From assembly GCA_938084715.1 (NCBI GenBank), contig CALKES010000026.1:1-41020 (forward strand): DNA of 41,020 nucleotides, written 5' to 3'. The stretch is from Candidatus Bipolaricaulota bacterium. GTDB taxonomy: Bacteria > Bipolaricaulota > Bipolaricaulia > Bipolaricaulales > Bipolaricaulaceae. A program made the translations under genes and the position numbers. Numbering within the stretch: position 1 is the stretch's first letter; the number at the start of each line of letters is the position of its first letter. The notes beneath the pieces are model-generated. The model saw only the letters and a program-made list of their open reading frames with translations. It did not search any database and was not told the DNA's origin. Shown piece after piece: positions 1 to 41,020 of the stretch.

Positions 1-154
1 ACTTGAGGAAGATGAGGCCGAGGACGACGTGCTTGTACTCGGCGGCGTCCATCGAGCCGCGCAGAGCTTCGGCCATGCGCCAGAGTTCGGCCTCGAAGCC
101 GACGGTGGCGCCGGTGGAGCTCGCCCGTCGCCCAGTCCCCCTTCCCCTGGCCAT
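1..154 (-). CDS. hsdM: Type I restriction-modification methylase subunit HsdM, N-terminal part (runs off window)
   Basis: HsdM is the adenine methyltransferase subunit of type I R-M complexes (HsdR2M2S). Only the first 51 codons are in the window; the gene continues past the left edge. The start ATG is at 152-154 on the minus strand, with an AGGGGG just upstream. After a short basic stretch the protein has [11 protein letters not shown], then [16 protein letters not shown], which is the characteristic start of HsdM (N-terminal helical domain) as I know the family. The first third of the fragment lies inside the left copy of a ~440-bp direct repeat, and the gene is preceded by a truncated duplicate of the cysS 3' end. 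A second, broken copy of this 5' end lies at 1950-2041. Catalytic motifs lie outside the window, so activity cannot be judged. Confidence 0.85.
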
Positions 155-169
155 ATCCCCCTGAACGCG

Positions 170-198
170 ATCTTAGCGATGGGGCCAGGATCGGGCAA
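170..198 (-). promoter_or_regulatory. Putative sigma-70 promoter for hsdM
   Basis: On the minus strand TTGCCC (198-193) is followed by a 17-nt spacer and TAAGAT (175-170). Spacing and boxes fit the TTGNNN-N17-TANNNT form seen elsewhere in the window. Transcription would begin about 8-10 nt before the hsdM ATG, giving a very short leader. Confidence 0.4.
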
Positions 199-259
199 CG
201 GGATAAAGCGAAGACGGGCAACGGCCAAACCCACCGGACGGCCCGCGTTGCCGCTGTGC

Positions 260-526
260 CTAGGCGGAACTGGCCGACCCAGGGGCCCGCGGCCGGAATC
301 GCCCACGTCGTCCCCTCGGGCCCGTCCCGGAGCTCAACTCCCAGCTCCCCAGGCCTCTCCCGCACCCGGTTGGCGAGGGCAAACTACCTGGCCTTCCGCA
401 GCTCCCCCCGCAGCTCGACGAGGACCCGGATGAGCTCGTCGGCAAGATCCCCTGTCGCCGGCCGGGGCGCCTGGAACAGCCCCAGGCTCCCCCCGACCCG
501 CCGCACCAGCGCCGCGGCAGCCTTCG
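260..526 (-). pseudogene. cysS: Decayed duplicate of the cysS 3' end
   Basis: Read on the minus strand, this encodes the C-terminal tail of CysS: AAAALVRRVGGSLGLFQAP, then LADELIRVLVELRGELRK, almost identical to residues about 380-430 of the intact gene at 2147. An in-frame TAG at 384-386 replaces the Gln codon of the intact gene. A frameshift follows, because the terminal PRAPGSASSA and its stop at 260-262 are in another frame. There is no start codon or synthetase domain. It is a relic created by the ~440-bp duplication. Confidence 0.85.
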
Positions 527-527
527 G

Positions 528-627
528 CCAGTTCAAACCGTTTCGAGGCCGGGTCGTAGCGCCAATGGCGCGCCGGCTCCTCGTAGGGCGAGTTGACGAT
601 GAGACGATCAATGGTGGTCCGACCCAT
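528..627 (-). pseudogene. Truncated start of a Type III-like restriction nuclease/helicase
   Basis: About 33 codons remain, beginning MGRTTIDRLIVNSPYEEPAR and continuing HWRYDPASKRFELAEG. I recognise this as the N-terminus of the large DEAD-box/restriction subunit that follows a Mod-type methylase and a DUF2283 gene in many R-M operons. That recognition is from memory of the family. The reading frame collides with the cysS repeat at about 527, so the helicase and nuclease domains are gone. It starts 16 nt after the DUF2283 gene on the same strand, as expected for the original operon. Confidence 0.65.
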
Positions 628-643
628 ACCGTTTCAGTCAACC

Positions 644-850
644 TTACAGGGGCACCGCCTCGAACAGCAGTCGCCGCGTTTCTACACCAGGGGCCCGTTT
701 GGACAGATGGAGCATTTCGATCCCAACCACGCGCTCTTGGTCGTCGTAATCCACGATGATGCCCGGCGAGACTTCCTCCGAGCGGCTTGCCGGTGCTTCT
801 GTCAGAGTAAGGTACAGCGCATCGGCTTGTTGATCCACTTTCAGCTTCAT
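644..850 (-). CDS. DUF2283 family small protein (putative antitoxin-like)
   Basis: A 68-residue protein with the DUF2283 pattern: an MKLKVDQQADALYL start, then SEEVSPGIIVDYDDQERVVGIEML. The family is a small beta-rich fold of unknown biochemical role. It is very often encoded next to DUF4258 proteins, and the pair is suspected to act as a toxin-antitoxin module. The start ATG overlaps the stop of the DUF4258 gene by four bases (ATGA, 847-850), so the two are translationally coupled. The frame is intact although the genes on both sides (mod, res) are broken. Confidence 0.75.
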   Translation of the reverse strand: MKLKVDQQADALYLTLTEAPASRSEEVSPGIIVDYDDQERVVGIEMLHLSKRAPGVETRRLLFEAVPL

Positions 851-1095
851 GGGATCGTCCTCCTTCGATCAAAGAATGCCGTCACCACAAGGGGCGGTGT
901 CCTCTTGCTGTTGATGATAACCCGTAACACCCGATTGCCGAACTCCGGGATGCGTGCCAGCCGATGTTCTAGATCCGGGTTCACTGGATCGGGCTCGGTT
1001 ACTTCTGGCCGGGTCAATGCCTGTTCCACCCAGGCACTCCGAATTCGTCGCTTCTCCATTGCATCCCGTGCGTGTTCGGTCAGAACGTAATCCAT
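847..1095 (-). CDS. DUF4258 family small protein (putative RelE-like toxin partner)
   Basis: An 82-residue basic protein, MDYVLTEHARDAMEKRRI... followed by a conserved RLARI...RVLRVIINSKRTPPLVVTAFFD core. The HA..-M..R-I start and the C-terminal V(V/I)TAFFDRR segment are typical of DUF4258, a small family related in layout to RelE/HigB-type toxins. It lies 6 nt downstream of the mod remnant, is preceded by a GAGTGAGG-type ribosome site and overlaps the DUF2283 start by ATGA. The toxin role is inference from gene pairing; no catalytic residues are assigned. Confidence 0.7.
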   Translation of the reverse strand: MDYVLTEHARDAMEKRRIRSAWVEQALTRPEVTEPDPVNPDLEHRLARIPEFGNRVLRVIINSKRTPPLVVTAFFDRRRTIP

Positions 1096-1101
1096 GCCGC
1101 C

Positions 1102-1821
1102 TCACTCGGGAAGGTCGATCACCTTAAGGCTCTCGACGCCCCGGTCGTCCACAATCTTGACCGCGATGCGTTTGTGTTCGCCCGCTTCAAAGGGCAGCGA
1201 CTCGGTGCCCCAGTAGGCGCGGATGCGCTCGGGGTCAATTTCGGCTTTCAGGTTACGCGCCAACCTGGCCCAGCCCTCGTCGTCGCCGGCCATGGGGAAG
1301 AAGACTTGGCGCGGGTAGAGGCTGCGGCCGTCGTAGTCGGTATCGAGCATCCACAGGGCGATTTTTTCGCTGCCTCCCGATTCAATTTGCCCGGTTTTGA
1401 TGTTGTAGTAGTAATCGAAGCCGGCGCGGCCGCCGGTGGTGACCTTGTAGCGGGGATAGCCCTCACCCGGCCTTCGGCCACCCTCTCCCGGAGGGAGAGG
1501 GTTTCCCTCGCCCTCACTCCCTCTCCCACCGGGAGAGGGGAGTTTGCGCGCCGCCTCGATGATGGTCTTGGGGTCGATGCGCTCATGGACGTGGAGCGAG
1601 ACGGTCGGCACCTCGAAGGACGTGTGTTCCGCCTTGCCGGCCCAGACCAGTTGTGGGTCGAGGTGCGGGTCGTAGGCGTAGCGCTTCTTCTGCTGACCGA
1701 CGTCCGGGTCGGTCTCCGGCGTCACCAGCCCGGCGGGCGGGTTGTTCGGGCGCTCCTTGTCCCGATGCTCGTAGGACTCGATCCTGCGCTTTGCCGGACC
1801 CTCACCCTTCTTGCGCGGCAT
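1102..1821 (-). pseudogene. Internally deleted site-specific (Mod-type) DNA methyltransferase
   Basis: A 239-codon open frame starting at 1821 (CTGGAGG ribosome site 6 nt upstream; a longer frame to 1902 lacks one). The first ~90 residues (MPRKKGEGPAKRRIESYEHR..., NNPPAGLVTPETDPD, HVHERIDPKTIIEA) and the last ~115 (YKVTTGGRAGFDYYYNIKTG, LDTDYDGRSLYPRQVFFPM, AVKIVDDRGVESLKVIDL) are, as I recall the family, the two ends of a ~900-residue adenine methyltransferase. The central part with the SAM-binding and DPPY motifs is missing. At the join sits a low-complexity Gly/Pro/Glu stretch translated from a REP-like repeat. It is open but cannot be an active methylase. Confidence 0.75.
1461..1540. repeat. 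REP-like palindrome doublet inside the mod remnant
   Basis: Two near-identical small hairpins sit side by side: CCCTCTCCC-GGA-GGGAGAGGG at 1481-1501 and CCCTCTCCC-ACC-GGGAGAGGG at 1519-1539, flanked by CCCTCACC-type sequence. This resembles the intergenic REP-type repeats scattered through many high-GC genomes. Here it is read in frame as a Gly/Pro/Glu-rich linker in the mod frame, exactly where the methylase core is missing. It may mark the recombination that removed the core. Confidence 0.7.
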
Positions 1822-1949
1822 ATGTGCCTCCAGTCTTGGCTTTCCGTTGCTCGTGCTTGAAGCCCCCTCCGCAAGTTTTGGCCGGCATGGGGCCGTTGGC
1901 AACCGCCACGGTTGAGAAATCCCAGGATGTGAGAAGAGGAATGACCGTC

Positions 1950-2041
1950 CGCGCCTCGGCTATCTCCCAGAGCTCCGCTTCGTAGCCGACGGTGGCGTCG
2001 GTGGAGCTCGCCCGTCGCCCGGTCCCCCTTCCCCTGGCCAT
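1950..2041 (-). pseudogene. hsdM: Broken second copy of the hsdM 5' end
   Basis: Starting at 2041 the frame reads [14 protein letters not shown], then DATVGYEAELWEIAEA, which is the same start as the hsdM at the left edge. After about 30 codons the similarity stops and the frame continues with unrelated sequence to a stop at 1802, 20 bases inside the mod remnant. It lies in the right-hand direct repeat, just downstream of the intact cysS. The second half of the matching part is clearly more diverged than the first. Confidence 0.75.
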
Positions 2042-2411
2042 ATCCCCCTGAACGCGATCTTAGCGATGGGGCAAGGATCGGGCAACGGGATAAAGCGGAG
2101 ACGGGGAACGGCCAAACCCACCGGACGGCCCGCGATGCCGCTGTGCCTAGGCGGAACTGGCCGACCCAGGGGCCCGGGGCCGAATTGCCCACGTCGTCCC
2201 CTCGGGCCCGTCCCGGAGCTCGACCCCGAGCGCCGCGAGCCTCTCCCGCACCCGGTCGGCCAGGGCAAACTGCCGCCCCTTCCGCAGCTCCCCCCGCAGC
2301 TCGACGAGGACCCGGATGAGCTCGTCGGCAAGGTCCCCTGTCGCCGGCCGGGGCGCCTGGAACAGCCCCAGGCTCCCCCCAAGCCGGCGCACGAGCGCCG
2401 CGGCGGCCTTC
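1974..2411. repeat. Right copy of the ~440-bp direct repeat
   Basis: Partner of the repeat at 86-526. It contains the 3' end of the functional cysS (stop at 2147-2149) and the start of the broken hsdM copy, including the same TTGCCC-N17-TAAGAT promoter-like pair (2085-2057, minus strand). The distance between copies is about 1.45 kb and is filled by the Mod/DUF4258/DUF2283/Res remnant. Confidence 0.85.
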
Positions 2412-3553
2412 GCCCCCCCCAGGTCCCCGGCCTGCCTCCGCTCGTGCCCAATCCCCACGATCTCCTGGAGGACACCGAGCGCCCCGGGGGTGGTGAAGTC
2501 CTCCTCGAGCGCCCCGTGGAACCGGTCCTCCAGCGCCTGAAGCTCGGCGGAAACGTCCACACCGACTTCCCCGGGCAGGGCCTCGGCCGCCCACAGGAAG
2601 TCGTACACCCGGTCCACCGCCCGCCGGGCCTCGGCCACCGCCTCGTCGGAGTAGTCGAGGGGTTTGCGCCAGTCCCGGGAGAGGTAGAAGTAGCGCACAG
2701 CTTCACCGCCGTACTTGGCAACGACGTCACGGGCGTAGGCGAAGTTCCCCACCGACTTCCCCATCCGCTCGCCCCGCACGGTGAGGAGCCCGTTGTGGAG
2801 CCAGATCCGCACGAACGGCCTCCCGGTCAGGGCCTCGGCCTGGGCCAGCTCGTTCTCGTGGTGGGGGAAGATGAGGTCGCTCCCCCCGGCGTGGATGTCC
2901 ACCGTCTCCCCGAGGAGGTCCCGGGACATCACCACGCACTCGGTGTGCCAGCCGGGCCGCCCGTCCCCCCACGGGGAGGGCCAGGAGGGCTCGCCGGGCT
3001 TGCTCCTCTTCCAGAGGGCGAAGTCCAGGGGGTCCCGCTTCCGCTCGTCCACCTCGACCCGCGCCCCGGCCTCCTGCTCGTCCCGCGCCCGGCCGGAGAG
3101 CTTCCCGTACTCGGGAAAGCTCTGGACGGAGAAGTAGACGTCCCCGTCCACCACGTAGGCGTGGCCGGCTCGGAGGAGCTTCTCCACGAACGCGACCATC
3201 TGCGGGACGTAGGCCGTGGCCCGGGGGGAGTGGGTGGGGCGGGCCACCCCCAGGGCGGCCAGGTCCCGGAAGTACTCCTCGGTGTAGTGGGCGGCCACCT
3301 CCGCCGCCGACCGCCCCTGCTCCTGGGCCCGCCGGATGATCTTGTCGTCCACGTCGGTCACGTTCTGGACGTAGATCACCCGGTAGCCGCGGGACTCCAG
3401 GTACCGCCGCAGGGCGTCGAACACGATGATTGGCCGGGCGTTCCCGATGTGGATGAGGTCGTAGACCGTGGGGCCGCAGACGTACATCCGGACCGTCCCG
3501 TCGCGAACGTCGAGCTCCTCCAGCCTCCGGGTCAGCGTGTTGTAAAGCCGCAT
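2147..3553 (-). CDS. cysS: Cysteinyl-tRNA synthetase
   Basis: Charges tRNA-Cys with cysteine in the cytosol. The 468-residue length is normal for the family. The class I signature is clear: YVCGPTVYDLIHIGNARP at residues 24-41, with the zinc-ligand Cys26 and HIGN at 35-38; GWHTECVVMS and HHENELAQ supply the other zinc ligands. The KMSKS loop is the variant RMGKS around Met264, followed by VGNF. The C-terminal helical anticodon-binding region ends WAIRPRAPGSASSA. The ATG at 3553 has a GGAGGGAGG ribosome site. The last ~85 codons are duplicated as a pseudogene at 260-526. Confidence 0.97.
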   Translation of the reverse strand: MRLYNTLTRRLEELDVRDGTVRMYVCGPTVYDLIHIGNARPIIVFDALRRYLESRGYRVIYVQNVTDVDDKIIRRAQEQGRSAAEVAAHYTEEYFRDLAALGVARPTHSPRATAYVPQMVAFVEKLLRAGHAYVVDGDVYFSVQSFPEYGKLSGRARDEQEAGARVEVDERKRDPLDFALWKRSKPGEPSWPSPWGDGRPGWHTECVVMSRDLLGETVDIHAGGSDLIFPHHENELAQAEALTGRPFVRIWLHNGLLTVRGERMGKSVGNFAYARDVVAKYGGEAVRYFYLSRDWRKPLDYSDEAVAEARRAVDRVYDFLWAAEALPGEVGVDVSAELQALEDRFHGALEEDFTTPGALGVLQEIVGIGHERRQAGDLGGAKAAAALVRRLGGSLGLFQAPRPATGDLADELIRVLVELRGELRKGRQFALADRVRERLAALGVELRDGPEGTTWAIRPRAPGSASSA

Positions 3554-3589
3554 CGCTCCGCCCTCCCTCCGGTCGTGGGCATCGGGGCA

Positions 3590-3618
3590 ATCCTACGCGG
3601 GAGCAGGGTCCCGCCCAA
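3590..3618 (-). promoter_or_regulatory. cysS promoter (TTGGGC-N17-TAGGAT)
   Basis: On the minus strand TTGGGC (3618-3613) and TAGGAT (3595-3590) are separated by 17 nt. The predicted start is about 30 nt before the cysS ATG and leaves room for the visible ribosome site. The region overlaps the -10 box of the divergent gene at 3645. Confidence 0.5.
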
Positions 3619-3632
3619 GGGCGGCGGGCGGG

Positions 3633-3638
3633 CATAAT
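3633..3638 (+). promoter_or_regulatory. -10 box for the small exporter gene, probably leaderless
   Basis: CATAAT ends only 6 nt before the ATG at 3645 and there is no Shine-Dalgarno between them. A start about 7 nt downstream of the box would coincide with the ATG. No good -35 box is seen. Confidence 0.4.
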
Positions 3639-3644
3639 CGGCGC

Positions 3645-4106
3645 ATGGACCTCGGGGCGGTGGGACGGGTGCTCCTCCTGTCGGCGCTCCCGATCTCGGA
3701 GCTCCGGGGCGGGATCCCCCTCGCCCTCGCCCTCGGCCTCCTCCCCGCCCCCGCCTACCTCCTCGCCGTGGTTGGAAACCTCCTCCCGGTCCCCCTTCTC
3801 CTCATCGTCCTCCCACGGCTCCTCCCTCTCTTGGGCCGGCTTCCCGGAGGGGCCGGGCGCCTCGTCGGGAAGTACCTGGGCTGGCAGCGGGCCCGGAACG
3901 AACGGCGGGTCCACCGCTGGGGGGCGTGGGCCCTCTTCCTCCTCGTGGCCGTCCCCCTCCCGGCCACCGGGGCCTGGACGGGGTCGCTTGTGGCCGCGCT
4001 CCTGGGGGTGCCAGCTCGGAGGGCCTTCCCCCCCATCGCCGCCGGCGTCCTCGCCGCAGGCGCCCTGGTCCTCCTCGCCTCCCTGGGGGTGATCGCCCTC
4101 CTCTAG
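3645..4106 (+). CDS. Small multidrug export family membrane protein (COG2426-like)
   Basis: A 153-residue integral membrane protein. Hydrophobic segments cover roughly residues 5-30, 32-62, 92-112 and 115-153. The motif ISELRGGIPLALALG near the N-terminus and PLPATGAWTGSLVAALLG in the second half are the signatures of the small multidrug export (Sm_multidrug_ex) family. The true substrate of most members is unknown. The gene lies upstream of mgtE (46 nt gap) and divergent from cysS. Confidence 0.8.
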   Translation: MDLGAVGRVLLLSALPISELRGGIPLALALGLLPAPAYLLAVVGNLLPVPLLLIVLPRLLPLLGRLPGGAGRLVGKYLGWQRARNERRVHRWGAWALFLLVAVPLPATGAWTGSLVAALLGVPARRAFPPIAAGVLAAGALVLLASLGVIALL

Positions 4107-4138
4107 GCCGGCCGCGGGCAAGGGAGGAAGCCCAGGGG

Positions 4139-4144
4139 TATAGT
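4139..4144 (+). promoter_or_regulatory. -10 box (TATAGT) for mgtE, probably leaderless
   Basis: TATAGT ends 8 nt before the mgtE ATG (4153) and no ribosome site lies between. Transcription would start at or next to the start codon. A good -35 box is not visible at 17 nt. Confidence 0.45.
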
Positions 4145-4152
4145 CGGCCCCG

Positions 4153-5463
4153 ATGCCCGAGGAGACCCGGCTCGACGTGGGCGAGCTCATCCGCCGCCAC
4201 CCGGCGGAGATCGCCGACATCCTCGCCACCCTCAAGGAGGACGAGGCTGTCGAGCTCCTCCGCCGGCTCTACCTCCGCCGGGCCGCGGCCGAGCCCCTGG
4301 GGGAGATGGAGCCCGAGGAGGCAGCGCGGCTGCTGGCCGAACTCAACCGAGAGGACGCGGCCCACATCCTGTCCCACATGGAGCCGGACGACGCGGTGGA
4401 CCTCCTCGCCGAGCTCCCCCCAGAGACAGTCCAGGACATCCTCTCCCGCCTGGGGACCCGCACCGCGCGGAAGCTCGGGGACCTCCTCGCCTACCCGCCG
4501 GACACCGCCGGCGGCCTCATGTCCACCGAGGTCGTCGCCCTCCCGGCGGACATGACCGCCGAGGAGGCAATCCGGGTTCTCAGGGCCAAGGCCGAGGAGG
4601 CGGAGACCGTCTACTACGCCTACGTGACGGACGAGAAAGGGAAGCTCCTCGGGGTCCTCTCCTTGCGGGACCTCGTCCTCGCCCGCCCCGAGACCCCCCT
4701 CCGGGCGATCATGAAGTCCGACGCCATCACCCTCCCCGTGACGATGGACGTGGAGGAGGTGGCGAGGGCGTTTGACAAGTACAACTTCCTCGCCCTCCCG
4801 GTGGTCGATGAAGCGGGGCGGCTCCTGGGGATCGTCACGATCGACGACGTGCTCGACGTGATGCGGAAGGAGGCCACCGAGGATGCGCTGAAGCTGGGCG
4901 GCATTCCCGCTGGCGAGGACCACCCCCTCGATCCGCCCCAGGTATCGGTCCGCAAGCGCCTCCCCTGGCTCATGGTCCTCGTCCTCCTCAACCTGACCGT
5001 GGCGGCGGTGATCCGCCAGTTCGAGGGGACGATCGCCGAGATCGCGTTCGTAGCGGCCCTCATGCCCCTCATCGCCGACATGAGCGGGAACGCCGCGGCC
5101 CAGGCCCTGGCCGTGGCCATCCGCGGGATCGCCGTGGGGGCGGTGGGGTGGGCGAACCTCCCCTGGCTCATGTGGAAGGAGCTCCGGGTGGGGATCCTCG
5201 CCGGGCTGGCCCTCGGAGTCCAGATCGGGCTCATCGCCGCCCTCCTCTGGGGAAGGCCGCTGTTCGGCCTCGTGGCGGGGATCGCCCTTGCTGGGACCAC
5301 GATCGGGGCTTGCCTCACTGGAGGGATACTGCCGTTCCTGTTCCGCCGCGTCGGCCTCGACCCGGCGATGATGTCCGGGCCTGTCGCGACCACGATCGGG
5401 GACCTCATCGGGATTGGACTCTTCCTAGGCCTGGCCACGGTCTTCCTCCCCTACCTCGCGTGA
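4153..5463 (+). CDS. mgtE: Magnesium transporter MgtE
   Basis: A Mg2+ channel/transporter of the SLC41-related MgtE family, 436 residues. Order of parts: N-terminal superhelical MgtE_N domain (about 1-120, repeated acidic helices such as LLAELNREDAAHIL), tandem CBS domains (about 123-235, MSTEVVALPADMT... to DDVLDVMRKE), a linker helix, then five membrane helices from about residue 271 to the end. The pore-type segment LIADMSGNAAAQALAVAIRG is present. Mg2+ binding between MgtE_N and CBS normally closes the channel. The stop overlaps the next start by GTGA (5460-5463), so the genes form an operon. Confidence 0.95.
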   Translation: MPEETRLDVGELIRRHPAEIADILATLKEDEAVELLRRLYLRRAAAEPLGEMEPEEAARLLAELNREDAAHILSHMEPDDAVDLLAELPPETVQDILSRLGTRTARKLGDLLAYPPDTAGGLMSTEVVALPADMTAEEAIRVLRAKAEEAETVYYAYVTDEKGKLLGVLSLRDLVLARPETPLRAIMKSDAITLPVTMDVEEVARAFDKYNFLALPVVDEAGRLLGIVTIDDVLDVMRKEATEDALKLGGIPAGEDHPLDPPQVSVRKRLPWLMVLVLLNLTVAAVIRQFEGTIAEIAFVAALMPLIADMSGNAAAQALAVAIRGIAVGAVGWANLPWLMWKELRVGILAGLALGVQIGLIAALLWGRPLFGLVAGIALAGTTIGACLTGGILPFLFRRVGLDPAMMSGPVATTIGDLIGIGLFLGLATVFLPYLA

Positions 5464-5939
5464 GAACGGTCCTCTTCTTCCTCGGAAGCTTCGTCACCCT
5501 TGGGATCGCGGCCGGGATTACCCCGTACCCCGTGGGGTGGCGGCTCGCCGCGGGGGGGCTCTTGCTCCTCCTCTGGGCCTACGGCCTGGTCCGGGGGGCC
5601 CAAGGGAGGCTGCGGCCCGGCTCCCCGGTGTTCCTCCTCCCCGGCCACGCCCTCCTCTTCCTTGCCCTGGGCCTGGTGGGCGCCGAGGCGGGGAGGTGGG
5701 CCTGGATCCCCGTGGCCCCCCTCACCCTCCTCCTCGACCTCGCCGGCGGTCGCTCGCTTGCCCGCGCCCTGTACGCTATACTCTGGCTCGATCTTTTTGC
5801 CCTGCTGCACCAGGTGGTGGCCCTCGGCCGCGATCTCACGGGGACTCCGCTTCTTCTGTGGACCGTGGGGTTGGGAGCGGTGGCCGTCCTCTACGTGGCG
5901 AGCGGCGTGCGAAGACTAGGAAAAGGAGTGGTGCGATGA
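5460..5939 (+). CDS. Hydrophobic membrane protein of unknown function
   Basis: A 159-residue protein made almost entirely of membrane helices (about five segments: 4-20, 26-43, 56-75, 80-100, 128-150). I recognise no family. The GTG start overlaps the mgtE stop (GTGA) and its own stop overlaps the yajC start (ATGA), so it is translated between a Mg2+ transporter and Sec accessory genes. A role in membrane biogenesis or in modulating either neighbour is conceivable, but nothing in the sequence shows it. A longer frame beginning inside mgtE is a shadow. Confidence 0.7.
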   Translation: MRTVLFFLGSFVTLGIAAGITPYPVGWRLAAGGLLLLLWAYGLVRGAQGRLRPGSPVFLLPGHALLFLALGLVGAEAGRWAWIPVAPLTLLLDLAGGRSLARALYAILWLDLFALLHQVVALGRDLTGTPLLLWTVGLGAVAVLYVASGVRRLGKGVVR

Positions 5940-6235
5940 TCGGGTACGCGCAGACCGGGGCAGAGGCCCAGACGACCCAGTCCCTCATCACCCTGGTGGT
6001 GATGCTGGTGGCGTTCGCCGCCATCTTCTACTTCCTCCTCGTCCGGCCCCAGCGCCGGCGGCAGAAGGAGCACCGGGACCTCCTGAGCTCCCTCAAGCGA
6101 GGAGACCGGGTCGTCACCGCAGGCGGGATCTACGGGACGATCGAGGACATGACCGAGGACTCCGTGACCCTGGTGGTGGAGGAGGGCAAGATCCGCCTCG
6201 CCAAGGGGAGCATCGTGGACAAGGTGCGGAAATAG
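5936..6235 (+). CDS. yajC: Preprotein translocase subunit YajC
   Basis: A 99-residue inner-membrane accessory protein of the Sec translocon that associates with SecDF. One N-terminal membrane helix (about 17-37, LITLVVMLVAFAAIFYFLLV) is followed by RPQRRRQKEH and the conserved cytosolic part LKRGDRVVTAGGIYGTI, characteristic of YajC. The ATG overlaps the previous stop (ATGA) and has an AAGGAG ribosome site. The next gene is secD, the canonical partner. Confidence 0.93.
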   Translation: MIGYAQTGAEAQTTQSLITLVVMLVAFAAIFYFLLVRPQRRRQKEHRDLLSSLKRGDRVVTAGGIYGTIEDMTEDSVTLVVEEGKIRLAKGSIVDKVRK

Positions 6236-6243
6236 GGGGATCG

Positions 6244-7632
6244 ATGAAGCGCGCGGACTGGATTCGGCTGGGAGTGGTGCTTGCGGCGCTTTTGGCCTCG
6301 CTGGGGCTTCTGTACCCGTTCTTCCCATTGGGGAACGTGATCAAACTGGGCCTGGACCTCCAGGGCGGGGTCCGGCTCGTCCTCGAGGCGCGGGTCCTCG
6401 ACTCCAAGACGGGGGAGATGATCCCCCTGCGGGAGTCGGGGATGGACGCCTCCAAGCAACAGGACATCGTGAACCAGCTCGTGACCATCTTCTCCGAACG
6501 GATCGACCAGTACGGGATGGCGAACGCCGAGATCCGGCCCGTCGGGCGGGACCGAGTCGAGGTGAAGATCCCCAAGGTCCAGAACCCCGAGGAGGCGGAG
6601 CGGCTTCTGGGGAGCACGGCGCTCCTGGAGTTCCGCAAGGTCATCGACGCCTCCACAAGCTACGCCGACCTCGAGGCCCGGCGAACCCTCATCCAGGAGA
6701 TCCTCCCCAACCCCGACCGGACGGAGTGGTACCTCGTGGAGGCCGACCCCCTCCTCACGGGGGACGTCCTCGATAACGCCGTGGTGCGGACGTCCACCGA
6801 CCCCCGGAACCCGGGGTTCCTCATCGCCCTCACCTTCAACCGGGAGGGGGCGGAGCGGTTCGTGGAGGCCCTCCGGCGCCTTCAGGTGAACGATCGGCTG
6901 GCCATCGTCCTCGACAATACGGTCTACTCCGCCCCGGCGGTCACGTCCTCGATCAAGCAGGCCGCGGCCCAGGGGTGGCGGGCGGTCCAGGACTCGACCA
7001 CGATCACCGGCCGGTTCACCCTGGACGAGGCCAAGCTCCTCGCGGTCGTCCTCCGCTCGGGGGCCCTCCCCACCCAGGTCGACATCATCGAGCAGCAGAC
7101 GATCGGCCCGACCCTGGGGGCGGAGTACATCCGGCGAGGGATGACGGCCCTGGTCGTGAGCTTCGTGTTCGTCCTCGTGTACATGGTGGTGTACTACCGG
7201 TGGCTGGGGCTCGCGGCCGACGCCGCGCTGGTGATGACGGTGCTCCTGGTGTTCGCCGCCCTCCGGGCGTTCGGGGCCACCCTCACCCTCCCCGGGATCG
7301 CCGGGATCGTCCTCACGATCGGGATGGCCGTGGACGCCAACGTGGTCATCTTCGAGCGGATCAAGGAGGAGCGGCGGACGGGGAAGGCCCCCCGGGCGTG
7401 CGTCGCCGCCGGGTTCGCGAAGTCCCTCTCCGCCGTGCTTGATGCCAACATCACCACGATCATCGTGGCCTTCATCCTCTTCCTCCTCGGGTCCGGCCCC
7501 GTCGAGGGGTTCGGGATCACCCTGGGCCTCGGCGTGGCTTCCTCGATGTTCGCAGCCCTCGTCCTCTCGCGGCTGATCCTGGAGACGACGGGGCTTGGGG
7601 AGTTCATCCCCGCCCGGGCAGCTCAAGGGTGA
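6244..7632 (+). CDS. secD: Protein translocase subunit SecD
   Basis: SecD uses the proton gradient to pull exported proteins through SecYEG on the outer face of the membrane. The 462-residue protein has a first membrane helix (about 8-30), GLDLQGGVRLVLE, a periplasmic P1 domain with FTLDEAKLLAVVLRSGALP, and QTIGPTLGAEYIRRGM leading into a bundle of five helices containing GIAGIVLTIGMAVDANVVIFERIKEE in the fourth-to-fifth segment region. It starts 8 nt after yajC with GGGGATCG upstream. No secF follows: the next gene, holA, is on the other strand and overlaps the secD end by 29 bp. Confidence 0.95.
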   Translation: MKRADWIRLGVVLAALLASLGLLYPFFPLGNVIKLGLDLQGGVRLVLEARVLDSKTGEMIPLRESGMDASKQQDIVNQLVTIFSERIDQYGMANAEIRPVGRDRVEVKIPKVQNPEEAERLLGSTALLEFRKVIDASTSYADLEARRTLIQEILPNPDRTEWYLVEADPLLTGDVLDNAVVRTSTDPRNPGFLIALTFNREGAERFVEALRRLQVNDRLAIVLDNTVYSAPAVTSSIKQAAAQGWRAVQDSTTITGRFTLDEAKLLAVVLRSGALPTQVDIIEQQTIGPTLGAEYIRRGMTALVVSFVFVLVYMVVYYRWLGLAADAALVMTVLLVFAALRAFGATLTLPGIAGIVLTIGMAVDANVVIFERIKEERRTGKAPRACVAAGFAKSLSAVLDANITTIIVAFILFLLGSGPVEGFGITLGLGVASSMFAALVLSRLILETTGLGEFIPARAAQG

Positions 7633-8497
7633 ACCGGTAGAGGGCCGCTTCGGGGGAGAGCTGGCCCGTCTTGACCGCGAGGTCGAGCTCCTGAAGGCAG
7701 GCCAGGAGCTTGACGAGCCTTGCTTCCCCCCACCGCCGGGCCTGATCGAGCCGTCTTCGGACGAGCCACGGCGGCCCGGCCGGGGCCCGGCCCCCCGCCT
7801 CCGCCGCGAGGGTCGCCAGAAGCGCCCGGACGTGGCCGACGAGGGAGAAGAAGAGGGCGCTCGGGCTCGCCCCTCCCTGGAGGAGCCGCCGCAGCTCCCC
7901 CAGCGCCCTGCGAACGTCCCCTGATCCCACCGCGTCGAGGTAGGGGTACGGCGCGCCCCCGGAGAAGTAGAGGACCCGGGAGAGGCCCTCCGGGGAGAGA
8001 CGGGCCCCCTTCCACAGGGCGAGCTTCTCCACCTCCCGGGCCAGGCGCAGCGTGTCCCCGCCGGAGGCCTCCACGAGGAGGTCGAGGACGAAGGGGAGGG
8101 CGGGAAGCCCGGCCTCGGCAAGGAGCCCCCGCGCAACCTCCCGGAGGGCCCGGCCGGTCGGGGTGGGGAAGGCGCGGGCCTCCTCGACCTTCCGGACGGC
8201 GGGACCCTTGAGATCGGCCCCCACGAGGAACAGGGCCGCGTCGGGGGGGAGGCCGCGGGAGAGGGCCCGCTCAAGCCAGCCCTCCCCCACCAGGGGATCG
8301 GCCCGCCGGACGACGATCGCCCGCCTCTCCCCGAAGAGGTCCACCGCCTCCAGCTCCGCAAGAAGCCGCTCCCGGCACGGCTCGTCCCCGAACAGGACCA
8401 CCCTCCGGACGGGCCCGAGGGCGGCAAGCGCTTCCCCCAGGGCCCGCTCCACCAGGAGCGGGTCCCCCCAGTAGGCCGCCGACCGAACCGCCGCCAC
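7604..8497 (-). CDS. holA: DNA polymerase III subunit delta
   Basis: Delta opens the sliding clamp as part of the clamp loader. The 297-residue protein has the family layout: an N-terminal domain with LLAELEAVDLFGERRAIVVR, then a helical lid (LPFVLDLLVEASGGDTLRLAREVEKL), and a C-terminal collar domain with LRRLLQGGASPSALFFSLVGHVRALL. I place the start at the GTG at 8497. The open frame extends upstream through the tRNA-Leu gene, but that part (MGSRALVPRVGFEPT...) is only antisense tRNA. A TAAGGT box ends 7 nt before the GTG without a ribosome site, suggesting a leaderless mRNA. It converges with secD, overlapping 29 bp. Confidence 0.88.
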   Translation of the reverse strand: MAAVRSAAYWGDPLLVERALGEALAALGPVRRVVLFGDEPCRERLLAELEAVDLFGERRAIVVRRADPLVGEGWLERALSRGLPPDAALFLVGADLKGPAVRKVEEARAFPTPTGRALREVARGLLAEAGLPALPFVLDLLVEASGGDTLRLAREVEKLALWKGARLSPEGLSRVLYFSGGAPYPYLDAVGSGDVRRALGELRRLLQGGASPSALFFSLVGHVRALLATLAAEAGGRAPAGPPWLVRRRLDQARRWGEARLVKLLACLQELDLAVKTGQLSPEAALYRFTLELPGRG

Positions 8498-8504
8498 GGC
8501 GGGG

Positions 8505-8510
8505 ACCTTA
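8505..8510 (-). promoter_or_regulatory. -10 box (TAAGGT) for holA, probably leaderless
   Basis: Minus-strand TAAGGT lies 7 nt before the GTG start at 8497, with no Shine-Dalgarno between. It sits back to back with the tRNA-Leu promoter (8537-8565). No convincing -35 box. Confidence 0.4.
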
Positions 8511-8536
8511 CCCTGGGAGTCCAGGGAGGGCCAGTG

Positions 8537-8565
8537 TTGAGGCCCCGCCCGCTCGAGGCTACCAT
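8537..8565 (+). promoter_or_regulatory. tRNA-Leu/plsX promoter (TTGAGG-N17-TACCAT)
   Basis: TTGAGG at 8537-8542 and TACCAT at 8560-8565 are exactly 17 nt apart. The predicted transcription start falls within a few bases of the tRNA 5' end at 8575. As plsX follows the tRNA by 6 nt, this promoter probably also drives plsX. Confidence 0.55.
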
Positions 8566-8574
8566 CCCCCTTGC

Positions 8575-8661
8575 GCCGAGGTGGCGGAATTGGCAGACGC
8601 GCTGTCTTGAGGGGGCAGTGGGCTTCGGCCTGTGTGGGTTCAAATCCCACCCTCGGCACCA
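8575..8661 (+). tRNA. tRNA-Leu (anticodon GAG)
   Basis: A class II tRNA with long variable arm: acceptor GCCGAGG pairs with CCTCGGC, D arm GCGGAATTGGCAGACGC, anticodon stem CTGTC/GGCAG around loop TTGAGGG (anticodon GAG), variable stem, and T arm with GGTTCAAATCC. CCA is encoded (8659-8661). Decodes CUC/CUU leucine codons. Confidence 0.95.
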
Positions 8662-8667
8662 GGGCTC

Positions 8668-9603
8668 GTGAACCCACGGATCGTCGTGGACGTGATGGGG
8701 GCCGACCACCCTCCGGGGGAGCTCGCGGCGGGGGTCCTTCGCGCCGCGGAGGAGCTCCCCATCACGCTCATCCTGGCCGGACCCCGTGCGGAGCTCCCCC
8801 CCCTTCCCCCTGAAGTGGAGGTCGTGGACTCCTCCGCAGGTGAGTCCTCCATCGCCCTCGGGATCGCGGCCCTCGCCGAGGGGAAGGCCGATGCCTTCCT
8901 GTCCCCGGGGAGCACGGGGGCGGTGGTCCGGGCCGCGGTCCTCCGCCTGGGGCGCCTCCCCGGCCTCCTACGTCCAGGGCTGTGCGTCTCCCTCCCCACC
9001 CTCCGCGGAGAAGCCCTCCTCATTGACGGCGGGGCGACGGCCGACGCGAAGCCCGCCTACCTCCGCCAGTACGCCGACCTCGGGGCCGCCTACGCCCGGG
9101 CCGTTCTCGGGATCCCCTCCCCCACCGTAGGCCTCCTCAACATCGGGGAGGAGCCGGGGAAGGGGGACCGCCTGACCCGGGAGGCGTACGAGCTCCTCTC
9201 CCACCGGGAGGGCTTCGTGGGAAACGTGGAACCCCACCGGATCCTCACCGACCGGCCCGCCGACGTGATCGTCGCCGGGGGGTTCACGGGAAACCTCCTC
9301 CTCAAGGCCCTCGAGGGGGGAGCGGAGGCCGTCCTCGAGGCGACCCGGGACGCCCTCAGGCGGACGTTCCGCGCCCGCCTGGGGGCGCTCCTTGCCCGTC
9401 CGGCCCTCCGGGCCGTCGCCCGCCAGCTCCGCTACGAGGACCACAACGCCGCCCCCCTCCTCGGGGTCCGGGGACTGGTGGCGATCGCCCACGGCCGGTC
9501 CGACGCCCGCGCCATCGCCGGCGCCCTCCGCCGGACCCACTGGGCCTGCCAGGCCGGGGTGGTGGCCAAGGTCGCCTCCTCCCTCGCCTCCCCCGCGCGC
9601 TAG
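8668..9603 (+). CDS. plsX: Phosphate acyltransferase PlsX
   Basis: Makes acyl-phosphate from acyl-ACP, the donor for PlsY (encoded at 37.9 kb). 311 residues from a GTG at 8668. The start reads MNPRIVVDVMGADHPPGEL, the classic D-x-MGGD-like PlsX opening (here MGAD), followed by LSPGSTGAVVRAAVLRLGRLPGL, LLNIGEEPGKGD and VIVAGGFTGNLLLKALEG. Only 6 nt separate the tRNA-Leu CCA from the start, leaving no space for a ribosome site outside the tRNA. acpP follows but has its own promoter, and rpmF, the usual neighbour, lies 24 kb away. Confidence 0.94.
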   Translation: MNPRIVVDVMGADHPPGELAAGVLRAAEELPITLILAGPRAELPPLPPEVEVVDSSAGESSIALGIAALAEGKADAFLSPGSTGAVVRAAVLRLGRLPGLLRPGLCVSLPTLRGEALLIDGGATADAKPAYLRQYADLGAAYARAVLGIPSPTVGLLNIGEEPGKGDRLTREAYELLSHREGFVGNVEPHRILTDRPADVIVAGGFTGNLLLKALEGGAEAVLEATRDALRRTFRARLGALLARPALRAVARQLRYEDHNAAPLLGVRGLVAIAHGRSDARAIAGALRRTHWACQAGVVAKVASSLASPAR

Positions 9604-9606
9604 GTG

Positions 9607-9635
9607 TTGCACGGGGAGCTCACGGCGCTTATAAC
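9607..9635 (+). promoter_or_regulatory. acpP promoter (TTGCAC-N17-TATAAC)
   Basis: TTGCAC at 9607-9612, 17-nt spacer, TATAAC at 9630-9635, immediately after the plsX stop. It is one of the strongest matches in the window. It leaves a leader of about 45 nt with a GAGGAGGT ribosome site before acpP. Confidence 0.65.
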
Positions 9636-9687
9636 CGGCCCACGCGCGGGCCCCCCAGCAGGGGCGGCCCGAGGAGGTGTGGGATCG

Positions 9688-9951
9688 ATGAGCGACATCG
9701 CAGATCGAGTTCGGGAAATCATTGCTGAGCAGCTCCTCGTGGACCTGGAGGAGGTCACGGACGAGGCGTCGTTTGTCAACGACCTCGGCGCGGACTCCCT
9801 GGACACGGTGGAGCTGATCATGGAGTTCGAAGACGAGTTTGGAATCGAGATCCCCGACGAGGCAGCGGAGAAGATCGGAACGGTCGGGGAGGCCATCGCC
9901 TACATCGAAGCCCAGGTCCACGAGAAGGAAGGCGCCGCGGGGGAGGCCTAA
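9688..9951 (+). CDS. acpP: Acyl carrier protein
   Basis: Carries growing acyl chains as thioesters on a phosphopantetheine arm. 87 residues, acidic, four-helix fold. The attachment motif is [18 protein letters not shown] with Ser37 as the modified residue. The [16 protein letters not shown] start is typical, and a GAGGAGGT lies upstream of the ATG at 9688. The tail ([11 protein letters not shown]) is slightly longer than usual. It follows plsX, which uses acyl-ACP as substrate, and is followed 12 nt later by asnS. Confidence 0.97.
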
Positions 9952-9963
9952 CCCCAGCCGGTC

Positions 9964-11259
9964 ATGGCGAGCGTGTACGTGGAGGAGCTGGGCCGACACA
10001 TCGGGACGGAGGTCCTGATCCAAGGGTGGCTGTACAACAAGCGCTCCTCGGGACGGGTCCGGTTCGTCCTTGTTCGGGACGGGACGGGAATCGTGCAGGG
10101 GGTTGTCACCCCCGACGCCGATCCCCGGACGTTTGAGCTCGCCGAGGCCCTCCCCCAGGAGGCATCCCTCCGGATGTGGGGGACGGTCCGGGCCGAGCCC
10201 CGCGCCCCGGGGGGGGTGGAGGTCGCCGTCCGCCGCCTGGAGCCGGTCCACATCCCCTCAACCCCGTTCCCGATCGGCCTCAAGGAGCACGGACCCGGGT
10301 TCCTGATGGACCACCGCCACCTCTGGATCCGGATGCGGCGCCAGGTGCCCCTCCTCCGGATCCGGGACGCGGTCCTGTGGGCGATCCGGGCCTTCTTCCG
10401 CGAGCGGGGGTTCGTGGCCACCGAGGCCCCAGTCCTCGTCGGGACCGCTGTGGAAGGGACGACGACCCTGTTCCCCTTGGACTACTTCGGGGCCCCGGCC
10501 TACCTGTCCCAGTCCGGGCAGCTCTACCTCGAGGCCACCTGCATGGCGCTGGGGAAGGTGTACTGGATCGGGCCCGTGTTCCGGGCGGAGAAGTCGAAGA
10601 CCCGCCGCCACCTTACCGAGTTCTGGATGGCCGAGGCGGAGCAGGCGTTCCTCGACCACGAGGGGAACCTCGCCCTCCAGGAGGCCCTCGTCCGGTACGT
10701 GGTCGAGGCGGTGGTGGCCGAGCGGGCCCGGGAGCTGGGCGAGCTGGAGCGGGACCCCGAGGCCCTCCGAGAGGAGGTGGCCGGCCCCTTCCCCCGGGTG
10801 ACCTACCACGAGGCGGTGGAGGTGGTCCGGAAGGCCGGGGTCCTGATGGAGGTGGGGGACGACTTCGGGGCCCCGGCGGAGGACGCCCTGTCCGCCCACT
10901 TCGGGCGCCCGGTGTTCGTGGAACGCTTCCCCGCCGCGATCAAGCCGTTCTACATGAAGCGCGACCCGGCCCACCCCGACCTCGCCCTGTGCGCCGACCT
11001 CATCGCCCCCGAGGGGTATGGGGAGATCATCGGGGGCTCCCAGCGGGTGGACACGGAAGAGGAGCTCCTGGCCCAGCTCCGGGAGGCCCGCCTCCCCGAG
11101 GAGCCCTACCGCTGGTACCTCGACCTCCGGCGGTGGGGGTCGGTCCCCCACGCGGGATTCGGCCTCGGCGTCGAGCGGACCGTCCAGTGGATCGCCGGGA
11201 TCCCCCACATCCGGGAGGCTATCCCGTTCCCGCGGACCTTGGAGCGCCTCTACCCTTGA
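9964..11259 (+). CDS. asnS: Asparaginyl-tRNA synthetase
   Basis: A class IIb synthetase, 431 residues. An N-terminal OB-fold binds the anticodon (about 15-105, VLIQGWLYNKRSSGRVRFV). Then the catalytic domain: motif 1 region RIRDAVLWAIRAFFRERGF, motif 2 FRAEKSKTRRHLTEFWMAEAE and motif 3 HAGFGLGVERTVQWIAG. AYLSQSGQLYLEA is shared with AspRS, but HLTEFWM, GEIIGGSQR and the short length favour AsnRS. It therefore charges Asn directly rather than through GatCAB. An archaeal-type AspRS relative is the only alternative, and I consider it unlikely. Confidence 0.88.
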   Translation: MASVYVEELGRHIGTEVLIQGWLYNKRSSGRVRFVLVRDGTGIVQGVVTPDADPRTFELAEALPQEASLRMWGTVRAEPRAPGGVEVAVRRLEPVHIPSTPFPIGLKEHGPGFLMDHRHLWIRMRRQVPLLRIRDAVLWAIRAFFRERGFVATEAPVLVGTAVEGTTTLFPLDYFGAPAYLSQSGQLYLEATCMALGKVYWIGPVFRAEKSKTRRHLTEFWMAEAEQAFLDHEGNLALQEALVRYVVEAVVAERARELGELERDPEALREEVAGPFPRVTYHEAVEVVRKAGVLMEVGDDFGAPAEDALSAHFGRPVFVERFPAAIKPFYMKRDPAHPDLALCADLIAPEGYGEIIGGSQRVDTEEELLAQLREARLPEEPYRWYLDLRRWGSVPHAGFGLGVERTVQWIAGIPHIREAIPFPRTLERLYP

Positions 11260-11284
11260 AGGGGAAGGTGGGGGAGGCTACACT
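11256..11284 (+). promoter_or_regulatory. Promoter-like pair after asnS (TTGAAG-N17-TACACT)
   Basis: TTGAAG at 11256-11261 overlaps the asnS stop codon; TACACT is at 11279-11284, 17 nt on. No coding frame follows on this strand before the hairpin at 11365, so if used it would make a short RNA of about 110 nt. Confidence 0.35.
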
Positions 11285-11290
11285 CAAGGG

Positions 11291-11397
11291 CTTTCCGGGA
11301 AGCACCTACACGTTCGGCTACGGCTCGACGCACCTCACCTCTTCGTTTCCGCGGCCCGAACGCGGGTGGGCGGCTGCCCCCGCGGCAGCCGCCCACC
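11291..11397 (+). ncRNA. Candidate small RNA between asnS and the HU gene
   Basis: The ~150-nt gap between asnS and the HU gene holds a promoter-like pair (11256-11284) and ends with a 14-bp perfect hairpin. Between them there is no convincing reading frame. I checked for the SRP Alu/S-domain signature (GGTCAGG..GGAAGG), tmRNA ends and 6S-like symmetry and found none. A transcript is possible but unsupported beyond these signals; the hairpin may simply terminate asnS and HU transcripts. Confidence 0.2.
11365..11397. terminator. Strong hairpin between convergent asnS and HU genes
   Basis: GGTGGGCGGCTGCC (11365-11378) pairs perfectly with GGCAGCCGCCCACC (11384-11397) around a 5-nt loop. There is no U-tract on either strand. 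It is placed to stop both asnS (plus) and HU (minus) transcripts. Confidence 0.65.
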
Positions 11398-11413
11398 TCA
11401 GCCCTGAAGGGGG

Positions 11414-11737
11414 TTAGCCCTTCTTCACCGACAGCTGACCGCGCTGGTCGACGACCTTCAGGCGCTTGGCCACAAGGGTCTTCAGGTTCTTGCCGGCCTT
11501 GAACGCCGGGACGACCTTGGCCGGGACCATGATCCGCTTCTGGGTCTGGGGGTTGATGCGCTGGGACTGCTTGCGCGTCCGCACCTCGAACTTCCCGAAC
11601 CCCGTCAGCAGGACCTCCTCGTTGGCGGCGATGCTCTCGGTGATGATGTCAATCGTCGCATCGAGCGCCTTCCGGGCGTCCTTTTTCGTCAGCCCAGTCC
11701 GCTGAGCAATCCGGTCAACCAGTTCGCCTTTGTTCAT
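11414..11737 (-). CDS. HU-family DNA-binding protein
   Basis: A histone-like dimeric protein that bends and compacts DNA. 107 residues: MNKGELVDRIAQRTGLTKKDAR, then VLLTGFGKFEVRTRKQ (the family signature), the beta-arm with RINPQTQKRIMVPAK, and VPAFKAGKNLK. A C-terminal extension of about 15 residues (RLKVVDQRGQLSVKKG) is longer than in E. coli HU. The ATG has a GGGAGGGGGTG ribosome site and one of the best promoters in the window upstream. IHF subunits share the fold; the sequence fits HU better. Confidence 0.95.
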   Translation of the reverse strand: MNKGELVDRIAQRTGLTKKDARKALDATIDIITESIAANEEVLLTGFGKFEVRTRKQSQRINPQTQKRIMVPAKVVPAFKAGKNLKTLVAKRLKVVDQRGQLSVKKG

Positions 11738-11769
11738 TCTAACACCCCCTCCCTGGTCAAAGATGCCCT

Positions 11770-11798
11770 AGTATAGAGCGCTTTCCTCCCCTTGTCAA
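11770..11798 (-). promoter_or_regulatory. HU promoter (TTGACA-N17-TATACT)
   Basis: Minus strand: consensus TTGACA at 11798-11793, 17-nt spacer, TATACT at 11775-11770. The leader is about 25-30 nt with a GA-rich ribosome site. It is divergent from the rpsF promoter, whose -35 is 42 nt away. Confidence 0.8.
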
Positions 11799-11839
11799 GT
11801 GCGAACCTACTTCCCAACCCTCTTTCCGGGGTGAAACGC

Positions 11840-11868
11840 TTGACAATGCAAGACCGGACAGGTAAAGT
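11840..11868 (+). promoter_or_regulatory. rpsF-ssb-rpsR promoter (TTGACA-N17-TAAAGT)
   Basis: TTGACA at 11840-11845, 17-nt spacer, TAAAGT at 11863-11868. The predicted start near 11875 leaves about 33 nt of leader containing AAGGAGG at 11894-11900. Confidence 0.75.
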
Positions 11869-11907
11869 CCGGGGCCAATCACGATCGCTGCACAAGGAGG
11901 ACTGCCG

Positions 11908-12210
11908 GTGGCCGGTGAGGTTCGAGAGTATGAACTCGTGTACATCCTCCGCCCCGACCTCGACGAGGAGGGGCGGCGGGCGAAGATCGCCAAGGTCCAG
12001 GGGATCATCGAGGCGGAAAGCGGCACCGTGCTGACAACCGACGAGTGGGGAACCCGCATCCTGGCCTACGAGATCGACCATTTCCGCGAGGGGTACTACG
12101 TCCTCGTCACCTTCACCCTCCCCCCGGATCGGGTCCGGAAGGTGGAGGAGAGGATCAAGATGGACGACGCCTTCCTGCGCTACCAGACGGTGCGGGTGAG
12201 CAAGAACTAG
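11908..12210 (+). CDS. rpsF: Ribosomal protein S6
   Basis: Binds 16S rRNA together with S18 in the 30S platform. 100 residues from a GTG at 11908 with AAGGAGG 8 nt upstream. Conserved S6 features: REYELVYILRPDLDEE at the start, WGTRILAYEIDHFREGYYVL in the middle and MDDAFLRYQTVRV near the end. First gene of the S6-SSB-S18 operon; one base separates its stop from the ssb start. Confidence 0.97.
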   Translation: MAGEVREYELVYILRPDLDEEGRRAKIAKVQGIIEAESGTVLTTDEWGTRILAYEIDHFREGYYVLVTFTLPPDRVRKVEERIKMDDAFLRYQTVRVSKN

Positions 12211-12211
12211 G

Positions 12212-12637
12212 ATGAGCGACGTCAACCGGGTGATCCTCACGGGACGGCTCACCGCCGACCCCGAGCTCAAGTACACCCAGAGCGGCCGGGCGCTGCTGCG
12301 GTTCGACATCGCGGTCAACCGGCGGTGGGTCAACCCCGAGACGGGGCAGCCGGAGGAGGAGGTCACGTACGTCCCGATCCTCGTGTGGGGAAAGCAAGCG
12401 GAGAACTGCGCCGCCTACCTGAGGAAGGGACGCCAGGTGGCGGTGGACGGCCGGCTCCGGGTGCGGTCGTTCACGACCCAGAACGGAGATCGGCGGCGAA
12501 CGACGGAGGTGGCTGCCCAGACGGTGCACTTCCTAGGTGGCCGTCCGGCGGGGGAGGGGGCTCCCGAGCCCCCGGCCCCGGAGGAGGGGGGCGAGGCGAA
12601 CCCCGAGACGCCCCCGGAAGAGGAGGTTCCGTTTTGA
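12212..12637 (+). CDS. ssb: Single-stranded DNA-binding protein
   Basis: Coats single-stranded DNA in replication and repair. 141 residues: an OB-fold from MSDVNRVILTGRLTADPELK to about residue 108, with FDIAVNRRWVNPETG and VPILVWGKQAENCAAYLRKG, then a Pro/Glu-rich linker and the acidic tip EEEVPF, which recruits partner proteins (consensus DDDIPF). It lies between rpsF and rpsR, the common bacterial arrangement, and overlaps the rpsR start by TTGA. Confidence 0.97.
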   Translation: MSDVNRVILTGRLTADPELKYTQSGRALLRFDIAVNRRWVNPETGQPEEEVTYVPILVWGKQAENCAAYLRKGRQVAVDGRLRVRSFTTQNGDRRRTTEVAAQTVHFLGGRPAGEGAPEPPAPEEGGEANPETPPEEEVPF

Positions 12638-12855
12638 ACGTTCAGCGACCCCAGAAGAAGGCGTGTCGCGTGTGCGACCAGGGGCTCAAGCTCCGGTACA
12701 CGGACCCGGAGACGCTGCGGCAGTTCATCAACCGCCGCGGGAAGATCCTGTCCCGGCGGGTATCCCGGCTGTGTGCCAAGCACCAGAACTGGATGGCCAC
12801 CGAGGTCGACCGCGCCCGCAAACTCGCACTCCTGCCCTACGAAGAGAAGCCGTAG
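12634..12855 (+). CDS. rpsR: Ribosomal protein S18 (zinc-binding type)
   Basis: Partner of S6 on the 30S subunit. 73 residues from a TTG at 12634 that overlaps the ssb stop (TTGA), with GAGGAGG just upstream. The core YTDPETLRQFINRRGKILSRR is diagnostic. Cys-x2-Cys (ACRVCDQ) and Cys-x2-His (LCAKHQ) mark the Cys-rich form that can bind zinc. L32 in this window is also the zinc form. rplI does not follow, unlike the usual order; an unknown gene does. Confidence 0.94.
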   Translation: MNVQRPQKKACRVCDQGLKLRYTDPETLRQFINRRGKILSRRVSRLCAKHQNWMATEVDRARKLALLPYEEKP

Positions 12856-12864
12856 CCCCGCCCC

Positions 12865-13962
12865 ATGGCCCGCACCGTAGCCTTCCTGTTCGACAGCGGG
12901 GGAGGGCACGTGGTGGGCCGGGCCCGGACGGCCGCCGCCCGGGCCCTCGCACAGCGGTTGATGGACCATCCGCAGGTTGACGCGGTGGTCGTGGCCACGC
13001 CTGAGCCCCAGGCCTGGGAGGGGGAACCGGTGGTCGTGGAGCCCGACCCGCCCGGGCCGTGGCTGTTCGGAACTCGGTTCACCGAACTGGCGAAGAAATT
13101 TGGACCTGAGCGGCTCCTCTACTTTTCGGCGGGAAGCGGGCTCCTCCTCTCGGATTCCCTCCTCGACCGCCTGGTCGGGGCGGCCCCCGCCCCACCCCCG
13201 TTCGCCGTCCTCAACAACTTCTACTCCACGGACTTCGCCCTCCTCGTCCCCCCGTTTCCCCTTCCGGACCTGGGGCGAGACAACCCGATCGGGGCGCGGC
13301 TGTGGGGGGCCGGGTACGCCTGCTACGAACTGCCCCGGTCGTACGAGACCCTGTTTGACATCGACACCCCGGGGGAACTCCAGGTCCTCGCCCTCTCCCC
13401 AGATCTCCCCCTCCCCGTGAGGGAGGCCCTGGCGGACCTCTCCACCCGGCAAGCCGAGCGGCTTCTGGAGATCCTTGTCGACCCCGAGCGGGAGCTCGTG
13501 CTCCTCGGGCGGGTGGGGGGGCACCTCGCGCGGGAGCTTGAAGCGGGGGCGGCGTGCCGGGCGCGGATTCTTTCTGAAGAACGGGGGATGGAGTCGAGCG
13601 GCCGGGCCGAGCGGGGGGCGGTGCGGTCCCTCGTCGGGTCCCTCCTCCACGGCCGGACCCCGGCCGGGCTCGTGGAGCTCCTCGCCCAGTTCGGGGACGC
13701 CGTGGTATGGGACACCCGGGTCGTGATGGCCCACCTCGGGTTCTGGCCCCCCCCGGAGGAGCGGTTCGCCTCGGACCTCCTGGACCTCGGGGGGATCCAC
13801 CACCCCCTCCTCCGGGAGCTCACCGCGGCCTGCGCCGCCTCCCCGGTCCCGTTCCTCCTCGGCGGCCACGCCCTCGTCTCGGGGGGGATGTACCTGGCCC
13901 TCGAGCTCGCCTGGCGGGGGGAGGACCGGGAAGCCCGGTTCCGGCCCCTTCCCTTCTCGTAG
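12865..13962 (+). CDS. Unknown protein, possibly GT-A-type nucleotidyltransferase-like N-domain
   Basis: 365 residues. I do not recognise a family with certainty. The N-terminal ~185 residues (start VAFLFDSGGGHVVGRARTAA, FSAGSGLLLSDSLLDRL, end ETLFDIDTPGELQVLAL) recall the CofC/MobA-type nucleotidyltransferase layout, where a DIDTPEDL-like motif closes the domain. That is inference. The C-terminal half (about 190-365) contains VGSLLHGRTPAGLVELLAQFGDAVVWDTRVV and LLDLGGIHHPLLRELTAA and is unassigned. It starts 9 nt after rpsR without a clear ribosome site and ends 9 nt before glyA-gcvT, so it is probably cotranscribed with both. Confidence 0.6.
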   Translation: MARTVAFLFDSGGGHVVGRARTAAARALAQRLMDHPQVDAVVVATPEPQAWEGEPVVVEPDPPGPWLFGTRFTELAKKFGPERLLYFSAGSGLLLSDSLLDRLVGAAPAPPPFAVLNNFYSTDFALLVPPFPLPDLGRDNPIGARLWGAGYACYELPRSYETLFDIDTPGELQVLALSPDLPLPVREALADLSTRQAERLLEILVDPERELVLLGRVGGHLARELEAGAACRARILSEERGMESSGRAERGAVRSLVGSLLHGRTPAGLVELLAQFGDAVVWDTRVVMAHLGFWPPPEERFASDLLDLGGIHHPLLRELTAACAASPVPFLLGGHALVSGGMYLALELAWRGEDREARFRPLPFS

Positions 13963-13971
13963 GAGACCCCG

Positions 13972-16900
13972 ATGAAAGACGACCTTTGGCAGCGCGAACT
14001 TTCGGCGATCGACCCGGCGCTCGCGGCCCTGATCCGGGCCGAGGAGGAGCGGCAGCGGGACAAGATCATCCTCATCCCGTCGGAGTCGTGGACCCCCCGG
14101 CCGGTGCGGGAGGCCCTGGCCTCGGCGTTCACCTCGATCTACGCCGAAGGGTACCCCCGGGAGGAGCTCCTTCGGCTCCCCGAGGACCGGATCGCCGACC
14201 TGGAGGAGCAACTCGCCTACTTCCGCCGGTACAGCGACCGGCGGTTCTACAAGGGGGTGGAGCTCGCCGACCTCGTGGAGGCCCTGGCCTGCCGCCGGGC
14301 AGCGGAGGCGTTCGCCACCGAAGCCGTCCGCCCCGAGGACATCTTCGCCAACGTCCAGGCCCTGTCCGGCGCCGCGGCAAACATGGCGATCTACGAGGCC
14401 CTGCTGCAGCCCGGGGACACCCTGATGGCGATGGACCTCTCCCAAGGGGGGCACCTCTCCCACGGCTCCCCGTTCCACCAGTCCGGCCGCAGGTACAGGA
14501 TGGTCCGGTACGGGGTCGATCCGAAGACGGAGCGGCTTGACTACGACAGGATCCGGGAGCTGGCGCGGGAGAGCCGGCCGAAGATGATCGTCGCCGGCTA
14601 CACCTCCTACCCCTGGGCCCCGGACTGGAAGGCGTTCCGGGAGATCGCCTCGGGCTGCGGGGCCCTGCTCCTGGCGGACATCGCCCACACCGCGGGGATG
14701 GCCGCCGCCGGGGCCTACCCCACCCCGGTGGGGTACGCCGACGTCGTCATGTTCACGACCCACAAGACGCTCCTCGGGCCGCGGGGGGCGGTGATCCTGT
14801 CCTTCGACCCGGAGATCGCTGCTCGGATCGACGCCGCGGTGTTCCCCGGGGCCCAAGGGGGGCCCCACGTGAACAAGTGGGCGGGGATCGCGGCAGCGCT
14901 CACGCTGGCCCGCACCGAGGCGTTCCGGGATCTCCAGCACAAGATCGTGGCGAACGCCAAGGCCCTCGCCGCGGCCCTCGCCCGCCAGGGGCTCCGCCTC
15001 GCCTACGGGGGGACGGACACCCACCTCCTCGTGATCGACCTCCGGCCGATCCCCACCCCCAACGGGGAGCCCCTGATGGGGGAGATCGCGGCCCGGATCC
15101 TCGACCTCGCCGGCCTCGTGGCGAACAAGAACACGATCCCCGGGGACCTCTCCGCCGCCGATGCCCGGGGGATCCGGTACGGGACCCCGTGGGTCACCCA
15201 GCGGGGGATGGGGGAGAGGGAGATGGAGGAGATCGCCGAGGTCACGAAGATGGTCCTGACCTCGATCCGGCCGTTCACCTACCACGGGATCAGCGGCCCC
15301 CTCCCCCGGGGGAAGCTCCCCCTCCCCGCCCTCGAGGAGGCGCGGGCCCGGGTCGGGGAGCTCGCCGCCCGGTTCGGGGGGGCGAGGCCGAAGCGCCCCC
15401 GGAGCGGGGCGATCCTCGTCCGCGGAGGCCGGGCTGCCCACCTCCTCCACGAGGCGGGGACGGCCCCCGTCCTCTCCCTTGAACCCGGCCAGGCCCGGCG
15501 GACCCTGTTCCTCAACCCCGAGGGGGAGCTCCTCGCCGAGGGGATCGTGGGCCGCCTCCCCGACCCCCCCGACGGCCGGCCCCGGTTCGCCGTCCTCGCC
15601 CCCTCTGCCCAGGCCCCGGCCCTCGAACGGTGGCTTTCCGCCCTGGCCGACGGCTACGTCCTGTTCGACCCGGACCTCCACCGCAAGGTCCAGGGCCCGG
15701 CGGTCGTGGAGCCGTTCGGGGGGAAGGCGGACCTGCGCCTGGAGGACGGAACCGAAATCCAAATTGGAAGAGGAGAACCGCTGTTTCTGGGGGTCAGGTC
15801 CCCGGAGGAGCGCCCGGAGCTCGTCGCCCCCCGAAAGCCCTACTTCGTGGGCTGCCACCGGTTCTCCCTCCCCGAGGGGAAGGATCCCTACACGCCTTCC
15901 GCCCCAGGAGGGGAGATCGCCCGCACGCCCCTTGGATCCTGGCACCGGGAGGCGGGGGCGCGGATGGCCCCGTTTGCCGGGTTCGAGATGCCCCTCTGGT
16001 ACACCTCGGCCCTCGCCGAGCACCGGGCGGTCCGGGAGCGGGCAGGGCTCTTTGACCTCGGCCACATGGGGGTGTTGGAGGTCGAGGGACGGTACGCCGA
16101 GAGCTTCCTCAACCTCGTGACGACGAACTACGCGGGCTGGCTCCGCTCCGGCCAGTCCCAGTACGCGTTCCTCCTCACCCCCGACGGACGGGTGATCGAC
16201 GACCTCATCGTCTACCGGGAGGCCGACGAGCGGTTCCTCCTCGTCGTGAACGCCGCCAACGCCGGGAAGGACTGGGATTGGCTCTCCGCGGTGAACTCCG
16301 GGAGGATCCGCCTTGATCCGGACCGGCCGTGGGTCGAGCCCGACGGACCCGTGACCCTCCGGGACCACCGGTCAGGGGCCGACGCCCTCGTCGACCTCGC
16401 CCTCCAGGGCCCGCGCGCCCGGGCGGTCCTCCTCGCCCTCCTCTCCCGACCCGAGCGCCACCGCCTCGTCGCCCTCCGGCGGACGGAGTTCTGCCCGCTG
16501 ACCCTCCACGGGGTTCCCGTCCTCTGCGCCCGGACGGGGTACACGGGGGAGGCCGTAGGGTACGAGCTCCTCGTCCCGGCGCCGGAGGCGGGGAGGGTGT
16601 GGGAGGCGATCCTTGAGGCCGGGAAGCCCTTCGGGATCAGCCCCGTGGGCCTGGCGGCCCGGGACTCCCTCCGGACCGAGGCCGGCCTCCCCCTCTACGG
16701 CCACGAGCTCGGGGGGGAGCACGAAGTCCTCCCCCACGAGGCGGGGTTTGCCCCGTACGTGAAGCTTCACAAGCCGTTCTTCGTGGGCCGGGAGGCGTAC
16801 AAGCGGGCGCTGGGGTCGTGGAGCCGGGAGGTCGTCCGGTTCTCGATCCCGCCCGGCGCTCGGCCGGTGCGGGCCGGAGCCCCCGTCGTCGATAGCTCCG

Positions 16901-17136
16901 GAACCGTTGTCGGAGCCGTCACGAGCTGCGTCGTCCTGGAGGAGGGGCAGGTGGGGATGGCCCTCCTCTTCCGGAGAGGAATCACCCCCGACACGCCTCT
17001 CGGGTTCGTCCTTGGGGGGGAGCGGGGCCTCCCCGCCGAGCTCAAGCCCGGGGCGAGGGTTCCCCTCGTGGTCTCGGGCCGGGTCCTCCCCCGGTTCCTC
17101 CGGAAGGAAACCCTTCCCCGGGGCGGGGAGGACTAG
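13972..17136 (+). CDS. Fused serine hydroxymethyltransferase - aminomethyltransferase (GlyA-GcvT)
   Basis: One uninterrupted 1054-codon frame. Residues 1 to about 440 are SHMT (serine + THF to glycine + methylene-THF): YAEGYP near 58, [11 protein letters not shown], and the PLP lysine Lys265 in [13 protein letters not shown]. Residues about 651-1054 are GcvT, the T-protein of glycine cleavage (aminomethyl-lipoyl-H + THF to methylene-THF + ammonia): [74 protein letters not shown] and [12 protein letters not shown]. The middle (about 460-650) looks like a third, eroded GcvT/YgfZ-type domain ([20 protein letters not shown]). Both active sites seem intact. GGAGA ribosome site. Stops on the same CTAG as the convergent lon. 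Confidence 0.92.
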
Positions 17137-19532
17137 GTCTCGTCCTCTTCTTCCTCCCGGAGGCGGGACCGGATCTCCTCCAGCCGGTCGGCGGCCTTCC
17201 GAAACAGGGTCCCCTCGGGGTAGTTCCCCTCCCCGTCCGGCTCCCCCGCCGGGAGGCCGAAGAGGAGCTCCACCCCTTCCTCCACCGTGGAGCAGGCCCA
17301 GACGTGGAACTTCCCCCCGGCCACCGCCTCGGCTACCTCCTCGGGGAGCATGAGCTCGTCGACGTTCCCCTGGGGGATGATCACCCCTTGGCTCCCGTCG
17401 AGCCCGAGCTCCCGGCACACGAGGAAGTGGCCCTCGACCTTCTCGTTGATCCCCCCCACGGGCTGGAGCCGGCCCTTTTGGTCCACCGCCCCGGTCACCG
17501 CGACCCCCTGCCGGGCCGGAACCCCGGCCAGGGCGGAGAGGAGGGCGTAGAGCTCCGCGGCCGAGGCCGAGTCCCCTTCCACCCCTGAGTAGGACTGCTC
17601 CAGGGCCAGGCTCGCCCCAAGGGTGAGGGGCTTCCGGCCCCCGAACTGGGCGGCGAGGTACCCCTTGAGGATCATCACCCCCTTCGTGTGGAGCTTGCCC
17701 CCGAGCTCCGCCTCCCGCTCGATGTCCACGACCCCGCTTTTGGCCGTGAACACGTTGGCCGTGATCCGGGTGGGTTTCCCAAACGCGAAGTCCCCGAGGT
17801 CGAGGACCGCCAGGCCGTTCACCTGCCCCACCTTCGCCCCGTGGACGTCGACGATGAGCTTGCCCCGGGCGATCCACTCCCGGACCTTCTCCGCAAGGAG
17901 GGCGTGGCGGGACCGGCCCTTGGCGATCGCCTGCCGGACGTGGCCCGCATCGACGACGGACGCCCCGGCGGCGCGGGCCCAGAAGCTCGCCTCGGCGACG
18001 AGGGCCGAGAGGGCCCCAAACCGGGTAGAGAGCTTCGTCTGATCGGAGGCGAGCTCCGCGGCGTACTCCACGAGCCGCGCCACCCCCGACGGGGAAAAGG
18101 GGAGCACCGCCGGGTTCTCCTCCCGGCAGGCGCGGACGAAGTGGGCCAGGGCCCGCTCCCCGTCCTCGGTCCACGGCATCTCGGTGTCGAAGTCGGCCCG
18201 GACCCCAAACAGCTTCCGGAAGTCCTCGTCGTAGGCGTAGAGGAGGTAGTAGAGGTAGAGGGGGCCGACGAGGACGACCTTCACGTCCAAGGGCACCGGC
18301 TCCGGCCGGAGGCCCTCGGTGGAGGAGAGGCCCAGCATCTGGGCCGGGTCCTCGGTCCGGATCTCCCCGGCCATGAGCGCGGTCTTGAGGGCCTCCCAGG
18401 AGAGGGGGAACCGGAGGAGGTTCGTGACGCTGAGGACGAGGTACCCCCCGTTGGCCCGGTGGAGGGCCCCACCCCGGATCTGGGTGAAGTCCGTCGTCAC
18501 CGCCCCGAGCTGAAACCGCCGCTCGATCGTCCCAAACAGGTTCGTGTACGTGGCGTTCCCCTCCACGACCACCGGGGCCCCCACGGCCTCCGCGCGGTCC
18601 ACCACCACGTTGACCCGGTAGCGGAGGAAGCGGTCCCCCTCCGGGATCGGGAACGGAAGCCCGGGGACGGCCTTCTTGTTCCCCGCAAAGGCGTCCACGC
18701 TCTCCAGGACGTCGGCCTTCACCTCATCGAGGAAGCTCTGAACCCGCTCGAGCCCCGCGTACTTCGCCCGGAGGGCCGCGAGACGAGGCTCGAGGAGGAA
18801 CTCCACCGCCTCCCGGTGGAGCTTCCGCTGGATCTCCCCCCAGGCCTCGTCGAGGCGGGACAGGCGCCCGAACGCGTCCTGGACGAGAGACTGGAGCTCC
18901 TCCTGCCGCCGAAGGACCCCCGCCCGTTCCTCCTCCGATAGGGCCCCGTACTCCTCCTGGGAGTAGGGGGTGCCGTCCCCCTTCAGGGGGATCGTGTGGA
19001 TCCCCAGCGGCGTCCGCTGGAGGGCGAACCCGAGTTCCCCCGCCCGCCGCTCCAAGGCCCGAAACTCCTCCTCCCGCTCCCGGGAGATCCGCTCCCGCTC
19101 CCGCTTCTCCCGGGCCTTGAACTCCTCGGACTCCAGGACCCGGGGGACCTCCTGGGAGAGGAACTCCACCAGCCGGTCCATGTCCCCCTTGAGCTCCCGG
19201 CCCCGCCCCGCGGGGAGGAGGAGGTACCGGGGGGCGTGGGGGACGCGGAAGTTGTGGACGTAGACAAGGTCCGGGGGCACGGGCCGGGTCGAGGCGACCT
19301 CGGCCAGGAGGCGGGACACGGCCGAGGTCTTCCCCAGCCCCGGCTCCCCAGCGACGTAGAGGTTGTACCGGTGCTCGGGGTCCGGGATGGAGAGCCCCAG
19401 GCGAAGGGCGTCCAACGCCCGCTCCTGGCCGACGATCTCCCGGAGCGGGGGAAGCTCATCCGTGGTGGAAAACGGGAACTGCCGCGGATCACAGGTCCGC
19501 CGGAGCCGCTCGGGGGGCACTTCGTGGGGCAT
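17133..19532 (-). CDS. Lon-family ATP-dependent protease (AAA_32/Lon_C type)
   Basis: A 799-residue Lon-like protease of the COG1067 kind, without the classical Lon N-domain. Walker A GEPGLGKTS is at 62-70. The ATPase region is interrupted by a charged coiled-coil insert (about 125-260). HRANGGYLVLSVTNLL (AAA_32 feature) follows, then the proteolytic domain: EGDSASAAELYALLSAL with catalytic Ser655, and GGINEKVEGHF with Lys698. The Ser-Lys spacing of 43 equals that of E. coli Lon (679/722). A C-terminal acidic helix ends EEEEDET. The ATG at 19532 follows TATGAT by 8 nt without a ribosome site. It degrades unfolded or specific proteins in the cytosol; substrates unknown. Confidence 0.93.
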   Translation of the reverse strand: MPHEVPPERLRRTCDPRQFPFSTTDELPPLREIVGQERALDALRLGLSIPDPEHRYNLYVAGEPGLGKTSAVSRLLAEVASTRPVPPDLVYVHNFRVPHAPRYLLLPAGRGRELKGDMDRLVEFLSQEVPRVLESEEFKAREKRERERISREREEEFRALERRAGELGFALQRTPLGIHTIPLKGDGTPYSQEEYGALSEEERAGVLRRQEELQSLVQDAFGRLSRLDEAWGEIQRKLHREAVEFLLEPRLAALRAKYAGLERVQSFLDEVKADVLESVDAFAGNKKAVPGLPFPIPEGDRFLRYRVNVVVDRAEAVGAPVVVEGNATYTNLFGTIERRFQLGAVTTDFTQIRGGALHRANGGYLVLSVTNLLRFPLSWEALKTALMAGEIRTEDPAQMLGLSSTEGLRPEPVPLDVKVVLVGPLYLYYLLYAYDEDFRKLFGVRADFDTEMPWTEDGERALAHFVRACREENPAVLPFSPSGVARLVEYAAELASDQTKLSTRFGALSALVAEASFWARAAGASVVDAGHVRQAIAKGRSRHALLAEKVREWIARGKLIVDVHGAKVGQVNGLAVLDLGDFAFGKPTRITANVFTAKSGVVDIEREAELGGKLHTKGVMILKGYLAAQFGGRKPLTLGASLALEQSYSGVEGDSASAAELYALLSALAGVPARQGVAVTGAVDQKGRLQPVGGINEKVEGHFLVCRELGLDGSQGVIIPQGNVDELMLPEEVAEAVAGGKFHVWACSTVEEGVELLFGLPAGEPDGEGNYPEGTLFRKAADRLEEIRSRLREEEEDET

Positions 19533-19539
19533 GGGGTTT

Positions 19540-19546
19540 TATCATA
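19540..19546. promoter_or_regulatory. Shared back-to-back -10 boxes for lon and the PLD gene
   Basis: The heptamer TATCATA serves both directions: TATCAT (19540-19545) ends 8 nt before the plus-strand ATG at 19554; TATGAT (19546-19541) ends 8 nt before the minus-strand ATG at 19532. Neither gene has a ribosome site. Both mRNAs should be leaderless and the two promoters mutually exclusive. Confidence 0.5.
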
Positions 19547-19553
19547 CCTTGGG

Positions 19554-20603
19554 ATGAGGTTTGCCTCCATTCTGGTCCTCTTTTCCGCCCTGGGGATGGG
19601 GGTCCCGGTGGTCCCCCTGGGGACGACGCCCGGGGAACAGGCGTACCTTGCGTTCGTCCCAAGCCTCATCGCGGGGGCGGAGCGGGAGGTGTTGGTCGCC
19701 CTCTCGGACCTGCGCCTCTACGCCGGGGAGGGGGCGACGGGGGAGCTCCTCGGGGCGCTGGCCTCGGCGGCAGGCCGGGGGGTCTCCGTGCGGATCTTGG
19801 CCGAGCTGCGGTCGGGAGGGCCCCTGCCCGAACAGGCGGCTGCCACCCGCTACCTCGCCGAGCGGGGCGTCGAGGTCCGGTGGGACAGCCCCGACGTCAC
19901 CCTCCACGCGAAGTTCATCGTCGTCGACCGGCGCTGGGTGGTGGTGGGATCGACCCACTGGACGACCACCGCCCTCACCCGCAGCGTCCAGCTGGACCTT
20001 GCGATCGAATCCGAAGAGCTGGGGGCGGCGTTCGGGAGCTTCTTCGACCTCCTGTGGGAGGGGAGGCTCAAGGTGGCCCCGAAGCTCCCCCCGGAACCCT
20101 GGCCCCGCCCGGCCCTCGTCCCCCTCCCCGATTTTCCCGGGGGAGGACTCCACGCTGGGCTCCTGCCGTCCCTCCTCCGGGGGGCGCGGGAGTCCGTGGA
20201 CCTCGTCGTGTACCGCCTCGTCTACTACCCGGCCTATGCCGACAGTCCGTCCAACAGGATCATCGACGAGCTCTGCCGGGCGGCGGGGCGGGGGGTGCGG
20301 GTGCGCCTCCTCCTCGAGGGAGGCGAGGACTACCCCGATCTGGCGCGGGATAACCGGATCGCGGCCGCCTACCTCGCCGCCTGCGGGGTGGAGGTCCGGT
20401 TCGACCACCCCGGGGCCACCCTCCACGCCAAGGCCCTCGTGGTCGACGGGAGGGACATCCTCGTCACCTCGGCCAACCTCTCCTACGCGTCCCTCGCCCA
20501 GAACGTGGAGGCGGGGGTGGCGGTGCTGGGCTCCCCGGAGCTCGGCCTCCTCCTCCGAGCCTGGTTTGAGCTTCGGTGGAGCGAGGCGCGGCCGCTCCGC
20601 TAG
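19554..20603 (+). CDS. Secreted phospholipase D-like protein (two HKD motifs)
   Basis: 349 residues with an N-terminal signal sequence (about 1-20, MRFASILVLFSALGMGVPVV) and two HxK(x)4D catalytic motifs: HAKFIVVD at 118-125, followed by GSTHWT, and HAKALVVD at 291-298, followed by TSANLS. That is the complete PLD superfamily active site (phosphodiesterase/transphosphatidylase or nuclease). The short tail and SANLS end are like the secreted endonuclease/PLD-like proteins rather than cardiolipin synthase, which has N-terminal membrane helices. The substrate, lipid or nucleic acid, cannot be told. The long frame upstream of 19554 is antisense to lon. Its stop shares CTAG with the next gene. Confidence 0.88.
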   Translation: MRFASILVLFSALGMGVPVVPLGTTPGEQAYLAFVPSLIAGAEREVLVALSDLRLYAGEGATGELLGALASAAGRGVSVRILAELRSGGPLPEQAAATRYLAERGVEVRWDSPDVTLHAKFIVVDRRWVVVGSTHWTTTALTRSVQLDLAIESEELGAAFGSFFDLLWEGRLKVAPKLPPEPWPRPALVPLPDFPGGGLHAGLLPSLLRGARESVDLVVYRLVYYPAYADSPSNRIIDELCRAAGRGVRVRLLLEGGEDYPDLARDNRIAAAYLAACGVEVRFDHPGATLHAKALVVDGRDILVTSANLSYASLAQNVEAGVAVLGSPELGLLLRAWFELRWSEARPLR

Positions 20604-21247
20604 TGGGTCACCACCCCGGCGATCCGGGCCTCGACCCGCCGGCCCCCGCTGTAGGCGCTCGCCGTTCCCGAGAACCGAACCGCCGCCCCGGGGGCCGGGG
20701 GGTAAAGGGCGTAGACCACGCGAACGCTCATCCCCGGCGCGAGGGTCGTGGACCAGAGAACCTCCAGGACGTCCCCCCGGCGCGGGGCGTACCCTCCCCC
20801 GTCATCGATCACCGCGACCACCCAGCCGGGAGGTACGGCCTCCACCACGCCCGGGGCCACCAGGGGTTGCTTGGCCTGGAGGACCACGGTGACCTCGAGG
20901 ACGCCGCCGTTCCAGCGGGCGGTCCGGAACGCCCCCAGCTGGGGATGGGCCGCCACCGCCCCGAGGATCCTCGAGGCGGTCCGGCCCCCCTGGACCACCT
21001 CCACCGCCACCTCCCAGTACCCCGCTGGGGCGGCCCAGGACGCGGTAGGGGCGTTCGTCGTGAGGTCCGGGCGGCCGTCCCCGTTGAAGTCCCACCGGAA
21101 CTGGGCCCCGATGGGAGCCCCGAGAACCTGGAACGCCACCTCCTCCCCAGGGTTGGGAATCGCGGTGGACGAGACGAGGGTCGGCCCTTGGGCGAGGGCC
21201 ATCCATCCGCAGGCGAGAAGCCCGAAGATTAAGAGCACGGTCCGCAT
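20600..21247 (-). CDS. Secreted protein with PKD-like domain
   Basis: 215 residues with an N-terminal signal sequence (MRTVLLIFGLLACGWMALAQ), preceded by AAAGGAGG. Residues about 25-95 look like a PKD domain (NPGEEVAFQV, FRWDFNGDGRPDL). The rest is a beta-rich domain with VPPGWVVAVIDDGGGY and LAPGMSVRVVYALYPP, resembling the beta-half of the repeated module in the 736-residue neighbour (VGW..TP.QN.G, then AG...IIY). It is therefore probably a shortened relative encoded beside it. Such domains mediate extracellular contacts; no enzymatic motif is seen. Confidence 0.75.
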   Translation of the reverse strand: MRTVLLIFGLLACGWMALAQGPTLVSSTAIPNPGEEVAFQVLGAPIGAQFRWDFNGDGRPDLTTNAPTASWAAPAGYWEVAVEVVQGGRTASRILGAVAAHPQLGAFRTARWNGGVLEVTVVLQAKQPLVAPGVVEAVPPGWVVAVIDDGGGYAPRRGDVLEVLWSTTLAPGMSVRVVYALYPPAPGAAVRFSGTASAYSGGRRVEARIAGVVTH

Positions 21248-21263
21248 GTCGCCTCCTTTGGGA

Positions 21264-21296
21264 TGCTGGCGGGGGCTCCGGGAGCCCCCGCCAGCA
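21264..21296 (-). terminator. 16-bp hairpin after the 736-residue secreted protein gene
   Basis: TGCTGGCGGGGGCTCC (21264-21279) and GGAGCCCCCGCCAGCA (21281-21296) are perfect complements with one base between. It lies 32 nt after the stop at 21328 on the minus strand and just upstream of the next gene's ribosome site. No U-tract. Confidence 0.65.
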
Positions 21297-21327
21297 CTCG
21301 ATTGAGGAAGACCCAGCGTTGTCCCCG

Positions 21328-23538
21328 CTAGCGGTCGCAGATCCCCGGGGCCCGCCCCGGCAGCACCTCGCAGATCGGGGTCCCCGTGAGCCACAGGGCG
21401 ATGATCGTCTTCATCGTCTCGTAGTCCACGATCCCCGGGGCGCAGGCCCGCGGGACCTTCGTCCCCTCAAGCCAGAACGCGATCGCCCGCTGGACCTGGG
21501 GGAACGTGATCTTGTCCGAAAGCGAGAGGTCAATCGTGTCCCGGGCCACGTCCCACCGGGAGATGGCCACGATCACGTTGAGGCAGTCGGTGAGGTCCAC
21601 CCGGTTGGCCCCGGTCACCTCGACCTCGATGCAGGGGTGACCGCTGTCGGCCCGCCCGGCGATCATCGCCCGGGACAGGACCTTGCACGGATCGGGGGGA
21701 GTCGACTCCACCGTCACCGTCGGCGGGACCTCGACCTGGTAGATGATCGTCTTCGTCTGGCCAGCCTTGAGAAGGCCAGGGAACGCCCACTGGTCCACGC
21801 CCGGTTTGTAGGTGAACCCGTCGTTCTGGATCGGAGTCACCCGCCAGCCCACGGGGAGGTCCTCGTCGAGGCCGACCCCGTAGACGTCGCGATCCGTGGT
21901 GATCTCCACCTTGACCGTGAACTTGTTGCCGACCACGTTACCGGCGGAGTCGTAGAACCCGATGACCACGCCCTCGCAGGGGATCGGGGTGATGATCCAC
22001 CGCCGGGCCTGGAGGTTGGGGGTGGGCATCGCCGGAAGCGGCTGGTCGATCGAGATGCAGGAGACCGCGTAGGCGGCGATGAGCTTCAGGGTGTGGAGGT
22101 CGATCCGCTCTCCGCAGGTCTTGACCACGGGCCGGTCCGTCCGCCACAGCTCCACCGCCCGGGCCAGCTGCTCGGTCGTGATCGCCTCTGAGAGCCGGAG
22201 GTCAACCCGGTCCTCCTCCCCGGGCCTCGAAGCCGGGACGAGGTGGGCGACGGCCTCGAGGACGGAGAGACAGTCGTTCACGAGGAAGCAGGACTCCCCG
22301 GCGACCTCGAACTCGAAATCCGGGACCTTGGCCTGGAACGTCCCCGTAATGCAGAACTGCTGCGGAAGCCGGATCGAGGCCAGGAGCTCGACCTTGGGCA
22401 CCGTCACGTCGTAGATGATGATCCGTTCGGTTCCGGCTTTGATCGGCTCCAGGAACACCCACTGGACCTCGGGCCGGTGGAAGACGGCCCCGCCGTTCTG
22501 GACCGGGGTGATCTCCCAGCCCACGGGCGGGTTCTCATCCAAGCCCGCTCCCACCAGGTCCTGGTCGGTGTAGATCCTCACCTGGACCCGGAACGTGTAC
22601 CCTGGGAGGGCGGTCGTCGTGGAGATCGAGCGGACGGCGGTGGCAGTCAGCGCGGACACGACGATGGGGAGGGCGAACGTCCCTTCCATCCCCACGTTGT
22701 CCACCACGGTCAGCCGGACGGTGTAAGTCCCCCCGGCGAGGTAGGCGTACTGGACCCGGGGCTCCGTGCTCTCCAGGTCCACGACCCCATCCCCGTTGAA
22801 GTCCCACTTGTAGCGGACGATCCGCCCGTCGGGGTCCGTGCTCCCCGAGGCGTCGAAGGTCACCTGCTGGCGCGCCCGCGGGGCGGCCGGGGTCACCACG
22901 AGCCGGGCCGTGGGGGGCTGGTTCCTCATCCCCTCGATCACGATCGTCTCGGTGGTGTTGAGCTCCAGGCGCGTCGGGACGTTGATGTTCCCCGACTTGA
23001 ACACGATCCGGCTCACCCCGGAGGTCGCCCCTGGCACGAGGGTGATCCGGAACTCTTCAGGAAGGGGCCCCAGCACCCCGCCGTCGGTGCTGCCGTCGCC
23101 CCACGTCCACAGGACCTGGAACTCGTCGTTTGTCCGCACGTACTCATCGTTGAGCTCGGGGAGGAAAAAGGCCAGGAACGGAATGCCCGTGTCGTCCTTG
23201 ACCACGAAATCGGCCCCCGCGGGGACCCCACGCAGGGTGAGGCGGGCGTTGCCTCCGGTTCCGGTCCCCGCTTTGTTCAGGATGAAAAACAGGAAAAGGT
23301 TTTGAGTCGTGGGTTCCCGGTATAGGAAGAGGACAAGGTTTCTGGTCTCGGCGAGCTCGTTTCCACTTCGGGACTGGCCGCCATCGTAGGCGTAGAACTC
23401 CGTGGCCGGCCGCGCCCCGGCCAGGGGCGGGACCGCGGCCCTCACCGCTCCCTGGGTCACCTGAAAGTAGCCCTGGGCGCTCAAGGGCAGGGCGACGGCC
23501 AGGGAAATCACGAACAGTAGGCTGGTCTTCCTCATCAT
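21328..23538 (-). CDS. Large secreted PKD protein with duplicated Cys-containing dockerin-like module
   Basis: 736 residues. The ATG at 23538 has AAGGAGG 6 nt upstream and is preferred to the longer frame. Signal peptide about 2-20 (RKTSLLFVISLAVALPLSAQ). An N-terminal beta region (about 21-200) is followed by a PKD domain (about 206-283, FDASGSTDPDG, YKWDFNGDGVVDLE, GGTYTVRLTVVD). Then a module occurs twice (about 305-500 and 520-733). Each copy has a beta half (GLDENPPVGWEITPVQNGG / GLDEDLPVGWRVTPIQNDG) and a helical half with paired cysteines (DCLSVLEAVAHL... / DCLNVIVAISRW..., ending ELW.TDRPV and AFWLEGTKVP...IIALWLTGTPIC). The helical half resembles dockerin-type repeats. Likely a cell-surface or extracellular adhesion/scaffold protein; function unknown. 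Confidence 0.8.
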   Translation of the reverse strand: MMRKTSLLFVISLAVALPLSAQGYFQVTQGAVRAAVPPLAGARPATEFYAYDGGQSRSGNELAETRNLVLFLYREPTTQNLFLFFILNKAGTGTGGNARLTLRGVPAGADFVVKDDTGIPFLAFFLPELNDEYVRTNDEFQVLWTWGDGSTDGGVLGPLPEEFRITLVPGATSGVSRIVFKSGNINVPTRLELNTTETIVIEGMRNQPPTARLVVTPAAPRARQQVTFDASGSTDPDGRIVRYKWDFNGDGVVDLESTEPRVQYAYLAGGTYTVRLTVVDNVGMEGTFALPIVVSALTATAVRSISTTTALPGYTFRVQVRIYTDQDLVGAGLDENPPVGWEITPVQNGGAVFHRPEVQWVFLEPIKAGTERIIIYDVTVPKVELLASIRLPQQFCITGTFQAKVPDFEFEVAGESCFLVNDCLSVLEAVAHLVPASRPGEEDRVDLRLSEAITTEQLARAVELWRTDRPVVKTCGERIDLHTLKLIAAYAVSCISIDQPLPAMPTPNLQARRWIITPIPCEGVVIGFYDSAGNVVGNKFTVKVEITTDRDVYGVGLDEDLPVGWRVTPIQNDGFTYKPGVDQWAFPGLLKAGQTKTIIYQVEVPPTVTVESTPPDPCKVLSRAMIAGRADSGHPCIEVEVTGANRVDLTDCLNVIVAISRWDVARDTIDLSLSDKITFPQVQRAIAFWLEGTKVPRACAPGIVDYETMKTIIALWLTGTPICEVLPGRAPGICDR

Positions 23539-23569
23539 CGTCAACCTCCTTGCCACATGCACTGAGAAC

Positions 23570-23598
23570 AGTCTATCGGCAAAACCTTTCTCTGTCTG
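23570..23598 (-). promoter_or_regulatory. Possible promoter for the 736-residue secreted protein gene
   Basis: Minus strand CAGACA (23598-23593), 17-nt spacer, TAGACT (23575-23570), about 31 nt before the ATG. The -35 matches consensus at its last four bases. The surrounding 80 bp are noticeably less GC-rich than the genes. Confidence 0.35.
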
Positions 23599-23691
23599 TA
23601 ACTGGGATCACCCCCTGTCGTTCCATCCATCGGGCCGCTCCTGGCTCGAAGCCTAGGGGGAGGCGGAGGGGGGAGGGGGGAAAGAGGCCGA

Positions 23692-23724
23692 CCCCTCGCC
23701 CCCGGTTTGTCTGGGGGCGAGGGG
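23692..23724 (-). terminator. Hairpin after rplM
   Basis: CCCCTCGCCCCC (23692-23703) pairs perfectly with GGGGGCGAGGGG (23713-23724) around a 9-nt T-rich loop. It lies 32 nt beyond the rplM stop. The rest of the 218-nt gap (23539-23756) holds only the promoter above and G-rich sequence. Confidence 0.65.
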
Positions 23725-23756
23725 ACCTAGATCACCGAGGCGGGGGGCGGAAGGGC

Positions 23757-24200
23757 TTAGAGGGGAAGCGGGGTGGGGTTCTGGGCCCCATGGGGATGGT
23801 CGGGGCCGGGGTAGATCTTGAGCTTGCGGAGCATGCGGCGCCCCAGTTCGTTTTTGGGGAGCATCCGGCGAACGGCCAGTTGAATCGGGAGCTCGGGGTG
23901 CCGAGCCCGGAGCTCCCGGTACGGGGTGGCCTTGAGGTGGCCGATGTAGCCCGAGTGGCGGTAGTGGATCTTCTGGTCCCACTTCTTCCCGGTGAGACGG
24001 ACCTTGTCGGCGTTGACCACGATCACGTAGTCCCCGACGTCGAAGAACGGGGTGTAGACCGGCTTGTGCTTCCCCTGGAGGACGAGGGCGAGCTTGGAGG
24101 CGAGCCGCCCGAGGGGCTGATCGGTGGCGTCCACCACGTACCAGTCCCGGCGGAACGTGATCCCCGCGTCCTCCTTCTTGGCCATGTACGTCTTCTGCAT
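23757..24200 (-). CDS. rplM: Ribosomal protein L13
   Basis: An early-assembly 50S protein. 147 residues: [39 protein letters not shown] (family signature), [27 protein letters not shown], and [18 protein letters not shown] near the C-terminus. Start ATG at 24200 with GAGGAGGAAGG upstream; the longer open frame overlapping purA is not supported. rpsI (S9), almost always the next gene in bacteria, is absent; instead a terminator-like hairpin follows. Confidence 0.96.
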
Positions 24201-24224
24201 CCCTTCCTCCTCGCGTAGGGCGCA

Positions 24225-24253
24225 ACTATAAGCGGGAAGCCGCGCGGGCTCAA
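24225..24253 (-). promoter_or_regulatory. rplM promoter (TTGAGC-N17-TATAGT)
   Basis: Minus strand TTGAGC (24253-24248) begins directly after the purA stop codon; TATAGT is at 24230-24225 after a 17-nt spacer. It gives a leader of about 18 nt with a GAGGAGG site. Confidence 0.6.
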
Positions 24254-25468
24254 CTACCGGCGGTCGATCACGGCCTCCGCCCCGGGCCCGGTCCCGATCA
24301 GGGTCACGGGGAGCCCCACCGCCCCCTCGATCCACTGGACAAAGGCGCGCGCCTCCCCGGGAAGCGCGTCCCAATCCTGCAGCCCACCGATTTCCTCCCG
24401 CCAGCCGGGGAGGGCCACGTACTCCGGCTCCGCCGCCCCAAGCTCCTCGGCCCGGGCGGGGAAGCGGTCGGTCCTTCGCCCCCCGATCCGGTACCCCACG
24501 CCCACCTTGACCTCGTCCAGGCCGGAGAGGACGTCGAGCTTCGTGAGGGCGAGCTCGGTGAAGCCGTTCACCTCATGGGCGTAGCGGAGGGCGACGAGGT
24601 CGAGCCATCCGCAGCGGCGGGGGCGGCCGGTGGTCGCCCCGTACTCCCCTCCCCGTTCCCGAAGCCAGGTCCCCATTTCCCCCTTCTCCTCGGTGGGGAA
24701 CGGCCCCTCCCCGACCCGGGTCGTGTACGCCTTCGCTACCCCGATCACCCGGTCAAGTTTGACCCGGACCCCGGTCCCCCACCCGATCCCGTGGACGGTG
24801 GTCGAGGAGGAGGTCACGTAGGGGTAGGTCCCGAGGTCGAGGTCGAGGAGGGTCCCCTGGGCCCCCTCGAACACCACGGTCTCCCCCTGAGCGAGGGCGG
24901 AGGCGATCGCCGCCCGGGCGTCGCCAATCCGATCGACAAACCGGGCGTGGAACCGGGCGAGGTCCGCCGCGACCTCGGCCGCGGGCTCCGTGCCCATCCG
25001 GGCGAGGTGGTCGCGGACGCAGGCTGGGTCGACGAGGTCGGCGAGGCGCAGGCCCTGGCGGGCGGCGCGGTCCGCGTACGCCGGGCCGATCCCCCGGCGG
25101 GTCGTCCCCAGCCTCCCCGCGGCCTCCCCCTCCCGGAGCCGGTGGTGGGGGAGGACGAGGTGGGCCCGCGCGGAGAGGAGAAGCTCCGGCTCCGGCCTCC
25201 CCTGGGCCCGGAGGAGGGCGAGCTCCTCCTCGAGGGCCCACGGATCGAGGACGACCCCGTGGCCGAGGACGCCCCGGCAGCCGGGGTGGAGGGCCCCCGA
25301 GGGGACGAGGTGGAGCTGGGCCGTCCCCCAGCGGTCCACCACGGTATGGCCGGCGTTGGCCCCCCCGTTGAACCGGACGCACATCCCCGCCCCCCGGGCG
25401 ACGGCGTGGACGACCTTCCCCTTCGCCTCGTCCCCCCACTGGGCGCCGATCACGGCCAGGGCCGGCAT
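24254..25468 (-). CDS. purA: Adenylosuccinate synthetase
   Basis: First committed step from IMP to AMP: IMP + Asp + GTP to adenylosuccinate. 404 residues, slightly short for bacteria (about 425-430). Motifs: [15 protein letters not shown] near the start (P-loop-like GDEAKGK), [68 protein letters not shown] and LTLIGTGPG-like end. One base separates the ileS stop from this ATG. The partner enzyme purB is encoded just beyond ileS on the same strand. Confidence 0.96.
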
Positions 25469-25469
25469 C

Positions 25470-28400
25470 CTACCTCCCCACCCGCTTGAGCCAGACCCGG
25501 CCCGAGCGGCCGTGGACCTCGAGCTCCGCCCCATGGTCGGCCCCGTCCAGGGAACCGGGGAGGAGCTCCACGGCGAGCACCTCGTCCCGAATCCGATCCC
25601 CAAACCGGTGGAACAGCTCCCCGAGGTCGCCCGCGTAGCCGAGGGCGATCCGGTCCGTCACCTCAAACCCCGCCTCTTTGCGGAGGAGCTGGAGCCGGTG
25701 GACGAGCTCCCGGAGGTCCCCCTCGGCCCGGAGCTCGTCGTCGATCCGGAGGTCGAGGGCCACCGCCCCCTCCCGTTCCTCGACGAGGGAAAACCCCGCC
25801 TTGGGCTCCCAGGTCACCTTGACCTCGTCGGAGGCGAGCTCCACCCCCTCCCCGGGGATGGGGACCCGGCCGTCCCGGGCGAGGGCGGCCGCCACCGCGG
25901 CGGGGTCCATCCGGGCAAGGGCCGCCCCGATCCGGGGGGCCCGGGGGCCGTGCCGGGGCCCGAGGACCCGGAACTCGGGGCTCACTTTGGGGGACCGGAA
26001 CGGGGCGAGGTCGTCCACGAGGACCACCTCCCGGACGTTCACCTCGGCCTTCACGAGGTCCCAGAGCTCCTCGGGAACCGCCTCATCCCCCGGGCGGCGG
26101 AGGACGTGGAGGGAGGGAAGGGGCTGGCGGACCTTGACCTTGGCCAGGTTCCGGGCCCCCAGGGCGAGGGAGGCCACCTCCCGAACCCGATGCATCTGCT
26201 CCTCGAGCGCCCGATCCTGGGGGAAGGGTTCGGGCCAGGGGGCGAGGTGGACCGAGTCGAGGTCCCCCTCCCGGCGGAGGGAAAGCCAGAGGGCCTCGGC
26301 GAGGAACGGGGTGAACGGGGCGAGGAGGAGGGCCAACGTGCGCAGGGCCTCGTAGAGGGTCCCGTAGGCGGCCCGCTTGTCTTCGGGGAGGCCCTCCCCC
26401 CAGAACCGGGGCCGGGAGAGGCGGATGTACCAGTTGGAAAGGTCGTCCACGAACGCGGCGATCGCCCGGGTGGCCCGGAAGGGGTCGTAGCCCTCGAGGG
26501 CCGCGGTGGCCTCCCCCACCGCCGCCCCGAGGCGGGAGAGGAGCCAGCGGTCGAGGGCCGGCCGGGCGGGGGGCTCGGGAACGGGCGTCTCCGGGGTGAA
26601 CCCGTCGATCCCGGCGTAGAGGGCGAAGAAGTCGTGGCAGTTGCGGACCGTCTCCAGGAACCCGAACCGGGCCTGGCGGGCCCCCTCCGCGCTGTACCGC
26701 CGCTCGTTCCACGGGGCGGACTCCGAGGCGAGGTACCACCGGACGGCGTCGGCCCCGTGCTCCTCGACGATCGGCATCGGGTCGAGGACGTTCCCCCGGG
26801 ACTTGCTCATCTTCTGCCCCTGGGCGTCGAGGCCCATCCCCGTCACGAGGACGTTCCGGTAGGGGGCCTTCCCGTGGAGGAGGACCCCGGTGACGAGGAG
26901 GGTGTAGAACCAGCCTCGGGTTTGGTCAAGGCCCTCGCTGATGAAGTCCGCGGGGTACGAGGCCCGGAACTCGTCAACGTTCTCGAACGGGTAGTGCCAC
27001 TGGGCGGTGTGCATCGAGCCCGAGTCGAACCAAGTGTCGAGGACGTAGGGCAGACGGCGCATCGTCCCCCCGCACGGGCAGCGGAGCTCCACCCGGTCGA
27101 TGTAGGGCCGGTGGAGCTCGACGGTCCGGGCGAGGTCCGGGTCCACGGCCCGCTCGACGAGCTCCCCCCGGGAGCCCACGACCTCGAGGGCCCCGCAGCG
27201 GCCGCAGGTCCACACCGGAAGCGGGGTCCCCCAGTACCGGTCCCTGGATAGGGCCCAGTCCCGCATCGAGGCGAGGAAGTCCCCAAACCGCCCTGAGCCC
27301 ACGTGCTCCGGGTACCAGGCGATCGTCTCGGCCTCGGCGAGGATCTCCTCCTTCGCCTGGGTCGTGGCGATGAACCACGACTCCATGGCGTAGTAGAGGA
27401 GGGGGGTGTCGCACCGCCAGCAGAACGGGTAGTCGTGCTCCACCGTCTCCGCCCGGAAAAGCCGCCCCCGGTCCCGGAGGTCGGCGATGATCTTGGGATC
27501 AGCGTCCTTCACGAACTCCCCCCGGGCAAGGGGGAAGGCGTCGGTGAACCTCCCCGAGCGGTCCACAGGCTGGAGGAGGGGGAGGCCGACAGCCTTCCCC
27601 AGCTCGTGGTCCTCCTCCCCAAACGCGGGGGCGATGTGGACGATCCCCGTCCCCTCCTCCATCGAGACGAACTCCGCCCCCACCACGGTGTAGGCCCGCC
27701 CCCCTTGGGCCAAGGGGTAGAGGGGGAGGTACCCCTTCCCGAGGAGGTCGGAGCCTGGGAACTCCCGGAGGACGTTCCCCCTCCCGCCGAGAACGGCCTC
27801 AACCCGGTCCCGGGCGAGGACGAGCCGTTCCCCGTCCAGGGCGACCTCGGCGTAGACCTCCCGGGGGTGGACGGCGAGGGCCACGTTGGCGGGGAGGGTC
27901 CACGGGGTCGTGGTCCAGACGAGGAGCGAGACCCCGGGATCGTCGGCGAGGGGCATCCGGAGGTAGACCGAGGGGTCGGCGACCCGGTCGTAGCCCTGGG
28001 CCACCTCGTGGGATGAGAGGGAGGTCCCGCACCGGGGGCAGTAGGGGAGGATCTTGTGCCCCGGGTAGAGGAGGCCCCGGCGGTGGATCTCCTTGAGCTC
28101 CCACCACAGGGTCTCGATGTAGTCGTCGCTTAAGGTGACGTAGGGGTGCTCGAGGTCGATCCAGAACCCCAGCCGCCGGATCATGTCCTCCCAGGCCCCG
28201 ATGTAGCGGCGGACGGAGGCTTTGCACCGCTCGACGAACGCCTCGACCCCGTACCGCTCGATTTCGGCCTTGGTGGAGATCCCGAGCTCCTTTTCCACCT
28301 CAAGCTCCACCGGGAGGCCGTGGCAGTCCCAGCCCGCCTTGCGGGGGACGCAGCACCCCCGCATCGTCTTGTACCGGGGGAAGAGGTCCTTCTGGAGGCG

Positions 28401-28580
28401 GGCGAGGAGGTGGCCGATGTGGGGCCGGCCGTTCGCCGTGGGCGGGCCCTCGTAGAACACGTACCGCGGACCCCCCCGCCGCTCCTCGACGGAGCGCCGA
28501 AACACGTCCCGCTCCGCCCACAGGGCGAGCACGTCCCCCTCGCGCTTCCTCGGATCTGGCTCTAGCTTTCGAAACGCCAC
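25470..28580 (-). CDS. ileS: Isoleucyl-tRNA synthetase (long, eukaryote/archaeon-like type)
   Basis: 1036 residues from a GTG at 28580 with GAGGAGG 5 nt upstream. Class I motifs: PHIGHLL at 53-59 and KMSKS at 590-594 (GQKMSKSRGNVLDP). The CP1 editing domain has LLVWTTTPWTLPANVALAVHP and GTGIVHIAPAFGEEDHELG. Zinc-like Cys pairs CPRCG and CWRCD, CGRCG, CPCGG lie in the body. The ~1040 length and C-terminal region without the bacterial-type terminal zinc finger fit the second IleRS type, which is associated with mupirocin resistance; that type assignment is by impression. I found no T-box leader upstream. Confidence 0.95.
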   Translation of the reverse strand: MAFRKLEPDPRKREGDVLALWAERDVFRRSVEERRGGPRYVFYEGPPTANGRPHIGHLLARLQKDLFPRYKTMRGCCVPRKAGWDCHGLPVELEVEKELGISTKAEIERYGVEAFVERCKASVRRYIGAWEDMIRRLGFWIDLEHPYVTLSDDYIETLWWELKEIHRRGLLYPGHKILPYCPRCGTSLSSHEVAQGYDRVADPSVYLRMPLADDPGVSLLVWTTTPWTLPANVALAVHPREVYAEVALDGERLVLARDRVEAVLGGRGNVLREFPGSDLLGKGYLPLYPLAQGGRAYTVVGAEFVSMEEGTGIVHIAPAFGEEDHELGKAVGLPLLQPVDRSGRFTDAFPLARGEFVKDADPKIIADLRDRGRLFRAETVEHDYPFCWRCDTPLLYYAMESWFIATTQAKEEILAEAETIAWYPEHVGSGRFGDFLASMRDWALSRDRYWGTPLPVWTCGRCGALEVVGSRGELVERAVDPDLARTVELHRPYIDRVELRCPCGGTMRRLPYVLDTWFDSGSMHTAQWHYPFENVDEFRASYPADFISEGLDQTRGWFYTLLVTGVLLHGKAPYRNVLVTGMGLDAQGQKMSKSRGNVLDPMPIVEEHGADAVRWYLASESAPWNERRYSAEGARQARFGFLETVRNCHDFFALYAGIDGFTPETPVPEPPARPALDRWLLSRLGAAVGEATAALEGYDPFRATRAIAAFVDDLSNWYIRLSRPRFWGEGLPEDKRAAYGTLYEALRTLALLLAPFTPFLAEALWLSLRREGDLDSVHLAPWPEPFPQDRALEEQMHRVREVASLALGARNLAKVKVRQPLPSLHVLRRPGDEAVPEELWDLVKAEVNVREVVLVDDLAPFRSPKVSPEFRVLGPRHGPRAPRIGAALARMDPAAVAAALARDGRVPIPGEGVELASDEVKVTWEPKAGFSLVEEREGAVALDLRIDDELRAEGDLRELVHRLQLLRKEAGFEVTDRIALGYAGDLGELFHRFGDRIRDEVLAVELLPGSLDGADHGAELEVHGRSGRVWLKRVGR

Positions 28581-28651
28581 CCCGTCCTCCTCACGCACGC
28601 ACAAGCAACTCGATGCCCTCGAAGTCGAAACGGTAGCGGGTTGGAGTTTAG

Positions 28652-28673
28652 TTCTGCCCCCGGGGGGGCAGAA
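28652..28673 (-). terminator. Hairpin between purB and ileS
   Basis: TTCTGCCCCC (28652-28661) and GGGGGCAGAA (28664-28673) are perfect arms with 2 nt between. It lies 24 nt after the purB stop on the minus strand and about 70 nt before ileS. No U-tract; it may attenuate read-through into ileS. Confidence 0.5.
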
Positions 28674-28696
28674 TGGGGCGCCGGTTCGCCACGGGC

Positions 28697-30016
28697 TCAG
28701 GCATGGGGGTCTCCGCCCGGATCATACCCCAAGCGCCGGGCCCGGTCGAACGAGACCCCGACCCGGGCCAGGGCCCGGCCGAGGTCGAAGACCGCCCGGA
28801 GCTCTTCCGCAGTGAGCTTTTGCCGAACCAGGGGATCGTGCGCGGCGAGCTCGTCCAAGGGGAGGCCCGAGGTTCGGGCCTCCTCGGCGAGGCGGGCCAC
28901 GAGGGCGTGGGCCTCCTGGCGGGGGAGCCCGGCCCGGACGAGGGCCAGCAGCAGCCCCTCGGAGAAGGGGAGCCCCAGGGCCTCCTCAATCCTGGCGGCC
29001 ATCCGCTCGGGGTGGACGACCAGGCCCGCGACGAGGTCCCGCGCCCGGTCGAGGAGGTAATCGGCGAGGGTGAACGCCTGAGGGAAGAGGATCCGTTCTA
29101 CCGAGGAGTGGGACATGTCCCGCTCGTGCCAGAGCGCGTTGTCCTCGAGGGCCGGTAGCACCGCGGCCCGGACGAGGCGGGCAAGTCCGCACAGGCGCTC
29201 GGAGAGGATCGGGTTCCGCTTGTGGGGCATCGCCGAGGAGCCGGCCGGCCGCCCCTCCGCCACCTCCCCCACCTCGGACCGGGAGAGGTGCCGGACCTCG
29301 AGGGCGATCCTTTCCACCAGGGACGCGGCCGTGGCCAGGGCGTAGAGGACCTCGGCGTGCCGGTCCCGGGGGACGACCTGGGTCGCGACTGGGCAGGGGC
29401 GAAGGCCAAGGGTGGCGAGGGCCCTCTCCTCGGCCTCGGGGGGGAAGTGGGCGTGGGTCCCTACCGCCCCGGAGAGCTTCCCGACCGCGATCCCCTCCCG
29501 CGCCCTCCGGAGCCGCTCCCGCACCCGCCCGAGCTCGTCCCACCATCCCAAAGCCTTGAGGCCGAACGTCGTCGGCTCGGCCCACTGGCCGTGGGTCCGG
29601 CCGAGGATCGGGCTTGAACGGTACCGATGGGCGGTCGCCGCGAGGGCCCCCGCGAGGCGCTCGGCCTTGTCCAGGATGAGGTCGAGGGCCTGGACGAGGG
29701 TCAGGGCGAGGGCGGTGTCCTTGACGTCGGAGGAGGTGAGCCCGTAGTGGACCCACCGCCCGGCCGGACCCACGATCTCCTCCAGGGCCCAAAGGAAGGC
29801 CACGAGGTCGTGGCCCGTCTCCCGCTCGAGGGCCTCGATCCGGCCGGGGTCGATCCGGGCCCGCCCCCGGACCTCGGCGGTGACCCCCGGCGGGACGTGG
29901 CCGAGCCTCTCCAGGGCCTCGAGGGCCGAAAGCTCGACCCGGAGCCAGGCGGCGTACTGGGCCTCGGGGGTCCAGAGGTCCTTCATCGGGGCGAGGGCGT
30001 ACCGGTCGGGGATCAC
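28697..30016 (-). CDS. purB: Adenylosuccinate lyase
   Basis: Splits adenylosuccinate to AMP and SAICAR to AICAR, releasing fumarate. 439 residues of the fumarase/aspartase superfamily. Motifs: HYGLTSSDVKDTALALTL, RTHGQWAEPTTFGLK, GAVGTHAHF and the signature GSSAMPHKRNPILSE. The start is placed at the GTG at 30016 (MIPDRYALAPMKDLW, the typical N-terminus); the frame is open further upstream into tkt, but that part is a shadow. TATCCT ends 6 nt before the GTG with no ribosome site, so the mRNA is probably leaderless. Confidence 0.95.
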   Translation of the reverse strand: MIPDRYALAPMKDLWTPEAQYAAWLRVELSALEALERLGHVPPGVTAEVRGRARIDPGRIEALERETGHDLVAFLWALEEIVGPAGRWVHYGLTSSDVKDTALALTLVQALDLILDKAERLAGALAATAHRYRSSPILGRTHGQWAEPTTFGLKALGWWDELGRVRERLRRAREGIAVGKLSGAVGTHAHFPPEAEERALATLGLRPCPVATQVVPRDRHAEVLYALATAASLVERIALEVRHLSRSEVGEVAEGRPAGSSAMPHKRNPILSERLCGLARLVRAAVLPALEDNALWHERDMSHSSVERILFPQAFTLADYLLDRARDLVAGLVVHPERMAARIEEALGLPFSEGLLLALVRAGLPRQEAHALVARLAEEARTSGLPLDELAAHDPLVRQKLTAEELRAVFDLGRALARVGVSFDRARRLGYDPGGDPHA

Positions 30017-30022
30017 GGGGAG

Positions 30023-30051
30023 AGGATAGGGGAGATCGGAGGCAGCGCCAA
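30023..30051 (-). promoter_or_regulatory. purB promoter (TTGGCG-N17-TATCCT), leaderless
   Basis: Minus strand TTGGCG (30051-30046), 17-nt spacer, TATCCT (30028-30023), then 6 nt and the GTG start. It lies in the 79-nt gap shared with the divergent tkt gene. Confidence 0.55.
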
Positions 30052-30070
30052 GTCCCGCTCGGGGCCCGGC

Positions 30071-30076
30071 TATAAT
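30071..30076 (+). promoter_or_regulatory. tkt -10 box (TATAAT)
   Basis: A perfect TATAAT 19 nt before the GTG start; the GGAGGAGGAGG ribosome site lies between. The -35 position overlaps the purB -35 region, and no good hexamer is visible, so the two promoters may compete or need an activator. Confidence 0.5.
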
Positions 30077-30095
30077 CCCCGCCGGAGGAGGAGGC

Positions 30096-32192
30096 GTGGA
30101 CTTCGACGAACTGGACGTTTTAGCCGTCAACACCCTGCGGTTTCTCGCCCTGGACATGGTGGAGGAGGCGAGGTCCGGGCACCCCGGGCTCCCCCTGGGG
30201 GCAGCCCCCATGGCGTGGGCCCTCGGGAGCCGGCACCTCAAGGTGAGCCCCGGGGATCCGGCCTGGCCCGACCGGGACCGGTTCGTCCTCTCCGCCGGCC
30301 ACGGCTCGGCCCTCCTCTACGCCCTTCTCCACCTGTGGGGCTTCCTCCCCTTGGAGGAGCTCCGGGCGTTTCGGAAGCTGGGGAGCCGGACCCCGGGGCA
30401 CCCCGAGGCCGGGCTCACCCCGGGGGTCGAGGCGACGACGGGCCCCCTGGGCCAGGGCCTGGCCAACGCCGTGGGGATGGCGATCGCCGAGGCCCACCTC
30501 GCGGCGACCTTCAACCGCCCGGGGTTCCCGATCGTGGACCACTACACCTACGTTCTGGCGAGCGACGGGGACCTCATGGAGGGGGTGGCGGCGGAGGCGG
30601 CGTCCCTGGCCGGGCACCTCCGGCTCGGAAAGCTCGTCGTCCTCTACGACCAAAACCGGGTCTCCCTCGCCGGCTCCACGGACCTCGCGTTCACCGAGGA
30701 CGTCCCGGCCCGGTTCCGAGCCTACGGGTGGCACGTCCTCGAGCTCGCGGACGGGAACGACCTTTCGGCGGTTGACCGGGCGATCCGCGAGGCCAAGGCG
30801 GAGGGGGAGCGACCTTCCCTCCTGTGCGTCCGGACGACGATCGGCTACGGGGCCCCCACGAAGGCGGGAACCTACCACGCCCACGGCTCGCCCCTTGGGC
30901 CCGAGGAGGTCCGGGGGGCGAAGCGCGCTTTGGGTTGGCCCGAGGAGCCCCCGTTCCTCGTCCCCGAGGAGGTCCGGGCGCGGACGGGCGAGCTCCAGAG
31001 GCGGGGCGAGGCAGCCCGCGGGGCCTGGGAGGAGCTGTTTGGCCGCTACGCCCGGGCGTACCCCGACCTCGCCCGGGAGTTCTCCCGCCGGATGAAGGGG
31101 AAGCTCCCCCCGGGCTGGGACGAGGGCCTCCCCTCGTTCCCGGGAGGGAAGCTCTCCACCCGCAAGGCGTCCGAGGCCGTCCTTCGGGCCCTGGGGGAGA
31201 GGGTCCCCGAGCTCGTGGGGGGATCGGCGGACCTCAACCCGTCGTGCCTAACCTGGCTTCCCGGGAAGGGGGACTTCGGCCCGGCGGCCCCCCCCGACCC
31301 CCAGGGGGAGGCCGGGGGCGGGTGGAGCTACGGGGGGAGGAACCTCCACTTCGGGGTCCGGGAGCACGGGATGGGGGCGATCGCCGTGGGGATGGCCCTC
31401 CACGGGGGGGTGCGGCCGTTTGTGGGGACGTTCCTCGTCTTCTCCGACTACATGCGCCCCCCCCTCCGCCTGGCCGCCCTCACCCACCTCCCCGTGGTCT
31501 TCGTCTTCACCCACGACTCGGTGGCCCTGGGGGAGGACGGGCCGACCCACCAGCCCGTGGAGCAGCTCATGAACCTCCGCTGCATCCCGGGCCTCGTCGT
31601 GATCCGCCCCTCCGACGCCGAGGAGGTCCGGGAGGCGTGGAGGTCCGCCCTCCGGCGGACGGAGGGGCCGACGGCCCTCGTTCTCACCCGCCAGGACGTC
31701 CCGGTCCTCGACCGGTCCTCGCTCGCCCCGGCCGAGGGCCTCGGCCGGGGGGCGTACGTCCTCTGGCAGGCGAAGGAAGGAACCCCAGACGCCATCCTCC
31801 TCGCCACGGGGTCCGAGGTCGCCTTGGCCCTCGAGGCCGGACGGGAGCTCGCCCGGGAGGGGGTCCACGCCCGGGTCGTGGCCGTCCCAAGCTGGGAGCT
31901 CTTCCTCGCCCAGCCCCCCGCGTACCGGGAGGAGGTCCTCCCCTCGCCCGTCCGGGCCCGGGTCGCGGTGGAGGCGGGGTGCCCGGTGGGTTGGGAGCGG
32001 TTCGTGGGCCTCGAGGGGGAGGTCGTGGGGATCTCCCGGTTTGGGGCGAGCGCCCCGGGGCCGGCGGTCCTCCGGGAGCTGGGGATCACGGTCGAGTCCG
32101 TCCTCGCCGCGGCCCGGCGGGTCCTGGCCCGAGTTGCCGCCCCAGGAGGCCAGGACTACCATGGACGGGACGGGCCCGTAGCTCAGGGGTAG
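30096..32192 (+). CDS. tkt: Transketolase
   Basis: A thiamine-diphosphate enzyme of the non-oxidative pentose phosphate pathway, transferring two-carbon ketol units between sugar phosphates. 698 residues from a GTG at 30096 with a strong GGAGGAGGAGG site. Motifs: [40 protein letters not shown], ThDP-binding SDGDLMEG followed by Asn in [47 protein letters not shown]. The C-terminus is extended: after the usual end ([11 protein letters not shown]) the frame runs about 25 more residues and its TAG (32190-32192) lies inside the tRNA gene, overlapping it by 21 bases. Confidence 0.96.
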
Positions 32193-32243
32193 AGCAGCCG
32201 GCTCATAACCGGTGGGTCGCAGGTTCAAACCCTGCCGGGCCCA
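32172..32243 (+). tRNA. tRNA with CAU anticodon (elongator Met or Ile2)
   Basis: Acceptor GGGCCCG/CGGGCCC fully paired, so not the initiator; D arm GCTCAGGGGTAGAGC; anticodon stem GCCGG/CCGGT with loop CTCATAA (anticodon CAU); T arm GCAGGTTCAAACCCTGC; discriminator A; CCA not encoded (next bases GAGG). It could be elongator tRNA-Met or the tRNA-Ile whose C34 is converted to lysidine by TilS. The GGTCGC-type variable/T region looks Ile2-like to me, but I cannot decide. Its 5' 21 bases overlap the end of tkt. Confidence 0.9.
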
Positions 32244-32259
32244 GAGGTCCAGGAGGCGG

Positions 32260-32775
32260 ATGCGGAAGATCTACGTCAACGTCCATGGCACGTCCCGGGG
32301 GACCCCCGGGGAGGCCGCCATCGGGATCCTCGTCACGAACGAAAAGGGCGAGCCCCTGGCCCAGGTCGGCCGCCTCATCGGCCGGGCCACGGGGGAGGTC
32401 GCGGAGTACAAGGCGCTCCTGGAGGGCATCCGCCTCGCCGCGGGCCTCGCCCCCGAGGAGGCCGTCTTCCTCACCGACCACCCCCTGGTGGCGAACCAGG
32501 TCAACGGGTTCTCCGCCCCCCGGGAGCCCCACCTCGTCCACCTCAACCGGTCCGCCCTCGACCTCCTCGCCCAGCTCCCCCGGTGGCGGGTGAGCCTGGT
32601 CGAGCGGGAGGTCAACCACCCCGCCTGCCGGCTCGCCGAGGGGGCGTTCCGGGAGCGGACGCGTCTCGAGCGGGAGCGGGCCGAGCTCCTCCGGGAGCTC
32701 GACCACCTCCTCGACGGCCTCCCCCCCGAGGACCTCCGCCGCGTCGTCGCCTACGTCCGTTCCCTGCACCCGTAA
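32260..32775 (+). CDS. RNase H-fold protein with eroded active site
   Basis: 171 residues. The ATG at 32260 has AGGAGG 3 nt upstream; the frame also opens inside the tRNA, which I reject. Residues 1-128 follow the RNase HI/RVT_3 pattern: [19 protein letters not shown] where active enzymes have DGASRGNPG, then [28 protein letters not shown] and [15 protein letters not shown]. Of the four catalytic acids, Glu49 and Asp73 are present, but the first Asp is His9 and the last is Cys123. A charged helical tail (about 130-171) follows. It is probably not a normal RNA/DNA-hybrid nuclease; a nucleic-acid-binding role is inference. dtd starts one base after the stop. Confidence 0.8.
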
Positions 32776-32776
32776 C

Positions 32777-33235
32777 ATGCGGATCGTCCTCCAGCGGGTT
32801 CGGGAGGCGGCGGTGCGGGTCGCGGGCCGGGAGGTGGCCCGGATCGGCCCGGGCTTCCTCCTCCTCGTGGGGATCGGGCGGGACGACGGGCCGGAGGAGC
32901 TCCGGTTCTGGGCCAAGAAGGTCCCCGAGCTCCGGATCTTCCCCGACGAGGAGGGGCGGATGAACCGATCCCTGCGGGAAGTCGGGGGGGAGGTCCTCTG
33001 CGTCTCCCAGTTCACCCTGTACGGGGAGGCGACCCGGGGCCGGCGGCCGGACTTCACCGAGGCCGCCCCGGGGGAAAGGGCCGAGCTCCTCTACGCCGAG
33101 TTCCTGGAGCTCCTGCGCGCCCAAGGGGTCCCCGTCCGGAGCGGGGTGTTCGGGGCCAAGATGGAGGTGTCCCTCGTGAACGACGGGCCGGTGACCTTGA
33201 TCTTGGAGCGGCCGCCGGCACAATTGGGGGCCTAA
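32777..33235 (+). CDS. dtd: D-aminoacyl-tRNA deacylase
   Basis: Removes D-amino acids and glycine mischarged on tRNAs. 152 residues, normal length. [20 protein letters not shown] at the start, the [17 protein letters not shown] signature in the middle, and the Gly-transPro-equivalent region [22 protein letters not shown] at the end are all diagnostic. One base after the RNase H-fold gene and 9 nt before rpmF, so the three form an operon behind the tRNA. Confidence 0.96.
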
Positions 33236-33244
33236 GGAGGGTTC

Positions 33245-33436
33245 ATGGCTGCAGTCCCCAAGTCCCGGAAATCCCATCGCGAGGTCCGGCTTCGCCGCAC
33301 CCACTGGCGGGCCCACGTGGCCCCGGCCACGACCTGCCCCCAGTGCCACGAGTTCCGCCTCCCCCACCGGGTGTGCCCGTCCTGCGGGTACTACAACGGG
33401 ATGGCCGTGGTCGAGGTCGCGGAGAAGAAGAAGTAG
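33245..33436 (+). CDS. rpmF: Ribosomal protein L32 (zinc-binding type)
   Basis: A 63-residue basic 50S protein with MAAVPKSRKSHREVRLRRTH and a zinc ribbon of two Cys-x2-Cys pairs (TCPQCHEF and VCPSCGYY). TAAGGAGG ribosome site overlaps the end of dtd. Its stop TAG directly abuts the stop of the convergent MFS gene (TAGCTA, 33434-33439). The usual neighbour plsX is far away in this genome. Confidence 0.96.
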   Translation: MAAVPKSRKSHREVRLRRTHWRAHVAPATTCPQCHEFRLPHRVCPSCGYYNGMAVVEVAEKKK

Positions 33437-34708
33437 CTACGGGACCGGCCGCCCCTCCACGAGGAGGATCGGAAGGGTCACCGCCATCAGCATCGCCCCG
33501 AGGAGGAACGCGGCGGGGAACCCGATGAAGTCGGCGACAAACCCGCCGGCGAGGGCCCCAAGCACGTTCCCTAACCCCGCCACCGCGTTGTAGATCCCCA
33601 GGCCCTGGCCTTGGAGCCCCGGGGGGGAGAGCCGGGACACGATCGCCGTCACCGAGAGCTGGAAGAAGGCCCACGTCGCCCCGGCCAGGCCCCACAGGGC
33701 GGGGAGAAGCCAGCGGGCGACCCCGGGCGTCGTCAGGGCGAACCCCACGAACATCCCCGTCCGGCCAAGGAGGGCGAGGGCCGCCGCCGGCCGGTGCCCC
33801 CACCGCCCCACCGCTCTCCGGGCCCACCCAAACGCGACCACGCTCACCCCGTGGTGGGCGACGTAGAGGGCGAACACGAGCTCGCTCGGCCAGCGGAGCT
33901 TCTCCCGGACGAACACCGGAAACGGGGCGAACACCATGGAGAACCCAACGAACGCCAGGAACGCGGCGTAGTAGACGAGGACGAGGTCCGGTCCAAACGC
34001 GGTCCGCCCCTGGAGGAACCGAACGAGGGCGCTCGGCCGCAGGGCGTCGTAGAGCTGGACCGGGCCGTAGCGGAAGCGCTCGTAGAGGAAGTTCCCCACG
34101 GCAAGGGCAAGGTCGCGGAACGAGGGGGCCTCCACCCGCACCCCGGGGTCGCGGACCGTCCGCACGGCCACGGCCATCCCGCCCAAGGAGAGGGCCCCCA
34201 CGACGAGGCCCAGGGAGCGGAGGCCCCACCCCTCCCCCAGCCACCGCACCAGGCCCGCGGTCCACCCCGCCCCGAGGGCGAGCCCCAGGGTCCACCCCAC
34301 CCCGCAGTAGACGTTGAACCGGGCGATCTCCTCCTCCCACCGCTCCTTGGGGAACCCGCCGAGGATGAGGAGGATCGACACCGACGAGCCCGCCATCCAG
34401 GCCAGGGCCACCCAGGCGTTGACGAGGTAGAGGGGGCGCATCTGGAGGATGAGGGGAAGGGCGAGGTAGGCGATTCCGACCCCGAAGAAGCTTAAGGCCA
34501 CGAAGACTCGCCGCCGGGGGGTGGCGTCGAGGACCCGCCCCCAGACGAGGCTCGCCACCACGTTCATCACGCTTCCCACCGCGGCCAGGGTCCCTACGCT
34601 CCCCGCCTTGGCCCCAAGGTGGTAGGCGTAGAGGGGAAGGAGGGCCGAGGCCGCACCCATCGCGGCGTTCCCGAGCACGTACGCCCAGTACCAGCGGGGC
34701 GCCCTCAC
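33437..34708 (-). CDS. Major facilitator superfamily transporter
   Basis: 423 residues with about twelve hydrophobic segments. The first-loop motif region reads VVASLVWGRVLDATPRRRVFV (a form of the MFS motif A, G-x3-D-x2-GRR), and a similar pattern recurs in the second half (GWARRAVGRWGHRP). It starts with GTG overlapping the previous stop (GTGA, 34705-34708), so it is the last gene of the upp-fabG-TIM barrel operon. The substrate cannot be deduced; sugar or drug are both possible, and the neighbouring sugar-isomerase-like gene makes a sugar a mild favourite. Confidence 0.85.
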   Translation of the reverse strand: MRAPRWYWAYVLGNAAMGAASALLPLYAYHLGAKAGSVGTLAAVGSVMNVVASLVWGRVLDATPRRRVFVALSFFGVGIAYLALPLILQMRPLYLVNAWVALAWMAGSSVSILLILGGFPKERWEEEIARFNVYCGVGWTLGLALGAGWTAGLVRWLGEGWGLRSLGLVVGALSLGGMAVAVRTVRDPGVRVEAPSFRDLALAVGNFLYERFRYGPVQLYDALRPSALVRFLQGRTAFGPDLVLVYYAAFLAFVGFSMVFAPFPVFVREKLRWPSELVFALYVAHHGVSVVAFGWARRAVGRWGHRPAAALALLGRTGMFVGFALTTPGVARWLLPALWGLAGATWAFFQLSVTAIVSRLSPPGLQGQGLGIYNAVAGLGNVLGALAGGFVADFIGFPAAFLLGAMLMAVTLPILLVEGRPVP

Positions 34709-35505
34709 GCCGCCTCCAGGAGGGCCACGGACCAGCGCAACCCCTCCGGGTCCGGGATTTCCAGGATGACGGGTCCGGCGTATCCCCCCTCATCGAGCGC
34801 CCTCACGACCCCCCGCCAGTCGAGGGTGCCGTCCCCAAGCGCCAAGTGGTCGTCCACCGCACCCCGGTTGTCGTGGAGGTGGACGTGGACGAGGCGCTCC
34901 CCGAGGGCCCGGACGTACCCTTCGGCCCCCCCGCCCACGGTGTGGAGGTGGCCCAGGTCAAGGCACGCCCCAAGGCCCGGGAACCGCTCGAGGAACCCCC
35001 GGTGGTCCTCCGGGGTGTAGACCATCTCCCACCCTCGGCCCTTTTGCTTGTTCTCCAGGGCCACGGGGACCGGGGAGGCCCGGCGGAGAATCAGTTCCAA
35101 GGCCCACTCGAACCGCCGCACGGCGAGTTCCCGCGCCCCGTCGAGCTGGAGGTAGTCGGGGTCCACGAGCCCGGGGTGGACGACGACCCGGGCCGCGCCG
35201 AGGTCCCGCGCGAGGTCCACCGACCCCACGACCTCCTCCAGGGCCGCCGCGGCCAGGGACGGGTACGGGGAGGCGAGGTTGATCCCGTAGATCGGGGCGT
35301 GGACCGTGCACGTGAGCCCTCGCTCGGCCAGGAGCCCCCGGAGCCTCTTCCGCCCTTCCGTTCCCAAGGCGGGGGGGTAGGCCGCCCCGGGATCGGCCCG
35401 AAGCTCGACCCACCCCAGCCCGAGTTCCGCAGCGAGGGCGATCCACCGCCCGAGGTCCATCCCCGGCCGGAGGAAGGTGGACAGCCCAACCCGGCGGAGG
35501 TCCAT
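34705..35505 (-). CDS. Sugar phosphate isomerase/epimerase-type TIM barrel protein
   Basis: 266 residues of the xylose isomerase-like/AP endonuclease 2 superfamily. Metal-site style motifs: CTVHAPIYGINLASP, ARVVVHPGLVD, VALENKQKGRGWEMV, LGACLDLGHLHTVGG, VHVHLHDNRGAVDDHLALGDG and VILEIPDPEG. The superfamily binds divalent metals and acts on sugars (isomerases, epimerases, dehydratases) or on abasic DNA (endonuclease IV). The DNRG..D.H...G pattern fits the sugar branch. ATG overlaps the fabG stop by one base (TGATG). The exact substrate is unknown. Confidence 0.82.
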   Translation of the reverse strand: MDLRRVGLSTFLRPGMDLGRWIALAAELGLGWVELRADPGAAYPPALGTEGRKRLRGLLAERGLTCTVHAPIYGINLASPYPSLAAAALEEVVGSVDLARDLGAARVVVHPGLVDPDYLQLDGARELAVRRFEWALELILRRASPVPVALENKQKGRGWEMVYTPEDHRGFLERFPGLGACLDLGHLHTVGGGAEGYVRALGERLVHVHLHDNRGAVDDHLALGDGTLDWRGVVRALDEGGYAGPVILEIPDPEGLRWSVALLEAA

Positions 35506-36242
35506 CACTCCATCCGCAGGCCGCCGTTCACGGACACCGTGGCCCCCGTCATGTACCCCGCCTCCTCGGAGCAGAGGAAGGCGATCACGGACGCCACCTC
35601 GTCGGGGCTGGCGACCCGGCCGAGCGGAATCTGGGCCCGGATCTCCTCCCCCCGGGTCTCGAGGGCCTCCCGGTTGATGTCCGTGGCCACGAACCCCGGG
35701 CAGACGGCGTTCACGGTGATCCCGTAGGGGGCGAGGGCGAGGGCGAGGGACTTCGTGAGCCCAAGGAGCCCGGCCTTGGCCGAAGCGTAGTGGACCCCGT
35801 GGGCCGCTCCCGTGAGGGCCCGGAGGGAGGACACGTTCACGATCCGCCCGTAGCCGGCCTCCCGCATGTAGGGGACCGCGTACCGGGCGCAGACGAACGC
35901 CGCAGTTAGTCCAACCCGGAGCATCCGATCCCAGTCCTCCAGGGAGAGCTCGTCCCAGGGAAGGCGCTGGACGTAGCCCGCGTTGTTCACGAGGATGTGG
36001 AGGGCCCCGAGCCCTTCCGCGGCCTTGTGGACGAGCTCCCGGGCCTGGTCGGGGTCGGCGAGGTCGGCCTGGAGAAGGAGGGCTCGGGCCCCCAGGCGCT
36101 GGATCGCCGCGGCCACCTCCTCCGCCGCCGTGCGCTGGGTCCGGTAGCTCAGGGCCACGTCGTAGCCCCGGGCGGCGAGCTTCACCGCCGTGGCCGCCCC
36201 AATCCCCCGGGATCCTCCCGTCACCAGTGCGCAGCGCTTCAT
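35505..36242 (-). CDS. fabG: SDR-family oxidoreductase, FabG-like
   Basis: 245 residues of the classical short-chain dehydrogenase/reductase family. Cofactor motif TGGSRGIG near residue 8; NNAG (HILVNNAGYVQ); catalytic Ser in VNVSSLRALTG and Tyr-x3-Lys in HYASAKAGLLG; VNAVCPGFVATD; tail YMTGATVSVNGGL, typical of 3-oxoacyl-ACP reductase. It may reduce 3-ketoacyl-ACP in fatty acid synthesis, but its place between upp and a sugar-isomerase-like gene leaves a sugar or other alcohol as an option. Two bases separate it from upp; the longer upstream frame is a shadow of upp. Confidence 0.85.
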   Translation of the reverse strand: MKRCALVTGGSRGIGAATAVKLAARGYDVALSYRTQRTAAEEVAAAIQRLGARALLLQADLADPDQARELVHKAAEGLGALHILVNNAGYVQRLPWDELSLEDWDRMLRVGLTAAFVCARYAVPYMREAGYGRIVNVSSLRALTGAAHGVHYASAKAGLLGLTKSLALALAPYGITVNAVCPGFVATDINREALETRGEEIRAQIPLGRVASPDEVASVIAFLCSEEAGYMTGATVSVNGGLRME

Positions 36243-36244
36243 CG

Positions 36245-36865
36245 CTAGGTCCCGAACAGCCGATCCCCGGCGTCCCCAAGTCCGGGGCGGATGTAGCCGT
36301 GGGAGTCGAGCTCCCGGTCCAAGGCCGCGGCGTAGACCGGGACGTCGGGGTGGGCCTCCTGGAGGACCTTGAGCCCCTCCGGGGCCGCCACGAGGCACAG
36401 GAACCGGACGTCCTGGGCCCCCCGGGCCTTGACGATCCCCACCGCGTGGGCCGCCGAGCCCCCCGTGGCGAGCATCGGGTCCACCACGATGACGAGGGCG
36501 TCCCCGAGGTTCCCGGGGAGTTTGGCGTAGTACTCCACGGGGTTGAGGGTCTTCGGGTCCCGGTAGATCCCGATGTGGCCGATCCGGGCGCTGGGGATGA
36601 GGGAAAGAACCCCATCGAGCATCACGATCCCTGCCCGGAGGATGGGGACGAGGACCACAGGCCGGGCGAGCTCCACCCCCACCGTGGGCTCAAGCGGCGA
36701 CTCCACCGCCACCTCCCGAAGGGGGAAGTCGCGGGTGATCTCGTAGACCATGAGGGCGGTGAGCTCCTCGAGGATCTGCCTGAACTGGAGCCGGTCCGTC
36801 CTCCGGTCGCGGAGGCGGGTGAGCTTGGCCTGGATCAGGGGGTGGTTCACCAGCACGAACGCCAT
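36245..36865 (-). CDS. upp: Uracil phosphoribosyltransferase
   Basis: Salvages uracil to UMP with PRPP. 206 residues: VLVNHPLIQAKLTRLRDRRT at the start, TRDFPLREVAVESPLE, LVPILRAGIVMLDG, the PRPP-binding loop VVDPMLATGGSAAHAV, and the uracil-site end GYIRPGLGDAGDRLFGT. Start ATG at 36865; the frame open further upstream covers the promoter and the previous gene. First gene of an operon with fabG, the TIM barrel gene and the MFS transporter. Confidence 0.96.
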   Translation of the reverse strand: MAFVLVNHPLIQAKLTRLRDRRTDRLQFRQILEELTALMVYEITRDFPLREVAVESPLEPTVGVELARPVVLVPILRAGIVMLDGVLSLIPSARIGHIGIYRDPKTLNPVEYYAKLPGNLGDALVIVVDPMLATGGSAAHAVGIVKARGAQDVRFLCLVAAPEGLKVLQEAHPDVPVYAAALDRELDSHGYIRPGLGDAGDRLFGT

Positions 36866-36875
36866 GGTGGAGCCT

Positions 36876-36903
36876 AGGGTAGCTCCTCCCCCGGAGGGCG
36901 CAA
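36876..36903 (-). promoter_or_regulatory. upp operon promoter (TTGCGC-N16-TACCCT)
   Basis: Minus strand TTGCGC (36903-36898), 16-nt spacer, TACCCT (36881-36876), then 10 nt to the upp ATG with no clear ribosome site. It begins 4 nt after the stop of the 294-residue gene. Confidence 0.45.
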
Positions 36904-36906
36904 CCC

Positions 36907-37791
36907 CTAGAGGAGGGAGAGGTACTCGTGTCGCTCGTCGAGGGCCTCGTCGAGGTAGACGAGCCAGAGCTTCAGGGTCTTGTAGAGGGACGCCACGAGC
37001 CACGACCGGACCGGGTCCTGGGACCCGATGAGCCCGTGGATCCGCCCCTCCAACGGGCTCCGAGGGGGGAGGCCCTCGAGCCAACGGGCCAGGGCGTCCG
37101 CGACGCGCCGCAGGGTCGGGACCCTCTCTGGATCGAGCTCCGGGGCCGCCCGGAGGGCGGGGAGGCAGACGAGGACCCGGGGAGGGTCCCCGTTCCCGAT
37201 GCTCTGGACCAGGCGGGAGGTGTTCCAGCGGAGGGTGTAGGCGCAGGGATGGCGGGCGAGGAGGGGAAGCGGGGCGTCCTCATCGGCAACCAGGGCCTGG
37301 GCCAGGGGGAAGTGGGCCCCCTCCGCCCACCGCTCGAGGAGGGCGTCGAGGGCCGCCGGGCCGTTCCCAAGCTCCCGGATGACCTCCCCCACCGCCCGCG
37401 CCGCCTCGGCCTGCTCCGGAGCGGGGACGGGAGGAAGGCCGTTGACCGACGGAGGACTCCCGCCGTTCTCCGCCCACCGGAGGAGGGCGGACCCAAGCTC
37501 GTCGAGCTCCCGCTGAACGGCCAGGGGGAGGTCCCCGCAGCCCCCGAACCGGGGGCAGACCCGGCCCGAACCGATCATGTGGAGGACCTGCTCCAGCCCA
37601 TCGAGAAAGCGGTGGGCGCAAGGCTCGAACCCCCAGCGGGGCATCCGGTCCCGGACGAGGATCGCCCACCGAGGGAGGGAGAGCTCCTCCAGCTGGCTGT
37701 TGAGGTAGAGGATTTCCTCGTCGAACGCCTCCCGGCCGTCGATGCCCGGGGCCTCCCACCACTCGACGATCCGCCGCTCCGAGACCTTCAC
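36907..37791 (-). CDS. Protein of unknown function with N-terminal cysteine cluster
   Basis: 294 residues, GTG start at 37791 preceded by AGGGGGGAGG. I recognise no family. Visible features: MKVSERRIVEWWEAPGIDG start, a cysteine-containing stretch FEPCAHRFLDGLEQVL and GRVCPRFGGCGDLPL (about residues 55-87; three or four Cys plus His that could bind metal), a helical centre, and an alpha-rich C-terminal half ending LYKTLKLWLVYLDEALDERHEYLSLL. No signal peptide or membrane segments. It lies alone between plsY and the upp operon. Confidence 0.65.
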   Translation of the reverse strand: MKVSERRIVEWWEAPGIDGREAFDEEILYLNSQLEELSLPRWAILVRDRMPRWGFEPCAHRFLDGLEQVLHMIGSGRVCPRFGGCGDLPLAVQRELDELGSALLRWAENGGSPPSVNGLPPVPAPEQAEAARAVGEVIRELGNGPAALDALLERWAEGAHFPLAQALVADEDAPLPLLARHPCAYTLRWNTSRLVQSIGNGDPPRVLVCLPALRAAPELDPERVPTLRRVADALARWLEGLPPRSPLEGRIHGLIGSQDPVRSWLVASLYKTLKLWLVYLDEALDERHEYLSLL

Positions 37792-37869
37792 CCTCCCCCC
37801 CTTGACGACCAGGTATGCGCTGCGGGCGTTCTGGTCTGAAGTAGCTTAAGCGCGCGACAGGGGATTCTA

Positions 37870-37888
37870 CCCCCCGAGCCCTGGGGGG
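37870..37888 (-). terminator. Small GC hairpin after plsY
   Basis: CCCCCC (37870-37875) and GGGGGG (37883-37888) with a 7-nt loop, 19 nt after the plsY stop on the minus strand. No U-tract. It also precedes the 294-residue gene's leader. Confidence 0.35.
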
Positions 37889-37906
37889 CAACGGGACCTT
37901 TGACCG

Positions 37907-38545
37907 CTAAGCCCGCGGCCGCTCCCACGGGCGGCGGAACCGGTTCTCCTTCCCGGAAAGAAGCCGCCGGACGTTCCCCCGGTGGGTCCAGAAGACAAAC
38001 GGAACGAGCCCGACCGCAAGACCTTGAACTGCGGGATGGACCTCGACCCCCGCAAGGCGGCCGAGGAGGAACGCCGCGAGGGGAAGGACGGCCGCGGCCC
38101 CGAGGGAGCCCAGGGAGACGTACCCCGTGGCGAAGACGAGGAGGAAGAACACCCCGGCGGCGAGGAGGGTTGGAAGCGGTGCGAGGGCGAGGAGCACCCC
38201 TGCCCCCGCGGCCACGCCCTTCCCGCCCCGGAACTTGAGGTAGGGGGTGAACACGTGCCCGAGGACCGCCCCGAGGCCCCCGGCGAGAGCGAGGTAGACG
38301 GGTTCCCCGCCCAGGGGCAGGAGCGGGAGGAGCCCCGCCGCGGCGTAGCCCTTGGCGATGTCGAGGGCCAACACGGGAAGCCCCACCCGCCACCCAAGAA
38401 CCCGGAGGGCGTTCGTCCCCCCCACGTTCCCCGACCCGTGGCGGCGGATGTCAACGCCCTTCAGGCGCCCGGCGAGGTAGGCCACGGGGATCCCCCCGAG
38501 GAGGTAGCCGAGAACGGCAACCAGGACGTAGCTTCCCGTGCCCAC
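37907..38545 (-). CDS. plsY: Glycerol-3-phosphate acyltransferase PlsY
   Basis: Uses acyl-phosphate (from PlsX) to acylate glycerol-3-phosphate in the membrane, giving lysophosphatidic acid. 212 residues with about five membrane helices and the three PlsY motifs: GSGNVGGTNALR, HVFTPYLKFRGGKGVA and HRGNVRRLLSGKENRF. GTG start at 38545; TAACAT ends 6 nt before it and no ribosome site is present, so the mRNA should be leaderless. plsX is 29 kb away on the other strand. Confidence 0.96.
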   Translation of the reverse strand: MGTGSYVLVAVLGYLLGGIPVAYLAGRLKGVDIRRHGSGNVGGTNALRVLGWRVGLPVLALDIAKGYAAAGLLPLLPLGGEPVYLALAGGLGAVLGHVFTPYLKFRGGKGVAAGAGVLLALAPLPTLLAAGVFFLLVFATGYVSLGSLGAAAVLPLAAFLLGRLAGVEVHPAVQGLAVGLVPFVFWTHRGNVRRLLSGKENRFRRPWERPRA

Positions 38546-38551
38546 GCCCGG

Positions 38552-38557
38552 ATGTTA
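38552..38557 (-). promoter_or_regulatory. plsY -10 box (TAACAT), leaderless
   Basis: Minus-strand TAACAT separated by 6 nt from the GTG at 38545. No good -35 hexamer at 16-18 nt. The gene at 38615 diverges from here. Confidence 0.4.
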
Positions 38558-38614
38558 CCCCCTCCAGGGAACCCGTGCTCCGGGGCGGGTGTACATCTGG
38601 GCGAGGTGATCACG

Positions 38615-39367
38615 ATGAAGAGCACGATCCTCCTGGTCATCCTGGCCGGGGCCTCGGCCCTCGGCCTCGCCCAGTCGGGGGTGTCCCCCCTGGGCCTGAT
38701 CCCGACCCCGGTCCCCGGCCTTTCGGCCTCGATCTGGACCGAGAAGCCCCAGTACACGGTGGGGGAGACGGCGCGGGTCCACTTCTACATCTCCCAGCCC
38801 GCCTACGTCTACATCTTCGACATCGAGCCCACGGGGAACGTCCGCCTGATCTTCCCGAACCCCTACTCCCCGAACCCCTACCGGCCGGCCGGGACCCACG
38901 TCCTCCCCGACAACCCAAGCTACCAGTTCCGCGTCGCCCCGCCCACGGGGACGGAGACGCTCCAGCTCGTGGCCTGCACCCGGCCCCTTTCCGTCCCGAT
39001 GGGGACGTACTCCGATCCCTACCCCCTCCTCGGGCCCGACCCCGACTCGGGCCGGGCGCGGGCGCTCGGGCTCATCCCCGAGCCGGGCTGCGGCTGTTGC
39101 GTCACGGCCTGGACGACGTTCCAGATCGTGAGCCCGCCCCCGGGGGGCGGGTACTGGCCGTGCCCGCCGTGTTGGGGGTTCACGCCCTGCCCACCGTGCG
39201 GGGGCGTGGGGTACATGGCCCCCGGGATGGGCTGGTTCTGGAGCCCGTCCACCGGCTGGCAGTTCTTCGTCGGCCAGTGCCCGAGCGGCCCGGGGTACTG
39301 CTGGTACATCGGGCCCGATGGGCAGTGGAAGTTCAAGGTCCAGATTTGCTTTGGGAACTGCCCCTAG
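38615..39367 (+). CDS. Secreted DUF4384-domain protein with Cys/Pro/Gly-rich tail
   Basis: 250 residues; ATG at 38615 with GAGGTGAT upstream. Signal peptide about 1-20 (MKSTILLVILAGASALGLAQ). Residues about 35-150 match DUF4384: IWTEKPQYTVGETARVHFYI, AYVYIFDIEPTGNVRLIFPN, GTHVLPDN and TETLQLVACTRPL. In other bacteria this domain occurs in surface or secreted proteins, sometimes with peptidases or kinases. The last 90 residues are unusual: CGCC, then PCPPCWGFTPCPPCGGVGYM, W/G-rich repeats and further cysteines to CFGNCP, suggesting disulfides or metal binding. A hairpin terminator follows. Confidence 0.78.
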   Translation: MKSTILLVILAGASALGLAQSGVSPLGLIPTPVPGLSASIWTEKPQYTVGETARVHFYISQPAYVYIFDIEPTGNVRLIFPNPYSPNPYRPAGTHVLPDNPSYQFRVAPPTGTETLQLVACTRPLSVPMGTYSDPYPLLGPDPDSGRARALGLIPEPGCGCCVTAWTTFQIVSPPPGGGYWPCPPCWGFTPCPPCGGVGYMAPGMGWFWSPSTGWQFFVGQCPSGPGYCWYIGPDGQWKFKVQICFGNCP

Positions 39368-39386
39368 CGAGGGCCAGCCTCCCCTT

Positions 39387-39415
39387 GGGGGAGGGGCTTC
39401 CCCAGCCCCTCCCCC
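39387..39415 (+). terminator. Hairpin after the DUF4384 gene
   Basis: GGGGGAGGGGCT (39387-39398) and AGCCCCTCCCCC (39404-39415), 12-bp stem, 5-nt loop, 20 nt after the stop. No U-tract. Confidence 0.65.
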
Positions 39416-39425
39416 CTCCCCTCCT

Positions 39426-39530
39426 CCCGGGGGTAGCCCCGGGTCCACATCCCCGCCACAGGTCTGAAGCCGGTCCTCCATCGGACCGGGAGATCCTCCC
39501 CTTGCTCCCCCACATCCGGGGGCAAGGAGG
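39426..39530 (+). promoter_or_regulatory. Structured leader with three hairpins, the last covering the ribosome site
   Basis: Hairpin 1 pairs 39426-39432 with 39437-39443 (CCCGGGG/CCCCGGG). Hairpin 2 pairs 39470-39476 with 39483-39489 (CCGGTCC/GGACCGG). Hairpin 3 pairs 39507-39511 with 39518-39522 (CCCCC/GGGGG) and continues outward, so that CAAGGAGG (39523-39530), the ribosome site of the next gene, pairs with upstream CCT..CCTTG. Translation of the 39536 gene could thus be gated by refolding. No known riboswitch class is recognised. Confidence 0.4.
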
Positions 39531-39535
39531 ACACG

Positions 39536-39991
39536 ATGACAAGAAAGAAGAAGTTCCTAGTGGGAGGAATCCTGGCGCTCGCGGCCGGCCTTTCGGTGGC
39601 CCTGGTGGCGCTGGGGCAGACGGGAACCACGCAAGGTTCGGTAGCGAGGGTGCGCTCGGACCTGTGGGCCAAGGTGGCGGCGAACCTCGGGATCTCCAAG
39701 GACACCCTCGTCGCGGCGTCTGACAAGGCGGAAGCTCAGCTCATCGACGAGGCCTGGGCCGCGGGGACGATCACCGAGGAACAGGCTGCGGCGATGACGG
39801 CGCAGATCGAGGCCCGGAGGGCGATGGACGCCGTCCTGGCCCAGGCCGTGGCCGACGGGAAGATCACCCACGAGCAGCTTGAGCTCCTCGGGATCCGCCC
39901 TGGGCCGGGGCTCAGGATGGGCCGCGGGTTCCTCGGCCAGGGGAAGGGCAGCGGGGGTCCAGGCCCGCTGGGCCGCTGCCCTGGCCGCTAG
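39536..39991 (+). CDS. Small secreted alpha-helical protein of unknown function
   Basis: 151 residues with a basic start and signal sequence (about 1-28, MTRKKKFLVGGILALAAGLS...ALG), then two helical segments: LWAKVAANLGISKDTLVAASDKAE with ITEEQAAAMTAQIE, and VLAQAVADGKITHEQLELLG. The repeated (G)-x-I-T-x-E-Q pattern resembles small secreted DUF2680-like or calcium-free helical-pair proteins, but I cannot assign a family. The tail is Gly-rich (GRGFLGQGKGSGGPGPLG). AAGGAGG ribosome site within a hairpin; a strong terminator follows. Confidence 0.7.
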   Translation: MTRKKKFLVGGILALAAGLSVALVALGQTGTTQGSVARVRSDLWAKVAANLGISKDTLVAASDKAEAQLIDEAWAAGTITEEQAAAMTAQIEARRAMDAVLAQAVADGKITHEQLELLGIRPGPGLRMGRGFLGQGKGSGGPGPLGRCPGR

Positions 39992-40038
39992 CGAACGAGA
40001 CCACGCGACTCCACCCGCTTCCTTCACCCCCTCCCGCC

Positions 40039-40067
40039 GGCGGGGCCCCTGAGGGGCCCCGCCGGTG
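40039..40067 (+). terminator. 13-bp hairpin after the small secreted protein gene
   Basis: CCGGCGGGGCCCC (40039-40051), loop TGA, GGGGCCCCGCCGG (40055-40067), followed by TGCTCTT. The 254-nt gap to 40246 otherwise shows no gene; its right half has visibly lower GC content. Confidence 0.75.
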
Positions 40068-40245
40068 CTCTTGGAGCTCCTTGCACTCACGAATTCCCGG
40101 ACCAGGAGGCGGCACTGGATCTGCAAGAAATCAGGACTTGCTGACAGCCAGCTGAGGCCCCCACACAGCGCCTCCCCCCTGCGTGCCACTTAACGTGATG
40201 AACCGACGTCACAGAGCAAGACGTTATCTCTATCCGAACCGGCAA

Positions 40246-40734
40246 CTACAAACTGCCGCGACCTAGAGAGGTAACCTTCTTCCACACTTCCTCGATCCGC
40301 GTTGCAGTAAGCCTCCAATACTCCGGAATTCGATCTACAGTTCCTGGTCCGGCAGCTCTTTGACTCCACACATGGTGCTCATAGAGAATCGTATCGCCTC
40401 TCCCTCCCGCAGACTCTTTGAGCCGTTGAGCGATTTCCGCAGGAGTCGCCAAGTACATTCGAGGTAGTTCATCCTCCCGAGCACCGTGATAGTCAGCACC
40501 TTTCTTGTACGATAGGGTAAGACCCCATGGACCGTCCTTGCTGCCCTTCACGGAGATCTTGAGCATTCGATCGCCCTTCACAACAATCAAATCGTACTCA
40601 GGCTGATTAGCTCCGTACTGCGCCGAGACTTCCCAACCCAGCTTTGCGAACTGGCCGGCCGCGAACGCCTCGGCAGCTGTCGCAACATGCCAGGGGATAG
40701 GGCAAGGAACACCAATGCGCCCTATCGACGTCAA
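40246..40734 (-). CDS. PD-(D/E)XK nuclease-like protein of a conserved uncharacterised family
   Basis: About 162 residues. The family-like core begins WHVATAAEAFAAGQFAKLGW, continues YGANQPEYDLIVVKGDRM, then LKISVKGSKDGPWGLTLSY, KKGADYHG and YLATPAEIAQRLKESAGGRGDTILYE. The Glu...Asp-x-n-(S)-x-Lys layout resembles PD-(D/E)XK folds, but the third acidic position is Ser (ISVK instead of I(E/Q)VK), which may reduce or alter activity. The start at 40734 is a TTG and is uncertain. The gene sits in a stretch of clearly lower GC and less biased codon use than its neighbours, suggesting transfer. Fold assignment is inference. Confidence 0.6.
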   Translation of the reverse strand: MTSIGRIGVPCPIPWHVATAAEAFAAGQFAKLGWEVSAQYGANQPEYDLIVVKGDRMLKISVKGSKDGPWGLTLSYKKGADYHGAREDELPRMYLATPAEIAQRLKESAGGRGDTILYEHHVWSQRAAGPGTVDRIPEYWRLTATRIEEVWKKVTSLGRGSL

Positions 40735-40860
40735 GCACCCGGGTAGCGATCGAATAAATCACAAGACAATCTTAGCCAATCTGGTAGCAGCCCCCTTTAC
40801 CATCCTACTCCTGGCACCTGGAACAACACCCGATCGCGACCCAAGCAGGACGTCTGTGAC

Positions 40861-41020
<160 letters not shown>

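Follow-up and report, generated by a model that had tools for sequence, protein, structure and literature searches.

A three-part SHMT-GcvT fusion protein with an eroded second GcvT domain in Candidatus Bipolaricaulota and other bacterial phyla

GcvT-type folate domains are carried at the C-terminus of several enzymes that produce one-carbon units, including sarcosine oxidase alpha, DMGDH and TMAO demethylase, an arrangement commonly attributed to local capture of the unit on THF. Folds of this type also have other roles, as in DMGDH, sarcosine oxidase and YgfZ. The partners of the folate domain in the three former enzymes are flavin or metal demethylases, whereas the protein described here has an SHMT as partner and two GcvT copies. 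An SHMT-related domain within a larger fused protein is also found in fluorothreonine transaldolase (TIGR04506), but that enzyme has no GcvT and performs other chemistry, and the present fusion scores 90 versus 650 bits, far under the TIGR04506 cut-off. Each half is, by its fold, an ordinary member of its family, and GcvT-type domains on one-carbon-producing enzymes are already known. The combination of SHMT with GcvT, the eroded duplicate GcvT and the signature insert in the SHMT were not found as published descriptions in the open-access literature searched, an absence that is no proof of novelty; a paper on Acetothermia genomes mentions only degradation via the glycine cleavage system (PMC6092417), and the words 'fused' and 'fusion' are absent from a 2026 paper on the reductive glycine (rGly) route in Desulfobacterota (PMC12827605).

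The gene lies in a window of 41,020 nucleotides, the whole stretch of DNA analysed, from a 1.38 Mb draft MAG of Candidatus Bipolaricaulota (96% complete, 38 contigs), and the closest matches to its protein were in Candidatus Bipolaricaulota (Acetothermia) MAGs. An earlier sequence-only reading had proposed that GlyA and GcvT share one frame of 1054 residues, and this was borne out by an open reading frame at exactly 13972-17136 on the forward strand with Pfam matches to both SHMT and GCV_T. The key residues that it named are also intact; the PLP lysine, Lys265, sits in the THKT motif, and residues 742-749 read IDDLIVYR, both invariant in 33 fusions. The fusion therefore stood, but the simple two-domain layout gave way to an SHMT with specific insertions, an eroded GcvT and a further GcvT. 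The features are as follows.

12865..13962, + strand: conserved upstream partner gene, 365 aa, predicted nucleotidyltransferase-like N-terminal fold (structural model and phyletic match)
13961..13965, + strand: Shine-Dalgarno-like AGGAG, six bases 5' of the fusion ATG and sharing bases with the preceding gene's stop codon
13972..17136, + strand: SHMT-pseudoGcvT-GcvT fusion gene, ATG to stop, 1054 aa plus stop
13972..15366, + strand: SHMT part, residues 1-465 (Pfam, NF000586, Foldseek)
14161..14241, + strand: 27-residue element, residues 64-90, between SHMT Tyr57 and Tyr93; signature of the fused SHMT clade (alignment)
14764..14766, + strand: codon of Lys265, the PLP-binding lysine of SHMT, invariant in 33 fusions
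15367..15915, + strand: middle domain, residues 466-648, an eroded second GcvT, catalytic Asp lost
15916..17133, + strand: GcvT (T-protein) part, residues 649-1054 (Pfam GCV_T; alignment with solved T-proteins)
16195..16218, + strand: IDDLIVYR motif with catalytic Asp744, residues 742-749, invariant in 33 fusions; the Asp matches the site that is Asn in 3a8k

Upstream of the fusion, no riboswitch for glycine, THF or any other ligand reached the gathering threshold. The window also holds two tRNA genes on the + strand (8575-8658 and 32172-32243; Rfam) and, on the - strand, a gene for a 744-aa protein with a PKD domain (21328-23562) that is likely surface-exposed or secreted. A LonB/LonC-like protease gene (17133-19532, - strand; PF13654, PF20437), whose end overlaps the fusion stop by four bases, is a convergent neighbour that is conserved in Bipolaricaulota family f1.

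The SHMT part matched PF00464 at residues 83-423 (E = 5.5e-113; 378 bits against a cut-off of 27), scored 409 bits with NF000586 (cut-off 335) and, in the structural model, superposed on solved SHMTs with TM values of 0.94-0.95 on target length (Foldseek). It shares with the stand-alone SHMT (GlyA) the fold, the PLP lysine and the catalytic Glu, Tyr, His, Asp and Arg, and all ten positions checked (Y57, E59, Y93, S132, H161, D236, H239, H264, K265 and R411) were invariant in the 33 fusions, with an identity of 42-47% to most stand-alone SHMTs. The fused SHMT differs in being joined at its C-terminus, in forming its own clade and in carrying two insertions that the stand-alone enzymes lack. The larger of these lies between the YAEGYP and RxFY motifs and measured exactly 27 residues in 60/60 aligned rows of fused or two-gene (split) proteins, compared with 2 residues in 55 stand-alone SHMTs; R85, R86 and R91 at its end were invariant. 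The smaller, of about 7 residues, is located near residue 120 in the fused and split rows. Profile spacing had hinted that the 27-residue insert is common to long PRK13580 SHMTs, an idea that was rejected because the PRK13580 rows have 2 residues there in the alignment; the fusion itself scored 293 bits with the model for PRK13580-type long SHMTs (NF010094), below the cut-off of 735. In solved SHMTs, the segment between YAEGYP and RxFY runs close to the dimer interface, alongside the site for substrate and folate, hence the insert would be a good candidate for contacting the attached domains.

The C-terminal part matched PF01571 (GCV_T) at residues 656-925 (E = 9e-83; 278 bits against a cut-off of 25.6) and aligned with the solved T-proteins 1yx2, 1woo and 3a8i, its catalytic Asp falling where 3a8k, an entry for E. 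coli GcvT, has Asp replaced by Asn. All 11 GcvT positions checked, among them D743/D744, N760, R854, Y857, E860, E865, R897 and R901, were invariant in the 33 fusions, as were all catalytic or ligand positions checked over the entire protein (21/21). The likeness to the glycine cleavage T-protein (GcvT; PF01571, TIGR00528) covers the catalytic Asp, the RTGYTGE and AARDSLR motifs and the whole length, while the differences are the SHMT carrier, the eroded second GcvT alongside and lower equivalog scores. The latter were near misses under the NCBIfam cut-offs (TIGR00528, 223.4 against 235.85; NF001567, 286.3 against 300), and for this reason the part was filed as a GCV_T-family protein, most likely one with T-protein function. 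It appears to be an unusual T-protein whose presence automatic naming may miss.

The region between these two parts is where the sequence-only reading had placed the join (about 15300-15950), but it is occupied by a third domain, a degenerate one of GcvT type, instead of a linker. A plain linker was rejected on the grounds of a weak GCV_T match (E = 2.2e-6; Pfam), a near-intact GcvT half in one relative and a conserved motif. The region measures 183 residues in the host fusion and 181 to 418 in the relatives; in L068 it amounts to the first half of a GcvT, preserved almost whole (E = 7e-38 to NF001567), and in L063 and L050 it aligns to GcvT over ~260 and ~220 residues, respectively. Since the middle region matches GcvT, and does so as a near-intact first half in L068, the parent protein was SHMT-GcvT-GcvT, with the middle GcvT having been eroded into a structural piece. 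The catalytic Asp pair is kept in 4/33 sequences and lost in the other 29, but the sequences share a new conserved motif, DGYxxFDxDxxxKxxGP, and G561, F565, K572, G575, P576 and F625 do not vary. The split forms of Anaerolineae keep this domain attached to SHMT, which suggests that it serves SHMT. Comparison with three congeners gave dN/dS values of ~0.14-0.21 for SHMT, 0.37-0.41 for the middle part and 0.21-0.25 for GcvT; purifying selection acts on all three parts and is weakest on the middle. The three-domain model, built using AlphaFold2 with 50 fusions, had a pLDDT of 88.9 and a pTM of 0.86.

The fused frame was present in full, or nearly so, in ~56 of the 92 Bipolaricaulota genomes with a completeness of at least 70%, several more being interrupted by contig ends, and it was intact in two single-contig assemblies (G004 and G009). 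Within the phylum, families f1, f2, f4 and f5 have the fusion, while families f3, f6, f8 and f9 lack it and encode glyA and gcvT as separate genes. For the two genomes of family f7 (G051 and G071), only SHMT-type matches and no GcvT were listed; G051 is without P-protein yet has GcvH, and seems to have lost the glycine cleavage system while retaining GcvH. Outside the phylum, the fusion was found in Anaerolineae, Thermoflexus included (many of the 150 genomes drawn), in MAGs of Spirochaetota, in those of Desulfarculaceae (3/148 genomes drawn from the phylum of the Desulfarculaceae record) and in MAGs bearing the labels Planctomycetota, Actinomycetes, Bdellovibrio and Deltaproteobacteria, although labels of draft MAGs may be wrong. 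The search for the same architecture elsewhere thus confirmed the fusion as real, but as a member of a widespread family that is not peculiar to the host genome.

Many of the fusion genomes outside Bipolaricaulota also hold a stand-alone glyA and some a stand-alone gcvT. Bipolaricaulota genomes of f1 and f2 are mostly without a stand-alone glyA, and in single-contig relatives the fusion is the sole SHMT and GcvT. Two f1 genomes (G014 and G027; L133 and L134) have an extra, distant stand-alone SHMT, ~42% identical and with the insert absent, which is either contamination or a second paralogue. Five Anaerolineae genomes (G122, G154, G182, G202 and G220; L222 and L229-L232) contain two different fusion copies each. 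In six Anaerolineae genomes the protein is carried as two genes, SHMT-middle (~600 aa) and GcvT (~420 aa), which are side by side in four of the six and on other contigs in two. Given these splits, the covalent SHMT-GcvT linkage is dispensable. The natural split versions (L213-L220) would be ideal controls for tests of channelling.

Fused and split rows formed a single clade in both the SHMT tree (100/100), apart from all stand-alone SHMTs, and the GcvT tree (100/99), and the distances of the two halves correlated with r = 0.93 (Mantel 0/2000), from which the halves travelled together. The family appears to trace to one ancient fusion, with both halves from the same event, that spread across phyla. 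In the SHMT tree, the f4 fusion clusters with Chloroflexota (99/91), suggestive of an exchange between phyla, and the nesting of the split Anaerolineae genes inside the fused clade (GcvT tree, 100/97) makes later fission in Anaerolineae the likelier reading. An origin from the stand-alone SHMT of Bipolaricaulota itself was rejected, as fused and stand-alone SHMTs do not group together (AU p = 1e-44); a history in which every Bipolaricaulota fusion was inherited vertically from a single ancestor was only weakly disfavoured (p = 0.04).

The gcvH, gcvPA and gcvPB genes, whose presence the sequence-only reading had left to be checked, are all in the host genome, in a row on contig 9 (58684-61249), so that the GcvP and GcvH required are at hand; FTHFS and FolD adjoin each other on contig 11. 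As judged from this gene content, the host pathway could degrade glycine and serine to methylene-THF and formate, or operate in the opposite direction. The fusion is in one cluster with gcvH, gcvPA and gcvPB in L044, L050 and L053, occupying the gcvT slot, and near them in L046 and L054. This position, together with its being the sole GcvT, indicates that the fused GcvT most likely works as the T-protein.

The upstream partner gene ends ten bases 5' of the fusion ATG, its stop codon overlapping the ribosome-binding site of the fusion, and lies directly upstream in most Bipolaricaulota fusions as well as in L044, L063 and L068. Among 79 Bipolaricaulota genomes with a completeness of at least 80%, it was present in 62/64 of the fusion families f1, f2, f4 and f5 and in 0/13 of f3, f6, f8 and f9, and both f7 genomes have a distant copy. 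The protein had no significant Pfam match. Its model (pLDDT 92.6) resembles guanylyltransferases of the CofC/FbiD type that act on 3-phosphoglycerate and PEP (Foldseek 7p97 and 6bwh) over ~210 residues at a modest TM of 0.62-0.69 on target, and a CofC/FbiD-like nucleotidyltransferase identity is a lead, not an assignment.

We consider it very probable that the fusion is a single bifunctional SHMT/T-protein enzyme in which the middle part is a dead GcvT kept as a structural element and THF is locally recycled. The N-terminal SHMT would interconvert serine and glycine with THF and methylene-THF, while the C-terminal GcvT would take aminomethyl-lipoate from the separately encoded GcvH to give methylene-THF. 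The middle part, a second and older GcvT that has lost its active site and roughly half of its length, would most likely be a rigid spacer or an oligomer or docking element for SHMT. Working together, the two sites could convert two glycine to serine, CO2 and NH3, or the reverse as in the reductive glycine route, with methylene-THF from one site used at the other and THF as a locally recycled carrier; the combined reaction requires THF in no more than catalytic amounts, in keeping with a local shuttle. The invariant active sites, the purifying selection on all parts, the single fused clade with correlated halves, the confident three-domain model and the company of gcvH, gcvPA and gcvPB speak for the bifunctional enzyme; the equivalog near misses of the GcvT part, the stand-alone glyA and gcvT copies of fusion genomes outside Bipolaricaulota and the split genes of Anaerolineae count against it. 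We infer both activities, the local folate recycling and the role of the middle part from sequence, and the channelling or coordinated serine-glycine interconversion proposed in the sequence-only reading is likewise a prediction.

That the gene is an assembly artefact, or a chance readthrough between adjacent glyA and gcvT, might be supposed of a draft MAG in 38 contigs, but this carries a negligible probability and is already refuted by the identical open frame in ~56 genomes of the phylum, single-contig ones included, and in independent assemblies of other phyla; the fusion is genuine. Neither of the two circumstances that would have undone the sequence-only reading was encountered: sequencing did not join two genes, and a search of the whole host genome with the fusion protein yielded the fusion locus as its sole match, with no second SHMT or GcvT. 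A more serious alternative is a bifunctional protein without channelling, in which the fusion persists mainly to secure a 1:1 ratio and joint expression of its parts, with methylene-THF free to diffuse to FolD, FTHFS and whatever else consumes it. The stable splits of Anaerolineae into neighbouring or remote genes, the separate genes of other Bipolaricaulota families and the alternative outlet offered by FTHFS and FolD all speak for it, and a fixed 1:1 ratio would by itself account for the fusion almost as well as a local shuttle; on the other hand, the middle domain remains on SHMT even in the split forms and the insert beside the active-site tyrosines of SHMT accompanies every fusion, both of which suggest more than co-expression. 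We regard this alternative as a real contender that falls somewhat short of an even chance, and its confidence overlaps with that of the bifunctional enzyme with local recycling, since a bifunctional protein is common to the two.

It is improbable, in our judgement, that only the SHMT works and that the GcvT parts are now folate-binding or regulatory, the last one having drifted from T-protein activity like the middle one. The loss of the catalytic Asp pair from the middle GcvT in 29/33 sequences, the scores of the GcvT part under the equivalog cut-offs and the other roles of GcvT-type folds in DMGDH, sarcosine oxidase and YgfZ are compatible with such drift, but it is opposed by the invariance of the 11 GcvT positions across phyla, by a host genome with H- and P-proteins and no other T-protein, and by the gcvT slot that the fusion takes in gcv clusters. 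A bolder elaboration of the bifunctional enzyme, which we hold to be rather unlikely, would be a dedicated one-carbon machine of SHMT dimers, with the dead GcvT as a folate tether or dock and the live GcvT beside it, THF swinging between sites without release and the nucleotidyltransferase-like partner (12865-13962) making or modifying a cofactor or precursor; this machine would have arisen a single time, spread through several phyla and displaced the standard glyA and gcvT from entire Bipolaricaulota families.

The glycine-serine couple, formed by glycine cleavage and SHMT, is the core of photorespiration and of the fixation of CO2 and formate by the reductive glycine route, and it supplies one-carbon units in every cell. 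A long-standing question, difficult to address with separate proteins, is whether methylene-THF passes directly between SHMT and T-protein, and a natural covalent fusion, long kept, present across phyla and with split relatives as built-in controls, makes this question directly testable. The fusion could also serve as a ready-made module for synthetic C1 assimilation, and it explains why annotations of such lineages may appear without gcvT or glyA.
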